Below, piece by piece: positions 1 through 64,000 of a stretch of DNA of 64,000 nucleotides; the stretch's first letter is position 1; every line of letters starts with the position of its first letter. The notes below the pieces were generated by a model, which saw nothing but the letters and a program-made list of their open reading frames with translations, ran no database searches and had not been told where the DNA came from. The stretch is from Rubrivivax sp. (GTDB lineage: Bacteria > Pseudomonadota > Gammaproteobacteria > Burkholderiales > Burkholderiaceae_C), in the NCBI GenBank assembly GCA_021300575.1, contig JAJTDM010000010.1:1-64000 (forward strand), read 5' to 3'. A program made the translations under genes and the position numbers.

Positions 1-407
1 TTGAGCCCCCAGAACACCGCTGCCACCGGGCCGACCTGGCCGAAGCGCAGATAGACCCAGGACAACGCAACGAGGATGAACAGAGACGGCAGCACGAACA
101 AGACGCCGGCAGCAATGCCGCCCCAGGTGCGGTGCATCAGCCACCCCAGGTAGGTGGCGAGCTGTTGCGCCTCAGGCCCGGGCAACAGCATGCAGTAGTT
201 CAGTGCATGCAGAAAGCGCTGTTCGCTGATCCAGCGCCGGCGCGTCACCAGTTCGTCATGCATCAACGCGATCTGCCCCGCCGGACCGCCGAAACTGATG
301 AAACCCAGGCGGCACCAGAACCGCAGCGCCTGGGCGAGGCTGGGGGCGACGACCCGGCCGGACCCGGGCGCCCCAGGCGCCTGCGCTTGAGCCCTTGATT
401 CAGACAC
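1..407 (-). CDS. chrA: Chromate transporter (CHR family), N-terminal part, runs off the left edge
   Basis: This gene is not in the ORF track because the window edge cuts it. Reading the minus strand from GTG at 407 gives about 135 residues. They include [19 protein letters not shown] and [16 protein letters not shown], the conserved first-half signature of CHR membrane transporters, followed by a hydrophobic helix ([17 protein letters not shown]). Family members export chromate, or transport related oxyanions, across the inner membrane. The GTG start overlaps the stop of the upstream kinase gene by 8 bases, so the two are probably translationally coupled. Whether it is a long-chain or short-chain CHR protein cannot be seen. 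The family call is secure; the substrate is inferred. Confidence 0.85.
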
Positions 408-2550
408 CTGGCGCCACCCCGAGAATCCGGACCAGCACGCGCTCGAGCTCGTCAAAATCCAAGGGTTTCAGCAGGTAGTCGCTCAAACGCTCGCGGTCAC
501 GCGGGTCCACTTCGGGGCCCAGGGTCTGGGCCGACAGGCCGACCACCGGGATGGTCTGGGTCACCGGGTCGACGTGGAGGGCATGCAAGACCTCCAGGCC
601 ATCCAGGTCGGGCAACTGCATGTCAAGCAGTATCAGTGCCGGCTGCCACTGCGCCGCGCGGGCAAGCCCCGTGCGGCCATCCTCGGCCACCTCCAGGATG
701 TATGCGGGCCGCCGCCTGAACCACTCGGACAGGATCAGCGCATTGACGGTGTTGTCCTCGATGTAGAGCACCCGGTGCGGGCTGGTCGCGGCCTTGGCTG
801 GCAAGGCCTGCGCGTCGGCGACGGTGGCGGACACCGCTTGAGCCCCACGAGGAGGAGGACCGGGCGGCAAGTCCTGGACCAAGGGCCGAAGCAGCCGCAC
901 CTTGAAAGTGGTGCCTTGACCCACCCGGCTGTCCACCTCCACCTCGCCGCCCATGCGCTCGGTCAGGGCCTTGACGATGGCCAGCCCCACGCCGGTGCCT
1001 TCAACCGCTGTACGCTCGGCCCCGAGGCGGTTGAAGGGCTGGAACAGTTGCTGCAACTGTTCCGCCGTCATCCCAGCCCCGGTGTCGCTGACTTCCAGGA
1101 CCACCTGGCCCCGCGCCGGCTCATCGGGCCGGGCCCGCACGGTCACCGTACCGCCCTCCCGGTTGTACTTGATGGCGTTTGACACAAGGTTCAACATCAC
1201 CTGCCGCAGGCGGGTGGCGTCGGCCTGCACGTACAGGGAATCGGCCAACCGCAGGCGCACGTCCACGCCGCGGGCCAGAGCCAGCCCCTCGGTCAGGACA
1301 CGTACGTCCTCGGCCACATCGGCCACCGGCACGGGAGACAGCTGGAGCTGTAGCTCCCCGCCCTCCAGCCGAGAGAGGTCCATCACATCGTCGATCAAGG
1401 CCTGCAGGTGGCGGCCCGCCGAGGTGATGTGACGCAGGCGTAACCCGCGCAGCGCGGCATCGGCGGCGTCCTCGTCGTCAATCATCAGCTGCGCAAAGCC
1501 CAGCATGGCATTCAACGGGGTGCGCAACTCGTGTCCTACTCGCGTCAGAAAACGTGACCGGGCCCTCATCTCCCGGTCTCGGGAGGCAGCCTCCAGCCGC
1601 TGCGTGACGGCCTGCCGGGTCTCGAAAGTGTCTACCAGTCGGCCCACCAGCAGCCGCAACAGAAGCGGCACCTCGGCCTCATCCGAGCCCGGTCCCGAGC
1701 CTGCAACACGCGGCAAAGATCCCGGAACCGCCGCGTCCATCCAGCCGACAAGGTCCTGTTGCGGCGAGGTCCGGAGCCGCAGGCCCAGACCGTCTGGCCA
1801 GGCCCGCACCTCGCCGTGCTGCAAGCTCTGCCGGATCGCGGCCACTCGGCGGGACAGACGTTCTGCCCTGCCCGCTGCATCGGCCTGTGGCCCCTCCCAG
1901 GCCGGGCCGACAGTGGCCAGTACGTCCAGGTCCGGCACCTGGCCTTCGGAGTCTGCGGTGGCGGCCACGAAGAATCCGCTGGGCTCGGAAGACAGACCAC
2001 CCGCCCCCACGGTGGTCAGGGCCTGCAGTGCCGCTCGCGCAAAGGCCCTCAGGTCTGGGGCCTCAAAGAGCTTGGGCCCCACCTCCGAGATGTGGGTAAG
2101 CGCCCGCACGTTGCGGTCCAGCGCCTGCAGGGTCTTGAAGGAGCGCAGGGCGGTCACCACCGCCGTTTGCAGCCGATCAGCGGTCAGCTCCGACTTGTCG
2201 CGGTAATCATCGATTTCGAAATGCGTGACGACCTCCCGCTCGGGCGCCATGCCGGGTTGCCCCGTGCGCAGGATGATGCGGGTCAGCATATTGCCCGCCG
2301 TGTGGCGAACGTGCTCCACCAGCTCCAGCCCAGCACGGTCGTTTTCCATCACGACGTCGATCAGCGCCACCGCGATGTCGGGCCGGCTGGCAAACAGCTC
2401 CCGACCCTGCGCCGCAGAGGAGGCGAACACGCATTCGATGGGGCGCCCGTCGAACTTCAGCCGACGCAACACCAGCCGGGTCACATCGTGGATGCCGGGT
2501 TCGTCGTCGATGACCGCCACCACCCAGGGCTGTGCCGCGGCCGGCATCAT
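400..2550 (-). CDS. Hybrid response regulator / histidine kinase (REC-DUF3369-HisKA-HATPase-REC)
   Basis: A 716-residue soluble protein without membrane segments. It starts with a receiver domain (VIDDEP; phospho-acceptor Asp about 65 in [10 protein letters not shown]). A region of the DUF3369 type follows (about 145-320), then a kinase core with the phospho-accepting His about 340 in [10 protein letters not shown]. The ATPase domain has [11 protein letters not shown] and [11 protein letters not shown] second receiver sits at the C-terminus ([25 protein letters not shown]). A receiver at each end suggests it takes phosphate from another kinase and passes it on within a relay. ATG at 2550 overlaps the stop of the LOV-haem kinase by 4 bases, so that kinase is the obvious partner. 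No DNA-binding output domain is present. Confidence 0.93.
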
Positions 2551-4586
2551 GCGCGCGTCTCCTGTTCAAGTTGGCCGGGGAAACGGATGACAAACCGTAC
2601 GCCCTGCGGCTGCACGGCCTCCAGCCGGATAGAGCCCTGCAGGTTCTGGGTGACGATGCGATGCACCACGAACAGGCCCAGGCCCGTGCCGCCCTGGCCG
2701 CGACGGGTGGTGAAGAAGGGCTCGAATATGCGCTCGGCCAAGGCCGCGGGGATGCCCACACCGTTGTCCTGCACGCTGAGCTCGATATCCGCGCTGTCAG
2801 GCACCTGGCGGGCCTTGAGCTCAATCCTGCGCGTCGCTGCCGTGTCCGTGCGGTCAAAGGCGTGCACTGTGGCGTTGACGACCAGATTGGTGACCAACTG
2901 GGCAAAGGCGCCGGTGTCCACCACCATCGGGAAATCACCTTCCACGTCGAGATCCAGCCGGCAGCGGGCGCGCTTGACGATGGGCGCCAGCGAGGTGGTG
3001 AGGGTGGAGAGGAACTGCACCGCCCGCACCTCGCGCCGATGCTCGTGGGCCTGATCGGCGGCGACGTCCTTGAAGCTGCGCACCAGATCGGCCGCGCGCT
3101 TGAGGTTGCCCACGATCAGGTCGAAAGCCACCCGCTCGTCTTCGAGAAAGGCCTCCAGGTCTTCATGCACCAGGCGGTGAGCCTTGAGCTCGGCCAGGAT
3201 GTCCTGGGCCGACTGCGCCATGTGCGTGGCGGCCGTCAAGGCGATGCCCAGCGGGTTGTTGACCTCATGGGCCACCCCGGCCACCAGCACCCCCAGCGAC
3301 TCGAGCTTCTGCGACTCCTGGATCTCGGCCATCATCTGCTCGCGCTCGGCCTGCGCCGCCCGCACCGCGGTGATGTCAATCTGGTAGCCGACGAAGTGAT
3401 TGGGCCGCCCGGGCGAGCCCCCCACGGGGAACAAGGTCAGGCGGTTCCAGAAAGACTGACCGTCGGCGCGGTAGTTGAGCAACTCCGTGGTGTAGGGCCT
3501 GCCTTCACGAACCGCGGCGCCCAGGGCCGCACTGACGGCGGGGTCGGTCTCAGGGCCCTTGAGAAAGCGGCAGTTGTGGCCCATCACCTGCTCGGGAGCC
3601 AGGCCCGTCATGGCATAGAAGGCGGGATTGGCATAAACCAGCGGGTAGTCAGGCTGCCGGGCGTCTGCAATGGTGACGCCAAAAGTGGAACCGTCCACCA
3701 CTGCACCCAGCAAGATGAGTTCATCCACCTTCTCACGCAACTGCTGGCTTGCCTGACGCTCGCGCTCGCGGGAGGCTGCCAGGTCGACATTGCTGCGCCT
3801 CACGGCTTCGGCCTGGCGGCGGTAAAGACCCACCGAGTACACCGAGATCACGAGCACAAACGCCATGTAGACGCCCAAGTAGCGGAAGTCCGCCAGCTTG
3901 ACGGCCTCGACGGTGGAGACCTCAACCTCCTGGATGCCCCGGACATCACCAAGCTTCCAGTCGCGCCTGGGGGACTCCGGGTGCGCGTTATGACAGGCCA
4001 CACAGCCCGCCTGCATCACCACAGGCGTGGCCAGCCGGTAGGAGGCCTGGCCCATCCAGGATCCGTTCTCCCGGGCAAAGACACTGTCCTGCCCCTGCCG
4101 AAACGCCTGCAGCGCCTCGGTCTGGAAGGCGTCCAGCGTAGGCCGCTCGGCCCGCCGTTGCGGAAACGGGTAATCCGATACGAAGCGGTAGGCTATGCGG
4201 TTCTGCGGGTTCGAGTGGTCGATGAGGGCGCCCAGTTCGATGGACAGGGTTGCCGGGATGGGAATCCCCCCATGCACCTCCTTGTAGCGCTCGGAGAGCA
4301 CAGCCTGTCCGCCAGAGGCCTGCAGGCGCTCCACCACATTGGTGGCGTAATAGCTGCGGATACCTGTCACGATGCGGGCGATCTCCTCGGCCCCGAGACG
4401 CATCTGCCTGCTCTCAATCTGTCGGAGTGTCATCAGGAAGGCCAGGGGCAGCAGCAGGATGGCCACCACAAACAAGGCCAGCACAATCCGAACGGGACGC
4501 CGCTGCGGGGGCCCCAGGCCCATACCTGCAGGAACGGCACTACGGTCTGGTGTGAGGGCGTCCTCAGGCTCGGGCATGGTGGGCAT
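2547..4586 (-). CDS. Membrane sensor histidine kinase with periplasmic c-haem (DUF3365-like) domain and LOV photosensor domain
   Basis: About 679 residues from ATG 4586; the track start at 4691 would run into the globin gene, and ATG 4577 is also possible. Visible in order: helix 1 (about 32-53), a periplasmic domain ending in CVACH (Cys 195 and 198, His 199), a c-type haem site as in Tll0287/DUF3365 sensors, helix 2 (about 236-255), a coiled coil, and a LOV domain (about 295-408). The LOV domain has the photoactive-cysteine motif GHNCRFLKG (Cys 339), the flavin contacts ELLNYRADG and FWN, and the Gln in VGYQIDIT. The kinase core has His 440 (VAGVAHEVNNP) and GTGLGLFVVH. Known family biology makes LOV a blue-light flavin sensor and DUF3365 a haem-based gas or redox sensor; their combination in one kinase is seen directly. 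Its partner is probably the overlapping hybrid downstream. Confidence 0.92.
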   Translation of the reverse strand: MPTMPEPEDALTPDRSAVPAGMGLGPPQRRPVRIVLALFVVAILLLPLAFLMTLRQIESRQMRLGAEEIARIVTGIRSYYATNVVERLQASGGQAVLSERYKEVHGGIPIPATLSIELGALIDHSNPQNRIAYRFVSDYPFPQRRAERPTLDAFQTEALQAFRQGQDSVFARENGSWMGQASYRLATPVVMQAGCVACHNAHPESPRRDWKLGDVRGIQEVEVSTVEAVKLADFRYLGVYMAFVLVISVYSVGLYRRQAEAVRRSNVDLAASRERERQASQQLREKVDELILLGAVVDGSTFGVTIADARQPDYPLVYANPAFYAMTGLAPEQVMGHNCRFLKGPETDPAVSAALGAAVREGRPYTTELLNYRADGQSFWNRLTLFPVGGSPGRPNHFVGYQIDITAVRAAQAEREQMMAEIQESQKLESLGVLVAGVAHEVNNPLGIALTAATHMAQSAQDILAELKAHRLVHEDLEAFLEDERVAFDLIVGNLKRAADLVRSFKDVAADQAHEHRREVRAVQFLSTLTTSLAPIVKRARCRLDLDVEGDFPMVVDTGAFAQLVTNLVVNATVHAFDRTDTAATRRIELKARQVPDSADIELSVQDNGVGIPAALAERIFEPFFTTRRGQGGTGLGLFVVHRIVTQNLQGSIRLEAVQPQGVRFVIRFPGQLEQETRA

Positions 4587-4650
4587 GTTGTCATGTGACG
4601 GCGCTCCCGTCCGCCTTGTCACCTCAGGGCCTGAAGGGTGTCGAGAAGGC

Positions 4651-5007
4651 TCAGGACTCGACGATGGCGGTCCGCGCGCGAGCCACCGCACCCATGACGG
4701 TGTCGACGTCCTCGGGGACCATGCCGGCCTCCACCAGGGTGGCTCTCAAAATCCCCGCAACCTCAGCGAACGCTGCACCCGTGATGCGAAGTCCGCCGTG
4801 GGCAAGCTCCAGGGTCCGGCCCTCGTACACCGAGGCCGGCGGCCCCAGCACGTGCGAGATGAACTTGACCTGATGGCTGATCAGCCGCGCCATGTCCACG
4901 CCTTCGAAGTAGGGGCGCAGAGTGGGGCGCTCCAGCACCTCACGGTAGAACCGGGAAACGATGCGGCTGACCGTGGGCACGCCGCCATACTTCTCAAACA
5001 GGTTCAT
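4651..5007 (-). CDS. Truncated haemoglobin, group I (trHbN-like)
   Basis: The start at ATG 5007 gives 118 residues, the usual size of a group I truncated globin. It begins MNLFEKYGGVPTVSRIV and continues RFYREVLERPTLRPYF, the typical A/B-helix region. The proximal haem-ligand histidine is probably the one in ELAHGGLRIT. The track start at 5160 adds 51 residues unlike any globin and reads into the divergent gene. trHbN proteins bind O2 or NO and often detoxify NO. The gene sits 64 bases upstream of the LOV-haem kinase on the same strand, so it probably leads that operon and may protect or modulate the haem or flavin sensor. No strong ribosome-binding site is visible, so the start is moderately certain. 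Confidence 0.88.
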   Translation of the reverse strand: MNLFEKYGGVPTVSRIVSRFYREVLERPTLRPYFEGVDMARLISHQVKFISHVLGPPASVYEGRTLELAHGGLRITGAAFAEVAGILRATLVEAGMVPEDVDTVMGAVARARTAIVES

Positions 5008-5162
5008 GAGGGCACTGAGGTTGCATCCCAACTGATTGTTGCGATGCATCATGCCCGCTGAAGCAATGACCCCTGGACGGCGTAGGCTTTGCCGAGCCTG
5101 GCGCTCGCACGGCCCGTGCTCCGCAGCGGCCGGCGTTATGCTGCACAGCCCACCTGACACCC
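5008..5162. promoter_or_regulatory. Divergent promoter region between globin/LOV-kinase operon and kinase-REC-HPt gene
   Basis: These 155 bases separate two divergent signalling transcripts and must hold both promoters unless the globin start lies further upstream. I could not pick out convincing -10/-35 elements or a clear operator by eye. Confidence 0.4.
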
Positions 5163-6896
5163 GTGACCGACACCCGTGCAGATCCGAACGACCTCGGCGA
5201 CCGCTTCGTGAGCGGGGCTGAGAGTACAGGCACGCCTGAACAGGCCCTGGCCGCCTTGCAGGAAGCGCATGCGCGACAGACGCTGGAGCTTCAGCGGGTA
5301 CGCGCCGATCTGGACAAGTTGCTGGACGCTTCCATCGAGATGAGCGTGCAAGCCGAAGCCGGTCGATCGTCGGAACTGGCCAGCCGCGCCAAGAGCGAGT
5401 TTCTGGCCACCATCAGCCACGAGATCCGCACCCCGCTGCATGGCATTCTGGGCAACGCCGAGCTGCTGTTGGGCACCCGGCTGGATGAGGACCAGAAGCG
5501 CTGCGTGCGGTTGTTGCGCTCGAGTGCCCAGGCACTGACCGACATCCTCAACGATGTGCTGGACTACTCCAAGATCGAAGCGGGGCGACTGGAACTCACC
5601 ATCGAACCCTTCGATCTGGGTGCCTGCGCCGCAGACGCCGCGGCCCTGTTCGAATCTGAGGCGCACGACAAAGGGCTGCGCCTGCAGCTGCGGCTGCCGC
5701 AGGATCTGCCCCCTGCCGTGGTGGGCGATGGCAGCCGGCTGCGGCAGGTGCTGTTGAACCTGCTGGCCAACGCCGTGAAGTTCACCGCCCGGGGCGAAGT
5801 GAGTTTGGTGCTGGAACCGGCGACGCCGTCTGCGCCCTTCGGCCCCGCAAGCGAGAAGGTGACCTACCGCGTGGCAGTGCAAGACACCGGCATCGGCATC
5901 CCGGCTGACCGACTGAAGCTCCTGTTCGAGCCTTTCCAGCAGCTCGACGCCTCCATGACGCGACGCTTTGGTGGCACGGGCCTGGGTCTGGCCATCAGCC
6001 AGCGCCTGGTGGGGCTGATGGGCGGCACGATCAGGGCAGACAGTCGCGAGGGCGAGGGCAGCCGATTCCACTTCACGCTCACCTGGCCGACCGCCCAGAA
6101 CCTCAGCCCCACCGCGGTGTCAGGGCCTCGCCTGGATGCCAGCCTGGCCTGTACGCAGCCCATGAGCATCCTGCTGGTGGAAGACAACCCCACCAACCAG
6201 GCGGTGGGCCTGGAGATGCTGGGCAGGCTCGGGTACAGCGCCGGCCTGGCGGTCGATGGCCACGCTGCCGTGGAGGCCCAGCGCAAGGGACTGCACGACC
6301 TCATCCTCATGGACATCCAGATGCCCGGCATGGACGGAGTGGAAGCTTCCCGCCGCATCCGCGCCCTGCACGGCGTGCAGCATCCCCGCATCGTGGCGCT
6401 CACCGCCAACGCGGCGGCGGAAGACAGGCAGGCCTACCTGGACGCGGGCATGGACGACCACCTGGCCAAGCCCTTCGAGATGAAGGATCTGGCCGCCGTG
6501 ATCACGCGAGCCTTCAAGGCACGCCAAACCCGACAGACCGTCCCGACGGAATCTATGGAAGTGTTGGACGATGCCGTGCGCGATTCGCTGACACACCAGT
6601 TCGGGCGGGCCTTTGTGGAACGCCTGGACGAGACCTATCTGCGCACCGCCGCCCCATTGGTGCAGGCCGCAGGTGCGGCCATGACCGCCGGAGACGGGCC
6701 GGGGTTGCTGCGCGCTGCGCATGCACTGAAGTCCAGCAGTGCCAACGTCGGCGCCGTTGCGCTGTCGCGGCTGTGCGCCGAGCTGGAAGTCCTGGGCAAG
6801 AAAGGTCAGTTGAAAGAAGCCGGCCCCCTGATGGCCAGCGCCGAGCGCTCGTGGCTGCGGGTGCAGCAGGCCTTGCAGAAGCCACAAACCCGTTGA
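5163..6896 (+). CDS. Soluble hybrid histidine kinase with receiver and HPt domain (HisKA-HATPase-REC-HPt)
   Basis: 577 residues from GTG 5163, with no membrane helix. A short N-terminal coiled coil (about 25-75) precedes the kinase core with His 86 ([12 protein letters not shown]), the N-box [12 protein letters not shown] and [10 protein letters not shown]. The receiver (about 333-450) has [10 protein letters not shown], the phospho-acceptor Asp 384 in [13 protein letters not shown], and AKPFE. The C-terminal HPt domain carries His 520 in [10 protein letters not shown]. It holds every step of a phosphorelay except the terminal regulator. It is divergent from the haemoglobin/LOV-kinase operon, and its HPt could plausibly phosphorylate a receiver of the REC-DUF3369 hybrid. 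That link is inferred from position only. Confidence 0.93.
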
Positions 6897-6974
6897 ACCG
6901 CGCCTGAAGACACCGTGCAGGGGCGGGTTCGACTTCGTACGGCGGCTTCACGCGGTAGCGGCGCAGCGCTAGCG

Positions 6975-8627
6975 TCAATACGACAGGCTTGCATAACCGC
7001 TCTGGCGCGAGGCCGCGAGGGCCTGGCCAAGGGTGTGGATGCCGCGGTCGGCCAGCAGCGGCACCAGCTTCTGGAAGACTTCGGCCGTCACCAGGGCGTC
7101 GCCCAGCGCCGTGTGCCGCCCGACCACGCGAACCCCGAGGCGCTCGGCGATGGCCTCCAGCCGGTGTGAATCCTGCTGCGGATGCAACACGGCCGACAGC
7201 AGCAAGGTGTCCAGCACCGGCTGATCGAAGCGCAGGCCCGTGGTGGATTCCTTGAGCTGCAGGAAGCGCATGTCGAACGCCGCGTTGTGCGCCACCAGCA
7301 CGGTGTCGTGCGCATAGCGGTGGAAGGCGGGCAGGACCTGCTCGATGGGGGGCTGGCCGCGAACCCTCTCCGGGGTGATGCCGTGGATGGGAATGGACGC
7401 CGACGGAATCGAACGTCGCGGATCGACCAGCTGGTCGAAGCGCTCGCCGCGCAGCAGCTTGCCGTAGACCATGCGAACGGCGCCGATCTGCAGGATCTCG
7501 TCGCCGCCTGAAGGGTCCAGACCGGTGGTCTCGGTGTCGAAGATGGTGAAAGACAGCGCGGCCAGGGACCGGTCTTCCAGCGCCTGGTCGGTGTCACGGT
7601 GGGCGAAGAGATCGAAGTCGTAGAACACCGGGCGGCTGTCGGTGGGATCGATCGCCTCCCCCGCGTGAGGCCCGTGGTCTTCCCGGGAGTCCTCGACCTC
7701 CGGGGCCCGCGGCTCGGTGGCCGCTGCAGGCTGGGTCTGCAGCATCAGCACAAAGCCCGTCAAGGGCAGCGCGGCGGGGCCGGGCAGTCGGGTGCTGGGC
7801 GACACGTCAGCAGCTTCCTCCACGGCGCGCACCGGCGCCATCTGCACCCGCAGCAGGTGGCCGCCCGGCGCAGGGCTCACGAAGTCAGCCGTGGGATGCT
7901 CTGCCCCGCGCTGCAGACGAGCTTGCAGGCTCTGCAGCGCCTGGGTCACCCGCTCGCGGTCCAGGGTGGCATAGATGGACCGGCCCAGGCCGATCAGATC
8001 GGCGCCGCCCAGCGACAGTGAGGATGAAGGTGACGCCGCCTGCAGCAGGCGGAATTGCAGGCGCGCCCGGTGGTTGTAGAGCAGGATACGGCCGTCGAGG
8101 TTGCAGACCACCACCCCCTGGGTCAGTTCGCTCATCAGGGCGGCCAGGCGGTTGCGCTCCTGCCCGATGGCGCGGCTGGCGCGGGCCACTTCCTGCGCCA
8201 CATCGGCACGCAACTGCTCTCGCTGCGCCGCCAGCGCCTCCAGGGTCTGGGCCAGGGCGCGCAGGTCAGCGGGCCAGGAAGCGCTGCCGACGGTACGCCC
8301 CCCGGGCGTGGTCAGCAGCACGCGGGCCTGTTCGGCCAGTTGGGCCGGTGCGGCCACCAGACGCCGGTACAGCGCGGCCGCCACCGCCGCGGCAGCCCCC
8401 ACCAGGGCGACGCCCGGCAGCAGCAGCACCGGCCAGCGATCGGACGTCAGCGCACGCCAGGCGGCCTGTTCGTCCTCTGACAGCATGGACATCAGCAGCG
8501 CCTGGCCCACGGCCACGAATGCACCCAGTGCCAGCGCACAGCACAACGCGACCCCGCCCACGGCCCAGGCCAAGCGGGGGTCGCGTCGCAGGCCACGGGG
8601 ACCACGGGGGGGCTGGGTGCTCGTCAT
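6975..8627 (-). CDS. Membrane-anchored PAS protein fused to DnaQ-like 3'-5' exonuclease
   Basis: 550 residues. Two N-terminal transmembrane helices (about 19-45 and 66-88) are followed by a HAMP-like/coiled-coil linker, a PAS-type domain (about 158-300; MSELTQGVVVCNLDGRILLYN), and a complete DEDDh exonuclease (about 358-545). The exonuclease has FDTETTG (Asp 364, Glu 366), IHGIT, VAHNAAFDMRFL and HTALGDALVTAE, so all catalytic acids and the His are present. The exonuclease resembles the polymerase III epsilon proofreading subunit, but the sensor-like, membrane-bound N-terminus argues against a replisome role. Annotators usually call such genes DNA polymerase III subunit epsilon. It is convergent with the hybrid-kinase gene and has its own promoter space upstream (8628-8755). 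Confidence 0.87.
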   Translation of the reverse strand: MTSTQPPRGPRGLRRDPRLAWAVGGVALCCALALGAFVAVGQALLMSMLSEDEQAAWRALTSDRWPVLLLPGVALVGAAAAVAAALYRRLVAAPAQLAEQARVLLTTPGGRTVGSASWPADLRALAQTLEALAAQREQLRADVAQEVARASRAIGQERNRLAALMSELTQGVVVCNLDGRILLYNHRARLQFRLLQAASPSSSLSLGGADLIGLGRSIYATLDRERVTQALQSLQARLQRGAEHPTADFVSPAPGGHLLRVQMAPVRAVEEAADVSPSTRLPGPAALPLTGFVLMLQTQPAAATEPRAPEVEDSREDHGPHAGEAIDPTDSRPVFYDFDLFAHRDTDQALEDRSLAALSFTIFDTETTGLDPSGGDEILQIGAVRMVYGKLLRGERFDQLVDPRRSIPSASIPIHGITPERVRGQPPIEQVLPAFHRYAHDTVLVAHNAAFDMRFLQLKESTTGLRFDQPVLDTLLLSAVLHPQQDSHRLEAIAERLGVRVVGRHTALGDALVTAEVFQKLVPLLADRGIHTLGQALAASRQSGYASLSY

Positions 8628-8755
8628 GGGGCGTACGGTGCAGGGCGGGCACCCCGCAGCTTACGCCCGATCACTCCCTGACCACGGTGACCGTGCAGTC
8701 GGACTTGGCCACCCCCTCGGAACTCACGCTGCCCAGGCGGACAACGGCTGTAAGT

Positions 8756-9397
8756 TCAGGCCCGGGAGACGCGGGGGCGCGGCTGGGCAGCCTGGTCCCA
8801 GGCGGGGCCGGCAAACCAGGCGTCGCCCAGCATCGCAGCCTTGAGCATGGGCAAAGCGTCGTCGCCCCAGAAGGCGCGCCCGTCGAGCACGACGGTGGGC
8901 ACCCCGAACACACCCTGCGCCAGGGCTGCGTCACCAGCGGCGCGCAGTTCGGCCTTCACCTCGGGGCCGTCGGGGTCGCGCTCAGGCGCCAGGGCGGCGC
9001 GCAAGACGGCCAGTCGCTCGGGGCAGGCGGCGTCCAGTCCGCCGCGCCACACATGGTGGAACAAGGCCTCCACCACCCGCCGGTTGGGCGTGCCGCCGGG
9101 GCCGGCGCAGGCCAGCGCCAGGCGCAGCAGGGGCAGCGGGTTGAAGGGATGGGAGGCCGGCAGGTCCAGCGGTGTGCCTTGGGTGTGCGCTCGCCAGGCG
9201 ACGTCTCGGTAGGTCCAGGCACGCTTGGGCTCGATCTCGGCCGGCCCCTTGTGCTCGTGCTGCTTGAGCAGGCCGGCAAACAGGACCGGCCGGTAGTCCA
9301 CGCTGTAGCTCAGCCCTTCCAGCACCTGCGGCAGGCGCTCGAAGGCGAGGTAGGCATAAGGCGAAATGGGGTCGAACCAGAAGCTCAGGTGCTTCAT
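8756..9397 (-). CDS. 2-hydroxychromene-2-carboxylate isomerase / DsbA-like (GST-kappa) family protein
   Basis: 213 residues with a thioredoxin-like, DsbA-type fold. It starts [21 protein letters not shown], where SPYAY replaces the CxxC of true DsbA proteins, as in glutathione-dependent isomerases of this family. The late motif [21 protein letters not shown] is the family's cis-proline and substrate loop. ATG 9397 overlaps the DUF1289 stop by 4 bases, so it ends the liu operon. Homologues isomerise 2-hydroxychromene-2-carboxylate in naphthalene breakdown, but here the substrate is unknown. A decayed relative lies at 17342-17803, at the other end of the same operon. Confidence 0.85.
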
Positions 9398-9621
9398 GAG
9401 GCCGCCTTGGGGACCCCCATGCGCGGGTTGGACTGCGCCGGGCTGATCAGGGCGCGAAGCACCACCTGCCGCTGCGGCAGCATGTCCTGCACGCGCTGCC
9501 GGGTGGCGTCATCCAGGCGGCTCCAGGCAGCGATCTCGTCGATGGTCCGGGCGCAGCCCTCGCACCACCCCGTGCCCGCATGCATGCGGCAGATGTTGAT
9601 GCAGGGGCTGGCAACGGCCAT
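9394..9621 (-). CDS. DUF1289 small cysteine-motif protein
   Basis: 75 residues with the DUF1289 pattern: [30 protein letters not shown], four cysteines spaced C-x3-C and C-x2-C that look like a small metal site, followed by the typical [12 protein letters not shown] helix. The ATG at 9621 has a good ribosome-binding site (GGGAG about 8 bases upstream). It lies between the HMG-CoA lyase gene and the isomerase gene, whose start it overlaps. The family's function is unknown. Confidence 0.85.
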
Positions 9622-9712
9622 CAGTGCGCTCCCAAGGCAGCGGGGGGCAGCGCCCGGCAGCAGCTGAGGTTGACGTTGCGCGGGGACGACGGGGCCATGG
9701 GCCTATTCTGGG

Positions 9713-10630
9713 TCAAACGGTGGCTTTCTTGGCCAGGAGCGCGCGGCCCACCCTGGAGACAGGCGGCCGGCCCAGTTCCGCCGAGATCCAGGCCCCCGCG
9801 CTGGCCAGGGCGTCCAGGTTCACGCCGGTGTGGATGCCCAGACCGTTGAGCAGGAAGACCACGTCCTCGGTGGCCACGTTGCCCGTCGCGCCCTTGGCAT
9901 AGGGGCAGCCGCCCAATCCGGCCACGCTGGCGTCAAAGACATGCACCCCCATCTCCAGGCAGGCGTAGATGTTGGCCAAGGCCTGGCCGTAGGTATCGTG
10001 AAAGTGTCCGCTCACCTCCTCGACGGGAAAGTGCTTCAGCGCGCGCTCCATGGCGGCCTGCACCTTGCGCGGCGTGCCCACGCCGATGGTGTCGGCAATG
10101 CCGCAGTGCTGCACGCCCAGCGCCTTCATGCCCACCACCACGCGCTCCACCTCGTCGGCACTGACATCGCCCTGGTAGGGGCAGCCCACGGCACAGGAAA
10201 CCGCGGCGCGCACCTTGATGCCCTGGGCCAGCGCCAGCTGCACCACGGGGCGGAAGCGCTCGATGCTCTCCTCGATGCTGCAGTTGATGTTGCGGCGGCT
10301 GAAGGCCTCGCTGGCCGCGCCGAACACCACGATCTCGTCCGGCCGCCCGGACAGCGCGGCTTCCAGGCCCTTGAGGTTGGGCGTCAGCACCGAGTAGCGC
10401 ACGCCAGGGCGACGGGCTATGCCGGCCATGACCTCGGCGGCGTCAGCCATCTGCGGCACCCACTTGGGGCTGACGTAGCTGGTGACCTCGATCTCGTGCA
10501 GACCGGCATCCTGCAGGCGGGACACCAGCTCGATCTTGGTCGCCGCAGGGATGGGCTGCGCCTCGTTCTGCAGGCCGTCGCGCGGACCGACATCCACCAG
10601 CGTGACCTGCGAAGGCAAGTGGGTGCTCAT
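9713..10630 (-). CDS. mvaB: Hydroxymethylglutaryl-CoA lyase
   Basis: 305 residues from ATG 10630 (track start 10696 is too early); this ATG overlaps the mccA stop by 4 bases. It cleaves 3-hydroxy-3-methylglutaryl-CoA into acetyl-CoA and acetoacetate, the last step of leucine breakdown (LiuE). The TIM-barrel signature VDVGPRDGLQNE holds the metal and acid residues. FHDTYGQALAN supplies the metal-binding histidines, and GLGGCPYAKGATGN is the HMG-CoA-lyase signature with the catalytic cysteine. Its place in the mccB-liuC-mccA set makes the assignment firm. Confidence 0.95.
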   Translation of the reverse strand: MSTHLPSQVTLVDVGPRDGLQNEAQPIPAATKIELVSRLQDAGLHEIEVTSYVSPKWVPQMADAAEVMAGIARRPGVRYSVLTPNLKGLEAALSGRPDEIVVFGAASEAFSRRNINCSIEESIERFRPVVQLALAQGIKVRAAVSCAVGCPYQGDVSADEVERVVVGMKALGVQHCGIADTIGVGTPRKVQAAMERALKHFPVEEVSGHFHDTYGQALANIYACLEMGVHVFDASVAGLGGCPYAKGATGNVATEDVVFLLNGLGIHTGVNLDALASAGAWISAELGRPPVSRVGRALLAKKATV

Positions 10631-12633
10631 GCAGCGATCTCCATCTTCAACAACTCGGCACCTTCGGCCACCTGGTCTCCGGCCGCATGCAGCCACTCGG
10701 CCACCACGCCGTCACGCGGCGCGCTGATGGTGTGCTCCATCTTCATCGCCTCCATCACGGCCAGCGCCTGGCCCTGGCGCACGGCCTGACCCGGGCTCAC
10801 CAGCAAGGACATCAGCTTGCCCGGCATGGGGGCCACCAGACCCCCAGCGGCACCCGCGGCCTCACCTGCACCACGGGCCGGGTCCACCAGTTCCAGCACC
10901 GCGTGGCCCGCGGCGCCGAACACGCTGAAGCGCCCGCCCACTGCGTAGACGCTCAGGCTCTGACGGTGTCCGCCCATGCGGATGTCGTGCCGTCGCTCTC
11001 CTGCGGCGTCGGACTGCACCCGGGCTTGCAGCGCCAGACGCTCCCCCTGAAGTGTGAGGACCGACAGGCCGTCGTGCGTGCGCTCCAGCAACACCTCGTG
11101 GCGCTCACCGGCTTGCTCGAAGGTCAGGCGCCGCCGGGACAGGCCGTGGGCGCGCCAGCCGTCGGTGTGGCTCCAGGGGTCTGCCCGCTGCCCTTGCGCC
11201 TCCTGAGCCAGCAGGTGCGATACCACGCCCGCCACGGCCCAGGCCAGCGGCAGGCCCGGGGCGTTGAACAGCGCCTCGCGCTCGCGCTCGATCAAGGCGG
11301 TGTCCAGATCGGCCTGGGAGAAGGCGCGGCTGCCCACCACGCGGCGCAGGAAGCCGACGTTGGTGTGCAGCCCCACCAGATGCGTGTCGCGCAGTGCGGC
11401 GTCCAGGCGGGCCAGCGCCTGCGCGCGGTCTTCGCCCCAGACGATGAGCTTGGCGATCATCGAGTCGTACCAGGGGCTGATGGCATCACCCTCGACGAAA
11501 CCCGTGTCCACCCGCGGCTGCACGTCGTCAGCGTGGAAGGACACGTGAGCCGGCCAGCGCGCCACCTGCAGCGTGCCCGTGGCGGGCAGGAAGTTGGCGT
11601 CCGGGTTCTCGGCGCAGATGCGGGCCTCGATGGCATGGCCGCGCATGGCCAGCTGCGCCTGCTGTAGCGGCAAGGGCTGACCTGCGGCCACGCGCAATTG
11701 CCACTCCACCAGGTCCTGCCCGGTGATGGCCTCGGTGACCGGGTGCTCCACCTGCAGCCGGGTGTTCATCTCCATGAAGTAGAAGCGGCCATCCTGCTCG
11801 GCGATGAATTCCACCGTGCCGGCGCCCACGTAACCGACGGCTTGCGCCGCCGCCACCGCCGCCGCGCCCATCTCGGCGCGACGCTCGGGCGTCATGCCGG
11901 GGGCGGGGGCTTCCTCCAGCACCTTCTGGTGGCGACGCTGCACCGAGCAATCACGCTCGAACAGATAGACCGCGCCCCCCAGGCTGTCGCAGAACACCTG
12001 GATCTCGATGTGGCGAGGGCGGGTGACGTAGCGCTCCACCAGCACATGGTCATCACCAAAGCTGGCCTTGGCCTCGCGCTGGCAGCTGGCCAGCGCGGCG
12101 GCGAAGTCTTCCGCGCGCTCCACGCGCCGCATGCCCTTGCCACCACCGCCGGCGCTGGCCTTGATGAGCACCGGGTAGCCGATGCGGTCGGCCTCGCGCT
12201 GCAGCAGGGCCGGGGCGTTGTCCTGCCCGTGGTAGCCGGGGACCAGCGGCACACCGGCCTTCTCCATCAGCGCCTTGGCCGCGGCCTTGCTGCCCATGTC
12301 GCGGATGGCCGAGGGCGGCGGGCCGATGAACACCAGGCCGGCATCGGCGCAGGCCTGGGCGAAGTCTTCGTTTTCCGACAGGAAGCCGTAGCCCGGGTGC
12401 ACCGCCTGCGCCCCGGTGGCCTTGGCCGCCTCCAGGATGCGCTCCCAGCGCAGGTAGCTGTCGCGCGGCGCACTGGCACCGATGTGCACCGCCTCGTCAC
12501 AAGCGCGCACATGGCGGGCCTCGGCGTCGGCATCGGAGTACACCGCCACGGTGCGGATGCCCAGGCGCCGCGCAGTGGCGGCCACGCGGCAGGCGATCTC
12601 GCCGCGGTTGGCAATCAGTATCTTCTGGAACAT
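10627..12633 (-). CDS. mccA: Methylcrotonyl-CoA carboxylase, biotin carboxylase/biotin carrier (alpha) subunit
   Basis: 668 residues, normal for MccA/LiuD. The biotin carboxylase part (about 1-447) begins FQKILIANRGEIACR, has the ATP-grasp Gly loop KASAGGGGKGMRRV and the catalytic region EMNTRLQVEHPVTE. A linker domain follows. The C-terminal biotin carrier (about 595-668) has EAMKMEH, whose Lys receives biotin. With MccB it carboxylates 3-methylcrotonyl-CoA. ATG 12633 has a GGAG ribosome-binding site and follows liuC by 34 bases. Propionyl- or acetyl-CoA carboxylase subunits look similar, but the operon context with mccB, liuC and mvaB decides. Confidence 0.94.
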   Translation of the reverse strand: MFQKILIANRGEIACRVAATARRLGIRTVAVYSDADAEARHVRACDEAVHIGASAPRDSYLRWERILEAAKATGAQAVHPGYGFLSENEDFAQACADAGLVFIGPPPSAIRDMGSKAAAKALMEKAGVPLVPGYHGQDNAPALLQREADRIGYPVLIKASAGGGGKGMRRVERAEDFAAALASCQREAKASFGDDHVLVERYVTRPRHIEIQVFCDSLGGAVYLFERDCSVQRRHQKVLEEAPAPGMTPERRAEMGAAAVAAAQAVGYVGAGTVEFIAEQDGRFYFMEMNTRLQVEHPVTEAITGQDLVEWQLRVAAGQPLPLQQAQLAMRGHAIEARICAENPDANFLPATGTLQVARWPAHVSFHADDVQPRVDTGFVEGDAISPWYDSMIAKLIVWGEDRAQALARLDAALRDTHLVGLHTNVGFLRRVVGSRAFSQADLDTALIEREREALFNAPGLPLAWAVAGVVSHLLAQEAQGQRADPWSHTDGWRAHGLSRRRLTFEQAGERHEVLLERTHDGLSVLTLQGERLALQARVQSDAAGERRHDIRMGGHRQSLSVYAVGGRFSVFGAAGHAVLELVDPARGAGEAAGAAGGLVAPMPGKLMSLLVSPGQAVRQGQALAVMEAMKMEHTISAPRDGVVAEWLHAAGDQVAEGAELLKMEIAA

Positions 12634-12667
12634 AGGGTCTCCGCGGCTCGATCGCCGTTCGCTGCGC

Positions 12668-13444
12668 TCACCGCCATGCGGGCTCGCGCTTGTTCAGGAA
12701 GGCCTGCACACCCTCCCGGCCTTCGTCGCTGGCGCGGATGTCGGCGATGCGACGCGCCGTCTCGGCGCGCAGGTCTTGGGTGATTTCACGGCCCGCGAAG
12801 TCTTGCACCAGGCGCTTGCAGGCCTTCACCGCGGCCGGGCCGTTGGCCACCAGCAGGGCCACGATCTCGTCGACCTTGGCGTCCAGCGCGTCGGGGGCCA
12901 CCAGTTCATGGACGAAGCCCATCTCACGAGCCTGCGCGGCGCTGAAGCGCTCGGCGGTGATGAAGTAGCGCCGCGCCGCCTGCTCGCCCATGGCGCGCAT
13001 GACGTAGGGGCTGATGGTGGCCGGCAGCAAGCCCAGACGCGCTTCGCTCAGGCAGAAGTGCATGCCCTCGGCGGCCACCAGCACGTCACAGCACGCGGCC
13101 AGGCCCATGCCGCCAGCGTAGCAGTCGCCGTGCAGCCGCCCCACCACCGGCAGCGGGCAGCTGTAGATCGCCCACAGCATCTCCGCCAGGCGGGTGGCAT
13201 CGGCGCGGTTGTCCTCCCAGCCATAGCCGGCCATGGACTTCATCCAGTTCAAGTCCGCCCCGGCGCAGAAGGCCTTGCCATGCCCGCCCAGCACGATGAC
13301 CCTCACACCCGGGTCCTGCCCCAGGCGGGTGAAGGTCTCGGCCAACTCCGTGATCACCCCGTCGTTGAAGGCGTTGCGGACCTCGGGCCGGTTGAGGAAG
13401 ACCTTGGCGACACGGCCTTCGATGTGGATGTCCAGGGTGTTCAT
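12668..13444 (-). CDS. liuC: Enoyl-CoA hydratase/isomerase, probable methylglutaconyl-CoA hydratase
   Basis: 258 residues from ATG 13444; the track start 13483 adds 13 residues encoded by a short direct repeat. Crotonase-fold motifs are LNRPEVRNAFNDGVI, GHGKAFCAGADLNWM (first oxyanion-hole strand) and GDCYAGGMGLAACCDV (second oxyanion-hole glycines). The Glu in LSEARLGLLPATISPYV is in the position of a catalytic acid. In a liu operon this enzyme hydrates 3-methylglutaconyl-CoA to HMG-CoA, between MCC and HMG-CoA lyase. The fold is certain; the substrate comes from context. Confidence 0.9.
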   Translation of the reverse strand: MNTLDIHIEGRVAKVFLNRPEVRNAFNDGVITELAETFTRLGQDPGVRVIVLGGHGKAFCAGADLNWMKSMAGYGWEDNRADATRLAEMLWAIYSCPLPVVGRLHGDCYAGGMGLAACCDVLVAAEGMHFCLSEARLGLLPATISPYVMRAMGEQAARRYFITAERFSAAQAREMGFVHELVAPDALDAKVDEIVALLVANGPAAVKACKRLVQDFAGREITQDLRAETARRIADIRASDEGREGVQAFLNKREPAWR

Positions 13445-13496
13445 GCTGATATGCCTGCGTGTGCTGATGTGCCTGCGTTGCACGTGACGAGCGCGA

Positions 13497-13576
13497 CATG
13501 CGGTCCCCTTCGCTCATGTCCTCCGGATCGGGCTTCGCCCGCTCCTCCCCCTTTACTTCGCTGCGGGGACCACCTG
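13497..13576 (-). repeat. Nested-stem intergenic repeat, copy 1
   Basis: Read on the minus strand the core is GCGAAGTAAAGGGGGAG, a small hairpin (CGGGC/GCCCG around GAA), then CGGAGGACATGAGCG. The core is enclosed by complementary outer arms of about 12 bases (10 of 12 pair, including GGTCCCC with GGGGACC). Copy 2 has the same core in the opposite orientation, but its hairpin and outer arms differ in sequence while remaining complementary. Confidence 0.8.
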
Positions 13577-13634
13577 CCGCACTCGTCCTGCCAGCAGATC
13601 TCAGCGCCACCGTCCGGAAACCAGAGTGCTGGAA

Positions 13635-13740
13635 GGTCAGCGCGTGTTGGGGCTGTGCGCAGCGAAGTCAAGGGGGAGCCGGTTGCCAAAGGCGACCGGC
13701 GGAGGACATGAGCGGAGCACAGCCCCGACATGCGCTGACC
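13635..13740 (+). repeat. Nested-stem intergenic repeat, copy 2
   Basis: The core GCGAAGTCAAGGGGGAG is followed by a hairpin (GCCGGTTGCC/GGCGACCGGC around AAA) and CGGAGGACATGAGCG. The outer arms 13635-13658 and 13717-13740 form an imperfect 24-base inverted repeat with 22 of 24 paired, including GGGGCTGTGC/GCACAGCCCC. The orientation is opposite to copy 1. No transposase is present. It could be a REP-like or MITE-like element, or an RNA structure inside the operon transcript. Confidence 0.85.
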
Positions 13741-13819
13741 CCGCGAGGTCTCACCTTGCAAACAAACATCCCGCACAGACAGTCTCCCCGAAGCGTGAAC
13801 CCGCGAGCAACCCCCCATC

Positions 13820-14956
13820 TCAATACCGCTTCGCCGCTTCATCCAGCATCACCTCGGTGGCCCCGCCACCAATGGCCAGGATGCGGGCGTCGCGCCAGAG
13901 GCGCTCGATGGCCATGCCGCGCATGTAGCCCATGCCGCCGTGCACCTGCTGGCAACCCAGCGTCACCTCGTTGACCAACTCGCCCGTCAGCGCCTTCAGC
14001 AGCGACACATCCTGCACGATGTCGTGGCCCTGCGTCACACGCCAGGCGCAGTGGTAGAGGTAGGCGCGGGCCGCGCGGGTTTTGGCGTCCAGCATCGCCA
14101 GCTTCTGGCGCACTGCCTGCTTGTCCCACAACGTGCCACCGAACGCCTGGCGCGTGCGGGCGTGCTCAACCGCCAGCTTCAGCGCCTGCGTGCAGTGCCC
14201 CACGGCCATCGCGCCGAGGGCGATGCGCTCGGTCTGGAAGTTCTTCATCACCGCGTAGAAGCCCTTGCCCTCCTCGCCCAGCAGGTGAGCTGCGCGCACC
14301 CGGCAGTTGTCGAAGTGCAGCTCCGCCGTGTCGGAACACAGCCAGCCGGTCTTCTCTAGCTGCCGGCCCACGGTAAAGCCGGGTGTGCCCTTCTCCACGG
14401 CGAAGATCGAGATCTCATGCCGCGCCGTGCCGGTGCGCGCCGCCACGAAGTAAAGGTCGGCGTGCACACCGTTGGTGATGAAGAGCTTGTTGCCGTTGAT
14501 CACCCACTCGTCACCGTCGCGCCGCGCCGTGGCGCGCATGCCCGCCACGTCCGAGCCCGCGCCGGGCTCGGTGACGGCCACCGCAGTGATGGTGTGGCCG
14601 CTGGTGATGCCCGGCATCCAGCGCGCCTGCTGTGCCGGGTTGCCGGCATGGTGCAGGTGAGGGCTTGCCATGTCGGTGTGCACCAGCACCGTGACGATGA
14701 AGCCACCGAAGGTGCTCTGGCTTAAGCCTTCGGCAAACACCAGGTTGGTCATGGCATCCGCGCCGCCGCCACCATGCTCGGGCGCGTACACCAGTCCCAG
14801 CAGGCCGGCGTCGCCCATCTTGCGAAGGACCTCGCGCGGCACCATGCCCTGGCGCTCCCAGGCCTCGGCGTAGGGCTCCACCTCGCGTGCGAGGAAGCGG
14901 GCAATCTGCTCGCGCAGCAGTTCGTGTTCGGGGGTGTCGTGGATGGAGTGATTCAT
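13820..14956 (-). CDS. Acyl-CoA dehydrogenase, long-chain/isovaleryl-type catalytic base
   Basis: 378 residues from ATG 14956; the track start 15061 reads into vapC. FAD-binding and fold motifs are [16 protein letters not shown] and WVINGNKLFITNG. The C-terminal helix region is VHGGMGYMRGMAIERLWRD. At the position where short-chain enzymes carry the catalytic Glu (YEGT) it has GGGATEV. A Glu in the helix of NFQTERIALG can serve instead, as in isovaleryl- and long-chain acyl-CoA dehydrogenases. It starts 4 bases after vapC ends and lies in the liu operon, so a branched or citronellyl-type acyl-CoA substrate is plausible but not shown. A true liuA is at 38280-39458. Confidence 0.88.
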   Translation of the reverse strand: MNHSIHDTPEHELLREQIARFLAREVEPYAEAWERQGMVPREVLRKMGDAGLLGLVYAPEHGGGGADAMTNLVFAEGLSQSTFGGFIVTVLVHTDMASPHLHHAGNPAQQARWMPGITSGHTITAVAVTEPGAGSDVAGMRATARRDGDEWVINGNKLFITNGVHADLYFVAARTGTARHEISIFAVEKGTPGFTVGRQLEKTGWLCSDTAELHFDNCRVRAAHLLGEEGKGFYAVMKNFQTERIALGAMAVGHCTQALKLAVEHARTRQAFGGTLWDKQAVRQKLAMLDAKTRAARAYLYHCAWRVTQGHDIVQDVSLLKALTGELVNEVTLGCQQVHGGMGYMRGMAIERLWRDARILAIGGGATEVMLDEAAKRY

Positions 14957-14960
14957 GATT

Positions 14961-15362
14961 TCAATGCTGCCAGCCACGCAGGCCGCGCAGTTGCTCGAAG
15001 ACGTCAAAGTCTCGATCGCGGTGCAGCAGCACATAGTCGCGCTCGATGCAGAAGGTGGCAATCAACACGTCGATGGCGCTGCGTACAGTGACACCGGCCG
15101 CACGCAGGCTGCGGTAGTGGCGGGCGGCCTCAACGGCCAAGGTGGCGCCGGCCACGGGTTCGACACGCAGGCTCTCCAGCAACAGGCGGGCGCGACGATG
15201 GTCATGGTCGTCCCGAAAGCCGCGCAGAACCTCGAACAGCACGAGGTCTGGCACGACGATGGGCACTACACCCGTCTCCAGCAGCTTGGCCAGGTGCTCC
15301 ACCGAGGGGTGATCGACATCGTTGAAGAAGTCGATCCAGACACTGGAGTCAACGACCAGCAC
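14961..15362 (-). CDS. vapC: PIN-domain toxin, VapC family
   Basis: About 133 residues from GTG 15362 (M/V-LVVDSSVWIDFF is the usual VapC opening); ATG 15398 is an alternative, and the track start 15521 is too long. The PIN acidic residues are visible: Asp in VVDSSVWID, Glu in LVLFEVLRG, Asp in SAIDVLIA and the pair in LLHRDRDFD. VapC proteins are Mg-dependent RNases cutting tRNA or rRNA. The start overlaps the VapB stop by 14 bases. The module sits between mccB and an acyl-CoA dehydrogenase gene. Confidence 0.9.
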   Translation of the reverse strand: MLVVDSSVWIDFFNDVDHPSVEHLAKLLETGVVPIVVPDLVLFEVLRGFRDDHDHRRARLLLESLRVEPVAGATLAVEAARHYRSLRAAGVTVRSAIDVLIATFCIERDYVLLHRDRDFDVFEQLRGLRGWQH

Positions 15363-15684
15363 GGCGCTTGCGTCCAGCAGCCGGTTTGGCCTGGGCATCG
15401 GCCACGGCGGGCCCGGCCGCTGCTTTACCGGCCGAACCGTAGGGCGGTGATGTCGGCTCTTGGACTGACACCACTTTGACAGCCTCTGCAGGCGCCTTGG
15501 TCCAGTCGATGGACTCGTCACCTTCCCACTTGAGCTTGCCTCGCCACTTCAAGATCTCCTTGTAGGCAGCCTGGCGCGCAAGCAGCTTCAGCCCCGCCTC
15601 GACGGCCTCGCGTTTGGTCTTGAAGGGGCCGGCCTGCATCGCCCGGGCCATCAACTCGTCATCGATATCGATGTTGGTGCGCAT
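15349..15684 (-). CDS. vapB: VapB-type antitoxin
   Basis: 111 residues from ATG 15684. The N-terminus MRTNIDIDDELMARAMQ and FKTKREAVEAGLKLLARQ form the ribbon-helix-helix-like DNA-binding part of VapB (DUF2191-type) antitoxins. The C-terminal half is longer than usual, Ala/Lys rich and probably disordered (AAAGPAVADAQAKPAAGRK). It neutralises VapC and represses its own promoter in related systems. Only 46 bases separate it from the mccB stop. Confidence 0.88.
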   Translation of the reverse strand: MRTNIDIDDELMARAMQAGPFKTKREAVEAGLKLLARQAAYKEILKWRGKLKWEGDESIDWTKAPAEAVKVVSVQEPTSPPYGSAGKAAAGPAVADAQAKPAAGRKRRAGR

Positions 15685-15730
15685 GATGTGTATGGGGTGG
15701 ATATAAGTGACACATCGTACACTCAAAGAG
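15685..15730 (-). promoter_or_regulatory. Probable vapBC promoter/operator
   Basis: This short AT-rich gap reads GTGTACGATGTGTCACTTATAT on the minus strand just before vapB. TTATAT resembles a -10 box, and the repeated GTGTxxG half-sites could bind VapB. It gives vapBC, and perhaps the liu genes after it, a promoter separate from that of mccB. Confidence 0.45.
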
Positions 15731-17341
15731 TCACATCCGGAAGACCCCGAACTTCGGGCTCTCGGGAATGGGCGCGTTCAGGCTGGCGCTGAGGGCCAGG
15801 GCCAGCACGCGGCGGGTGTCGGCCGGGTCGATCACGCCGTCGTCCCAGAGTCGGGCGCTGGAGAAGTAGGGGTGGGCCTGGTGGGCGAACTGGTCGAGGA
15901 TGGGCTGCTTGAAGGCTGCCTCCTGCTCCCGCGTCCACTGCCCGCCCTTGGCCTCGATGCCGTCGCGCTTGACGGTGGCCAGCACGCTGGCGGCCTGCTC
16001 GCCGCCCATCACCGAGATGCGCGCGTTCGGCCACATCCACAGGAAGCGCGGCGAGTAGGCGCGGCCGCACATGCCGTAGTTGCCCGCGCCGAAGCTGCCG
16101 CCGATGATGACGGTGAACTTGGGCACCGTGGCCGTGGCCACCGCCGTGACCATCTTGGCGCCGTGCTTGGCGATGCCCTCGGCCTCGTACTTGCGCCCGA
16201 CCATGAAGCCGGTGATGTTCTGCAGAAAGATCAGTGGCACGCGGCGCTGGCAGCACAGCTCGATGAAGTGCGCGCCCTTCATCGCCGACTCGCTGAACAG
16301 CACGCCGTTGTTGGCCACGATACCCACGGGCTGCCCTTCGATGTGCGCAAAGCCGGTGACCAGCGTGGCGCCGTAGCGCGCCTTGAACTCGTCGAACACG
16401 CTGCCGTCGACAAGGCGCGCGATGACCTCGCGCACGTCGTAAGGCTTGCGCGCGTCGGTGGGCACGATGCCGTGGAGTTCCTGCGCGTCGAACAGCGGGG
16501 CCTGCGGCTCGGCCAGGCGCATCTGCTCGGGCTTGCGCCAGTTGAGGTTGGCAACGATGGCGCGGGCGATGGACAGGGCGTGCGTGTCGTTGTCGGCCAG
16601 GTGGTCGGCCACACCCGACAACCGGGTGTGCACGTCGCCGCCGCCCAGGTCCTCGGCACTCACCACCTCGCCGATGGCCGCCTTCACCAGCGGCGGCCCG
16701 CCCAGGAAGATGGTGCCCTGGTTGCGCACGATGATGGTCTCATCGCTCATGGCCGGCACATAGGCGCCGCCGGCCGTGCAGGACCCCATGACCACCGCGA
16801 TCTGCGGAATGCCCTGGGCGCTCATGTTGGCCTGGTTGTAGAAGATGCGGCCGAAATGCTCGCGGTCGGGGAACACGTCGTCCTGGTTGGGCAGGTTGGC
16901 GCCGCCGGAGTCCACCAAGTAGATGCAGGGCAGCCGGTTCTGCAGCGCGATCTCCTGCATGCGCAGGTGCTTCTTGACCGTGACCGGGTAGTAGGTACCG
17001 CCCTTGACCGTGGCGTCATTGCACACGATGGCGCACTCCACCCCGCTGACGCGGCCAATGCCGGCGATCATGCCGCCGCCCGGGGCGGCGTTGTCGTACA
17101 TGTCCAGGCCGGCCAGCGCGCCCACTTCCAGGAAGGGCGTGCCGGGATCCAGCAGGCCCTCCACCCGGTCACGCGGCAGCAGCTTGCCGCGCGCGGTGTG
17201 CTTGGCGCGCGCCGCCTCTCCGCCGCCGAGTGCCGAGCGGTCGAGTTGCGTGTGCAGGTCATCCACCATGGCGCGCATGGCCTGGGTGCTGGCCTTGAAG
17301 TCCTCGCCACGCGGGTTGATCTTCGAGTTCAAGGCGGGCAT
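15731..17341 (-). CDS. mccB: Methylcrotonyl-CoA carboxylase, carboxyltransferase (beta) subunit
   Basis: 536 residues from ATG 17341, the normal MccB length. The ribosome-binding site GGAG lies 9 bases before this ATG. The 690-residue track ORF fuses it to an unrelated decayed gene and passes through the operon's operator. Carboxyltransferase motifs include [38 protein letters not shown] (acyl-CoA site), [12 protein letters not shown] and [18 protein letters not shown]. It moves the carboxyl group from biotin on MccA to 3-methylcrotonyl-CoA. It is the first gene of the liu operon and is separated from mccA by vapBC, an acyl-CoA dehydrogenase and liuC. Confidence 0.94.
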
Positions 17342-17803
17342 GGGCAATTCTCCGGCGGGCGGGGGCTGCACCGCCCGGAAGGCGAAGTCGTGCAGGCTGC
17401 GGCTGACGTATACGTCAATTGTAGAGAGAACGCAGGGCGGACCGACGACGCCCGCGGCGACAGCCGCGACGCACTGCGCCTTCAGGCGTGCTTTCCAGGC
17501 CACGTCGTTCCAGGTGGCCTGGGCCGCACTCTGCGTCGGGATCGGTAAGTTCGGCGGCGGGCTGCAGGCCACCCCCTCGAAGCGCGCCGAGCGCGCGAAG
17601 TCGGCGAACGAGTACTCGCACTTGATCGGGTGGGCGACTGGGCTCTTCAACTCCGCCGCCTGGAAGGTGGCGCCCGGCAGGATGGCATGGCGGCGCGCCT
17701 GCCGGCCGTGGCTTGCGGCAAGGACGTCGATCCAGGCGTTGGCGACGTAGGAGCAGGGCGAGGAGAAGTCGAACCAGAAGTCAATTGGGGCAAGCGCATT
17801 CAT
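17342..17803 (-). pseudogene. Decayed DsbA-like isomerase gene, in frame with mccB
   Basis: The first 150 or so codons of the 690-residue track ORF belong to another family. It starts [24 protein letters not shown], like the start of 2-hydroxychromene isomerases. It then jumps from about residue 95 to a late family segment ([19 protein letters not shown]) and dissolves. About 100 central residues are missing. The 3' end contains the mccB operator at 17403-17418, so it is not expected to be a real N-terminal domain of MccB. An intact relative is at 8756-9397. Confidence 0.7.
17403..17418. promoter_or_regulatory. Probable LiuR operator upstream of mccB
   Basis: TGACGTATACGTCA is a perfect 14-base palindrome, 62 bases before the mccB ATG. 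The 16-mer CTGACGTATACGTCAA matches the site before liuR (TTGACGTAAACGTCAA) at 14 of 16 positions. MerR-family LiuR proteins are known to bind such palindromes in front of liu genes. Confidence 0.75.
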
Positions 17804-17848
17804 GAGTGCACGACAGGGGCGAAAAGACCTTTCGTGAAGACCGGACCG

Positions 17849-18655
17849 CTACATCCCCCGGAACAGGTGGGCGTACAGGCGGCTCGCCACCAGCGTCTCG
17901 GGCCGCCCGCGCAGGCTCAGGCGCACCTTGCCGCTGTCCTCGCGCCGCGCAGTGGCGATGAACCGGGCCTGGACCAGGGTGCCGCGGTGCACCTGCCAGA
18001 AGCGCTGGGGGTCGAGCTGGGCGGCCAGGTCGCGCAGCGACATCCGCACCAGCAGCTCGCGCGTGGCGGTGACGACGCGCACGAGCTTGTCGGCCGCCTC
18101 GAAATAGATCACCTCGTCCACGGGCACCAGGTGGACGACCGCGCCCTGCTGCGCCTGGATCACCTCCAGCCGCGGCGCGCGCGCGGCGGGCTCGGCACTG
18201 GCCAGCAGGGCGCGCAGTTGCGCCCAGGTCGCGTCCAGCGTCTCGGCGGGCGCCGCCCCGGCGCGGCGGGCGGCCAGACGCTCGCGCAGGCGCTGCAGGC
18301 TGGCGTCCAGACGCGCCGACTGCACCGGCTTGACGAGGTAGTCCACGGCCTGGGCCTCGAAGGCCTGGACGGCGTACTGGTCGTAGGCCGTGACGAAGAC
18401 GAGCAGCGGGAAGGGGTAGTCGGCAGGCCAGTCCTCGGCCAGCGCCTGGGCCGTCTGCAGGCCGCTGAGCGCGGGCATGCGGATGTCCAGGAAGCAGATG
18501 TCGGGCCGCAGCCGCAGCGCCTGCTCCACGGCCTGCGCGCCGTCCCCCACCGTGGCCACCACCTGGAGCTGGGGCCAGAGCCGCGCCAGGTCGGCCCGCA
18601 GGCTGCTGGCCAGAAGCGGCTCGTCCTCGGCGATCAGCGCCGTCCCGTTCGTCAT
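17849..18655 (-). CDS. LytR/AlgR-type response regulator (REC-LytTR)
   Basis: 268 residues. The receiver (about 5-125) has IAEDEP, the phospho-acceptor Asp in CFLDIRMPALSG, VFVTAYDQYA and YLVKPV. The C-terminal LytTR DNA-binding domain (about 160-265) has DEVIYFEAADKLVRVVT and FWQVHRGTLVQARFI. It overlaps the sensor kinase gene by 4 bases and is its cognate regulator. LytTR proteins bind direct repeats in target promoters. The nearest candidate target is the secreted hydrolase gene upstream, which is a guess from position. Confidence 0.93.
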   Translation of the reverse strand: MTNGTALIAEDEPLLASSLRADLARLWPQLQVVATVGDGAQAVEQALRLRPDICFLDIRMPALSGLQTAQALAEDWPADYPFPLLVFVTAYDQYAVQAFEAQAVDYLVKPVQSARLDASLQRLRERLAARRAGAAPAETLDATWAQLRALLASAEPAARAPRLEVIQAQQGAVVHLVPVDEVIYFEAADKLVRVVTATRELLVRMSLRDLAAQLDPQRFWQVHRGTLVQARFIATARREDSGKVRLSLRGRPETLVASRLYAHLFRGM

Positions 18656-19725
18656 GGGTGCTCCCGGGGCAGGGTGATGGTCGCCAGCGTTCCGCCGGGG
18701 GGAATCGGCAGCGGCTCCAGGGTCAGGGTGGCCGCGGCGCCGTAGCGCGTCTGCAGCCGCTCGCGCACCTGGGTGAGGCCGAAGCCGGCCGCGTCGGGCC
18801 GCACGGGCGCGAGGCCGACGCCGCTGTCGCGCACCCGCAGCCGCAGGTGTCCGCCCTCGAGGCTTGCGCTCACCTCCAGGTGGCCGCCTTCCGGCCGGGG
18901 CTCCAGGCCGTGGCGGATGGCGTTCTCCACCAGGGGTTGCAGCAGCAGCGGCGGCACTGCTTGCCCGGCCAGGGCGGCGGGCAGTTCCAGCCGCACGGTC
19001 AGGCGCGGGCCCATGCGCACCTGCATCAGCGCCAGGTAGTCGCCCAGGCGCTCGAACTCGGCGTGCAGTGGGTGCTCGGCGCTGCGCGAGGCCGCTAGCG
19101 TGGCGCGCAGAAAGCCGATCAGGTGGTCCAGCATGGCCTGCGCCCGGGGGGCGTCGGTGGCGATCAGCACGCGCAGGTTGGCCAGGGTGTTGAACAGCAT
19201 GTGCGGCTCGAGCTGCGACTGCAGCAGCGCGAGCCGGGACTCGCGTGCCTGGTTCTCGAGCGCCTCGCGGTGGCCGCGCTGGTAGAAATAGGCGACGAAT
19301 CCGATGCTGACGGCCGCGGCGCTGGCGAGCAGGGCATAGAAGCGGCGCTGGTCGCGCTGCAGCAGCTCCAGCATCGAGCGGCCCGCCCAGGCGTCGCCGA
19401 CCAGAGTGCCGAGCGTGTAGCCGGCCAAGGTGCCGACGGCCACGAGCAGGGCGGCCCGCCCCGGCGGCGGCCAGTAGCCCGGCGCCTCGGCCCGCAACGG
19501 GCCGCGCAGCAGGTAGCGCACCGGGTCGATCGCGACCCAGATGGCCACGCTGATGGACAGGCTGTAGACGAGCGCGACGGAGAAGCCTTGCTGGCCTGTC
19601 GACGCCCGCGGCGTGAAGGCGAACTGGATGCCCGCGATCGCCAGCGCGACGGCGACGACGATGCCCAGCCGCTGCAGCAGGCCGCGGCCCTCGCCGCGCG
19701 GGATGAGGTGTCGGCTCGGATTCAT
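18652..19725 (-). CDS. LytS-type sensor histidine kinase (His_kinase family)
   Basis: 357 residues. About four N-terminal hydrophobic helices (GIVVAVALAIAGIQF, VYSLSISVAIWVAI, ALLVAVGTLAGYTLG, FYALLASAAAVSIGFVAYFY) are followed by a short coiled coil. The kinase domain of the LytS/YehU class has the phospho-His in LQSQLEPHMLFNTLANL, the ATP-binding N-box LLLQPLVENAIRHGL and GFGLTQVRERL. There is no obvious periplasmic ligand domain, so any signal is probably sensed in or near the membrane. It is cotranscribed with the LytTR regulator. Confidence 0.92.
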   Translation of the reverse strand: MNPSRHLIPRGEGRGLLQRLGIVVAVALAIAGIQFAFTPRASTGQQGFSVALVYSLSISVAIWVAIDPVRYLLRGPLRAEAPGYWPPPGRAALLVAVGTLAGYTLGTLVGDAWAGRSMLELLQRDQRRFYALLASAAAVSIGFVAYFYQRGHREALENQARESRLALLQSQLEPHMLFNTLANLRVLIATDAPRAQAMLDHLIGFLRATLAASRSAEHPLHAEFERLGDYLALMQVRMGPRLTVRLELPAALAGQAVPPLLLQPLVENAIRHGLEPRPEGGHLEVSASLEGGHLRLRVRDSGVGLAPVRPDAAGFGLTQVRERLQTRYGAAATLTLEPLPIPPGGTLATITLPREHP

Positions 19726-19786
19726 GGCTTCAAGCTCCGGCTTGTGCGTGCCGCGGACAGCGCCCCGGCGCAGGACTCAGCGCTCA

Positions 19787-21007
19787 TCACCGCAACTCGC
19801 GCTGGAAGAAGGCGGCCATCGCGTCGAAGGCTGCCCGCCGCTGCGCCGGGTCGAAGCCGGCCTCAGGCCAGCCGCCACGAGTCTGCTTCGCGGCCACCGC
19901 CGCCGCCAGATCGGCTGGCCAAGGACCCAGCAGGTCCATGTGACCGGCGCCGGCCAGGTGTGCGAGGATCTCGCAGCGGGCGCAGTGCAGCAGCAGGCGC
20001 TCGCTGTGGAAGCGGGGCAGCAGCCAGCTGTCGCGTCCGGCGCTGACGACACCGACGGGCAGGCGCACGCGCCGCAGTTGCGCCTCAGGGAACAGCGTGG
20101 CCACGGGCACGGCCACCGTCACTGCGGCGACGCGCGGATCGGGCAGGTCGGTGCTGCCGTCGCGGGCGCCGTGCACGGCCGTCAGCGAAGCCGGCAGGAA
20201 GGTCTCCGGCACGCCCCGGGCGCGCTCGTAGCTCTCGCGCCGGGCTCTTTGCTGCGCCGCGTCGGGCATGCCGGTGAAGCAGAAGCCGGGATCCTCTTCC
20301 ATGTGGGCCTGGCAGTGGCGTACCAGGTCCAGCAGGCGCCACGAGGCCCCGGCCATCACCAGCGCGGTGGCGCCGCCGGCCGACATTCCGTGTACCCCCA
20401 CGCGCTCCAGCGCCAGTTGCGGGCCCCAGGCGGGGTGGGCCGCCAGGGCGTCGAGCGCCCGGGTGATCTCGCCCGGGCGCAGCTTCCAGGACTCAGGTCC
20501 CGCGAGGCTGGTGTCCAGGTGGTTGTCGCCGCGGTGCAGCGGCTGCGCGACAACGAAGCCGGCGCGCGCCAGCGTCGCAGCGAGTTCATGGTCCGCCAGC
20601 GGGCTGCCGCCGGTGCCGTGCGACAGCACCACCACGCGGCGGCGCGTCTGCCCCGCCGGCGGGGGCTGCAGCGGCGCGCCCGGCGCGACGTGCAGCACGA
20701 AAGGCCCCTGCGCGTGGGCCACGGCGGGCTGGGCTGTCGGGTAGACCAGCGTCACGGGCAGGTCGTCCGCCTGCACCTGGGCGAAGCCGACCTGCGCGTG
20801 AGCCGTGGGCAAGGTGGCGCACAGCGCGGTGAGCGCGGACAGCGCGCAGAGCTTGCGTAGCCAGGTGAGGGCGCCAACCCGGCACAGCGCGACCACGTCG
20901 CCGTGGGTTCGCGACGCCGGCGTTCGGCCCGTGACCCCGGGCAGGGGCATCGTGGAATGCGATCGCTTCGCTGTCGGGCGTGATGGGGCGGCGGCGGGCT
21001 GGGGCAT
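19787..21007 (-). CDS. Exported alpha/beta hydrolase (dienelactone-hydrolase / PAF-acetylhydrolase-like)
   Basis: About 406 residues from ATG 21007; starts at 21046, 20950 or a GTG nearer the signal peptide are also possible. The signal peptide is WLRKLCALSALTALCATLPTAHA, with cleavage after AHA. The mature domain has the strand RRVVVLSHGTGGS (oxyanion hole), nucleophile elbow GVHGMSAGGATALVMAG with the catalytic Ser, and a late His in LAGAGHMDLLGPW. Family members hydrolyse ester or lactone substrates; the substrate here is unknown. It lies 61 bases upstream of the LytS gene on the same strand. Confidence 0.83.
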   Translation of the reverse strand: MPQPAAAPSRPTAKRSHSTMPLPGVTGRTPASRTHGDVVALCRVGALTWLRKLCALSALTALCATLPTAHAQVGFAQVQADDLPVTLVYPTAQPAVAHAQGPFVLHVAPGAPLQPPPAGQTRRRVVVLSHGTGGSPLADHELAATLARAGFVVAQPLHRGDNHLDTSLAGPESWKLRPGEITRALDALAAHPAWGPQLALERVGVHGMSAGGATALVMAGASWRLLDLVRHCQAHMEEDPGFCFTGMPDAAQQRARRESYERARGVPETFLPASLTAVHGARDGSTDLPDPRVAAVTVAVPVATLFPEAQLRRVRLPVGVVSAGRDSWLLPRFHSERLLLHCARCEILAHLAGAGHMDLLGPWPADLAAAVAAKQTRGGWPEAGFDPAQRRAAFDAMAAFFQRELR

Positions 21008-21143
21008 GGTGTTCTCGGCGGGCTGTTGGGGGGGTGCGTCGCGCATTTGCGAGCGCTGGCCGGACTTTGCGCCGCGCCGTCGCCTCTGGCCAGCGTCTTG
21101 CGACGAAACGTCGCCAGCCGGCGCGAAACGACGACGCGTGCGC

Positions 21144-22598
21144 CTACCGACGCCAGAACGAGGGTGTCAGCAGCACCAGCACCGACAGCAGTTCCAGGCG
21201 GCCCAGCAGCATGGCCAGGGAGCACACCCATGTCTGGAAGTCGCTCAGGCTGGCGAAGTTCGCAGCAGGGCCCACCTCGCCCAGGCCGGGGCCGATGTTG
21301 TTGACGCAGGCCACCACCGCCGTGAAGGCGGTCACCGGGTCCAGGCCGCTGAACAGCAGCACCATGGTCAAGCCGACGATGGTGGCACCGTAGACCATCA
21401 TGAAGGCCATGACGCCCTGGACGGTGGCGTCACTCACCGTTCGCCCGCCAATGACCACCGGGTTGACCGCCCGGGGGTGCACGATCCGCACCATCTCCCG
21501 GCGCGCCTGGGCCACCAGGATCAGCAGGCGGATCATCTTGATGCCGCCGCCCGTCGACCCCGCACACGTGGCCATGCAGCCCAGCAAGATGATCAGCATG
21601 GGCGCGAACAAGGGCCACTGCGCGTAATCCTGTGAGGCATAGCCCGTGGTCGTGGCGACCGAGACCACGTGGAACGCCGTGTGCCGCAGTGCCACCAGCG
21701 GATCGGGGTAGGTGCCACTGACCACCAGGTAGGCCACGATCAAGGCAATGCTGCCCAGCAGCATGAGGTAGAACGCCCGCGCTTCCACACTGCGCCACAG
21801 GGGGGCCAGAGAACGGGCGCGCCAGGCGACGAAGTACAGCGTCAGGCTCACCCCCGACAACAGCATGAACACGATGGCCACGGCCTCGATGAGAGGAGAG
21901 TTCCAGTGCCCGAAGCTCGCGTCGTACGAGGAAAACCCGCCCAGGCTGACGGTGCTGCACATGTGCAGGAAGGCATCGACCCAGCTCATGCCTGCCCAGC
22001 GGTAGGCCAGGGTGCAGGCCACGGCCAGCAGCGCATAGGCCACCCAGATCGCCCGGGCGGTGTCGGCAATGCGCGGGGTGAGCTTCTGGTCTTTCATGGG
22101 CCCGGCCGTCTCAGCCCGGAACAACTGGCTGCCGCCCACCCCCAGCAAGGGCAGGATGGCGACCGCCAAGACGATGATGCCCAGGCCCCCCACCAGCATC
22201 ATGAAGCAGCGCCATACGTTCACCGACAAAGGCATGGTGTCCAGCCCCGTGAAGACCGTGGCCCCCGTGGCCGTGAAGGCTGACATGGCCTCGAAGTACG
22301 CGTCGGTGACGCTGAGATCGGGCAAGGCCAGCAGCAGCGGCAGTGCCCCAAAGGCCGGCAGCACCAGCCAGGTCAGCCCCACCAGCAGAAAGCCGTCCCG
22401 CGGCTGAAGCTCCCGGCGGAAGCGTCGCGTGGCCAGGCTCATGACGACGCCCAGCACAAAGGTCAAGCCCATCGCCGTGGCAAATGCCCCTTCCGCGGGA
22501 TCGCTTCCCGTGAGGGCGAAAGCCAGCGGCACGGCCATCAGCAGCGAGAAGATCAGCACCATGCGCCCGACCAGCGCAACGACGGCAAGCGCACCCAT
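21144..22598 (-). CDS. trkH: Trk potassium uptake system, membrane subunit
   Basis: 484 residues with about ten hydrophobic segments. It carries the four-repeat pore-loop pattern of TrkH: TATGATVFTGLD, CSTVSLGGFSSYDAS, VSVATTTGYASQDY and NNIGPGLGEVG, each with the selectivity-filter glycine. GSTGGGIKMIR is also typical. TrkH conducts K+ across the inner membrane when gated by TrkA, which is encoded 23 bases upstream on the same strand. The C-terminus (LLTPSFWRR) is normal, so the gene looks intact. Confidence 0.96.
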   Translation of the reverse strand: MGALAVVALVGRMVLIFSLLMAVPLAFALTGSDPAEGAFATAMGLTFVLGVVMSLATRRFRRELQPRDGFLLVGLTWLVLPAFGALPLLLALPDLSVTDAYFEAMSAFTATGATVFTGLDTMPLSVNVWRCFMMLVGGLGIIVLAVAILPLLGVGGSQLFRAETAGPMKDQKLTPRIADTARAIWVAYALLAVACTLAYRWAGMSWVDAFLHMCSTVSLGGFSSYDASFGHWNSPLIEAVAIVFMLLSGVSLTLYFVAWRARSLAPLWRSVEARAFYLMLLGSIALIVAYLVVSGTYPDPLVALRHTAFHVVSVATTTGYASQDYAQWPLFAPMLIILLGCMATCAGSTGGGIKMIRLLILVAQARREMVRIVHPRAVNPVVIGGRTVSDATVQGVMAFMMVYGATIVGLTMVLLFSGLDPVTAFTAVVACVNNIGPGLGEVGPAANFASLSDFQTWVCSLAMLLGRLELLSVLVLLTPSFWRR

Positions 22599-22621
22599 GT
22601 GAATTCGCTGCTGCAGGCGCC

Positions 22622-24046
22622 TCAGAAGAAGGTGGCCGACACCTGGAACAGCTTCTCGACCTGCCGCACCATGCGCTTGTTCGGCACGAACACGATGACG
22701 TGGTCGTTGGGTTCGATCACGGTGTCGTGGTGGGCCATCAGCACCTGGGGCTGGGCGTCCTCGCCAGCTTCGGTGCCATCGGGCCGGTGCAGGCCGCGCA
22801 CGATGGCGCCCACCTGCGCGCCCGGCGGCAGGCCGATCTCCTCCACGCGCCGGCCGGCCATGCGGCAGGTCTTGCGGTCCCCGCGCACGATGCCTTCCAG
22901 CGCCTCGGCCGCACCCCGGCGCAGCGAGTGCACGGCTTCCACGTCGCCGCGGCGCACATAGGCCAGCAACTCGCCGATCACCGTCTGGCTGGGCGAGATG
23001 GCGATGTCGATCTGTGTGCCCTGCACCAGCTCGGCATAGGCCTTGCGGTTGATGAGCGCCAGCACCCGGCGCGCACCCATCTTCTTGGCCAGCAGACAGG
23101 CCAGGATGTTGTCCTCATCGTCACTGGTCAGCGCCACGAACAGGTCCATGTCCTGCACGTTCTCCTCGCCCATCAGCTCCTCGTCGGTGGAATCACCATG
23201 CAGCACCAGCACGTCCGAGGGCAGCTGGGAGGCGAGATAGTCGCAGCGCGGACGGAGGGCCTCGATGATCTTGACCTGCAACTCGTCCTTCACCTGGCGC
23301 GCCAGGCGCAGGCCCACCTTGCCGCCGCCCGCGATCATCAGGCGCTTGACCGGGCGATCGCGCTCGCGCAAGGCCCCCAGCACGGTGCCGATGTGCTGCT
23401 TGGCCGCGAGGACGAAGACCTCATCGCCGGGCTCGATGCGGGTGCGCCCATCCAGGTCGGTCAGCGCCTGGTCCAGGCGGTAGATGGCCACGATGCGCAT
23501 CTCGGCACTCGGCACCAGCGCCGGAATCTCCGCGAGGCTGTGGCGCACCAGCGGGCCGCCCGCCACGGCCCGCACCGCGATCAGGCTGACGAGTCCCTGG
23601 GCAAACTCCAGCACCTGCAGAGCCTCCGGGTGCTGCACCAGTTGGCCGATGTAGCGTGTGACGCTCTCCTCGGGGCAGATCACCCGGTCCACGGCAAAAC
23701 CGGTGGCCTTGTCCATCATGGGTGAGCCGTCCTCGAACTCTGGCGAGCGCAGGCGGGCGATGGTGGTGGGCACGTTGAAGCGGTCGTGCGCCACCTTGCA
23801 GGCCACGAGGTTGGTCTCGTCCATCGGCGCGCAGGCGATGAACAGGTCGGCGTCGCCGATGCCGGCCTCCTCCAGCACCGAGGGCTGGATGCCATTGCCC
23901 GGCACACCACGCAGGTCCAGCCGGTCCTGCAGCGCGCGCAGGCGCTGCGGGTCGGTGTCGATGACGGTGATGTCGTTGCGCTCCGAGGCCAGGCTCTCGG
24001 CCACGCTCTCACCCACCCGGCCGGCGCCGAGGATGACGATGTTCAC
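22622..24046 (-). CDS. trkA: Trk potassium uptake system, NAD-binding regulatory subunit
   Basis: 474 residues from GTG 24046; the 578-residue track ORF starts too early and reads through the upstream gene out of frame. There are two tandem RCK halves, each with a Rossmann domain and a TrkA_C domain. The first opens [30 protein letters not shown]; the second opens [18 protein letters not shown] near residue 240. The GTG overlaps the stop of the VOC gene by 4 bases (GTGA). TrkA binds nucleotide and gates TrkH at the inner face of the membrane. Confidence 0.95.
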
Positions 24047-24480
24047 TGCTTGGCGAAGAGTTGGCCCAGATCGGCGAAGGCCTTGAACTCCAGGGCGTTG
24101 CCGGAGGGGTCGAGGAAGAAGAACGTGGCCTGCTCGCCGGCCTGACCCTTGAAACGCACGTGCGGCTCGATGATGAATTGGGTACCCACAGCGGTGAGCT
24201 TGTCCGCCAGCGCCTGCCACTCGGCCATGGGCAGCACCACGCCGAAGTGCCGCACGGGCACGGCATCGCCGTCCACGGCAGAGGTGGCGGCGAGGTGACA
24301 CTCCTGCGGCGCCAGATGCGCCACCACCTGGTGGCCGAAGAGGTCGAAGTCGATCCACTCGGGCGAACTGCGCCCCTCAGGACAGCCCAGCAGATCGCCA
24401 TAGAAGCCGCGCGCGACCTCCAGGTCATGCACGGGGAAGGCCAGGTGAAACGGGCGGGGGGTGGCGGCAGCAGTGTTCAA
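24043..24480 (-). CDS. VOC-superfamily (glyoxalase/dioxygenase-like) protein
   Basis: About 145 residues from TTG 24480, which has a GGAGAA ribosome-binding site 8 bases upstream; ATG 24501 lacks one. The two beta-alpha-beta-beta-beta modules of the VOC fold show metal-ligand candidates: His in [23 protein letters not shown], His in [10 protein letters not shown], and Glu in [15 protein letters not shown]. Annotators often call such proteins glyoxalase or bleomycin resistance; the substrate is unknown. Its stop overlaps the trkA start by 4 bases, an odd pairing with potassium uptake. Confidence 0.82.
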
Positions 24481-24698
24481 GCGAGTTCTCCATGTCTGCA
24501 TGACGGGCCCGCGCCCAGGGCCGAAGCGCCACACAAACCATCACTGGCGGGGGGGCGAGGGGGCTGAGGGCGTCGATCTTGGGCGGGCCGCGTCCGGCTC
24601 AAGCCGGGATTTTGCGCTCACTGGCCCCAAGAGAGCTCGACAACCCTGGTCGCACGATGCCAGGGCACACCCTGCTGACAGAATCCGCCGCTGCTCCC

Positions 24699-26687
24699 AT
24701 GAACTTCACCACCCCGCCCCGCGTGCTGTCGATCATCCCGCCGATGACGCAGCTGAACACGCCCTACCCCTCCACGGCCTACCTCACGGGGTTTCTGCGC
24801 TCGCGCGGCATGCAGGCGGCGCAGGCCGACCTGGCGCTGGGCCTGGTGCTGGAACTGCTGAGCGCCCGAGGCCTGCGGGAGATCCATGCCGCGGTGCAGT
24901 CACTGCCCGATGCACAGCGCAACGCGCGGGTGCAGGCCTTCAGCGCGCAGTTCGAGCGCTACGCCGCCACCATCACCCCCACCATCGCCTTCCTGCAAGG
25001 GCGCGACGCCACGCTGGCGCACCGCATCGCCAGCCGGCAGTTCCTGCCCGAGGGCGAACGCTTCGCCTCGCTGGACGCCTACGTCGACCCCGACGACCCC
25101 GAAGGCGAACACGGTGGCGACCCGCTGGCCTGGGCCTTCGGCGCGCTGGGCCAGCAAGACCGCGCCCGGCACCTGGCCACGCTCTACCTCAACGACCTGG
25201 CCGACGTGGTGCGCGACGCAGTGGACACGCGCTTCGAGTTCGTGCGCTACGCCGAAAGCCTGGCCATGAGCCAGCCGAGCTTCGACCCGCTGGCGCAGGC
25301 GCTGGCCGCGCCCCTGAACCTGGTGGACCGCACGCTGGAGCGCCTGACGCGCAAGGCCCTGGCGCAGCACCAGCCCACGGTGGTGCTGCTGTCGGTGCCT
25401 TTTCCCGGCGCCGTCTATGGGGCGCTGCGCATCGCGCAGGCCGTCAAGGCCCTCCATGCCGACCACCCGGATGTCCGAATCGCCCTGGGCGGCGGCTACG
25501 TCAACACCGAGCTGCGCGAGCTGGCCGAGCCGCGCCTGTTCGACTTTGTCGATGCCGTGACGCTGGACGCGGGTGAGCGCCCGCTGCTCGCGCTGCTGGA
25601 GCACTGGCATGGCACGCGTTCACGTAGCCGGCTGGTGCGCACCTTCGTGCGCGACGAAGTGCGCGACGGAGCGAACGACGACACATGCGACAAAGCGGGC
25701 ACGGTCCGCTACCTGAACTTCGCCGAGGCCGACATCCCCTTCGAGGCCGTGGGCACGCCCACCTGGGACGGCCTGCCCCTGCAGCGCTACCTTTCGCTGC
25801 TGGACATGCTCAACCCCATGCACCGGCTGTGGTCCGACGGGCGCTGGAACAAGCTCACCGTCGCCCACGGCTGCTACTGGAAGAAGTGCAGCTTCTGCGA
25901 CGTGAGCCTGGACTACATCTCGCGCTTTGACGCAGCTTCAGCCCAGACCCTGGCCGACCGCATCGAGGCCATCGTGGCCGAGACCGGACAGACCGGCTTT
26001 CACTTCGTGGACGAGGCTGCGCCGCCCAAGTCGCTCAAGGCCCTGGCCCAGGAGCTCCAACGCCGGCAACTCGCCATCAGCTGGTGGGGCAACGTGCGTT
26101 TCGAGAAGACCTTCACGCCCGAGCTGTGTCTGGAGCTGGCCGACAGCGGCTGCATCGCCATCTCCGGCGGGCTGGAGGTGGCCTCGGACCGGTTGCTCAA
26201 GCTGATGAAGAAGGGCGTGTCGGTGGAGCAGGTGGCGCGCGTGACCAAGGCCTTCACCGACGCGGGCATCCTGGTGCACGCCTACCTGATGTACGGCTTT
26301 CCCACCCAGACCGTGCAGGACACGGTGGACGCGCTGGAGTACGTGCGCCAGCTGTTCGAGAACGGCTGCATCCAGTCCGGCTTCTTCCACCGCTTCGCCT
26401 GCACCGTGCACTCCCCCGTGGGCCAGCGGCCGCAGGACTACGGCGTGACGCTGCAGCCCCTGCCGCCGGGCGCCTTCGCCAGGAACGACATCGGCTTCAT
26501 CGACCCCACCGGCACCGACCACGACACGCTCGGCGTGGCGCTGAAGAAGGCCCTGTACAACTACATGCACGGCATCGGGCTGGAAGAGGACGTGCGCAGC
26601 TGGTTCAGCGGCCGGGTGCCGCGCACCACGGTGCACAAGCACCGTATCGCGCGGGCGCTGGCACACTCAGGCGACCGCGGCCGGTAG
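24699..26687 (+). CDS. Cobalamin-binding-domain radical SAM protein
   Basis: 662 residues from ATG 24699 (ATG 24657 or track start 24579 possible). The N-terminal half, through a B12-binding-like region (VVLLSVPFPGAVYGALRIAQAV, IALGGGYVNTELREL), leads to a radical SAM core. The cluster motif there is HGCYWKKCSFCDVSLDY, a C-x4-C-x2-C spacing instead of the usual C-x3-C-x2-C. Later core elements are FVDEAAPPKSLKAL, ISGGLEVASDRLLKLMKKG and YLMYGFPTQTVQDT, the usual radical SAM strands. The reaction is unknown; relatives are methyltransferases or ring-forming enzymes. It stands alone on the plus strand, divergent from the trk/VOC genes. Confidence 0.85.
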   Translation: MNFTTPPRVLSIIPPMTQLNTPYPSTAYLTGFLRSRGMQAAQADLALGLVLELLSARGLREIHAAVQSLPDAQRNARVQAFSAQFERYAATITPTIAFLQGRDATLAHRIASRQFLPEGERFASLDAYVDPDDPEGEHGGDPLAWAFGALGQQDRARHLATLYLNDLADVVRDAVDTRFEFVRYAESLAMSQPSFDPLAQALAAPLNLVDRTLERLTRKALAQHQPTVVLLSVPFPGAVYGALRIAQAVKALHADHPDVRIALGGGYVNTELRELAEPRLFDFVDAVTLDAGERPLLALLEHWHGTRSRSRLVRTFVRDEVRDGANDDTCDKAGTVRYLNFAEADIPFEAVGTPTWDGLPLQRYLSLLDMLNPMHRLWSDGRWNKLTVAHGCYWKKCSFCDVSLDYISRFDAASAQTLADRIEAIVAETGQTGFHFVDEAAPPKSLKALAQELQRRQLAISWWGNVRFEKTFTPELCLELADSGCIAISGGLEVASDRLLKLMKKGVSVEQVARVTKAFTDAGILVHAYLMYGFPTQTVQDTVDALEYVRQLFENGCIQSGFFHRFACTVHSPVGQRPQDYGVTLQPLPPGAFARNDIGFIDPTGTDHDTLGVALKKALYNYMHGIGLEEDVRSWFSGRVPRTTVHKHRIARALAHSGDRGR

Positions 26688-26828
26688 GCGAGCAGGGGCC
26701 GACAGCGGCCGACAGCGTCGACCCTGGCCGGGCTTCAGTGTTCACCCGGTAGGCAGCGATCTCAGGTCTGGCCATACTCAGGCCTTGGGCGCCGCCCAAA
26801 CCCATCCAAGAAACGAAGGAGACCTCTC

Positions 26829-27662
26829 ATGAAGCAGCACCGCATCACCACCAGCGACGGCGTGGGCCTGAACGTGTTGGAGGCCGGCAGCGGCCGACCG
26901 CTGGTGCTCATCCCCGGCTGGTCGCAGGCCGCCGAGCAGTTCAAGTTCCAGATCGAGGGCCTGGCGGACCGCTACCGCGTGATCGCCATCGACATGCGCG
27001 GCCACGGCGACTCCGACAAGCCCGCCCACGGCTACCGCATCCAGCGCCTGGCCAAGGACGTGTGGGACGCGCTGCGAGCGCTGGACGTCAGCAACGTCAC
27101 CATCCTCGGCCACAGCATGGGCTGCTCGGTGCTGTGGTGCTACTTCGACCTCTTCGGCGCGGAGCGCATCGGCAAGTTCGTGTTCTGTGACGAACCGCCC
27201 TTCCTCACCTCCAACCCCGCCTGGGGCGAGGACGAACTGACCAACGCCGGCGCCATCTTCAGCCCCGAGGCCGTCACCGGCACGGCCAACGCGCTGGCCG
27301 GGCCCGACGGGGTGGCCACCTCGCAGGGCTTCGTGGGCGGCATGGTCACCTCGGCCATGCCCAAGGAGCAACTGCAGTGGATGATCGATTGCAACCTCAA
27401 GTTCCCGCGCGACAAGGCGGCTGCCCTCATCTACAACCACTGCCATCAGGATTGGCGCGACGTGATGCCGCGCATCAACGTGCCCACGCTCTACATCGGC
27501 GGCCGCGTCAGCCTGGTGCCTTGGAAGAGCGTGGCCTGGGCGGCCTCGCAGACGCCGGGGGCCCGGGTCGAGATTTTCGAGGAGGCCGAGGGTGGGCAGC
27601 ACTTCATGTTCGTGGAGAACCCGGCCAAGTTCAACCGCATCCTGGCCGACTTCATGGGCTGA
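26829..27662 (+). CDS. Alpha/beta hydrolase
   Basis: 277 residues with a strong ribosome-binding site (AAGGAGA) before ATG 26829. The fold shows the oxyanion region LVLIPGWSQAAEQF, the strand VIAIDMRGHGDSDKP, the nucleophile elbow ILGHSMGCSVLW with the catalytic Ser, and the His in EGGQHFMFVENPAKF. It resembles cofactor-free haloperoxidase/esterase-type cytosolic hydrolases. There is no signal peptide. The cupin gene follows after 50 bases and may be cotranscribed. The substrate cannot be told from the sequence. Confidence 0.9.
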   Translation: MKQHRITTSDGVGLNVLEAGSGRPLVLIPGWSQAAEQFKFQIEGLADRYRVIAIDMRGHGDSDKPAHGYRIQRLAKDVWDALRALDVSNVTILGHSMGCSVLWCYFDLFGAERIGKFVFCDEPPFLTSNPAWGEDELTNAGAIFSPEAVTGTANALAGPDGVATSQGFVGGMVTSAMPKEQLQWMIDCNLKFPRDKAAALIYNHCHQDWRDVMPRINVPTLYIGGRVSLVPWKSVAWAASQTPGARVEIFEEAEGGQHFMFVENPAKFNRILADFMG

Positions 27663-27712
27663 GGACAGCCCATTGCGAAACCCCTTACACAACACGCCGT
27701 CCCGGAGAGCCC

Positions 27713-27991
27713 ATGAACTCTGAAACCTTCGCCGAATTCGAGGCCCGCGCGCGAGCGCAAGGCTTCAACGATGTGCTGGTACGCGAATGGGCGCCCGGGC
27801 GGGTGGTGGGCACCCACACCCACCCCTTCGACGTCAGCGCCTTGGTGGTGCGGGGCGAGGTGGTGCTGACCTGCCATGGCGAAGGCCGCGCCCTGCGCGC
27901 CGGCCAGCCCTTCGAACTGCCCCGCGACACGCCACACGATGAGCGCTACGGGCCTGAAGGCGCCACCTTCTGGGTGGCTCGCAAGAACTGA
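27713..27991 (+). CDS. Small single-domain cupin
   Basis: 92 residues; the 204-residue track ORF is the same frame extended upstream into the hydrolase gene. ATG 27713 has a GGAGAG ribosome-binding site. Cupin motif 1 is VGTHTHPFDVSALVVRGEVVL (metal-binding His pair) and motif 2 is GQPFELPRDTPHDERYG with the late His. One cupin barrel fills the protein, so it could be a small metal-dependent enzyme or a ligand-binding protein. It probably forms a pair with the upstream hydrolase. Confidence 0.87.
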   Translation: MNSETFAEFEARARAQGFNDVLVREWAPGRVVGTHTHPFDVSALVVRGEVVLTCHGEGRALRAGQPFELPRDTPHDERYGPEGATFWVARKN

Positions 27992-28090
27992 GCGGCAGGC
28001 CGCACCGTTGGCAGAAGTCTGCCCGAGATCAAGCCCGTGCTGGCTTGGCTGGCTGATGATCCGTGAACCTGATCCCCTCACGGAAGTGCC

Positions 28091-28639
28091 ATGTCAAGCC
28101 TCCCAACAACTGTTTACTCTGCCGGTTCCGGCACCGCGTGTACGGTTCTCCTGGCCCTCGCCGCCAGTCTGGGGCTTCTGGCGCCACCTGCGTCAGCTCA
28201 GCAGCAGCCCACTACCCACGCGGTGAAGTTGCTCACCCCGGACACCGCCTTGAAGGCAGCGCAGGCGGCGCTGTCGCATTGCCGCCATGCTGGGTATCAG
28301 GCGGCAGTGGCGGTGGTCGACCGCGCCGGCGTTCTGCAGGTGCTGCTGCGGGACCGCTTCGCGGGGGCGCACACCGTGGAGGTGGCCACGCGCAAGGCCT
28401 GGACGGCGGCCAGTTTCAGAATCCCGACCACCCAACTGGCGGTCGAGACCCAGGCCGGCCAACCGATGAGCGGCATTCGTGCAGCGTCACAAGTGATGGC
28501 CATTGGTGGAGGGCTGCCGATCGAAGCCGGGGGCACCACCTTTGGCGGAATTGGCGTGTCGGGCGCACCCGGGGGCGATGCCGACGATGCCTGTGCGCAA
28601 GCGGGGCTCAAGGCGATCACTGAGGCGATCGAGTTCTGA
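28091..28639 (+). CDS. Exported GlcG/HbpS-family protein
   Basis: 182 residues. A signal peptide (ACTVLLALAASLGLLAPPASA) precedes a GlcG/HbpS domain: LTPDTALKAAQAALSHCRHAGYQAAVAVVDRAGVLQVLLRD, TVEVATRKAWTAASF, IGGGLPIEAGGTTFGGIGVSGAPGGDADDACAQAGL. In HbpS this fold binds haem outside the cell; for others the ligand is unknown. The gene follows the cupin by 99 bases and is convergent with the Bug-family gene. A small inverted repeat (CCGTGA/TCACGG) lies just upstream and could be a regulatory site. Confidence 0.88.
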   Translation: MSSLPTTVYSAGSGTACTVLLALAASLGLLAPPASAQQQPTTHAVKLLTPDTALKAAQAALSHCRHAGYQAAVAVVDRAGVLQVLLRDRFAGAHTVEVATRKAWTAASFRIPTTQLAVETQAGQPMSGIRAASQVMAIGGGLPIEAGGTTFGGIGVSGAPGGDADDACAQAGLKAITEAIEF

Positions 28640-28687
28640 GCGCCCGCGGACAGGCGGGGAGTTGTCCGTCTGGGCAGGGACGGGCCG

Positions 28688-29671
28688 TCAGGAATCGGCC
28701 TTGAAATTCAGCGCCGTCACCAGGCGCTTGGCCAGTTCCGAGTCCACGCCCATGCGCCGGACGTGCTCGGCCGTGGTGCTGGCCTCGATGTAGCCGCCGA
28801 TCGGGCCGACGAAGTCGCGCACGTCCTGCTGGCCCATGGCGCTGCGCAACGCGCTGTTCAACGCCTCCTTGACGGCATCGGGCGTCGCGGCTGGGGCGAA
28901 GAAGCCAAACCATTCGCGAACCATCAACTCGCCGAAACCCTGCTCCCGGTAAGTGCCCACGTCGGGCGTGTAGGGTGAGCGTTCAGGCCCCGAGGTGGCC
29001 AGGATGCGGATCCTGCCGGACTTGTGGTGTTGCACCCAATCACCCAGGGGCGACGACATGCCGGCGATCTGGCCGCCCATCACCTGCGGAATGGCCGGGC
29101 CGGAGCCCGGGAAAGGCACGTTGGTGATCTGGACACCCGCAAGCATCGCCAGGCGACCGGCCAGCAAATGAGGCATGGAGCCCGCGCCGGGGTTGCCCAG
29201 GCTGGCCTTGTCGGCATTGGCCTTGGCCCATTCCAGGAAGGCGCGTACCGTCCTGACGGACTCTGGCACCGCCGGCCCCACCACCAGGGCATGGTCGGTG
29301 GAGTGACCCATGCCAATGGGCGCCACATCGGCCTGCGAGTAGCTCAGGCGGGAGTAGGAATGCGGGTAGATCGTCAGCATGGACGCTGGCGAATACAGGA
29401 TGTGCGCGCCGTCCGCCGGGGCGTTCTTCAAGGTCATGACGCCCAGCTGGCCGCCAGCGCCAGGCTTGTTGTCGACGATGACGTTGTTGGCGTAGGTGCC
29501 ACGCAGCTTCTCACCCACCCGGCGCGCGAAGGCATCCGTGGTGCCCCCAGGAGGGAAGCCCACGATGACGCGCAGGTTCTCGACCCGCGTCTGCGCCATG
29601 GCAGCCCAGGGGCTCAGCCCCAACAGGCCGGAAGCGGCGGCACCCTGCAGAACTTGACGGCGGTTTTTCAC
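28688..29671 (-). CDS. Bug-family (TctC-type) periplasmic solute-binding protein
   Basis: 327 residues from GTG 29671, chosen because GAGGAGA sits 8 bases upstream; the track start at 29701 lacks this. The N-terminus KNRRQVLQGAAASGLLGLSPWAAMAQ looks like a twin-arginine signal. The mature protein has the family pattern RVIVGFPPGGTTDAFAR, VIVDNKPGAGGQLGV, and FPGSGPAIPQVMGGQIAGM. Bug proteins bind carboxylates such as tricarboxylates or nicotinate for TTT-type uptake, but no TctA/TctB genes are nearby, as is common for the large Bug sets of Burkholderiales. An inverted repeat upstream (29744-29771) may regulate it. Confidence 0.92.
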   Translation of the reverse strand: MKNRRQVLQGAAASGLLGLSPWAAMAQTRVENLRVIVGFPPGGTTDAFARRVGEKLRGTYANNVIVDNKPGAGGQLGVMTLKNAPADGAHILYSPASMLTIYPHSYSRLSYSQADVAPIGMGHSTDHALVVGPAVPESVRTVRAFLEWAKANADKASLGNPGAGSMPHLLAGRLAMLAGVQITNVPFPGSGPAIPQVMGGQIAGMSSPLGDWVQHHKSGRIRILATSGPERSPYTPDVGTYREQGFGELMVREWFGFFAPAATPDAVKEALNSALRSAMGQQDVRDFVGPIGGYIEASTTAEHVRRMGVDSELAKRLVTALNFKADS

Positions 29672-29743
29672 AGCAACGGTCTCCTCGAACAGAAACAACA
29701 ATGGATCGTGCGCATCCTAGAGACTCTCACCTGCCCACCCCGA

Positions 29744-29771
29744 AATGAGGGATTCAGGACTTTCCCTCATT
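29744..29771. promoter_or_regulatory. Inverted repeat upstream of the Bug gene
   Basis: AATGAGGGA and TCCCTCATT form a perfect 9-base inverted repeat with a 10-base gap, about 75 bases before the GTG of the Bug-family gene. The half-site spacing of roughly two helical turns fits a dimeric repressor or activator. It has no T-run on either side, so a terminator is less likely. Confidence 0.5.
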
Positions 29772-29819
29772 CCCTTTGCACGCCTGGGGCCAGGAGGGCA
29801 GCTCACCTTCGGACGCTGA

Positions 29820-30290
29820 TCACTGCTTCTCGAACCCGATCGCCTTGATCATGGCGCCCCAGCGGTCATAGGCCACGCGCATGTCCTGCGCGAGGTCCGC
29901 CGGGCTGCCGGGCGACGTTTCCCAGGCACCGCGCGCGTAGAACTCGCTCAGCAAGGTGTGCGAGTTCTGCACGAACACCAACGAGGGCGCATACAGGAGC
30001 GTGTAGCCGCCCGGCTGAGCCTTGGCCACCTCCACGGCCGCGAGCATCATGCTGGCGCCGACCTTGTCCTCCACCAGCACCTGCGCGCCGAACATCTCGG
30101 TCATGCGGCGGGCGATGGTGCGGGTCTGCACATCCAGCGAGCCCCCGGCGGCCAAGGGCACCAGGAAACGAACGGTCCCGCCTGGCTGCGGCCATGCGGG
30201 AGCGGGCTGCTGTTGGGCCAACAGCGCGGAGGGCCCGAGCAGGAGAGCCAGGCCGCCGGCGCGGTGCCCATCAGGCGCGCCACGTGGAAC
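29820..30290 (-). pseudogene. Bug-family binding protein gene, internally deleted
   Basis: In the minus frame there is a signal-peptide remnant (GGLALLLGPSALLAQQQ), then VRFLVPLAAGGSLDVQTRTIARRMTEMFGAQVLVEDKVGAS and GYTLLYAPSLVFVQNSHTLL. These match the first third of a Bug protein. The reading then jumps directly to a typical C-terminal end (LAQDMRVAYDRWGAMIKAIGFEKQ). About 180 central residues are missing, and the start codon region seems to be frameshifted. It is not expected to make a working binding protein. Confidence 0.8.
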
Positions 30291-30299
30291 TGGGCCGAC

Positions 30300-30395
30300 C
30301 TGCACCTCCGAGGTGCCCCCATAGATCTGGCACACCCGCAAGTTGGGGAAGTTACGGGCTGCCGAGAAGTTGCTCAGGTAGCTGCTGCCTCCGCA
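30300..30395 (-). pseudogene. Fragment of an acyl-CoA dehydrogenase C-terminus
   Basis: About 31 codons read GGSSYLSNFSAARNFPNLRVCQIYGGTSEVQ on the minus strand. They match the C-terminal segment of the intact acyl-CoA dehydrogenase at 31068-32198 (GGYGYVSDFPVERIYRDVRVCQIYEGTSEVQ). Over 40 bases the DNA is 37 of 40 identical. The catalytic Glu of YEGT is Gly in the copy. It joins directly to the decayed Bug gene, marking a rearrangement. Confidence 0.8.
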
Positions 30396-30439
30396 CGACC
30401 GGGGTAACATGCAACCACCTGTCGCTTGGAAGAATACCG

Positions 30440-30661
30440 ATGGTCCAGCCCCTGCCCGCCGTTGACAAGATGACGCGCCACCGCCAGCGCCTGAAGGCGG
30501 CCGGCCTGCGGCCGGTTCAGTTCTGGGTGGCCGACACGCGTCAGCCCGCATTTGCCGCCAGGCTGCGCGAGCAATGCCTTCAGCTTCAAGACGATGCTGC
30601 CGAAGCAGACGCCGCCCGTTTTGCGGAGGCCGCCGCAGAGTTGGTCGAAGGGTGGCGATGA
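30440..30661 (+). CDS. MazE/PemI-like antitoxin (DUF3018-type)
   Basis: 73 residues from ATG 30440, with GGAAG upstream. It opens MVQPLPAVDKMTRHRQRLKAAGLRPVQFWVADTRQPAF, the pattern of DUF3018 antitoxins, with an acidic Ala-rich C-terminus (DDAAEADAARFAEAAAELVEGW) that would wrap the toxin. The stop overlaps the toxin ATG by 4 bases. It neutralises the toxin and probably represses the pair. Confidence 0.85.
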   Translation: MVQPLPAVDKMTRHRQRLKAAGLRPVQFWVADTRQPAFAARLREQCLQLQDDAAEADAARFAEAAAELVEGWR

Positions 30662-30981
30662 CCCGACGCGGGGACCTGGTCACCGTCTCTCTTCAAGGTG
30701 ACTTCGGCAAACCGCGCCCGGCCCTTGTGGTTCAGACAGACCTGCTGGACGCACTGCCCACACTGATGCTCTGCCCCATCAGCAGCGAACTGCGGGATGC
30801 GGACTTCAGGGTTCTGCTGCAGCCAACGCCCGATAACGGCCTGCGGCTGGCGTCACAGGTGATGGTGGACAAGGTGTCCACGTTGCCCAGAAACAAAGTC
30901 GGCACGGCCTTCGGGCACTTGGATGTCGAGAGTCTGCGAAAGGTCGACCGCGCACTGCTTCTGGTGCTGGGGCTTACCTGA
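30658..30981 (+). CDS. MazF/PemK-family mRNA interferase toxin
   Basis: 107 residues from ATG 30658; the track ORF begins 28 codons earlier inside the antitoxin. It has the MazF/PemK core: MTRRGDLVTVSLQGDFGKPRPALVVQTD (active-site Arg region), LCPISSEL, and QVMVDKVSTLPRNKVGTAFGHLD. Toxins of this family cut mRNA. Translational coupling to the antitoxin through ATGA is standard. The module sits in a decayed region between two pseudogenes and an acyl-CoA dehydrogenase gene. Confidence 0.9.
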   Translation: MTRRGDLVTVSLQGDFGKPRPALVVQTDLLDALPTLMLCPISSELRDADFRVLLQPTPDNGLRLASQVMVDKVSTLPRNKVGTAFGHLDVESLRKVDRALLLVLGLT

Positions 30982-31067
30982 CGGGTGAAAAAAGCAGCGA
31001 TGCAGAACGTACCGCATCGCGGGGCACGACGGCGACCGCCAAGATCATCCGCCAGCCGCCTCGCTCG

Positions 31068-32198
31068 CTACGCCAACGCCCGCCCGATCAGGATCTTCTG
31101 CACCTCCGACGTGCCCTCGTAGATCTGGCACACCCGCACGTCACGGTAGATGCGCTCCACGGGGAAGTCGCTCACGTAGCCGTAGCCGCCGTGCACCTGG
31201 ATGGCGTCTGAACAGACGCGTTCAGCCATCTCGCTGGCAAAGAGCTTGGCCATGGCGGCCTCCTTCAGGCAGGGACGGCCGGCGTCCTTGAGTGCTGCGG
31301 CGTGCCAGATCATCTGGCGCGCGGCCTCGATCTGCGTGGCCATGTCGGCCAGCTTGAACTGCACCGCTTGGTGCTGGAAGATGGGCTGCCCGAAGCTGGT
31401 GCGCTCCTTGGCGTAGGCCAGCGCCGCGTCAAACGCCGCGCGCGCCATGCCCACGGCCTGGCTGGCAATGCCGATGCGCCCGCCCTCCAGGCCGGAAAGC
31501 GCGATCTTCAGCCCCATGCCTTCCTCGCCCAGAAGATTCTCGGCGGGTACGCGGCAGTTCTCGAACAGGATCTGGGCCGTGTCGCTCGCGTGCTGGCCCA
31601 TCTTGTCTTCCAGCCTTGCCACGGTGTAGCCCGGCGTGGCCGTGGGCACGAGGAAGGCGCTGATGCCCTTCTTGCCCGCAGCCTTGTCGGTGACGGCCAT
31701 GACGATGGCCACGTCGCCGTTCCTACCGCTGGTGATGAACTGCTTCACGCCGTTGAGCACGTAGGCATCACCGTCGCGCACGGCCGTGGTGCGCAGGCCC
31801 CCGGCCTCGGAGCCCACGTGCGGCTCGGTCAGGCAGAAGGCGCCCAGCATGTCGCCGCGCGCCAGGGGCTTGAGGAAGCGCGCCTTCTGGTCTTCGTTGC
31901 CAAAGGCCATGAGGATGGAGCACACGGGGCAATTGTTGACGCTGACGATGGTGCTGGTTGCACCGTCGCCCGCGGCGATCTCTTCCAGGATGACGGACAG
32001 GGCCAGGTAGTCCAGGCCCGCGCCATCCCACTCGGTGGGCACGGCCACGCCGTAGCAGCCCAGGTCGGCCAGGCCGCGCAGGGCGGCTTTCGGAAACTGG
32101 TGGCTCTTGTCCCAGGCGGCGGCATGGGGCGCCACTTCGGCCTGCACAAAGCTGCGCACGGCCTCCTGCACAGCCAGATGGTCTTCAGACAGCAGCAT
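31068..32198 (-). CDS. Acyl-CoA dehydrogenase, short/branched-chain type
   Basis: 376 residues, typical of short-chain acyl-CoA dehydrogenases. Motifs are AFCLTEPHVGSEAGGLRTTA and YVLNGVKQFITSGRNGDVAIVMA (flavin contacts), FGQPIFQHQAVQFKLADM, and IQVHGGYGYVSDFPVERIYRDVRVCQIYEGTSEVQKILIGRAL. The catalytic Glu is present in YEGT. It would oxidise short fatty or 2-methyl branched acyl-CoA, passing electrons to ETF. The thiolase gene downstream fits beta-oxidation or isoleucine breakdown. A fragment copy of its 3' end is at 30300-30395. Confidence 0.93.
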   Translation of the reverse strand: MLLSEDHLAVQEAVRSFVQAEVAPHAAAWDKSHQFPKAALRGLADLGCYGVAVPTEWDGAGLDYLALSVILEEIAAGDGATSTIVSVNNCPVCSILMAFGNEDQKARFLKPLARGDMLGAFCLTEPHVGSEAGGLRTTAVRDGDAYVLNGVKQFITSGRNGDVAIVMAVTDKAAGKKGISAFLVPTATPGYTVARLEDKMGQHASDTAQILFENCRVPAENLLGEEGMGLKIALSGLEGGRIGIASQAVGMARAAFDAALAYAKERTSFGQPIFQHQAVQFKLADMATQIEAARQMIWHAAALKDAGRPCLKEAAMAKLFASEMAERVCSDAIQVHGGYGYVSDFPVERIYRDVRVCQIYEGTSEVQKILIGRALA

Positions 32199-32241
32199 GG
32201 GGGGTCATCTCCTGTTCGTTTGCTTCAGCAAAGCTCATCGC

Positions 32242-32535
<294 letters not shown>

Positions 32536-32693
32536 GAGAGGTACCCAATGGGCTCGAGGCCACGGCAGCGCGCAGAGAGCGCACTGCCTATGGTGTGCCC
32601 AACATTGTCATGGCTGAACACGGTTTGCACAGAGACCGACGCCCTTTGGCCAGCGCAGGGCGAGCGCGTCAACGCCAGCGTGAAGTGACGCCC

Positions 32694-33872
32694 TCACATC
32701 ATCTCCACCGCCAGCGCCGTGGCCTCGCCGCCACCGATGCACAGCGCCGCCATGCCGCGCTTCAGGCCCCGCTTGCGCAGGGCGCCCAGCAGCGTGACGA
32801 CGATGCGCGCACCGCTGGCGCCGATGGGATGGCCCAGCGCACAGGCGCCGCCGTGGACGTTGACGATGTCGTGCGGCAGCTTGAACTCCGCCATGGCCGC
32901 CATGGTCACCGCGGCGAAGGCCTCGTTCACCTCCCACAGGTTCACGTCCGCCGCCTGCCAACCCGCCTTGGCAAGCGCCTTGGCAATAGCGCCGGCCGGC
33001 GCGGTGGAGAACCACTGCGGCTCCTGCGCATGCACGGCATGGCCGACGATGCGCGCCACCGGCTGCAGGCCCCACTGGCGTGCCGTGCTCTCGCGCACCA
33101 TCACCAGGGCAGCGGCGCCGTCGCTGATGCTGGAGGCGTTGGCGGCGGTGATGGTGCCGTCCTTCTTGAAGGCGGGCTTCAGCGAAGGGATCTTGTCCAG
33201 CTTGGCCTTGAAGGGTTGTTCATCGCGCGCAACGACGACGTCGCCGGCCTTGCCGGGCAGCGTCACGGTCGCCATCTCCCATTCAAAGCTGCCGTCTTCG
33301 TTGGCGGCCTTGGCGCGGGTGGTGGAGGCGATGGCGAAGGCGTCCTGCGCCTCGCGCGTGAAGGCGTACTTCGCCACGCACTGCTCGGCAAAGGCGCCCA
33401 TGGCCTTGCCGCGCTCGTAGGCGTCTTCCAGCCCGTCCATGGCCATGTGGTCGAACATCGTGGTCGCGCCGTAGCGCACGCCCTTGCGCGCGAACACCAG
33501 GTGCGGGGCGTTGGTCATGCTCTCCATGCCGCCGGCCACCACGGCCTCCACGCTGCCGGCGGCCAGCATGTCGTGGCCGAACATCATGGCGCGCATGCCC
33601 GAGCCGCACATCTTGGACAGCGTGACCGCGCCTGCCGAATCGGGCAGGCCAGCACGGCGCATCGCCTGGCGCGCCGGGGCCTGGCCCTGCCCGGCCATCA
33701 GGCAGTTGCCCATCAGCACCTCGCCGATGCGTTCGGCCGGCACGCCCGAGCGTTCCACGGCCGCGCGAATGGCCACGCCGCCCAGTTCCCAGGCGGCCAG
33801 GTTTGCAAAGTCGCCCAGCAGGCCGCCGATGGGGGTGCGGGCGGCCGAGAGGATGACGACGGGGTCGGACAT
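32694..33872 (-). CDS. Acetyl-CoA acetyltransferase (thiolase)
   Basis: 392 residues from ATG 33872, with GGAG 7-8 bases upstream; the track start adds 7 residues. Thiolase residues are all present: acyl-accepting Cys in TLSKMCGSGMRAM, His in GGACALGHPIGASGAR, and Cys in ALCIGGGEATAL; NEAF is also there. It condenses two acetyl-CoA or cleaves acetoacetyl-CoA, so it could finish leucine breakdown after HMG-CoA lyase forms acetoacetate, or act in PHA synthesis. The symbol atoB or phaA cannot be decided. It lies downstream of a membrane-protein gene and upstream of the SDR remnant. Confidence 0.93.
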   Translation of the reverse strand: MSDPVVILSAARTPIGGLLGDFANLAAWELGGVAIRAAVERSGVPAERIGEVLMGNCLMAGQGQAPARQAMRRAGLPDSAGAVTLSKMCGSGMRAMMFGHDMLAAGSVEAVVAGGMESMTNAPHLVFARKGVRYGATTMFDHMAMDGLEDAYERGKAMGAFAEQCVAKYAFTREAQDAFAIASTTRAKAANEDGSFEWEMATVTLPGKAGDVVVARDEQPFKAKLDKIPSLKPAFKKDGTITAANASSISDGAAALVMVRESTARQWGLQPVARIVGHAVHAQEPQWFSTAPAGAIAKALAKAGWQAADVNLWEVNEAFAAVTMAAMAEFKLPHDIVNVHGGACALGHPIGASGARIVVTLLGALRKRGLKRGMAALCIGGGEATALAVEMM

Positions 33873-33929
33873 ATGAGGGCTCCTTTTCAGCAAGCGGAAT
33901 GGTGAGGGTCAGGAAGCGCGGTGAGTTGC

Positions 33930-34469
33930 TCAGCGGGACAGCGACAGGCCCGGCGCCTGGCGTTCCTCGTCGGCAACGCGCCGGATGTAGGCCTGGAACG
34001 CTGGGTCCTCGCCGCGCAGCAGCAGGGGCAAGGCGTTGTGGAAGTCCTCTCGCCGGCTCCACTCGCGCATGTAGTCGTCCCAGGAGTTCCAGCGCCGCTG
34101 CTCCGTGGGGTTCATGTCGTCCTTGTAGGCCACCAGAAAGGCCCGCTCGAAGAGTGCGATCAACATGTCGAAGATGACCAGCATGCGCTCGTTCTGCTCC
34201 GGCGTGGGGTTGGGCAGTGCCGAGCAGGTGCGCAGCTGCAGGTCGGCGTTGTTCAGCACCACCTGGAGGAAAGCGTTGTAGGCGTCTGAAAGGTACTGGA
34301 ATCCCTCTTCCTCCTCGTTCTCGCGCTCCTTGCGTTGCTCGGTCACGAACACCCACACCGCAAAAGGCAGGGCCACCACGGTGACCGCGTAGCTTCCAAG
34401 CTCCAGGATGTCGCGCAAGGTCTCCAAGACCGCCCCCGTCCTTCGCTGCTCAGTCGGCGGCTGCCGCAT
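33930..34469 (-). CDS. Hypothetical one-helix membrane protein
   Basis: About 179 residues from ATG 34469, which overlaps the aceK end by 20 bases; a TTG near 34430 is another start. One hydrophobic helix ([23 protein letters not shown]) is followed by a charged stretch ([12 protein letters not shown]) and an alpha-helical, tryptophan-rich region ([32 protein letters not shown]). I do not recognise the family. The layout suggests a small membrane-anchored cytosolic domain. It lies between aceK and the thiolase gene. Confidence 0.65.
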
Positions 34470-36258
34470 GCCGGGTCTGCGGCTTGGCGTGGTGGGCAAA
34501 GCGCTTGACCGGCTCGTACGGGAACACGTCGTGCACGTGCCCTTGCAAGGTGCGCTCCTTGTGCCCTTGCCAGAAGGCGGCGTCCAGCAGATCGCCATGG
34601 TGCTTCATGAACACGTCGCGCACCGCGGCGTTGCCCAGCAGGAAGGGGCCGAAGGTCTCGGGAAACACGTCCTTGGGGCCCACGGCATACCAGATCTCGC
34701 CCGACATCTCGTCTTCCTCGTTGCGCGCGGCAGGCACGCGACGGAAGTTGCAGTCGGTGATGTACTCGATCTCGTCGTAGTCGTAGAACACCACCTTGCC
34801 GTGGCGCGTGACGCCGAAGTTCTTCCACAGCATGTCGCCCGGGAAGATGTTGGCCGCCACGAGGTCCTTGATGGCGTTGCCGTACTCCACCACCACGCGC
34901 CCGATCTGGTCCTGATCGCCCGCCTGGGAGGCATCCTGCAGATAGATGTTCAGCGGGATCATCCGGCGCTCGATGTAGAGGTGGCGGATGATGAGCATCT
35001 CGCCATCCTCCTCGATCAGGCTCGGGCAGAAGTGGCGCAACTCAGCGACGAGTTCCTCCTCAAAGCGCGCCCGGGGAAAGGCCACGTTGCTGTACTCCAG
35101 CGTGTCCGCCATCCGCCCCACGCGGTCGTGCTGCTTGACCAGCAGGTACTTGCCCTTGATCTGCTCACGCGTGGTGTCCTTCTGCGGCGGGTAGAAGTCC
35201 TTGATGACCTTGAACACATACGGGAACGAGGGCAGGTCGAACACCAGCATCACCATGCCCTTGATGCCGGGGGCGATGCGGAAGCGGTCGCTGGAGTGGC
35301 GCTGGTGCGCCATGAAGTCCCGGTAGAACAGGTTCTTGCCGTGCTTCTGCAGGCCCAGCGCGTTGTAGAGCTCGGCGCGCGGCTTGCGCGGCATCAGCCC
35401 GCGCAGGAACTGCACGTAGGCGCTGGGCACCTCCATGTCCACCATGAAGTAGGCGCGCGCAAAGCTGAAGACGATGAGCAGCTCGTCCTCGCGGAACAGC
35501 GCCGTGTCGATGACCAGTTTGCCGGCTTCGTTGTGCAGGATGGGCAGACACATCGGCAGCTCGTTGAAGCCGTTGATGATCTTGGCCACCAGGTAGGCGC
35601 CCTTGTTGCGAAAAAAAAGCGAACTCAGCACCTGGATCTGGAAATTGGCCCGCAGACGCCACTCGGACAGTGGCAGCTTCAGCTCCGACTGCATGGAGGC
35701 CAGCACGGCGTCGATGTCGCGTGGCAGGTCCTGGAAGGGGCGCTGCAGCTGGAAGTTGTGGACAACGCGGATGAGCGTCTCGCGCAGGTTCTCGCGCGTG
35801 GGGTAGTAGGCCCGGTAGGTGGGCTTGGATGCGGGCTCGTCGTTCTCGATGTACTCGGTGCTGACGGCCGGCCGCACGAACAGGAACTCGTTGCGGAAAT
35901 AGCTGCGGTGCAGCAACTTGGAGGTCACCGAGTTGAAGAAGGTCTCGGCCAGTTCGGGCTGGGGGTGGTCGGTCAACAGCCCGATGTAGTGCAGCTTGGC
36001 CTGCTGCCAGGTGTCCTGCGACAGGGCGTCTGCGTTGAACTCGGCGCGCAGCCGCCCCACGGCCTCGTTGACCCGCAGGTCGTAGAACTCGATGCGCTCG
36101 CGCTGCGCGCGTTGCTGGCCATGCCAGTCGGCCTGCTCGAAACGCTTCTGGGCCTGCGCACTGGCCTGCCGGAACAGCCGGTAATGCCGATCGAAACCCT
36201 CCAGCATGACGCGGGCAATGTCGAAGGCGCTGCGGTCGGTGAGTTTGTGGGGAAACAT
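34450..36258 (-). CDS. aceK: Isocitrate dehydrogenase kinase/phosphatase
   Basis: 602 residues, the normal AceK length. It phosphorylates and dephosphorylates isocitrate dehydrogenase to steer carbon between the TCA cycle and the glyoxylate bypass. Recognisable AceK segments are [22 protein letters not shown] (ATP-site region) and [50 protein letters not shown] is the kinase-like catalytic and metal loop. aceA and aceB are not beside it. The carbonic anhydrase gene lies 21 bases upstream on the same strand. Confidence 0.97.
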
Positions 36259-36279
36259 GGCGGTCCGGGGCGCAAGCGC

Positions 36280-36981
36280 TCAATCCAGGGCTTCGTCATC
36301 CGCTTCATCGGCCGCTGGGGCCGTGGGCCCGCCTTGGCGCGGGTAGCGCTTGATGGCATCTGAAAACACCTGCACCACCCTGTCGGGGCGGTCCATCGTC
36401 ACCTGCAGGTCCTTGAGCAACCCGTCGCGCAGGCCGTACACCCAACCGTGCACGGACAAGGTCTGACCACGCGCCCAGGCATCCTGCACCACGGTGGACA
36501 GGGCCACGTTGCCCACTTGCTCGATCACGTTCATCTCGCACAGGATGTCTTCCTGCTCCTGCGGCGGCAGGTGGTCCAGCCGCTTGCGATGGCGCAGACG
36601 CACGTCGTGCACGTGACGCAACCAGTTGTCGGCCAGGCCCACGCGAATGCCGCGCATGGCCGCACGCACCCCAGCGCAGCCGTAATGGCCCACGACCATG
36701 ATGTGCTTGACCTTGATGTGCTCCACCGCAAACTGGATCGTCGACAACGCATTCAGGTCGGAGTGCACCACCACGTTGGCCACGTTGCGGTGCACGAACA
36801 CCTCGCCCGGGTCCAGTCCGGTGATCTCGTTGGCCGGCACCCGGCTGTCGGCGCAGCCGATCCACATGTAACGCGGGCTCTGCTGCTGCGCCAGGCGGGT
36901 GAAGAAGCCTGGGTCGCGCTGCTTGGTCGCTGCCGCCCAGGCGCGGTTCTGGTCAAAGAGTTCTGACAGGGTGTTGCTCAT
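36280..36981 (-). CDS. can: Beta-class carbonic anhydrase
   Basis: 233 residues. The zinc site is C-D-S-R in YMWIGCADSRVP with the Asp/Arg dyad, plus His and Cys in VVGHYGCAGVRAA. It interconverts CO2 and bicarbonate in the cytosol, feeding carboxylases such as methylcrotonyl-CoA carboxylase. ATG 36981 overlaps the stop of the PIN toxin gene by 4 bases, so can is translationally coupled to a toxin-antitoxin pair. The C-terminal 20 residues (PTAPAADEADDEALD) are acidic and probably unstructured. Confidence 0.95.
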   Translation of the reverse strand: MSNTLSELFDQNRAWAAATKQRDPGFFTRLAQQQSPRYMWIGCADSRVPANEITGLDPGEVFVHRNVANVVVHSDLNALSTIQFAVEHIKVKHIMVVGHYGCAGVRAAMRGIRVGLADNWLRHVHDVRLRHRKRLDHLPPQEQEDILCEMNVIEQVGNVALSTVVQDAWARGQTLSVHGWVYGLRDGLLKDLQVTMDRPDRVVQVFSDAIKRYPRQGGPTAPAADEADDEALD

Positions 36982-37433
36982 GGGTGGGCTGCTGGTGGAA
37001 GACTGCGGAATGCAGATCCCGTCTCGAGAAACTCAATGAACTCAGCAGGCTTGAGTATGGGCACGCCGTGGAACGGGTGCAAGACGAGGAGGTCCGGATC
37101 GCCGGTCACGAGGGCGTGCGCCAGGCCGTGTACAGCCACTTCCAGGAACTTGTCGTCACGGGGATCTCGGCAAGCCTTGAGCGTGCGACTGACCCGCACG
37201 CGGCGACACACCGCCGCCGTGGCCTGCAGTGCCTGCAATCGCTCATCGGTGGTCAGGTAGGGGTCAAACTTGGGCCGCATCAACACATCAGCCAGCTCAT
37301 CAAAGGTGTCATCGGACAGCAGCAGCAGGCCGCTGTCCAAGCCCGCGTCCACCGCCCGGGCCGGGGTTCCACCTGGGTTCAGCAGCCGACTGATCAGCAC
37401 GTTGGTATCGAAGACCCACCGCCGCTCAGTCAT
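36978..37433 (-). CDS. PIN-family toxin (COG1569 type)
   Basis: 151 residues. PIN residues are visible: Asp in RWVFDTNVLISRLL, Glu in DDTFDELADVLMRPKF, Asp pair in CRDPRDDKFLEVAV, and Asp in ALVTGDPDLLVL. This matches the putative toxin component, PIN family (COG1569), which differs from classical VapC by its opening and length. It overlaps the antitoxin stop by 8 bases and the can start by 4 bases. It is probably an RNase held in check by the Phd-like partner. Confidence 0.88.
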   Translation of the reverse strand: MTERRWVFDTNVLISRLLNPGGTPARAVDAGLDSGLLLLSDDTFDELADVLMRPKFDPYLTTDERLQALQATAAVCRRVRVSRTLKACRDPRDDKFLEVAVHGLAHALVTGDPDLLVLHPFHGVPILKPAEFIEFLETGSAFRSLPPAAHP

Positions 37434-37677
37434 CGGCCTGCAGCAACTCGTCCAGCTTGGCCGGCGTCAGCCCTCGCTCACGGGCCAGGGCGGCGGTTCG
37501 GTCAGCCACACGCCGGAACTCCGCCACCCCAAGGCCTGACAGCCGGCGGTACTCATCGACGGACATCACCACGGCCACATCCCGCTCATGCCGCTGAATG
37601 ATCACCGGCTCACGCGCGGCAGCCTCGATGATCGAGGCAAACCCCTGCTTGGCTTCACTGGCGCTGACGACAGACAT
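37426..37677 (-). CDS. Phd/YefM-family antitoxin
   Basis: 83 residues from ATG 37677; the track start at 37737 adds the promoter. MSVVSASEAKQGFASIIEAAAREPVIIQRHERDVAVVMSVDEYRRL is the Phd/YefM DNA-binding fold; the C-terminus (ALARERGLTPAKLDELLQADD) would bind the toxin. It pairs with the overlapping PIN toxin and probably represses the AT-rich promoter just upstream. Confidence 0.9.
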   Translation of the reverse strand: MSVVSASEAKQGFASIIEAAAREPVIIQRHERDVAVVMSVDEYRRLSGLGVAEFRRVADRTAALARERGLTPAKLDELLQADD

Positions 37678-37755
37678 TGGATATTCCCAAAGTATTATTT
37701 GTCCAAATTGTACAAAATGAACTTTACTTGGCGTCATTCTTGTCGCACCAAGTCC
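37678..37755 (-). promoter_or_regulatory. AT-rich promoter of the phd-PIN-can operon
   Basis: An unusually AT-rich gap in a high-GC window. On the minus strand it has TTGTACAA (a palindrome), TTGGAC and AATAAT in suitable order for a sigma-70 promoter with an overlapping operator. Antitoxin autorepression here would also control carbonic anhydrase. Confidence 0.5.
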
Positions 37756-38283
37756 TCATTGGTAAGACGCATACAGCACCCTGTCGATCACCTCCCCGCG
37801 CTTGAAGGCGCTGCGAGGCTGCACCGACTCCAGGCACATCCCCAGCTTCTCAGCCACACGAATGGAGCGCGCATTGCCTGCGTGGATGGGGGCAAACACC
37901 CGGGTCACGTCGGGCAGCGCCAGCGTCTGGGCCAGCACATGAGCAGCCGCCTGGGCGACCACGCCCTGGCCCCAATGGTCGGGATGCAGCCACCACCCCA
38001 GCTCGACGTTGCAGCGCAGAAAACCTTGAAGAGGATGCATGCCCACGCCACCGCGAGGTACCTCATGGAGGCACACAGCCCATGCCGTTCCGCTCTGGTG
38101 CTGGCCGGTCTCGATCCACCAGCGGGCGTCATCTTCGGTGTAAGGACTTGGCCAGGTGTCCGACATCCAACCCAGGATTCGCTCGTCATTGGCTGCGCGC
38201 GTCAGTGCCGCCACATCTTCGACACGCCAGGCCCTGATCGACCATCCGGGCACGCGCAGCGCATGGGTTGGAGCCCGGTTCAC
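37756..38283 (-). CDS. GNAT acetyltransferase, RimJ/RimL type
   Basis: 175 residues from GTG 38283, which overlaps the liuA stop by 4 bases (GTGA). The GNAT fold shows [22 protein letters not shown] at the start. The acetyl-CoA loop region is [25 protein letters not shown] (Q/R-x-x-G-x-G/A variant), followed by [21 protein letters not shown]. This subgroup acetylates protein N-termini or small amines; the substrate is unknown. It is the last gene of the liuR-liuA operon. Confidence 0.88.
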
Positions 38284-39458
38284 ATCGTCTCCGCGAACAA
38301 CTCACGGCCGATCAGCATCCTGCGGATCTCCGACGTGCCCGCGCCAATCTCATACAGCTTGGCATCCCGCCACAGGCGGCCCAGGGGGTACTCGTTGATG
38401 TAGCCGTTGCCGCCGAAAATCTGGATGCCCTCACCCGCCATCCAGGTGGCCTTCTCGGCACACCACAGGATGACGCTGGCGCAGTCCTTGCGCACCTGGC
38501 GCACATGCTCGACCCCGAGCGCGTCCAGGTTCTTGCCCACCGTGTAGCAGAAGGCGCGCGCGGCCTGCAGCACGGTGTACATGTCCGCCACCTTGCCCTG
38601 GATGAGCTGGAATTCGCCGATGCTATGGCCGAACTGCTTGCGGTCGTGGATGTAGGGCACCACGTTGTCCATCACCGCCTGCATGATGCCGATGGGCCCG
38701 GCAGCCAGCACGGCGCGCTCGTAATCCAGGCCGCTCATCAAGACCTTGGCGCCGCCATTGACCACGCCCAGCACGTTCTCGGCCGGCACCTCCACGTCCT
38801 TGAACACCAGCTCACCGGTGTGGGAGCCGCGCATGCCCAGCTTGTCGAGCTTCTGCGCGATGGAAAAGCCCCTCATCCCCTTCTCGATCAGAAAGGCCGT
38901 CACACCCCGGGCTCCGAGCTCGGGTTCGGTCTTGGCGTAGACCACCAGGGTGTCGGCGTCCGGGCCGTTGGTGATCCACATCTTGTTGCCGTTGAGGACG
39001 TAGAAGCCGCCTTTGTCCTGCGCACGCAGCTTCATGCTGATGACGTCCGAGCCGGCACCGGGCTCGCTCATCGCCAGCGCCCCGACATGCTCACCCGAGA
39101 TCAGCTTGGGCAGGTACTTGGCGCGCTGCGCCTCGGTGCCGTTGCGCTTGATCTGGTTCACGCACAGGTTGCTGTGGGCGCCGTAGCTCAAGCCCACACT
39201 GGCGCTCGCCCGGCTGATCTCTTCCATCGCGATCATGTGGGCCAGGTAGCCCATGTTCGCGCCGCCGTAGGCTTCGGACACGGTGATGCCCAACACCCCC
39301 AGCTCACCCATCTTGCGCCACAGGTCCATGGGGAACTGGTCACTGCGGTCGATGTCGGCCGCGCGCGGCGCGATCTCGGCCTGGGCAAAGTCGCGCACCG
39401 AGTCGCGCAGCGCGTCGATGTCCTCACCGAGCTGGAAGTCGAGGCCGGGCAGGTTCAT
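38280..39458 (-). CDS. liuA: Isovaleryl-CoA dehydrogenase
   Basis: 392 residues. It catalyses the first dehydrogenation in leucine breakdown: isovaleryl-CoA to 3-methylcrotonyl-CoA, with FAD. Strong family segments are [41 protein letters not shown] and [26 protein letters not shown]. The catalytic Glu is in the helix [33 protein letters not shown] has no Glu at the short-chain position, as expected for this enzyme. It sits 29 bases after liuR, 21 kb from the other liu genes. ATG 39458 is supported by GGAG upstream. Confidence 0.96.
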
Positions 39459-39487
39459 GGAAGGAGCTCCTCAAGGTTCGATCGGAT

Positions 39488-39976
39488 TCAGGATGCTGCA
39501 CGCGCTGCCTTGCGCCGGGCTGGCGCAGCAAGCAGTTGTCGGCAGCGTGCCTCGTGCTGGGCGATTTCCGCCAGGGTGACCTCGATGTCTTCGCGCTGCT
39601 GCTCCAGCAGGGTTCGGTGGACCGACAACACCCGCAGGAAGGCCTGCAACTGGGGCACGGTGTCCGACGGGCTGTCGTACATGTCCACCAATTGCTTGAT
39701 CTCCTGCAGGCTCAGGCCCAGGCGCTTGCCACGCAAGGTCAGCTTCAAGCGGGTTCGGTCACGCTGGGCGTAGACGCGGTTGCGGCCGGCGCGCTGGGGG
39801 GTCAGCAGCCCCTTGTCCTCGTAGAAGCGGATCGCGCGCGGGGTGATGTCGAACTCCTGCGCCAGCTCAGTGATGGTCAGCATGGCCGAAGGGCCCACAC
39901 CTGGGACCTTGGCTTCATTCATCTCGCCCGCGAGCGGGCGGACTTCAGGGGACGCAGTGCTGCGGGCAGCGGCCAT
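39488..39976 (-). CDS. liuR: MerR-family regulator of leucine/isovalerate degradation
   Basis: Up to 162 residues from ATG 39976; ATG 39922 or 39883 (MLTITELAQEF) are possible starts, and the track start 40936 runs through the divergent gene. The MerR helix-turn-helix is ITELAQEFDITPRAIRFYEDKGLLTPQ, followed by RTRLKLTLRGKRLGLSLQEIKQLVDMYD and a dimerisation coiled coil. There is no metal-binding cysteine cluster. LiuR proteins respond to branched-chain acyl-CoA levels and bind palindromes such as the one at 39990-40005. Its neighbour liuA supports the call. Confidence 0.9.
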   Translation of the reverse strand: MAAARSTASPEVRPLAGEMNEAKVPGVGPSAMLTITELAQEFDITPRAIRFYEDKGLLTPQRAGRNRVYAQRDRTRLKLTLRGKRLGLSLQEIKQLVDMYDSPSDTVPQLQAFLRVLSVHRTLLEQQREDIEVTLAEIAQHEARCRQLLAAPARRKAARAAS

Positions 39977-39989
39977 CGTTAGACTGACG

Positions 39990-40005
39990 TTGACGTAAAC
40001 GTCAA
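39990..40005. promoter_or_regulatory. Probable LiuR operator upstream of liuR
   Basis: TTGACGTAAACGTCAA is a 16-base palindrome with perfect 7-base half-sites, between the divergent liuR and metallo-beta-lactamase-fold genes. It matches the site before mccB at 14 of 16 positions. It would let LiuR control itself and liuA, and perhaps the divergent gene. Confidence 0.8.
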
Positions 40006-40027
40006 TCAATGTAACCCGAAGCCGTTC

Positions 40028-41182
40028 ATGCCCCCATCTCCCGACACCGCACCCACCCTTCGGCCGGATCCGCCGCCGCAGCCCACGGGCGAAGCCGCGC
40101 TGCACTTCCCCTTGGGTGAGGCCTTGCCGCAGACCGGCCACACGCTGGAAGTGGCACCCGGCCTGCACTGGGTGCGCATGGCCCTGCCCTTTGCGCTGGA
40201 CCACATCAACCTGTGGCTCCTGCGTGACCGGCTCGACGGGCGAGAGGGCTGGAGCATCGTCGACTGCGGGATCGACAACGCGGCCACCCGCGCAGCCTGG
40301 GAGCACGTCTTTGAGCAGGCACTGCAAGGTCTGCCGGTGCTGCGCGTGCTGGTCACCCACATGCACCCGGATCACCTGGGGCTGGCGCACTGGATCGCCG
40401 AGCGATGGAGTACGCCGGACCACGCCTGCCGGCTGTGGATCAGCAGCACGGACTGGCATGCCGCGCAGGTGGCCCTGCGCGGCACCGGAGGGGCGGGTGG
40501 GGACATGGCTGCCGATTTCTTCCGCCTGCACGGCCTCACAGACGCAGGTGTGCTCGAGGGGGTGCGCGAACGTCGCGGGCACTATGCCAGCCTCGTGCCC
40601 CGGGTACCGGAGCGCTACCGACGCTTGATGGACGGGCAGGAGGTGGTCATCCATGGCCAGGCATGGACGTGCATGGCCGGGTACGGCCACGCGCCGGAGC
40701 ACATCAGCCTGCACAGCCCCCCGCAGAACGTGCTGATCTCGGGCGACATGGTGCTGCCACGCATCTCCACCAACGTGAGCGTCTACCCCATGGAGCCGGA
40801 AGCCGGGGCCCTGACCCTGTTTCTGGACTCGCTGGACCGCCTGCGCACACTGCCCAGCGGCACACTGGTGCTGCCGAGTCACGGACGGCCCTTCACCGGA
40901 CTGCACACCCGCATCGACCAGTTGCAGGCGCATCACGAAGCCCGCCTGGCCGACGCCTGGGCCGTCTGCACGGCCACCCCCTGCTCAGCCGCAGAGTTGC
41001 TGCCGGTACTGTTCAAGCGCACACTGGACCTGCACCAGACCACCTTTGCCATGGGGGAGGCCGTGGCCCATGCGCATGCCCTGTGGAGCCGCGGCCAGGT
41101 GACCCCAGTGGATGGCAGCGATGGCATCAGACGCTGGCAGGCCGTGCCACCCCGCACGGGTAACGGATCGCGCGGGGCTTGA
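40028..41182 (+). CDS. Metallo-beta-lactamase-fold hydrolase
   Basis: 384 residues. The metal motif is VTHMHPDHLG (HxHxDH), with later ligands in YGHAPEHISLH, ISGDMVLP and LPSHGRPF. The length and C-terminal helices resemble the LACTB2/hydroxyacylglutathione-hydrolase-like group, which cleave thioesters or phosphodiesters. It is divergent from liuR across 51 bases containing the LiuR operator, so it may belong to the liu regulon, for example as an acyl-CoA thioesterase. That role is an inference. Confidence 0.88.
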   Translation: MPPSPDTAPTLRPDPPPQPTGEAALHFPLGEALPQTGHTLEVAPGLHWVRMALPFALDHINLWLLRDRLDGREGWSIVDCGIDNAATRAAWEHVFEQALQGLPVLRVLVTHMHPDHLGLAHWIAERWSTPDHACRLWISSTDWHAAQVALRGTGGAGGDMAADFFRLHGLTDAGVLEGVRERRGHYASLVPRVPERYRRLMDGQEVVIHGQAWTCMAGYGHAPEHISLHSPPQNVLISGDMVLPRISTNVSVYPMEPEAGALTLFLDSLDRLRTLPSGTLVLPSHGRPFTGLHTRIDQLQAHHEARLADAWAVCTATPCSAAELLPVLFKRTLDLHQTTFAMGEAVAHAHALWSRGQVTPVDGSDGIRRWQAVPPRTGNGSRGA

Positions 41183-41454
41183 AGCGCCTGGGCTCGACCC
41201 CGCGAAGGAGCGGCCTCCGATCACGGAGACCGCCCATCCTCGATCCACAACGTGGGGCGTCAAAGCGCCCTCTCCCTGATGGCCCTGAACCGCGGTGCCC
41301 GCCCAACAGCAGCAGCACCGAAAGCCCTGACAGCTGCAGCTGAGTGTGCCGAACAGCTCGGCCCGCGTCACTCCCCCAAAAGTTACAAGTCTTCGAAAAT
41401 CTCCGGCAGGCAACCGCCACGTTGAATCCTGCCCGGCCCCGGTGGCCGGGCGTC
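41183..41454. other. Convergent intergenic region
   Basis: These 272 bases between two convergent genes show no ORF with a plausible start and no recognisable element except the GC hairpin at 41431-41451. The track ORFs crossing it are shadows. Confidence 0.6.
41431..41451. terminator. GC-rich hairpin after the metallopeptidase gene
   Basis: GCCCGGCC and GGCCGGGC form a perfect 8-base stem around CCGGT, directly after the minus-strand metallopeptidase stop. It lacks a T-run on either strand, so it may only stabilise the 3' end or assist termination. Confidence 0.4.
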
Positions 41455-42426
41455 TCAATCGAGCACCGGCAGCACCTCGGTCTTCAGCACCCCGCGGGCG
41501 TTTTCAAAGTCCGGCAGGACAGAGCGCACCACCTCCCAGAAGGCGCCAGAGTGGTTCATCTCGCGCAGATGCGCCAATTCATGCGCCACCACGTAATCGA
41601 TCACCGGGACGGCAAAGTGCACCAGCCGCCAGTTCAGGCGGATGGAGCCGTCCGCGCGCGCACTGCCCCAGCGGGTGGAGGCCGAACTGAGCGACAGCCG
41701 CCGCACCTGCACGCCCAGGCGCTGCGCGAACTCGGCACAGCGCTCTTCGAAAACCCGCCGCGCCTGGCGCTGCAGCCAGCTCTGCACAGCGTCACGCAAC
41801 TGGGCGGGAGCCACGGTTTGCGGCAGGCCCACGTGCAGGGTCAGTCGCGGGACACCGGGCAGTGCGGCCGCATCACTGTGCAGAACGGCACCTGTCACCC
41901 GTGGGTCCACGATCACGATGACGGTCTCGCCCAGGAAGGGAATGGTGGTGCCGTCCCTCCAGTCCACGCGGGCCTGGGCCAGCCGGCGGGCGCGCTCCTG
42001 CTGCTCCTGCAGCTTGCGCAGGATCCAGCGTGACTTCTCCCGCAGAGCCGCCTCCACCTCGCCCACGCCCACCCAGCGCGGCGCACTGACCGTCAGCCCC
42101 TCGGGCCCGATGACGAAACCGATGCTGCGCCGCCGCGCGCGCCGGAACTCGAACGCGACGCGGTGCCCCTCCAGCAGCATCTCGCGATCCGCCCGCGGGT
42201 GGGCGAAGGAGGCAGGTGTGAGGCGCTCCGGGGCCACGGCATGGGAGAGTGGCTGCGCAGGGCGCTCAAGGCCAGCCAAGCCCGCCGGGGCCTTGGCCGG
42301 TTCGGCCGTTCGGGGTGCGCCTGCGTCCTCAGGCTCACCGAACAGCGACAACTGTCGCGCTGGCTCTGGTGCTTGACGGTTCGGCACTTCGTCAGCCTCG
42401 ATCGGGTAAGGACCGGGGTGTCCCAT
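41455..42426 (-). CDS. YgjP-like (SprT/M48-type, DUF45) zinc metallopeptidase
   Basis: 323 residues. The active site is DYVVAHELAHLREMNHSGAFWEVV: HExxH zinc ligands with the third His ligand in NHSGAFW, as in YgjP/DUF45 proteins. Before it lies the DUF45 core (RRSIGFVIGPEGLTVSAPRW, KSRWILRKLQEQQ, STRWGSARADGSIRLNWRL). The first about 90 residues are proline/alanine rich and probably disordered. ATG 42426 overlaps the plsC stop by 35 bases; a later start is possible. It is probably a cytosolic protease of unknown substrate. Confidence 0.88.
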   Translation of the reverse strand: MGHPGPYPIEADEVPNRQAPEPARQLSLFGEPEDAGAPRTAEPAKAPAGLAGLERPAQPLSHAVAPERLTPASFAHPRADREMLLEGHRVAFEFRRARRRSIGFVIGPEGLTVSAPRWVGVGEVEAALREKSRWILRKLQEQQERARRLAQARVDWRDGTTIPFLGETVIVIVDPRVTGAVLHSDAAALPGVPRLTLHVGLPQTVAPAQLRDAVQSWLQRQARRVFEERCAEFAQRLGVQVRRLSLSSASTRWGSARADGSIRLNWRLVHFAVPVIDYVVAHELAHLREMNHSGAFWEVVRSVLPDFENARGVLKTEVLPVLD

Positions 42427-43186
42427 GCCCTTGGGCTGGCGCGTAGGCCTCGGGGTCCAGGCGGCGCATCTCGGCCTCGATCCAGGCCTCCACCTGCGCC
42501 ATCAGTTCATCGGGCTGGCGCCCCACGCTCGAAATGGGCTCACCGATCGAGACAGGCACCACGCCAGGCCGCAACAGGAAACTCTTGCGCGGCCAGCACC
42601 GTGCCGAGGCCACGGCGATGGGCACGATGGGCACGCCCGCCGCAATGGCCAGGCGTGAGGCGCCTGACTTGTAGTTCTCCTGGCTCCCCCGCGCAGCGCG
42701 CGTCCCCTCCGGGAACATGATTACCCAGGTGCCTTCAGAGAAGAGCCTGCGGCCCTGCTCGGCCACCTTGTTCCAGGCCTCAGTGCGCCGGCTGCGGTCA
42801 ATGTGCACCATGTCCAGCCGCCCCATGGCCCAACCGAAGAACGGCACCTGCAGCAGTTCCTTCTTGAACACGTAGGCCAACGGGTGCGGCATCAGCGTGG
42901 GGAAGAAGAAGGTCTCCCAGGTGGACTGGTGCTTGGGGGCCAGCAGCACGGCCGAAGTGGCTTGCGCGGCCGTGGGCACATGTTCCAGACCCGTCACCCG
43001 GGCCCGCACGCCGCAGATGACCCGCGCGCCCCAGATGGCCAAACGCAGCCAACCCACGGCCACCCAGTACAGGCGCGGGCCGCGCCAGATGATCGACAAC
43101 AGCAGCACCACCACGGCCCACGGCATGACCGTGGCGATGAGAAACATCACGTAGAGGGCCGAACGCAAAGCCCAGACCGCGCGCAT
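42392..43186 (-). CDS. plsC: 1-acyl-sn-glycerol-3-phosphate acyltransferase
   Basis: 264 residues from ATG 43186; the 436-residue track ORF starts inside gmhB in another frame. A hydrophobic N-terminus (YVMFLIATVMPWAVVVLLLSIIW) anchors it to the inner membrane. Acyltransferase motifs are KHQSTWETFFFP, an H-x4-E version of the usual H-x4-D, then MVHIDRS, IMFPEGTRAARG (phosphate binding), and VPIVPIAV. It acylates lysophosphatidate to phosphatidate. The start overlaps the gmhB stop by one base (TGATG). Confidence 0.93.
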   Translation of the reverse strand: MRAVWALRSALYVMFLIATVMPWAVVVLLLSIIWRGPRLYWVAVGWLRLAIWGARVICGVRARVTGLEHVPTAAQATSAVLLAPKHQSTWETFFFPTLMPHPLAYVFKKELLQVPFFGWAMGRLDMVHIDRSRRTEAWNKVAEQGRRLFSEGTWVIMFPEGTRAARGSQENYKSGASRLAIAAGVPIVPIAVASARCWPRKSFLLRPGVVPVSIGEPISSVGRQPDELMAQVEAWIEAEMRRLDPEAYAPAQGHGTPRSLPDRG

Positions 43187-43776
43187 CAGGTGGCACCCCC
43201 CGCCACCGGGGAGGCAGCGCGTTGCTGCCGCGCGATCAAGTGCTCCGCAAAGGCTGCCAGGTCCGCATGCACGCGCACCCCTGGCACCACCTGCCGCCAC
43301 TGCTCGATCTGTGATTCGTCCAGCGCGGCAGCGCGGCCAGTGCGCACCAGGTGCGGCTCGCACCCGGCAGCTTGGGCCGCCTGCAGGTCCCGCAAGGTAT
43401 CGGCCGCGACCGGCACCTGGTGCAGGTCGATGCCGTAGCGCCGCCCGATCTCCAGCATCATGCCGGGCAACGGCTTGCGGCATTCGCAACGATCCTCGGG
43501 CGTGTGGGGGCAGAAGAACACGGCATCCAGCCGGGCGCCTTGCGCCTGCATGAGCTTGTTCATGTGGGCGTGGATCAGGTTGACCGAGGCCATGTCGATC
43601 ATGCCGCGCCCGATGCCCGCCTGGTTGGTGGCCACTACGGCGTGCCAGCCCGCATGGTTCAGACGCGACACCGCCTCCAGAGCCCCAGGGATGGGCACCC
43701 ACTCTGCTGCAGCCTTGACGTGGTCGTCCCGGTACTCGTTGAGGATGCCGTCGCGGCCGAGGATGATCAGCTTCAC
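43186..43776 (-). CDS. gmhB: HAD-family heptose-bisphosphate phosphatase (GmhB-like) lacking the nucleophile Asp
   Basis: 196 residues from GTG 43776. GmhB removes the 7-phosphate from D-glycero-manno-heptose 1,7-bisphosphate in LPS core synthesis. Family features are NHAGWHAVVATNQAGIGRG, the zinc loop FFCPHTPEDRCECRKPLPGM with its Cys and His ligands, and ADTLRDLQAAQAAGC. HAD motif I, normally DxDG, reads ILGRDGI here: the nucleophile Asp codon is GGC (Gly), while the second Asp is kept. Without that Asp the classical mechanism should fail. It is in an operon glyQ-glyS-gmhB-plsC. Confidence 0.85.
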   Translation of the reverse strand: MKLIILGRDGILNEYRDDHVKAAAEWVPIPGALEAVSRLNHAGWHAVVATNQAGIGRGMIDMASVNLIHAHMNKLMQAQGARLDAVFFCPHTPEDRCECRKPLPGMMLEIGRRYGIDLHQVPVAADTLRDLQAAQAAGCEPHLVRTGRAAALDESQIEQWRQVVPGVRVHADLAAFAEHLIARQQRAASPVAGGAT

Positions 43777-43842
43777 ACGCTGATTATCACGGCCACCGCC
43801 GGCCCGTGGCGCCCGTGTCCCAGCCCGCGAACGTGCCGGAGA

Positions 43843-46023
43843 TCAGGCCGCCAGGCGCGACAGGTCGGCCACCTGGTTCATGGCGGCATGCAAGGCGCGC
43901 AGCAAGGACAGGCGGTTGGCGCGCAGCACGGGGTCCTCGGCATTGACCATCACGGCGTCGAAGAAGGCGTCCACGGGGTCCTTCAGTGCGGCCAGCGCTT
44001 GCAGCGACGCCGTGAGGTCGCCCGCAGCCAATGCGGCCTGTGCTTGGGCATGCACCTGCGCCAGCGCCACCCACAGCTCGCGCTCGGCAGGCTCCTTCAG
44101 CAGGGTTTGCCTCACCTGCTCGATGAGCTCCAAAGGGCTCTGGTGGAAAACCCGCCCATCGTCCGACTTCTTCAGGATATTGCCCACGCGCTTGTTGGCC
44201 GCGGCCAGCGCAGGAGCTTCGGGCAAGGTGGCAAATGCGCGCACCGCCGCCAGGCGCTGGGGCAGGCCGGCCCACTGAGCCTGCCTCACGGCCAGCACGG
44301 CGTCCACCTCGTGCGCACTGGCGCCCTGCTCGCGCAGCCAGCCGGCAAGACGCTCATACAGGAAGTGCAGGACCTCGGCCTGCGCGGCTCCGTGGCCGTC
44401 CGGGAAGGCCTTGAACGCGGAATCGACCAGGTGCGGCACCGACAAGGGCAGCGCTCGCTCCACCAGCATGCGCACCACGCCCAGCGCGTGACGCCGCAGG
44501 GCGAAGGGGTCTTTGTCGCCGGTGGGCAGCTGGCCGATGCCGAACAGGCCGGCCAGCGTCTCCAGCTTGTCCGCCAGCGCGACGCACAAGCCCACATCGC
44601 CCCGGGGCAGCACATCGCCGGCAAAGCGGGGCTTGTAGTGGTCTTCGATGGCGTCGGCCACCGCCTCGCGCAGGCCGTCGTGGCGCGCGTAGTACGCGCC
44701 CATGATGCCCTGCAGCTCGGGGAACTCCCCCACCATGTCGGTCAGCAGGTCGGCCTTGGCCAGCGTGGCGGCCTCGTCGGCCAGATCGGCCAGACTCAAG
44801 CCTCCCAGCTGCTCGCCAATGCCGCGGGCGATGGCGCGCACGCGCTCCACACGCTCACCCTGCGTGCCCAGCTTGCCGTGATACACCACCTTGGCCAGGC
44901 CCGGCACGCGCGAGGCCAGCGTGCGCTTGCGGTCCTGGTCGAAGAAGAACTTGGCGTCGGCCAGGCGCGGACGGACCACACGCTCGTTGCCACTGATCAC
45001 CCGGGACGGGTCGACCGGGCTGATGTTGCTGACGATGAGGAAGCGGTGGGTCAGGCGGCCGGCCGCATCCACCAGCGGAAAGTACTTCTGATTGGCCTTC
45101 ATCGTCAGGATGAGGCACTCCTGCGGCACGGCGAGGAACTCCGGCTCGAAGCTGCACAGCAGCACGTTCGGGCGCTCCACCAGTGCCGTGACTTCGTCCA
45201 GCAAGGCCTCGTCCTCGATGGGCTGCAGGCCCTCGCGCGCGGCGGCTTGCGTCAACTGGCGCACGATCTCTGCACGCCGCGCAGCGAACGAGGGGATCAC
45301 CGCGCCCTGCTCCTGGAGCGTGCTTTCGTAGGCGTCGGCATGCGGGATCTCCAGGGCCTCGGCGGCCGCCTCGAAGCGATGACCGCGGGTGGAGCGCCCA
45401 GCCTGCAGACCCAGGGCGGACACCGGCACCACCTCGGCCCCGTGCAAGGCCACCAGGCCATGCGCCGGACGCACAAAGTGCACGCTGGACCAGCCGTCGG
45501 CCAGTTGGTACTGCATCACCTTCGGAATCGGCAGGCGGGCCAGCGCCTCGTCCAGCGCCCTCTGCAGGCCGGCAGCCAGGGGCACGCCCGCTTGGACTGC
45601 GTCCAGGTACAGGGCTTCGGCCTTGCCATCGGGCGCGCGGCGCAGGGTGGGCACCACCGAGGCGTCGGCGCCCAGGGCAGCCAGCTTCTTGAGCAAGGCG
45701 GGCGTGGGCGCACCACTGGCGTCCAGCGCCACCGCCACCGGCATGAGCTTCTGCGACACGGGCTTGTCTGGCGCCACCGGGCTCACGGCGCTCAAGTGCG
45801 CAGCCATCCGCCGGGGAGAGGCAAACGGTGTGAGGACCGCATCGGCAGCGGCCAGGCCCTGGGCCTTGAGACTGTCGGCCAGGACTTGCGCAAAAGCCTC
45901 GCCAAGCTTCTTCAGGGCCTTGGGCGGCAGTTCTTCGACGAAGAGTTCGACCAGCAGGCTGCGGGTGGCCGCTGAAACAGCCTGGGCGGCCGGGCCATTC
46001 AGTAAAGAGGACGTCGCGCTCAT
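43843..46023 (-). CDS. glyS: Glycine-tRNA ligase, beta subunit
   Basis: 726 residues, normal for bacterial GlyS. It opens RSLLVELFVEELPPKALKKLGEAFA and contains FASPRRMAAHL, VIPSFAARRAEIVRQL, PQECLILTMKANQKYFPL, FFDQDRKRTLASRVPGLAKVVYHGKLGT and a C-terminal anticodon-binding region (FFDAVMVNAEDPVLRANRLSLL). It recognises tRNA-Gly within the alpha2-beta2 enzyme. It starts 2 bases after glyQ ends. Confidence 0.97.
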   Translation of the reverse strand: MSATSSLLNGPAAQAVSAATRSLLVELFVEELPPKALKKLGEAFAQVLADSLKAQGLAAADAVLTPFASPRRMAAHLSAVSPVAPDKPVSQKLMPVAVALDASGAPTPALLKKLAALGADASVVPTLRRAPDGKAEALYLDAVQAGVPLAAGLQRALDEALARLPIPKVMQYQLADGWSSVHFVRPAHGLVALHGAEVVPVSALGLQAGRSTRGHRFEAAAEALEIPHADAYESTLQEQGAVIPSFAARRAEIVRQLTQAAAREGLQPIEDEALLDEVTALVERPNVLLCSFEPEFLAVPQECLILTMKANQKYFPLVDAAGRLTHRFLIVSNISPVDPSRVISGNERVVRPRLADAKFFFDQDRKRTLASRVPGLAKVVYHGKLGTQGERVERVRAIARGIGEQLGGLSLADLADEAATLAKADLLTDMVGEFPELQGIMGAYYARHDGLREAVADAIEDHYKPRFAGDVLPRGDVGLCVALADKLETLAGLFGIGQLPTGDKDPFALRRHALGVVRMLVERALPLSVPHLVDSAFKAFPDGHGAAQAEVLHFLYERLAGWLREQGASAHEVDAVLAVRQAQWAGLPQRLAAVRAFATLPEAPALAAANKRVGNILKKSDDGRVFHQSPLELIEQVRQTLLKEPAERELWVALAQVHAQAQAALAAGDLTASLQALAALKDPVDAFFDAVMVNAEDPVLRANRLSLLRALHAAMNQVADLSRLAA

Positions 46024-46025
46024 GC

Positions 46026-47033
46026 TCAGGCCGCCTTCTTGTCTTGGGCTGCGAGTTGCGCCAGCACTTCATCAGCCCAGGCGCGCGGCGCCATGGGGAA
46101 GCCCAGGCGGGCGCGGCTGTCCAGGTAGCTCTGGGCCACGCCGCGGGCCAGGTTGCGGATGCGTCCGATGTAGGCCGCGCGCTCGGTCACGCTGATGGCG
46201 CCGCGAGCGTCCAGCAGGTTGAAGGAGTGGGCGGACTTCAGCACCTGCTCATAAGCCGGCAGGGCCAGTTGCTGCTCCATCAGGTGGCGGGCCATCTTCT
46301 CGTGGGCGCCAAAGGCCTGCAGCAGGAACTCCACGTCGCTGTGCTCGAAGTTGTAGGTGCTCTGCTCGACCTCGTTCTGGTGGTAGACGTCTCTGTACTT
46401 CAATCGACCCCCAGGCTCACCGCTGCGGGGCTCGCCCCCCCCCGAGGGGGCTGCGCCGGCTTGGGAGCGGCCCTGCGCCGGCGCGCCATCCGTCCACACC
46501 AGGTCGTAGACGTTGTCCACCCCCTGCAGGTACATGGCCAGGCGCTCCAGGCCGTAGGTGATCTCGCCCGTGATGGGCTTGCAGTCGATGCCGCCCACCT
46601 GCTGGAAGTAGGTGAACTGCGTGACCTCCATGCCGTTGAGCCAGACCTCCCAGCCCAGACCCCAGGCGCCGAGCGTCGGGTTCTCCCAGTCGTCCTCGAC
46701 GAAGCGGATGTCGTTGCTCTTGAGGTCGAAACCCAGGGCCTCCAGCGAGCCCAGGTACAACTCCAGGATGTTGGCCGGGGCCGGCTTCAGCACCACCTGG
46801 TACTGGTAGTAGTGCTGCAGGCGGTTGGGGTTGTCGCCGTACCGCCCGTCCTTGGGGCGGCGGCTGGGCTGCACGTAGGCCGCCTTCCAGGGCTCAGGGC
46901 CCAGCGCACGCAGGAACGTGGCGGTGTGGCTGGTGCCGGCGCCGACTTCCATGTCGTAAGGCTGCAGCAATGCGCAGCCCTGCGCGTCCCAGTAGGACTG
47001 CAGTTGGAGGATGATTTGCTGGAAGGTCAGCAT
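46026..47033 (-). CDS. glyQ: Glycine-tRNA ligase, alpha subunit, with an in-frame repeat insertion
   Basis: 335 residues; typical GlyQ is about 300. It activates glycine: [44 protein letters not shown] and [33 protein letters not shown] are the class II core, and [26 protein letters not shown] follows. Then about 29 residues (184-212; [20 protein letters not shown]) stand where E. coli has six, before [26 protein letters not shown] resumes. The extra residues are encoded by a GC-rich repeat. They sit in a surface loop, so the enzyme is probably active. Confidence 0.96.
46398..46484 (-). repeat. GC-rich repeat inserted in frame within glyQ
   Basis: The stretch holds CCCCCCCCCGAGGGGG (inverted repeat) and two copies of CTGCGCCGGC about 20 bases apart. 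The length difference to ordinary GlyQ is a multiple of three (about 69 bases). The sequence style is that of intergenic palindromic repeats, not of aminoacyl-tRNA synthetase genes. Confidence 0.75.
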
Positions 47034-47175
47034 GGCAGCAGCCGGTGACAGGCTCTTGCAGGGCCTGGAGGTTGGCGAAAACCCTCAATTTTAGGGGGTC
47101 ACCCCAGGCCTCTGGCCAGGGTAGCCTTGGGGGATCTGCCACGACAGCGGACTCAAGCGGGCCCAACGCACTTCC
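47034..47175. promoter_or_regulatory. Divergent promoter region glyQ / BASS transporter
   Basis: A 142-base gap. On the minus strand TAAAAT in CCCCCTAAAATTGAGGG may be the -10 box of the glyQSgmhBplsC operon; the same AATTTTA stretch is the only AT-rich part. A pseudo-palindrome GGGGTGACCCC lies beside it. Confidence 0.4.
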
Positions 47176-48051
47176 ATGAGCACCCAGCAGCTCGTTCTCA
47201 GCCTCGTCCTGGCCACCATGGTCTTCTCCGTGGCCCTGGAACTGAAGGTGGACGACTTCCGCCGCGTGGGGCTGGCCCCGCGCGCGGTGGTGTGCGGGCT
47301 GGTGCCGCAATTCCTGCTGCTACCAGGCGCCACCTGGCTGGCCACACTGGTGCTGGACCTGCCGCCCAGCACCGAGGCGGCCATGATCCTGGTGGCGGCC
47401 TGCCCGGGCGGCTCGCTGTCCAACGTGGTCACGCACTTCGGGCGCGGCAACACGGCGCTGTCGGTCAGCATCTCGGCGGTGGCCAGCCTGTTGGCCTTGT
47501 TTCTCACTCCCTTGAACTTCACCTGGATGGTCTCCACCAACCCGGCCACCGCCGACTGGCTGCGAGAACTCTCCATCGACCCCTCGGGCATCTGGTGGAG
47601 TCTGCTGGCACTGCTGGCCGTGCCCATGACGCTGGGCCTGACCTTGGGTCACCGGAGCCCGGCGCTGGCGGCGAAGCTGCGCAAGCCGCTGGGCACCTTC
47701 AGCCTGCTGGCGCTGCTGGCCTTCATAGTGGCCGGCCTCGTGCGCGAGCGCCACCTGCTCAACGCGCAGATCCTGCCCACCTTCGGCCTCGTGGTGCTAC
47801 ACAACGCCGCTGGCCTGCTGCTGGGCTGGCTCAGCGCGCAGGCCTTCCGGGTGAGCACGCGCGACGCCCGCGCCGTGATGATCGAGGGCGGCATGCAGAA
47901 CTCGGGCCTGGCCCTGGGCATCATTGCCGTGCAATTCAACGCCGACCTGGGGATGGTGATCGTGGCCAGCCTGTGGGGCATCTGGCACATCGTCTCGGGC
48001 ATGACACTGGCCCTGATCTGGAGAACTCGCGATGCACGATCTGGTCATTGA
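47176..48051 (+). CDS. Bile acid:sodium symporter (BASS) family transporter
   Basis: 291 residues with about nine to ten hydrophobic helices. Family signatures are MVFSVALELKVDDFRRV, ILVAACPGGSLSNVVTHFGRGNTALSVSISAVASLLALFLTPL (sodium-site region) and VMIEGGMQNSGLALGIIAVQF. BASS proteins import organic anions such as keto acids with Na+. The end overlaps the D-aminoacylase-like gene by 20 bases, which suggests the pair handles one substrate, for example an N-acylated compound imported and then hydrolysed. Confidence 0.92.
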   Translation: MSTQQLVLSLVLATMVFSVALELKVDDFRRVGLAPRAVVCGLVPQFLLLPGATWLATLVLDLPPSTEAAMILVAACPGGSLSNVVTHFGRGNTALSVSISAVASLLALFLTPLNFTWMVSTNPATADWLRELSIDPSGIWWSLLALLAVPMTLGLTLGHRSPALAAKLRKPLGTFSLLALLAFIVAGLVRERHLLNAQILPTFGLVVLHNAAGLLLGWLSAQAFRVSTRDARAVMIEGGMQNSGLALGIIAVQFNADLGMVIVASLWGIWHIVSGMTLALIWRTRDARSGH

Positions 48052-49813
48052 GGGTGCCACCGTTGTGGACGGCACGGGCGCACCCGCCCGCGCTGCCGAC
48101 GTGGCCGTGCGCGACGGCCTCATCGTGGAGGTGGGACGCATCACCGCGCAGGCTCGCGAGCGCATCAGCGCGCCAGGTGCCTGGCTCACGCCGGGCTTCG
48201 TCGACCTGCACACCCACTACGACGGCCAGGCCACCTGGGACGAGACCTTCAACCCCAGCATCCACCACGGCGTGACCACCCTGGTGATGGGCAATTGCGG
48301 CGTGGGCTTTGCCCCCTTGAAGCCCGGCCCCAAGGCCGCGGCGGTGGCCGACCTGATCGCCCTGATGGAGGGGGTGGAAGACATTCCGGGCGTGGCTCTG
48401 GCCGAAGGCGTGCGCTTCGACTGGCAGACCTTCCCGCAGTACATGGACGCGCTGGAGCGCATGCCGCACAGCCTGGATTTCCTGGTGCAGGTGCCGCACG
48501 ACCCGGTGCGCATGGCGGTGATGGGCGAGCGGGCGCTGGCGCAGCAGGCCGCCACCGACGAGGACATCCGCGCCATGCGCGCCGTGGTGCGCGAGGCGCT
48601 GCAGGCCGGCGCCGTGGGCTTTTCCACCGGCCGCACCGACAACCACCGTACCGCGCGCGGCCAGGAGACACCGGCCTCGGAAGCATCGATGGACGAACTG
48701 ACCGGCATCGCGCGCGCCTTCGAGGGCCTGGGCCACGGGGTGCTGCAGGTGGTCAGCGACTTTGACCTGATGCGCGGACCGCAGCGTTTCGACGCGGAGT
48801 TCGATCTGGTGGAGGCCATGGCACGGGCCAGCGGGCGGCCCCTGTCCATGACCTGGCTGCAGCGCGACCCGGGCGGGGATCAATGGAAGGCCATACGCCA
48901 CCGTGTGGACCGGGCAGCGGCCCAGGGTCTGGCGCTGGGCCTGCAGACCGCCGTGCGCGCCATAGGCGCCCTCATCGGCCCGGACGCGAGCTTTCACCCC
49001 TTCATGGGCTTTCCCGGCTACAAGGAGGTGGGCCATCTGCCCCTGGCCGAACGGGCGGCAGCGCTGCGCGAGCCGGCACGCAAGGCGCGCATCCTGGCTG
49101 AGAAAAGCGAGCGCCTGTCGGGTGACGGCACGCCCATCCCGCCCTTGGTGGACCTGCTGCTCGCACGCATCGAGTTGATTGCCGGGCGCATGTTTCCGCT
49201 GGCCGATCCGCCGGCCTACGAACAGCCCGTGACCACCAGTTTCGCGGCCCGGGCACGGATGCGCGGGACCACGGCGCTCGAAGCGCTTTACGACCACTTT
49301 TCTCAGGGCGACGGTTCGCAGCTCGTCTACTTTCCGCTCTTCAACTACAACGAGGGTTCCCTGGACACGGTGCGCGAGATGCTGGACCACCCGCAAGCGC
49401 TGGTGGGCCTGGGCGATGCCGGTGCGCACGTGGGCACCGTGTGCGATGCCAGCGCCACCACCTTCTTGCTCACGCACTGGGTGCGCGACCGTCCCCACGG
49501 CCGCCTACCGCTGGAACGCGCCATACATCTGCTCACCGCACGCAATGCCCGGCACCTGGGCCTGACAGACCGCGGCACCATTACACCGGGCCTGCGCGCG
49601 GACCTGAACTTGATCGACCTGGCGAGGCTGTCGGTGGGTACACCGCACATCGTGCGCGATCTGCCGGCCGGTGGCCGCCGCTTCCTGCAGAAGGCCAAGG
49701 GCTACCTGGGCACCTGGGTGGGCGGCGCGTGTGTGCAGCGCGCGGGCACCGTCACGTCAGCGCGCCCAGGGCGGCTCGTCAGGGCAGGTCAGGCCGCAAA
49801 GTCGGCGGTCTGA
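48032..49813 (+). CDS. Amidohydrolase, N-acyl-D-amino-acid deacylase family
   Basis: 593 residues. It has the amidohydrolase metal motif GFVDLHTHYDGQATWD and the family signature TTLVMGNCGVGFAPLKPG. Other segments are GAVGFSTGRTDNHRTARGQETPASEASMDEL, VGLGDAGAHVGTVCDAS with the catalytic Asp, and NARHLGLTDRGTITPGLRADLNLID. Such enzymes hydrolyse N-acyl-D-amino acids or related amides with zinc. The start overlaps the BASS transporter, and the last 35 bases overlap the convergent lnt gene. Confidence 0.93.
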   Translation: MHDLVIEGATVVDGTGAPARAADVAVRDGLIVEVGRITAQARERISAPGAWLTPGFVDLHTHYDGQATWDETFNPSIHHGVTTLVMGNCGVGFAPLKPGPKAAAVADLIALMEGVEDIPGVALAEGVRFDWQTFPQYMDALERMPHSLDFLVQVPHDPVRMAVMGERALAQQAATDEDIRAMRAVVREALQAGAVGFSTGRTDNHRTARGQETPASEASMDELTGIARAFEGLGHGVLQVVSDFDLMRGPQRFDAEFDLVEAMARASGRPLSMTWLQRDPGGDQWKAIRHRVDRAAAQGLALGLQTAVRAIGALIGPDASFHPFMGFPGYKEVGHLPLAERAAALREPARKARILAEKSERLSGDGTPIPPLVDLLLARIELIAGRMFPLADPPAYEQPVTTSFAARARMRGTTALEALYDHFSQGDGSQLVYFPLFNYNEGSLDTVREMLDHPQALVGLGDAGAHVGTVCDASATTFLLTHWVRDRPHGRLPLERAIHLLTARNARHLGLTDRGTITPGLRADLNLIDLARLSVGTPHIVRDLPAGGRRFLQKAKGYLGTWVGGACVQRAGTVTSARPGRLVRAGQAAKSAV

Positions 49814-51374
49814 GCCAGCGCCTGGCCGCGGCCGCCAGCGCCAGCACCATCAGCGCCAGCCCGAACAGAGGCCACAAGCCCCAGCGGCCGGCCCACCAGG
49901 CAAACGGTGTGGTGCCGATTCGCCCCTCGTAGGCGCCTTCCAGCGCGCCGCGCACAAAGGGCTCGAGACGGTGCGTGACCCGGCCCTGGTGGTCGATGAT
50001 GGCTGTCACGCCGGTGTTGGTGGCGCGCAGCATCGGCCGCTGCAACTCGAGCGAGCGCATGCGGGAGATGTTCAGATGCTGTGGCAGGGCGATGGTGTCA
50101 CCAAACCAGCCGATGTTGCTGAGGTTGACCAGCACCGTGGGCGCGCGGGCCGGGTCGCGGAATCGCACCGCCAGCTCCTCGCCGAAGAGGTCTTCATAGC
50201 AGATGTTGGGGGCCACACGCTGACTGCCGGCCACAAGCGATGGCGCGTCCAAGGGCCCGCGCGAGAAGTCACCCAGCGGGATGTTCATCAGGTTGGTGAA
50301 CCAGCGAAACCCGGTGGGAATGAACTCGCCAAAGGGCACCAGGTGCACCTTGTCGTAGCGGTAGTGCCCGGCGGTACCCGGGTTGACCTGAGGCGTCCCG
50401 GCAGCGACCCCTGACGCCACCCCGTACAAGCCCACGGCAGAGTTGGTGTAGCCGTCCTCGAAACTGCCCAGCGGCATGCCCAGGAGCCCCACCTGGGAAG
50501 AACTGGTGAACCGTTCCACCACCCCTTGCCACCACCCGGGCGCCAGCTCGGCCAGCTGGAAGGGCAGCAAAGGAATGGCCGTCTCGGGCGCCACGATCAG
50601 CTGACCCCGGGCCTGCGCCAGCGCCTCGGCCAGCCAGGCCAGGTTCTGGGGCAGACGCTCGCCTGAGAACTTCTCGTCCTGCGGCACCGAGGTCTGCAGC
50701 AGGGTCACCGTCTGCGTGCCCGCGGTCCGTGTGAAGTCGGGTGGGCCGATCAGGCCGGGCGCCACAAAGACGCCCATCGCTGCGGCCACCAAGGCGGCGC
50801 TGCGGCCCACGCGCCGCGGTGCGGGCGGCCACGCCAGCCCCAACCAGGCCCCTGCCAAGGCCACCAGCGCGCCCACACCGTACACCCCCACCCAGGGCGC
50901 GAGCGCGGCCAGGGGCCCGTCAATCTGTGTATAGCCGCTGGCCGCCCAGGGAAAGCCCGTGAAGATCACGGCACGAGCCCACTCGGCCAGCAGCCAGCAG
51001 GCGGCAAAGCTGACCGCGTCCACGCCCGCGAAGCCCGTGCGCAAGCGCGCCCATACGGCGCAGGCCAGTGCCAGGTAGAGCGACAGCGACAGCGCCAGCA
51101 AGACCACGGCGGCGGCGGCAAGGCCTGCAGGCAGGCCCCCGTAGCGATGCATGCTGATGAACAGCCACCACACGGCAGCCAGCAACCAGGCCGTGCCGAA
51201 GACCAGCCCCGACACCGCAGCGCTGCGGGGCGAGGCCTCGCGCAGCCGGACCACCAAGCCCGCCACGGCCAGGGGCGTCACCCACCAAAGCCCGGTATGC
51301 ACGCACGCCAGGGTCTGCCCTGCGCCCAGGGCGGCCAAGGCCACCAGGCCGCCCAGGCGGCGCATGCGCGACAT
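49779..51374 (-). CDS. lnt: Apolipoprotein N-acyltransferase
   Basis: 531 residues. The N-terminal half has about six to eight membrane helices (LVALAALGAGQTLACV, FGTAWLLAAVWWLFIS, FTGFPWAASGYTQIDGPLAALAPWVGVYGVGALVALAGAWLGLA). The periplasmic nitrilase domain carries the catalytic Glu in IVAPETAIPLLPF, Lys in YDKVHLVPFGEF and Cys in APNICYEDLFGEEL. It adds the third acyl chain to lipoproteins in the inner membrane. Its start overlaps the corC stop by one base, a common Lnt-CorC pairing. The 3' end overlaps the convergent deacylase gene by 35 bases. Confidence 0.96.
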   Translation of the reverse strand: MSRMRRLGGLVALAALGAGQTLACVHTGLWWVTPLAVAGLVVRLREASPRSAAVSGLVFGTAWLLAAVWWLFISMHRYGGLPAGLAAAAVVLLALSLSLYLALACAVWARLRTGFAGVDAVSFAACWLLAEWARAVIFTGFPWAASGYTQIDGPLAALAPWVGVYGVGALVALAGAWLGLAWPPAPRRVGRSAALVAAAMGVFVAPGLIGPPDFTRTAGTQTVTLLQTSVPQDEKFSGERLPQNLAWLAEALAQARGQLIVAPETAIPLLPFQLAELAPGWWQGVVERFTSSSQVGLLGMPLGSFEDGYTNSAVGLYGVASGVAAGTPQVNPGTAGHYRYDKVHLVPFGEFIPTGFRWFTNLMNIPLGDFSRGPLDAPSLVAGSQRVAPNICYEDLFGEELAVRFRDPARAPTVLVNLSNIGWFGDTIALPQHLNISRMRSLELQRPMLRATNTGVTAIIDHQGRVTHRLEPFVRGALEGAYEGRIGTTPFAWWAGRWGLWPLFGLALMVLALAAAARRWLRPPTLRPDLP

Positions 51375-52306
51375 CAGGCCGGCGGCGCGGCGGGCGGACC
51401 GCCCGTGTCGGCAGCTCTCTCGTCCTCGGCAGAGGCGGCCACCCGCGACACCCTGAACCAGCGCACGGCCCCACCGCGGGTCAACATGACCGAGAAACTC
51501 AGACCCTGCACCTGCACGGCCTCGCCTCGTCGCGGTACGCGGCCCAGCTGGTCGGCTACCAGCCCGCCGATGGTGTCGAACTCTTCCTCGGGCAGCTGCA
51601 CCCCAAAGGCCTCGTTGACGGCCGACACATCGGCATCGCCCGCCACACGGTGCGTGCCGTCGGCCAGGGTGACGATGCCGCTGTGGGCATCCTGTTCGTC
51701 GAACTCATCCTCGATCTCGCCGACGATCTCCTCCAACACGTCCTCGATGGTGATCAACCCGGCGGTGGTGCCGAACTCATCGATCACGATGGCCAGGTGG
51801 TTGCGGTTGGAACGGAAGTCGCGCAGCAACTCGTTCAGGCCCTTGCTCTCGGGCACGAAGACCGCCGGGCGCAGCAGGGTGCGCAGGCTGAGTTCCGGCG
51901 CCCGCTGCACCTTCAGCAGGTCCTTGGCCAGCAAGATGCCGATGATGTTGTCGCGCTCGCCGTCATGCACCGGAAAGCGGGAGTGGCCGGTCTCGATCAC
52001 CAGGCCCAGCAACTCGTCATAGGGCGCGTTGATGTCCAGCAGATCCATGCGGGGCGCGGCCACCATCACGTCGCCGGCGGTCATGTCCGCCATGCGGATC
52101 ACGCCTTCGAGCATGGCGCGGGACTCCGGGCCGATCAACTCGCGCTCCTCGGCGTCAGCCAGCGACTCGATCAACTCGTCGCGGGAGTCGGGGCCGGGGG
52201 AGATGAACTCCACCAGACGCTCGAGGATGCTGCGCTTGTCTGCGGGCCTGTCCGCCGGACGCGGGTTCGACGCGCGGGCGGCCCGTCCGGAATGGGGTTC
52301 TGACAC
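51374..52306 (-). CDS. corC: CorC/HlyC-family CBS-domain protein
   Basis: 310 residues from GTG 52306; the track start at 52459 lies inside the divergent GTPase gene. A short N-terminal part (SILERLVEFISPGPDSRDELIESLADAEERELIG) precedes two CBS domains (VMVAAPRMDLLDINAP, HSRFPVHDGERDNIIGILLAKDLL, NHLAIVIDEFGTTAGLITIEDVLEEIVGEI). The CorC_HlyC domain follows (RVAGDADVSAVNEAFGVQLPEEEFDTIGGLVADQLGRVP). It lacks membrane helices. CorC is linked to Mg/Co efflux. Confidence 0.94.
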   Translation of the reverse strand: MSEPHSGRAARASNPRPADRPADKRSILERLVEFISPGPDSRDELIESLADAEERELIGPESRAMLEGVIRMADMTAGDVMVAAPRMDLLDINAPYDELLGLVIETGHSRFPVHDGERDNIIGILLAKDLLKVQRAPELSLRTLLRPAVFVPESKGLNELLRDFRSNRNHLAIVIDEFGTTAGLITIEDVLEEIVGEIEDEFDEQDAHSGIVTLADGTHRVAGDADVSAVNEAFGVQLPEEEFDTIGGLVADQLGRVPRRGEAVQVQGLSFSVMLTRGGAVRWFRVSRVAASAEDERAADTGGPPAAPPA

Positions 52307-52372
52307 GACGGTGCCGGAAGTGACGACAGGTTGGAGAATACCGCACCGCCAACCTTGACTGCACACAACGCC

Positions 52373-53431
52373 ATGTCCCTGATTCCCGCCACCATCCTCA
52401 CCGGCTTCCTGGGCGCCGGCAAGACCACGCTGCTCAAGCGCGTGCTGACCGAAGCCCACGGGCAGAAGATCGCCGTGATCGAAAACGAGTTCGGCGAGGA
52501 AAACATCGACAACGACATCCTGTCGGTCAATACCGAGGAGCAGATCATCCAGATGAGCAACGGCTGCGTGTGCTGCACCATCCGGGAAGACCTGCGCAAC
52601 ACCTTGGCCGAGCTGGCCGAAAAGCGCCGCAAGGGCGAGCTGAGCTTTGACCGCGTGGTCATCGAAACCACCGGCCTAGCCGACCCCGGGCCTGTAGCGC
52701 AGACCTTCTTCATGGACGACGAAGTGGCGGGCAGCTACCTGCTGGACTCCATCCTCACCCTGGTGGATGCCAAACACGCCGACACCCAGCTCGACACGCG
52801 CCAGGAAGCGCGGCGTCAAGTAGGCTTTGCCGACCAGATCTTCATCAGCAAGACCGACCTCGTGGCCAAGGAGGCGGTGGACGCGCTGATCCACCGCCTG
52901 AAGCACATGAACCCGCGTGCCCCGCAAAAGGCGGTTCACTTTGGTGAAGTCTCGATTGCCGAGGTCTTCGACCTGAAGGGCTTCAACCTCAACGCCAAGC
53001 TCGACATCGACCCGGACTTCCTCAAGGCCGACGACGGTCATGACCACCAGCACGGCCATGAACACGCGCACGACCACGAGCACGACCATGAGCACGGCGA
53101 ACATTGCGACCACCCGCATCACCATGCCCATGACGATGACGTCAAGTCCTTCGTGTTCCGCAGCGACCGCGCCTTCAATCCGGCCAAGCTGGAAGACTTC
53201 CTGGGCGCCATCGTCCAGGTCTACGGCCCCAAGATGCTGCGCTACAAGGGCGTGCTCTACATGAAAGGCAGCGACCGTAAGGTGGTGTTCCAGGGCGTGC
53301 ACCAGTTGATGGGCAGCGACCTGGGGCCGAAGTGGACACCGGGCGAAAAGAAGCAGAGCAAGATGGTGTTCATCGGCATCGACCTGCCGCGCGACGTGCT
53401 GCTGCAAGGGCTGGAGCAGTGCCTGGGCTGA
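52373..53431 (+). CDS. COG0523-family G3E GTPase, probable zinc metallochaperone
   Basis: 352 residues from ATG 52373 (track start 14 codons early). GTPase motifs are the P-loop GFLGAGKTTLLK, the metal motif GCVCCTI (CxCC), ETTGLADP and SKTDLV. Between residues about 219 and 260 there is a His/Asp/Glu-rich loop (HDHQHGHEHAHDHEHDHEHG and more) typical of metal storage or sensing. The CobW_C domain follows (KSFVFRSDRAFNPAKLEDFL). Members insert Zn, Co or Fe into client proteins. The dksA gene follows on the same strand. No Zur box could be recognised upstream. Confidence 0.93.
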   Translation: MSLIPATILTGFLGAGKTTLLKRVLTEAHGQKIAVIENEFGEENIDNDILSVNTEEQIIQMSNGCVCCTIREDLRNTLAELAEKRRKGELSFDRVVIETTGLADPGPVAQTFFMDDEVAGSYLLDSILTLVDAKHADTQLDTRQEARRQVGFADQIFISKTDLVAKEAVDALIHRLKHMNPRAPQKAVHFGEVSIAEVFDLKGFNLNAKLDIDPDFLKADDGHDHQHGHEHAHDHEHDHEHGEHCDHPHHHAHDDDVKSFVFRSDRAFNPAKLEDFLGAIVQVYGPKMLRYKGVLYMKGSDRKVVFQGVHQLMGSDLGPKWTPGEKKQSKMVFIGIDLPRDVLLQGLEQCLG

Positions 53432-53626
53432 AGGAAAAAGCACGCTCTCGCGGGCCGCGTGGGGGGGGTGATTCGCTGCAGCCTGGGTGGTGGCACAATC
53501 CGCGCGCCCGAAAACCCGAGCAAATGGCCCGGTTATCCGCCCCCCCGGGCACGTGATGCATAGCCCTATGGCGGGCTGCAACGCAGTCAGAGCGGCGGAT
53601 GCGAGCACCAAGGTCAGGAGAGACCC

Positions 53627-54385
53627 GTGAGCAAGACTCCCGTCAAGACCGCCGGCAAAGCCGCCAGCACCCCAGCACCTGCTGCCGCCGCGAAGGTGTC
53701 GGCCACTGCGGGCTCCAAGCCGCAAGCCCGCACCCCCGCGCCCCAACCCGCTCCCAAGTCGGCCACAGCGACAGGCACTGCCCCCAAGAGCAACGCCAGA
53801 AAGACATCGACTCCATCCACGCCGGCCGCCGCACCAGCGCCCACCCATACCTTTGCTGACCGATTCGGGCCGGCGCGAGCAGCGGCCCGAACACTTCCTG
53901 AACCCATGAACATCGTGAAACCTGCCGTCAAGGCAGATCCCAAGCTCGCCAATGCCTGGAAGACCAAGTCCGGTCGGGACCTCACCGAGGCCGAACTACT
54001 GGCCATGCCTGAAGCCGAATACATGAACGAGCAGCAGATCGACTTCTTCCGCGTGCGCCTGCAGGCGCAGAAGGACGACCTGCTGTCCAACGCCGGAGAA
54101 ACCACCGAACACCTGCGTGAAGACACCACCATCGTGCCGGACCCGGCAGACCGCGCCACCATCGAGGAAGAGCACGCCCTGGAATTGCGCACGCGCGACC
54201 GCGAGCGCAAGCTGCTGAAGAAGATCAGCCAGGCCTTGAACCTGCTGGAGACGGGCGAGTACGGCTTCTGCGACGAAACGGGCGAGCCTATCGGGCTACC
54301 CCGCCTGCTGGCGCGGCCCACGGCCACGCTGTCGCTGGAAGCCCAGCAGCGGCGCGAGCTGAAACAGAAGATGTTCGGCGACTGA
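53627..54385 (+). CDS. dksA: DksA-type RNA polymerase regulator with N-terminal extension and degenerate zinc finger
   Basis: 252 residues from GTG 53627, with AGGAGAG upstream. The first about 90 residues are Ala/Pro/Lys rich and disordered. Then comes the DksA body: EAEYMNEQQIDFFRVRLQAQKDDLL and a coiled-coil tip DPADRA with the two acidic residues that enter the polymerase secondary channel. The zinc-finger region YGFCDETGEPIGLPRLLARPTATLSLEAQ has one of the four cysteines. It would work with ppGpp at rRNA and amino-acid promoters without structural zinc. The metal-chaperone GTPase gene lies 195 bases upstream. Confidence 0.92.
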   Translation: MSKTPVKTAGKAASTPAPAAAAKVSATAGSKPQARTPAPQPAPKSATATGTAPKSNARKTSTPSTPAAAPAPTHTFADRFGPARAAARTLPEPMNIVKPAVKADPKLANAWKTKSGRDLTEAELLAMPEAEYMNEQQIDFFRVRLQAQKDDLLSNAGETTEHLREDTTIVPDPADRATIEEEHALELRTRDRERKLLKKISQALNLLETGEYGFCDETGEPIGLPRLLARPTATLSLEAQQRRELKQKMFGD

Positions 54386-54469
54386 GGCGCGGCGCTGTTC
54401 CCAGGGCTCGGAGTGCACACGCTGATGCCCCGCAAGACGCCGCACTGAACCTGAGCGGTTGACCATCCC

Positions 54470-56125
54470 ATGTCGAGCACGCCAGCCAAGAATCCCGACC
54501 TCGTGAAGGAGGTGCTGGAATTCCTGTCGAACCCCAACACGGACTGGGCCGACCCGAACGACGCGATGCGCGGCGTGCCGCCAGGCGGCGCCGAGCGGAG
54601 CGAACTCCAGGCCATGATCGCGCGCAAGCGGCATAACGATGCCGTGCGCCTGGCCGAACTCAACCTGTTGCGCCGGATCAGGCAGGAGGGTCTGACGGGC
54701 GACCAGATCCGCGACATGGAGCGGACACGGGGGTTCGCCGCCTCCAGCCTGGGTTCGGACCTCAAGGATGGGTCGGCACCGCCGGGATCGAACGCTGACG
54801 CACCCGGGGCGATGCGTCGTTCGAAAGTGCACGGCGCCGATGCCATCACTCAGGTGTTGCCACCGCGGGACCAGGGGAGACAAGGTGACACGGGCCCTGT
54901 TGGGCCTGTGACTGGGAAGGCGCAAAGCCGTGGCACGAGCGCGGTCCGTCAGATGGGCTCAGGCGCTTCCGCGCACGAGGATGACCATGCAAGGGCCAGG
55001 CCGCACGTGCGCAAGCAGGATGGGCGGGAAGAACAGAAAGAGGTCACCCATGACGCCGAACTGGACCAGGCCGCCATCGCTTTCGCCAACGCCGACTTCG
55101 GGGGCTGCGAGAGCACTTTGCGAGAACTGGTCGGCCCTGGCGGCAGGCGCCAGCGTCACGTTCCGACCTGGAGAGCCCTGCTGGACCTGTACCGGGCCAC
55201 TGGCCAGCAGTCGGACTTCGAGCGTCTGGCCGTCGCCTACACGCGCGACCTGGAGCAGGCGCCGCCGCAATGGGTGTCGATCCCCCGCCTGGCGATGAGC
55301 ATCGCGCAGCGGCCTTCACGGGCGAAAACTGCGCCGGGCGGTAAGTCTCAAGCGGGAGGCCTTGATGCGCCGAGCTGGCAATGTCCGACGCTGCTGGACG
55401 ACACGGCCATCAGTTCCATGCGGGCGTTCATCCAAAGTGAACAAGATGCGAAGGTCATCGACTGGACAACAGCCAAGGTCTTGACGCACGAAGGTGCGCA
55501 ACGTCTGCTGGAGTGGCTGCAAGCCTGTGCCGACACTCCCCAACGTCTGGTCTGGAAGGGGACGACGTCGCTTCTGGAGCTGTTGCGAAACACGCCGCGG
55601 GCCGAAGGCCGACCGGAGGACGAGGTGCTCTGGCAGCTGCGCCTGGCCGTGGTTCGGCTGATGGGCGTGCAAGGGCCGTACGACCTGACGGCGCTGGACT
55701 TTGAGGCGGCCTACGGCAAGGCGGCCCCGCCGTGGTCCCCGGCGGCGGCCAAGATCGTCCCTGCAGAGCATTGGCAGCCGCCAGCCCTGGCCACTGGAGC
55801 GGACTCTTCAGTCTCCCCTTTGTACGACCGGCTGCGGGGCACCTCAGACATCACTGTGGAGCTGGTGGGGCAACTCACCGGGGACATCAACGACACCCTG
55901 GCCCGGACGCTGTCCGCCATTCAGGGGAGCAGGTCGGTGCAGGTTTCCTGCACCCGCCTGATCCGGGTGGACCTGATGGCTGCGGGCGAACTCTTGAACT
56001 GGGTGGGCGCACGCCGCGCGGAAGGGCGGATGGTGCGCTTCGTCGAGGTTCACCGCTTGCTGGCGCTTTTCTTCTGTGCCATGGGACTGGACGACCAGGC
56101 CACCATTGAATTGAGGTCCTTGTGA
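54470..56125 (+). CDS. STAS-domain protein with TPR-like middle, upstream of hslVU
   Basis: 551 residues. A helical N-terminus ([50 protein letters not shown]) and a long low-complexity linker (about 95-195) lead to a TPR-like pair of helices ([45 protein letters not shown]). Two STAS-like domains follow. The first (about 305-400; [24 protein letters not shown]) is degenerate. The second (about 455-550) is [23 protein letters not shown] and [22 protein letters not shown]. It lacks an obvious phosphorylatable Ser in the usual place. The stop overlaps hslV by 4 bases. The function is unknown. Confidence 0.78.
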
Positions 56126-56661
56126 GCGAGCAATTTCACGGCACCACCATACTGAGCGTGCGGCGCGGCCGCAGCGTGGCCATGGGGGGTGACGGTCAGG
56201 TCACGCTGGGCAACATCGTGGTCAAGTCCACGGCGCGCAAAGTGCGTCGCCTGCACCGGGATCAGGTGCTGGCGGGCTTCGCGGGCGCCACTGCTGACGC
56301 CTTCACCCTGTTCGAGCGCTTCGAGGCAAAGCTGGAGAAGCACCAGGGCCACCTGATACGCGCTGCGGTGGAACTGACCAAGGACTGGCGCACCGACCGG
56401 GTGCTGCGCCGGCTGGAGGCGATGCTGGCCGTGGCCGACCGGGAAACTTCGCTGATCATCACCGGCAACGGGGACGTGCTGGAACCCGAGCGCGGCGTCG
56501 TGGCCATCGGTTCAGGAGGCGCCTACGCACAGGCCGCCGCACTGGCCCTGGTGGAGCACACGGCGCTGGAGCCAGCGGCTGTCGTGGCCAAGGCGCTCGG
56601 CATCGCGGGCGACCTGTGCATTTACACCAACCAGCAGCACACGATCGAGGTGCTGGAGTGA
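56122..56661 (+). CDS. hslV: ATP-dependent protease HslVU, peptidase subunit
   Basis: 179 residues from GTG 56122, overlapping the STAS-protein stop by 4 bases, with GAGG upstream. The sequence [30 protein letters not shown] places the N-terminal-nucleophile Thr after a 7-residue propeptide, which must be removed. Other segments are [33 protein letters not shown] and [18 protein letters not shown]. It forms the two-ring proteolytic core that HslU feeds. hslU follows at once. Confidence 0.97.
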
Positions 56662-56669
56662 CCCATCCG

Positions 56670-58004
56670 ATGCCCACTACCGCCGCCATGACGCCCCGGG
56701 AGATCGTCTCCGAACTGGACCGCCACATCGTGGGACAGCACGCGGCCAAGCGTGCCGTGGCTATCGCCTTGCGTAACCGCTGGCGCCGCCAGCAAGTCGA
56801 TGAGAAGCTGCGCAGCGAAATCACGCCCAAGAACATCCTCATGATCGGTCCCACGGGCGTGGGCAAGACCGAGATCGCCCGCCGCCTGGCCCGGCTGGCC
56901 GATGCTCCTTTCATCAAGGTGGAGGCCACGAAGTTCACGGAGGTCGGCTACGTCGGCAAGGACGTGGACACCATCGTGCGTGACCTGGTCGAGGTGGCCG
57001 TCAAGCAAGAGCGCGAGCGGCAGGTGCGTCTCAAGCGCAGCCAGGCCGAGGACGCTGCCGAAGACCGTGTGCTGGACGTGCTGGTGCCGCCGCCGCGCTC
57101 CGACCTGGGCAGCAGTGCACCCAAGGACAGCACGGCGCGTCAGATCATGCGAAAGCGCCTGAGAGAGGGCGCGTTGGACGACAAGGACATCGAGATCGAG
57201 GTGGCCGAGGCCAAGCCGGCCGTGGAGATCATGGGCCCGCAGGGCATGGAGGAGATGGCCGAGCAACTCAAGGGCCTGTTCTCCCAACTCGGTCAAGGGC
57301 GCCGAAGCACACGCACGCTGAAGGTGCGTGACGCCTTGAAGCTGCTGGTCGAGGAGGAAGCCGGCCGGCTCGTCAACGACGACGAGATCCGCGCCAGCGC
57401 ACTGGCCCACGCCGAAGCCAACGGCATTGTGTTCATCGATGAAATCGACAAGGTCGCCTCAAGAGCTGAACATGGCGGCGCAGATGTCAGCCGCCAAGGC
57501 GTTCAACGCGACCTGTTGCCGCTGGTGGAAGGCACCTCGGTCAATACCAAGTACGGGATCGTCAAGACCGATCACATCCTCTTCATCGCTTCGGGCGCCT
57601 TCCATCTGGCCAAGCCCAGCGATCTGATCCCAGAGCTTCAGGGACGCTTCCCGATCCGCGTGGAGTTGTCGTCTCTGGCGGTGGAAGACTTCGAGGCCAT
57701 CCTCACCGCCACGCACGCCAACCTCATCCGCCAGTACCAGGCCTTGCTGGCCACGGAAGGGGTGACGCTGGAAGTCACGCCCCAGGCGGTACGGCGCATT
57801 GCGCAGATCGCCTTCGAAGTCAACGAACGCACCGAGAACATCGGGGCTCGGCGCCTGGCCACGGTGCTGGAGCACCTGCTGGACGAGATCAGTTTTGACG
57901 CGCCGCAACGCCAGGGGCAGACCGTGTCCATCGATGAGGCGCAAGTCGAACAGCGCCTGGGGGCACTGGCGCGCAACGAGGACTTGTCACGCTACGTGCT
58001 GTGA
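56670..58004 (+). CDS. hslU: ATP-dependent protease HslVU, unfoldase ATPase subunit
   Basis: 444 residues from ATG 56670 (GTG 56658 and ATG 56688 are alternatives; the track start lies inside hslV). [34 protein letters not shown] is the standard opening. Walker A is [16 protein letters not shown], the pore loop is [11 protein letters not shown], Walker B is [12 protein letters not shown], and sensor regions include [12 protein letters not shown] and [12 protein letters not shown]. The I-domain (about 110-240) is present. The C-terminus SRYVL docks into HslV. Confidence 0.97.
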
Positions 58005-58042
58005 GGCCTTGCAGGAGCGCGGCCTGCTGGAAAACGGCTGTG

Positions 58043-58858
58043 CTACTGGGCGGATCTCACCTCGGCGCCCTGCCGCTCGGCCTGAAGCACCAGCAAGCCA
58101 TCGAATATCAGCGAGTCCAGCAACTCGTGCGGAGTGTCCAGGTGCGGTGAGACCTTCCAGCCTGCCCCGCCCGTCATCAAGATTCTGGGCGGAATGCCGC
58201 TGCGGTCTTTCAGGTGGCGCCACATGCGCTCGATGGTGCCGGTGATGGCGTAGGTGCCACCACTGGTGAGGGCATCACTGGTGTTGGTGGGAAAGGGCAC
58301 CACCTCGCCTGTGGGCACACGCAATCCGGCTGTGCCACCTTCCAGGGCCCGCAGCATGATGCCGTGGCCGGGCACGATGAGGCCGCCCAGAAAGCGCCCG
58401 CGCTGGTCCAGGGCATCCACGGTGACCGCGGTACCGATCATGACCACGACCACCGGCCGGGGGTCAGCCTCCAGGGTGGCCCGGTGCCGTGCGCCCACCT
58501 GCGCGACGAAGCGATCCGCCCCCAGGCGGCTGGGGTAGTCGTAGCCGTTGGTAACCCCGCCCCCCACCGCACCAGGCACCACCCAGCGAGGCGCCACATC
58601 CCAGAGTTCAAGCTGTTCCTCGACGCGGCGGCGCACGGCGTCACCCGCCACGTTGCAGCCCAGCATCACCGCCGGCGCTGCCAGGCGCGCCCACTCCCGC
58701 TCAGCCAACTGGTCGATATGCTCCAGGAACACGGCCCCGTGGGTCAGCATGCGTGCGCCCGGACGCGCTGTCTCGAACACCGCCCACTTCAGGCGGGTGT
58801 TGCCGATGTCGATGGTCAAAAAAGTCACGTCGCGGCTCCAACGGGAGGGCTCATTCAC
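58043..58858 (-). CDS. coaX: Type III pantothenate kinase
   Basis: 271 residues from ATG 58858; GTG 58828 ([15 protein letters not shown]) is a shorter option. It phosphorylates pantothenate in CoA synthesis. Acetate-kinase-fold motifs are [16 protein letters not shown] (phosphate 1), [33 protein letters not shown] and [15 protein letters not shown] (phosphate 2). LTGGAG-like [15 protein letters not shown] ends the core. The gene is convergent with hslU with 38 bases between. A birA neighbour, often found with coaX, is not present. Confidence 0.93.
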
Positions 58859-59046
58859 GGAAGGTGTCTCATCCTAGAGCAGGACGCCGGGCCTTGCGGC
58901 TGCGAAGCCCTTCGGATAAACCATGCAGTTCCCTCCAGCGTCAGCGCGGACGCAGGCCCGCGGTGGCATGATTCACCAGGCTTTCACATGATGCTGCGGA
59001 CACAGTGCTGTCCGAAGACTCCCCATTGCTTACGGCACCACGCACC

Positions 59047-60267
59047 ATGACCGACCTCTCTGCTGAATTCAAGGCCTTGGCCGAGTACCGCCCCACCCAC
59101 AAGGTTCGCTTCGTCACCGCCGCCAGCTTGTTCGACGGTCACGATGCGGCCATCAACATCATGCGGCGCATCCTGCAAGGCATGGGGGCCGAAGTCATCC
59201 ATCTGGGTCACAACCGCTCGGTGGATGAGGTGGTCACGGCAGCGCTGCAGGAAGATGTCCAGGGCATCGCCATCAGCAGCTACCAAGGCGGGCACGTCGA
59301 GTACTTCAAGTACATGGTCGACCTGCTGCGTCAACGTGGCGGCGAACACATCCAGGTGTTCGGCGGCGGCGGCGGCGTGATCGTACCGGCGGAGATTCGC
59401 GAGCTGCAGGGCTATGGCGTCAGCCGCATCTACAGCCCTGAAGACGGTCAGCGCATGGGCCTGCAAGGCATGATCGGCGAAATGCTGCTGCGCTGTGACG
59501 TGGACCTGACGGCCCATGCGCCGACAGACATCACCGCACTTCAAGGCCATACCGACGGCGCCTGGCGGGCCCTGGCCCAGACCATCACCGCCCTCGAAAA
59601 CGGCGGGGCATCCGACAGTTTGAAGACGCGGCTGGCAGCCACCGCCGCCAGCACCCGCATTCCGGTGCTGGGCATCACCGGCACGGGCGGCGCGGGCAAA
59701 TCCAGCCTGACGGACGAGCTGATCCGCCGTCTGCGCCTGGACCAGCAGGACCAGCTTCGCATCGCCGTCATCTCCATCGATCCGTCACGCCGCAAGAGCG
59801 GCGGGGCCCTGTTGGGGGACCGTATTCGCATGAATGCCATCGGCCCCTGGCAGGCAGGGCCGCGGGTGTTCATGCGCAGCCTGGCGACCAGGGATTTCGG
59901 CAGCGAGATCAGCCAGGCCCTGCCCGACGTGATCGCGGCCTGCAAGGCCGCAGGCTTTGAGCTCATCATCGTCGAAACCTCCGGCATCGGGCAGGGCGAT
60001 GCTGCCATCGTGCCTCTGGTGGATGTGCCGATGTACGTCATGACGCCGGAGTTCGGTGCCGCCAGCCAGCTCGAGAAGATCGACATGCTGGATTTCGCTG
60101 CGTTCGTGGCCATCAACAAGTTCGACCGCAAGGGCTCGGCCGACGCACTTCGCGATGTGGCCAAGCAGGTCCAGCGCAACCGTGAGGCTTGGTCGGCACG
60201 CACGGAAGACATGCCGGTGTTCGGCACCATGGCCAGCCGCTTCAACGATGACGGGGTGACGGCCTAG
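59047..60267 (+). CDS. icmF: Isobutyryl-CoA mutase fused (IcmF), first part: B12-binding and G-protein chaperone domains, ends at amber codon
   Basis: 406 residues from ATG 59047 to TAG 60265-60267. The N-terminus is a cobalamin-binding domain with the base-off His in [18 protein letters not shown], then [19 protein letters not shown] and [12 protein letters not shown]. From about 200 a MeaI-type GTPase follows: Walker [51 protein letters not shown] and INKFDRKGS. In known IcmF (about 1,090 residues) the mutase domain continues without a break. Here the frame continues after the TAG with [13 protein letters not shown]. It may be a nonsense mutation, a suppressed stop, or a sequence error. Confidence 0.9.
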
Positions 60268-60276
60268 TACCAGGCC

Positions 60277-62340
60277 TTGCTGCCTCGCTTGGCTGAGCTG
60301 GGGCTGCAGGTGGCTGCGGGGCGTCTGCCGCAGGTGTCCACCCGTCACAGCACCCATCAGACGCCCATTGTCCCGGGCGCGCGCATCCGCTACCTGGCCG
60401 ATATCGCGGAGGTCGTGCGCGGGTACAAGCGCCGTGCGCTGGCGCAGTCGCAGTTGGCGCGCGAAGTGCAGCAACTCAAGGCCACGGCCACCATGCTTCA
60501 GGTCGACAAGCCCGGGCGGCAGCGGGCCGTGGAAGCGGTGCTGGACCTGGCAAGCCAGCGCGAGGCGCAGCTGGAGCCCCAGGCGCGCAAGTTGCTGGCG
60601 CAGTGGCCTGATATGCAGAAGGCCTACGCCGGGGACGAGTACGTCGTCAAGATCCGGGACAAGGAGATCCGCACCAGTCTCACCCACATCACGCTGTCGG
60701 GCACCAAGATCCGCAAGGTCAGCCTGCCCAAGTACGGCTGCGACGGCGAAGTGCTGAAGTGGCTGATGCTGGAGAACGTGCCCGGGTCGTTCCCTTACGC
60801 CGCTGGCACCTTCGCCTTCAAGCGCGAAAACGAAGACCCCACGCGCATGTTCGCCGGTGAGGGCGATGCATTCCGTACCAACCGTCGCTTCAAGTTGCTG
60901 TCCGAGGGCATGCTGGCCAAGCGCCTGTCTACCGCCTTCGACTCGGTCACTTTGTACGGCAGTGACCCGGACCCTCGGCCCGACATCTACGGGAAGGTGG
61001 GCAATTCGGGAGTGTCCATCGCCACGCTGGACGACATGAAAGTGCTTTACTCAGGGTTTGACCTCACCAACCCGAGCACCTCGGTGAGCATGACCATCAA
61101 CGGACCGGCACCTGCCATCCTGGCCATGTTCATGAACACCGCCATCGACCAGAACCTCGACAAGTTCAGGCTCGACAACGGGCGAGACCCGACGGACGAC
61201 GAGGCCGCCAAGATCCGCGCCTGGACGCTTGCCAACGTGCGCGGCACGGTACAGGCGGACATCCTGAAGGAAGACCAGGGACAGAACACCTGCATCTTCT
61301 CCACGGAGTTCAGCCTGAAGGTGATGGGCGATATTGCGGAGTGGTTCGTGCAACACGATGTCCGCAACTTCTACTCGGTGTCCATTTCGGGTTATCACAT
61401 CGCCGAAGCAGGCGCCAACCCCATCAGCCAATTGGCGTTCACCCTGTCCAATGGTTTCACGTTTGTAGAGGCCTACCTGGCGAGGGGCATGCACATCGAC
61501 GATTTCGCCCCCAACCTGAGCTTCTTCTTCAGCAATGGCATGGATCCAGAGTACACCGTGCTGGGTCGGGTGGCGCGCCGCATCTGGGCCACAGCGATGC
61601 GTGACCGCTACGGCGCCAATGAGCGGTCACAGAAGCTGAAGTACCACGTACAAACCAGTGGACGCAGCCTCCACGCCCAGGAAATCGCCTTCAACGACAT
61701 CCGCACCACCTTGCAGGCCTTGATCGCCATCTACGACAACTGCAACTCGCTGCACACCAACGCCTACGACGAAGCCATCACCACGCCCACCGAGGAAAGT
61801 GTGCGACGCGCCATGGCCATCCAGCTCATCATCAATCGCGAGTGGGGTCTGGCGCGCAACGAGAACCCGAACCAAGGCGCCTTCATCATCGACGAGCTCA
61901 CGGAGCTGGTGGAAGAGGCCGTGTTGACGGAGTTCGAGCGCATGGCTGAGCGCGGCGGGGTGCTGGGTGCGATGGAAACCGGGTACCAGCGCGGGAAGAT
62001 CCAGGAAGAGAGCATGCACTACGAGATGCGCAAGCACACAGGCGAGTTGCCCATCATTGGGGTGAACACGTTCCGCAACCCGCAAGGAGATGTGGTCCCG
62101 GAGAGCATTGAACTGGCTCGTTCGACCGAAGACGAAAAGCGCAGCCAACTCAACCGCTTGCAGGCATTCCATAAACGCCATATGGCGGCTTCAGCGGAGA
62201 TGCTGCAGCGGCTGCAGTCCGCAGCCCTGGACAACCGGAATGTGTTCGATCTGCTGATGCAAGCCGTTCGTGTGTGCAGCCTGGGGCAGATCACGCGGGC
62301 CCTGTTCGAGGTGGGCGGCCAGTACCGCAGAAGCATGTAG
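60277..62340 (+). CDS. icmF: Isobutyryl-CoA mutase fused (IcmF), second part: catalytic mutase domain after the amber codon
   Basis: 687 residues in the same frame as the first part, read from TTG 60277; no ATG with a ribosome-binding site is near, so independent translation is doubtful. The sequence is the large mutase TIM barrel: [94 protein letters not shown], and [26 protein letters not shown]. It isomerises isobutyryl-CoA and butyryl-CoA using coenzyme B12. Apart from the stop the sequence shows no decay. Confidence 0.88.
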
Positions 62341-62443
62341 CGCAGGGCTGCCCGCCTTTCGACGACCAAGGCTGTTTCAGCTGTTGATTCCACCGCCAAT
62401 TCTCACGACCACCACCGCGGACCTGGATTAGAGTCGCGCGCAT

Positions 62444-63292
62444 ATGCCATCCAACGGTGAGTTCATTCGAGAGCCCCTTGCGAGTTTGTCGGCTTGGGTC
62501 GAAGCTTTCGACTGGGAGTACCTGCCCGTCATGGGACCGACGGCTGCGGAGATCGAACAGCTGCGCAAGGTCGAAGACGACATCGACGCGCATCGTCTCG
62601 CGGAGGTGATCTGCAAGGATCCCTTCTTGACAGTGAAGCTGTTCGCCTACCTGGCGAAACGTCGCCCTGGACGTGAAGATACCGTGCCGGAAACCGTTAC
62701 GGGCTGCCTGCTGATGCTGGGCATTCCGCCTTTCTTTGCCAAGTTCAGGAACCTGCGGACGGTGGAATCCGTCCTGTCCCTAGAGCCTGTGGCCGTTGAC
62801 GGACTGGGTGCAGTGTTGACCAGATCGCGCCGTGCTTCTGACTTTGCTCTTGCCTTCGCAGTTCACCGCATGGATCACGATGCACAGTTGATCCACAGTG
62901 CTGCCTTGCTGCACGAGTTCACGGAGATGCTGCTTTGGCTGCAGGCGCCGCGCTTGGCCGCTGAAATTGCCCGCCGGCAAAGAATACTTCCACAATTGCG
63001 GTCGCCAGACGCCCAACGAGCCGTCCTGCGGGTGACGCTTACGGAACTCCAACAAGCCTTGATGAAGCGCTGGCACCTGCCTGAAGCGCTGACCTCTCTG
63101 CTGAATCCCGAATCGACGGGTTCGTCAGCACAAGCTCTGACTGTAGAGTTGGCCACTCGTTTCGCCAGGCACAGCGCCAAAGGCTGGGACAACACCGCAA
63201 TACCAGACGATCTACGAGATATCTCTGAACTGCTCCAAATCGGTTTGGAACCAACCGAACATCTTTTGGCTGAGATCGACGGTCGGGATTGA
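62444..63292 (+). CDS. HDOD-domain signalling protein
   Basis: 282 residues. An HDOD domain covers about 40-225: AEVICKDPFLTVKLFAYLAKRRPG, VTGCLLMLGIPPFFAKFRNLRTVESVL, and HDAQLIHSAALLHEFTEMLLWLQAP. It lacks the catalytic HD pair of true phosphohydrolases, as expected for HDOD. No partner domain (GGDEF, EAL or receiver) is attached. HDOD proteins take part in signalling and motility control by unknown means. The gene stands between icmF and the convergent rRNA operon. Confidence 0.88.
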   Translation: MPSNGEFIREPLASLSAWVEAFDWEYLPVMGPTAAEIEQLRKVEDDIDAHRLAEVICKDPFLTVKLFAYLAKRRPGREDTVPETVTGCLLMLGIPPFFAKFRNLRTVESVLSLEPVAVDGLGAVLTRSRRASDFALAFAVHRMDHDAQLIHSAALLHEFTEMLLWLQAPRLAAEIARRQRILPQLRSPDAQRAVLRVTLTELQQALMKRWHLPEALTSLLNPESTGSSAQALTVELATRFARHSAKGWDNTAIPDDLRDISELLQIGLEPTEHLLAEIDGRD

Positions 63293-63366
63293 AAGCCTCG
63301 ACCGAGAGCGTAAGGTGACCGGTGTCGTATCGATAAACGTATCGTAGATTTCGTGACACCAAAGAC

Positions 63367-63391
63367 AAAGGGCCCGACTAGCGGGCCCTTT
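63367..63391 (-). terminator. Rho-independent terminator of the rRNA operon
   Basis: AAAGGGCCCG and CGGGCCCTTT form a perfect 10-base stem around a 5-base loop, 12 bases past the 5S 3' end. On the minus strand it is followed by GTCTTT. The A and T tracts on both sides make it bidirectional, so it may also stop the HDOD transcript. Confidence 0.9.
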
Positions 63392-63403
63392 GCATGCATA
63401 TTG

Positions 63404-63517
63404 ACCTGACAATGTCCTACTTTCACACGGGAATCCGCACTATCATCGGCGCAGAGGCGTTTCACTTTCCTGTTCGGGATGGGAAGGAGTGGGACCACCT
63501 CGCTATGGTCATCAGGC
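63404..63517 (-). rRNA. rrf: 5S ribosomal RNA
   Basis: About 114 bases on the minus strand. It starts GCCTGATGACCATAGCGAGG, contains CCCATCCCGAACAGG and GCGCCGATGATAGTG, and ends near GTAGGACATTGTCAGG. The 5' and 3' ends pair as in 5S rRNA. End positions are accurate to a few bases. Confidence 0.95.
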
Positions 63518-63631
63518 TTAACCGGTTGCTCGGCGCTCGAAGAGCGCAGAGCCAATTCGAAGAGTCTTTTTGAATCAAAGGCAGCGTCACTGCGACATAA
63601 CTATACGCTCTAGGCAGAGCGTCAAAATTAT
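63518..63631 (-). other. 23S-5S spacer
   Basis: 114 bases with no tRNA gene. Two small hairpins are visible: GCGCTC/GAGCGC around GAA (63533-63547) and ACGCTCT/AGAGCGT around AGGC in plus-strand orientation (63605-63622). They are likely processing structures of the precursor. Confidence 0.7.

Positions 63632-64000
<369 letters not shown>

Follow-up and report, generated by a model that had tools for sequence, protein, structure and literature searches.

The window analysed here, a 64,000-nt stretch of a Rubrivivax sp. contig, carries between liuA and liuC two inverted copies of a repeat. What kind of element is this, and is its fold kept in the operon mRNA or in another molecule? The first-pass annotation had described shared cores, with inner hairpins and outer arms that differ between the copies but remain complementary. 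Both observations hold. The copies are divergent hairpins of ~106 nt that share the cores GCGAAGTAAAGGGGGAG/GCGAAGTCAAGGGGGAG and CGGAGGACATGAGCG, each with its own sequence in the inner hairpin (19 nt in copy 1, 21 nt in copy 2) and in the outer arms, which are nonetheless self-complementary (Table 1). The interval first assigned to them, 13497-13740, trims 13 nt from the outer arm of copy 1.

Each hairpin has an outer stem of 23 bp whose sequence varies, a purine-rich internal loop of conserved sequence (GCGAAGTNAAGGRGGAG / CGGRGGACATGAGCG), and an inner hairpin that is again variable and ranges from 7 to 29 nt across copies. Moving inward, the outer stem is followed by a 3x3 element that is mostly GNA/GNA, two G-C/C-G pairs, tandem G.A/A.G, an A-T pair, the loop and the inner hairpin. 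Covariance model R1 was made from 30 diverse copies. Copy 1 is among these training sequences and copy 2 is outside them, so copy 2 gives the cleaner score. A covariance-model search of the full window found no third copy. Compared with dinucleotide shuffles, the motif strands of the window copies fold with z = -10.5 and -7.2 as RNA and z = -9.0 and -5.1 as DNA. No intrinsic terminator (a GC-rich stem followed by a T run) was found within 13440-13830, and the absence of T runs rules out a bidirectional terminator. Also in the liu cluster, at 14961-15726 on the minus strand, two small overlapping genes have the look of a VapBC-type toxin-antitoxin pair when their translations are read by eye; they sit between liuA and the carboxyltransferase gene.

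Table 1. Positions of the two hairpins, their parts and the inserted segment in the window.
Feature	Position	Strand or context	Evidence
Hairpin copy 1, full 106-nt unit	13484..13589	minus, sense to liu operon	cmsearch R1, 99.1 bits, E 1.3e-21
Copy 1, 5' arm of 23-bp outer stem	13565..13587	minus	pair register k=4..26, cmsearch alignment
Copy 1, 5' conserved core GCGAAGTAAAGGGGGAG	13545..13561	minus	sequence
Copy 1, variable inner hairpin GAGCGGGCGAAGCCCGATC, C(GAA)G triloop, 19 nt	13526..13544	minus	sequence, folds
Copy 1, 3' conserved core CGGAGGACATGAGCG	13511..13525	minus	sequence
Copy 1, 3' arm of 23-bp outer stem	13486..13508	minus	pair register, cmsearch alignment
Spacer between hairpins, 44 nt, no promoter-like site found	13590..13633	no strand	
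Hairpin copy 2, full 108-nt unit	13634..13741	plus, antisense to liu operon	cmsearch R1, 91.8 bits, E 7.6e-20
Copy 2, 5' arm of outer stem	13636..13658	plus	pair register, cmsearch alignment
Copy 2, 5' conserved core GCGAAGTCAAGGGGGAG	13662..13678	plus	sequence
Copy 2, variable inner hairpin, 21 nt	13679..13699	plus	sequence, folds
Copy 2, 3' conserved core CGGAGGACATGAGCG	13700..13714	plus	sequence
Copy 2, 3' arm of outer stem	13717..13739	plus	pair register, cmsearch alignment
Approximate insertion extent, ends not base-precise	13445..13805	between liuA stop (with retained GGGGGTTG) and liuC start	comparison with empty-site relatives G008 and G014

The complementary arms had been taken as covariation and hence as a sign of selection on structure, and the wider set of copies bears this out. 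In a gapless alignment of 30 sequences (A1), standard pairs fill 94.6% of pair cells versus 65.0% after shuffling. Double changes occur at 31 of the 36 pairs, and cells with both sides changed number 322 versus 92 shuffled. The covariation score is 0.80 versus 0.20 shuffled (0/500 shuffles). Sliding the partner by 1-3 columns leaves pairing at only 34-39% in every slid register, and RNAalifold returns the same helices without an input structure. A larger set of 110 nonredundant copies comes from MAG-heavy sampling and lacks phylogenetic independence; here most outer-stem positions are 75-97% Watson-Crick versus 28-73% expected from column composition. Copies were recruited by core sequence, which favours well-kept cores and makes no selection for stem pairing. 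The conserved core covaries as well, with GCGAAG..TGAGCG changing to GTGAGG..CGAACG. G-C/A-T stands in place of the tandem G.A/A.G in 4 of the 110 copies, and a loop position pair, R/R', swaps among them (A,G 87; G,A 19; A,A 4; G,G 0).

Copies at orthologous sites, defined by matching flanks, agree with the alignment. In the outer stem, double changes that still pair number 647 versus 186 under random substitution, and single changes that break a pair number 175 versus 844 expected from random placement; this comparison is descriptive, as the pairs are non-independent, some rest on one flank or mix paralogues, and the neutral model is simple. The cleanest case is the pccB-pccA junction of several Comamonadaceae (L098, L112, L121, L132, L192 and L195), where the hairpins occupy the same place and their arms have changed yet still match. 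Together these data show that selection maintains the fold of each hairpin, and does so at orthologous sites long after the element arrived. Some copies look domesticated, among them the one at pccB-pccA. The gene we take to be pccA is the biotin-carboxylase-type gene starting MFTKILIANRGEIA downstream of the junction hairpins, and the gene upstream of it is presumably pccB, assigned by eye from its C-terminal sequence. In L112 a tandem repeat, with a unit of ~30 nt that includes GCCCATGGCGAGCTCAGCAATTCACAA, lies downstream of the plus hairpin and duplicates part of its 3' arm.

Two further proposals of the first-pass annotation concerned the mRNA. The copies were suggested to pair with each other into one long stem in the operon transcript, and the energy model does prefer such a cross-paired fold (-150.4 kcal/mol versus local -65.0 and -60.8). 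Each hairpin, however, covaries within itself, and the arms of one copy are not complementary to those of the other. The motif GGAGGACATG, read as a possible ribosome-binding site, lies inside the conserved structural loop; copies face both ways, we found no sign of translation from the motif, and we set that reading aside.

The distance from the liuA stop to the liuC start is 375 nt in the window but 12-14 nt in the element-free relatives G008 and G014 (TGAGAGGGGGTTGTGATG in G008). The window element is therefore an insertion. The ancestral GGGGGTTG is still recognisable beside the liuA stop, and with the short junction of the relatives this places the insertion between the likely liuC Shine-Dalgarno sequence and the start codon. 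Wherever both hairpins of a pair are recognised they are divergent, in 59 '-+' clusters versus 1 '+-'. Spacer lengths peak at 42-50 nt. These results show a repeated, dispersed element, inserted between genes, with a fixed divergent architecture and a typical spacer.

Imperfect terminal inverted repeats (TIRs) like GGCCCGTTGCGGWCGTTCGC flank the units in two genomes, G018 (a Rubrivivax MAG) and G027 (MAG KLAP34), giving TIR-like ends of ~20 bp. The ends of the window element resemble these TIRs weakly. At the loci examined, the TIR pattern surrounded short non-coding elements only; no autonomous transposon with a G018-type TIR was found there, and other motif-free, TIR-bounded structured elements were found instead. 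There was no convincing target-site duplication at the G018 elements or at the window site. No transposase is linked to the element, and no protein partner or autonomous element is established. At L292, L293, L295 and L296 of G018 (Rubrivivax bin.222), a different ~230-nt structured hairpin replaces one motif copy within the TIR-bounded elements (RNA fold z = -9.4; no Rfam match). Motif-free non-coding elements with the same TIR type and many palindromes occur at L365, L366 and L367 of G012, where they are ~450 nt long, and at L360-L362 of G004. The genus apparently holds a larger superfamily of TIR-bounded structured elements.

The covariance-model search gave 20 matches in this genome, relatives hold many more, and their arms are complementary; the outcome that the first-pass annotation had named as refuting, no further copies or copies lacking complementary arms, did not occur. 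The motif is present in 19 of the 36 relatives from the same genus, and in that sample also in one genome from a different genus, at 1-57 copies each. In an even sample of the order at least 15 of 300 genomes (9 of 135 genera) are positive, and in a phylum sample at least 11 of 399; these counts are lower bounds because the filters were strict and few candidates were scored per genome. Among the matches listed from a contig pattern scan are Rubrivivax, Hydrogenophaga, Rhodoferax, Variovorax, Methylibium, Paucibacter, Aquabacterium, Ideonella and others, as well as Sulfurisoma, a Rhodocyclales MAG and the gammaproteobacteria Luteimonas and Pseudoxanthomonas. Among other Burkholderiales and the Xanthomonadales, carriers are the minority. 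In Sulfurisoma sediminicola (G284, L338-L349), a TGA precedes and an ATG follows many of the elements, and a right end like GGAGCAACTGACATG recurs, as if the element supplied the ribosome-binding site of the next gene. A phage or plasmid vehicle was considered and rejected: the motif is all but missing from viral contigs, phages and plasmids, with no phage match and occurrences on two Variovorax megaplasmids and one viral contig. For the window and eleven relatives, Rfam 15 returned no family at gathering score and sub-threshold miRNA-type matches only. The full text of open PMC papers gave no relevant paper for the core sequence, and a targeted search of that literature returned REP/REPIN papers in which this repeat is undescribed. 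We regard it as apparently undescribed mobile DNA scattered through the beta- and gammaproteobacteria.

Which strand carries the selected fold can be read from the wobble pairs. On the motif strand of the 110 copies there are 228 G.T pairs versus 30 A.C, so it is the folding of this strand, not of its complement, that is kept. DNA parameters also make the motif strand the more stable of the two in 110/110 copies, and RNA parameters do so in 107/110. If the operon mRNA were the selected molecule, antisense copies should reverse the bias. This reversal is not seen. G.T:A.C is 162:8 in sense copies, 144:15 in antisense copies and 107:12 between convergent genes, with gene calls from a home-made codon model and copies having at least 13/23 Watson-Crick pairs, a filter neutral between G.T and A.C. 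At the pccB-pccA site it is 19:1 in plus copies and 14:1 in minus (antisense) copies. The motif-strand fold itself is thus kept, G.T being tolerated and A.C not, whatever the direction of neighbouring transcription (STATISTICALLY). Since the bias, roughly 10-20 to 1, is about equal in antisense and sense copies, selection does not act mainly via the host operon mRNA, and regulation of the liu genes, raised in the first-pass annotation, finds no support as the selected function. With the fold kept in either gene orientation, we infer that the selected molecule is single-stranded or extruded DNA.

Other features bear on the same choice. Outward sigma-70 promoters are not enriched over shuffles in the spacers. 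The tandem GCGAA/TGAGC mismatch is also known as a classic motif of stable DNA duplexes. The inner hairpins are capped by GNA triloops in 65 of 110 copies and by GNNA in several, with no UNCG cap among the 110. GNA triloops occur in RNA too. GNA and GNNA loops closed by G-C pairs form unusually stable DNA mini-hairpins (PMC4686876). Taken together, the strand bias, the lack of promoter signal in the spacers, the cap types and the mismatch motif favour folded single-stranded DNA. The wobble bias alone cannot separate RNA from single-stranded DNA, as G.U and G.T are both tolerated. RNA produced from both sides, by antisense or unannotated transcription, could likewise leave a bias unrelated to the orientation of the genes. 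Since bidirectional transcription could imitate the strand result in this way, the DNA reading falls short of proof.

The pair could instead be a structured RNA element in read-through transcripts, for example one that stabilises mRNA, is processed by RNase III or binds a protein, with the back-to-back layout guaranteeing one sense copy in either orientation. Strong covariation is what a structured RNA would have, the RNA fold is very stable, and the copies lie between genes and inside operons, divergent-promoter contexts being rare (58 convergent versus 10 divergent) and the pccB-pccA operon conserving its hairpins. This possibility is nevertheless a minority one to us. In antisense copies the G.T bias stays on the strand absent from the operon mRNA, both overall and at pccB-pccA, the spacer has no promoter signal for outward transcripts, the caps are GN(N)A without UNCG, and the predicted fold of the window mRNA favours pairing between the two copies. 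Rfam structured RNAs resemble the element in having covarying helices around a conserved loop, whereas here both orientations occur at each locus and no family is reached at gathering score. Alternatively, the complementarity of the arms may be a mutational by-product without selection on the fold. Template-switch correction of quasi-palindromes is known in principle; it would yield compensatory changes at fixed sites, and it could account for part of the stem complementarity. As a full account it is improbable, for it predicts neither the strong G.T over A.C asymmetry, nor a conserved non-complementary loop in the middle of a palindrome, nor the R/R' swap and the replacement of G.A by Watson-Crick pairs.

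Among known repeats, the likeness to REPINs and BIMEs is close: they too are intergenic and palindromic, form inverted doublets with preferred spacing, show compensatory stem changes and presumably pass through single-stranded DNA intermediates (PMC3116915, PMC2817692). If the present element were a REP/REPIN mobilised by a RAYT, a Y1 HUH transposase acting on single-stranded DNA, then its inverted, extragenic, multi-copy doublets, its GGAG just before the inner hairpin and its compensatory changes would follow, and a Y1 enzyme would be expected to impose specificity for the motif strand. The units, however, measure ~106 nt, their conserved GA-rich internal loop is enclosed by a variable outer stem of 23 bp, some species have TIR-like ends, and the head before the inner hairpin is GGRGGAG, not GT(A/G)G. 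Nor is there a RAYT gene flanked by inverted repeats at the 118 motif loci and the window. A single Y1-transposase-like gene was found there (L175), related to the single aroB-adjacent gene of this genome, which has relatives in all 37 genus genomes sampled, including motif-free ones; the Y1_Tnp family does not track the motif, and a RAYT is rejected as the mobiliser on these grounds. Because head sequence and RAYT association were both tested and neither was found, we do not class the element as REP/REPIN, and consider that origin unlikely. The aroB-linked gene, at L038 1929-2645 (G000:C178) and with a relative in every genus genome sampled, looks like a domesticated, vertically inherited one. 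MITEs such as Correia and RUP share the short, non-coding, multi-copy character, the ~20-bp TIR-like ends (G018, G027) and insertion polymorphism; here there are two independently folding, strand-specific hairpins with strong covariation, and no cognate IS or target duplication was identified. Integron attC sites are an analogy only. A strand-specific folded DNA hairpin with a variable stem and conserved unpaired bases follows attC logic (PMC6393395), but degenerate or sedentary attC sites recognised as folded single-stranded DNA by a tyrosine recombinase are a very remote prospect: the conserved cores form a non-complementary purine loop and do not pair mutually, unlike attC R and L boxes, and the units stand in fixed divergent pairs with no cassettes or cassette arrays. 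By analogy, the element would work most like REPINs and attC sites, as strand-specific folded single-stranded DNA, and move most like a MITE. We class it as neither an attC site nor an Rfam RNA and call it a further variant among the interspersed palindromic repeats.

We put at about one in two the reading in which the element is a non-autonomous, mobile intergenic repeat, MITE/BIME-like, made of two back-to-back ~106-nt hairpins on opposite strands and selected as a folded single DNA strand. In such an element the motif strand would fold once exposed, by negative supercoiling, on the lagging-strand template or during strand transfer. The folded strand would have GN(N)A loops as its caps and gain stiffness from G.A pairs, and a putative protein would read the conserved purine loop. 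The back-to-back layout would offer one such hairpin on each strand. The pair, bounded in some species by ~20-bp TIRs, would probably have been spread by a transposase acting in trans. A further step, which we advance only tentatively and think rather unlikely, is that these are a chromosomal class of strand-specific folded DNA hairpin pairs, first spread by transposition and now maintained by the host at fixed orthologous sites such as pccB-pccA, independently of transcription and read by a putative protein.

Intergenic repeats of bacteria are mostly handled as families of related sequence, but here it is structure that defines the family. Its arms drift freely while the fold is kept, and ordinary repeat searches would therefore split it into unrelated pieces. 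Strand bias offers a simple computational test of whether a conserved palindrome acts in mRNA or in single-stranded DNA, and here it points to DNA. Sulfurisoma sediminicola is an isolate that carries the element and is suited to its study. If confirmed, it would reveal a so far undescribed recognition system across environmental Burkholderiales and some Xanthomonadales.
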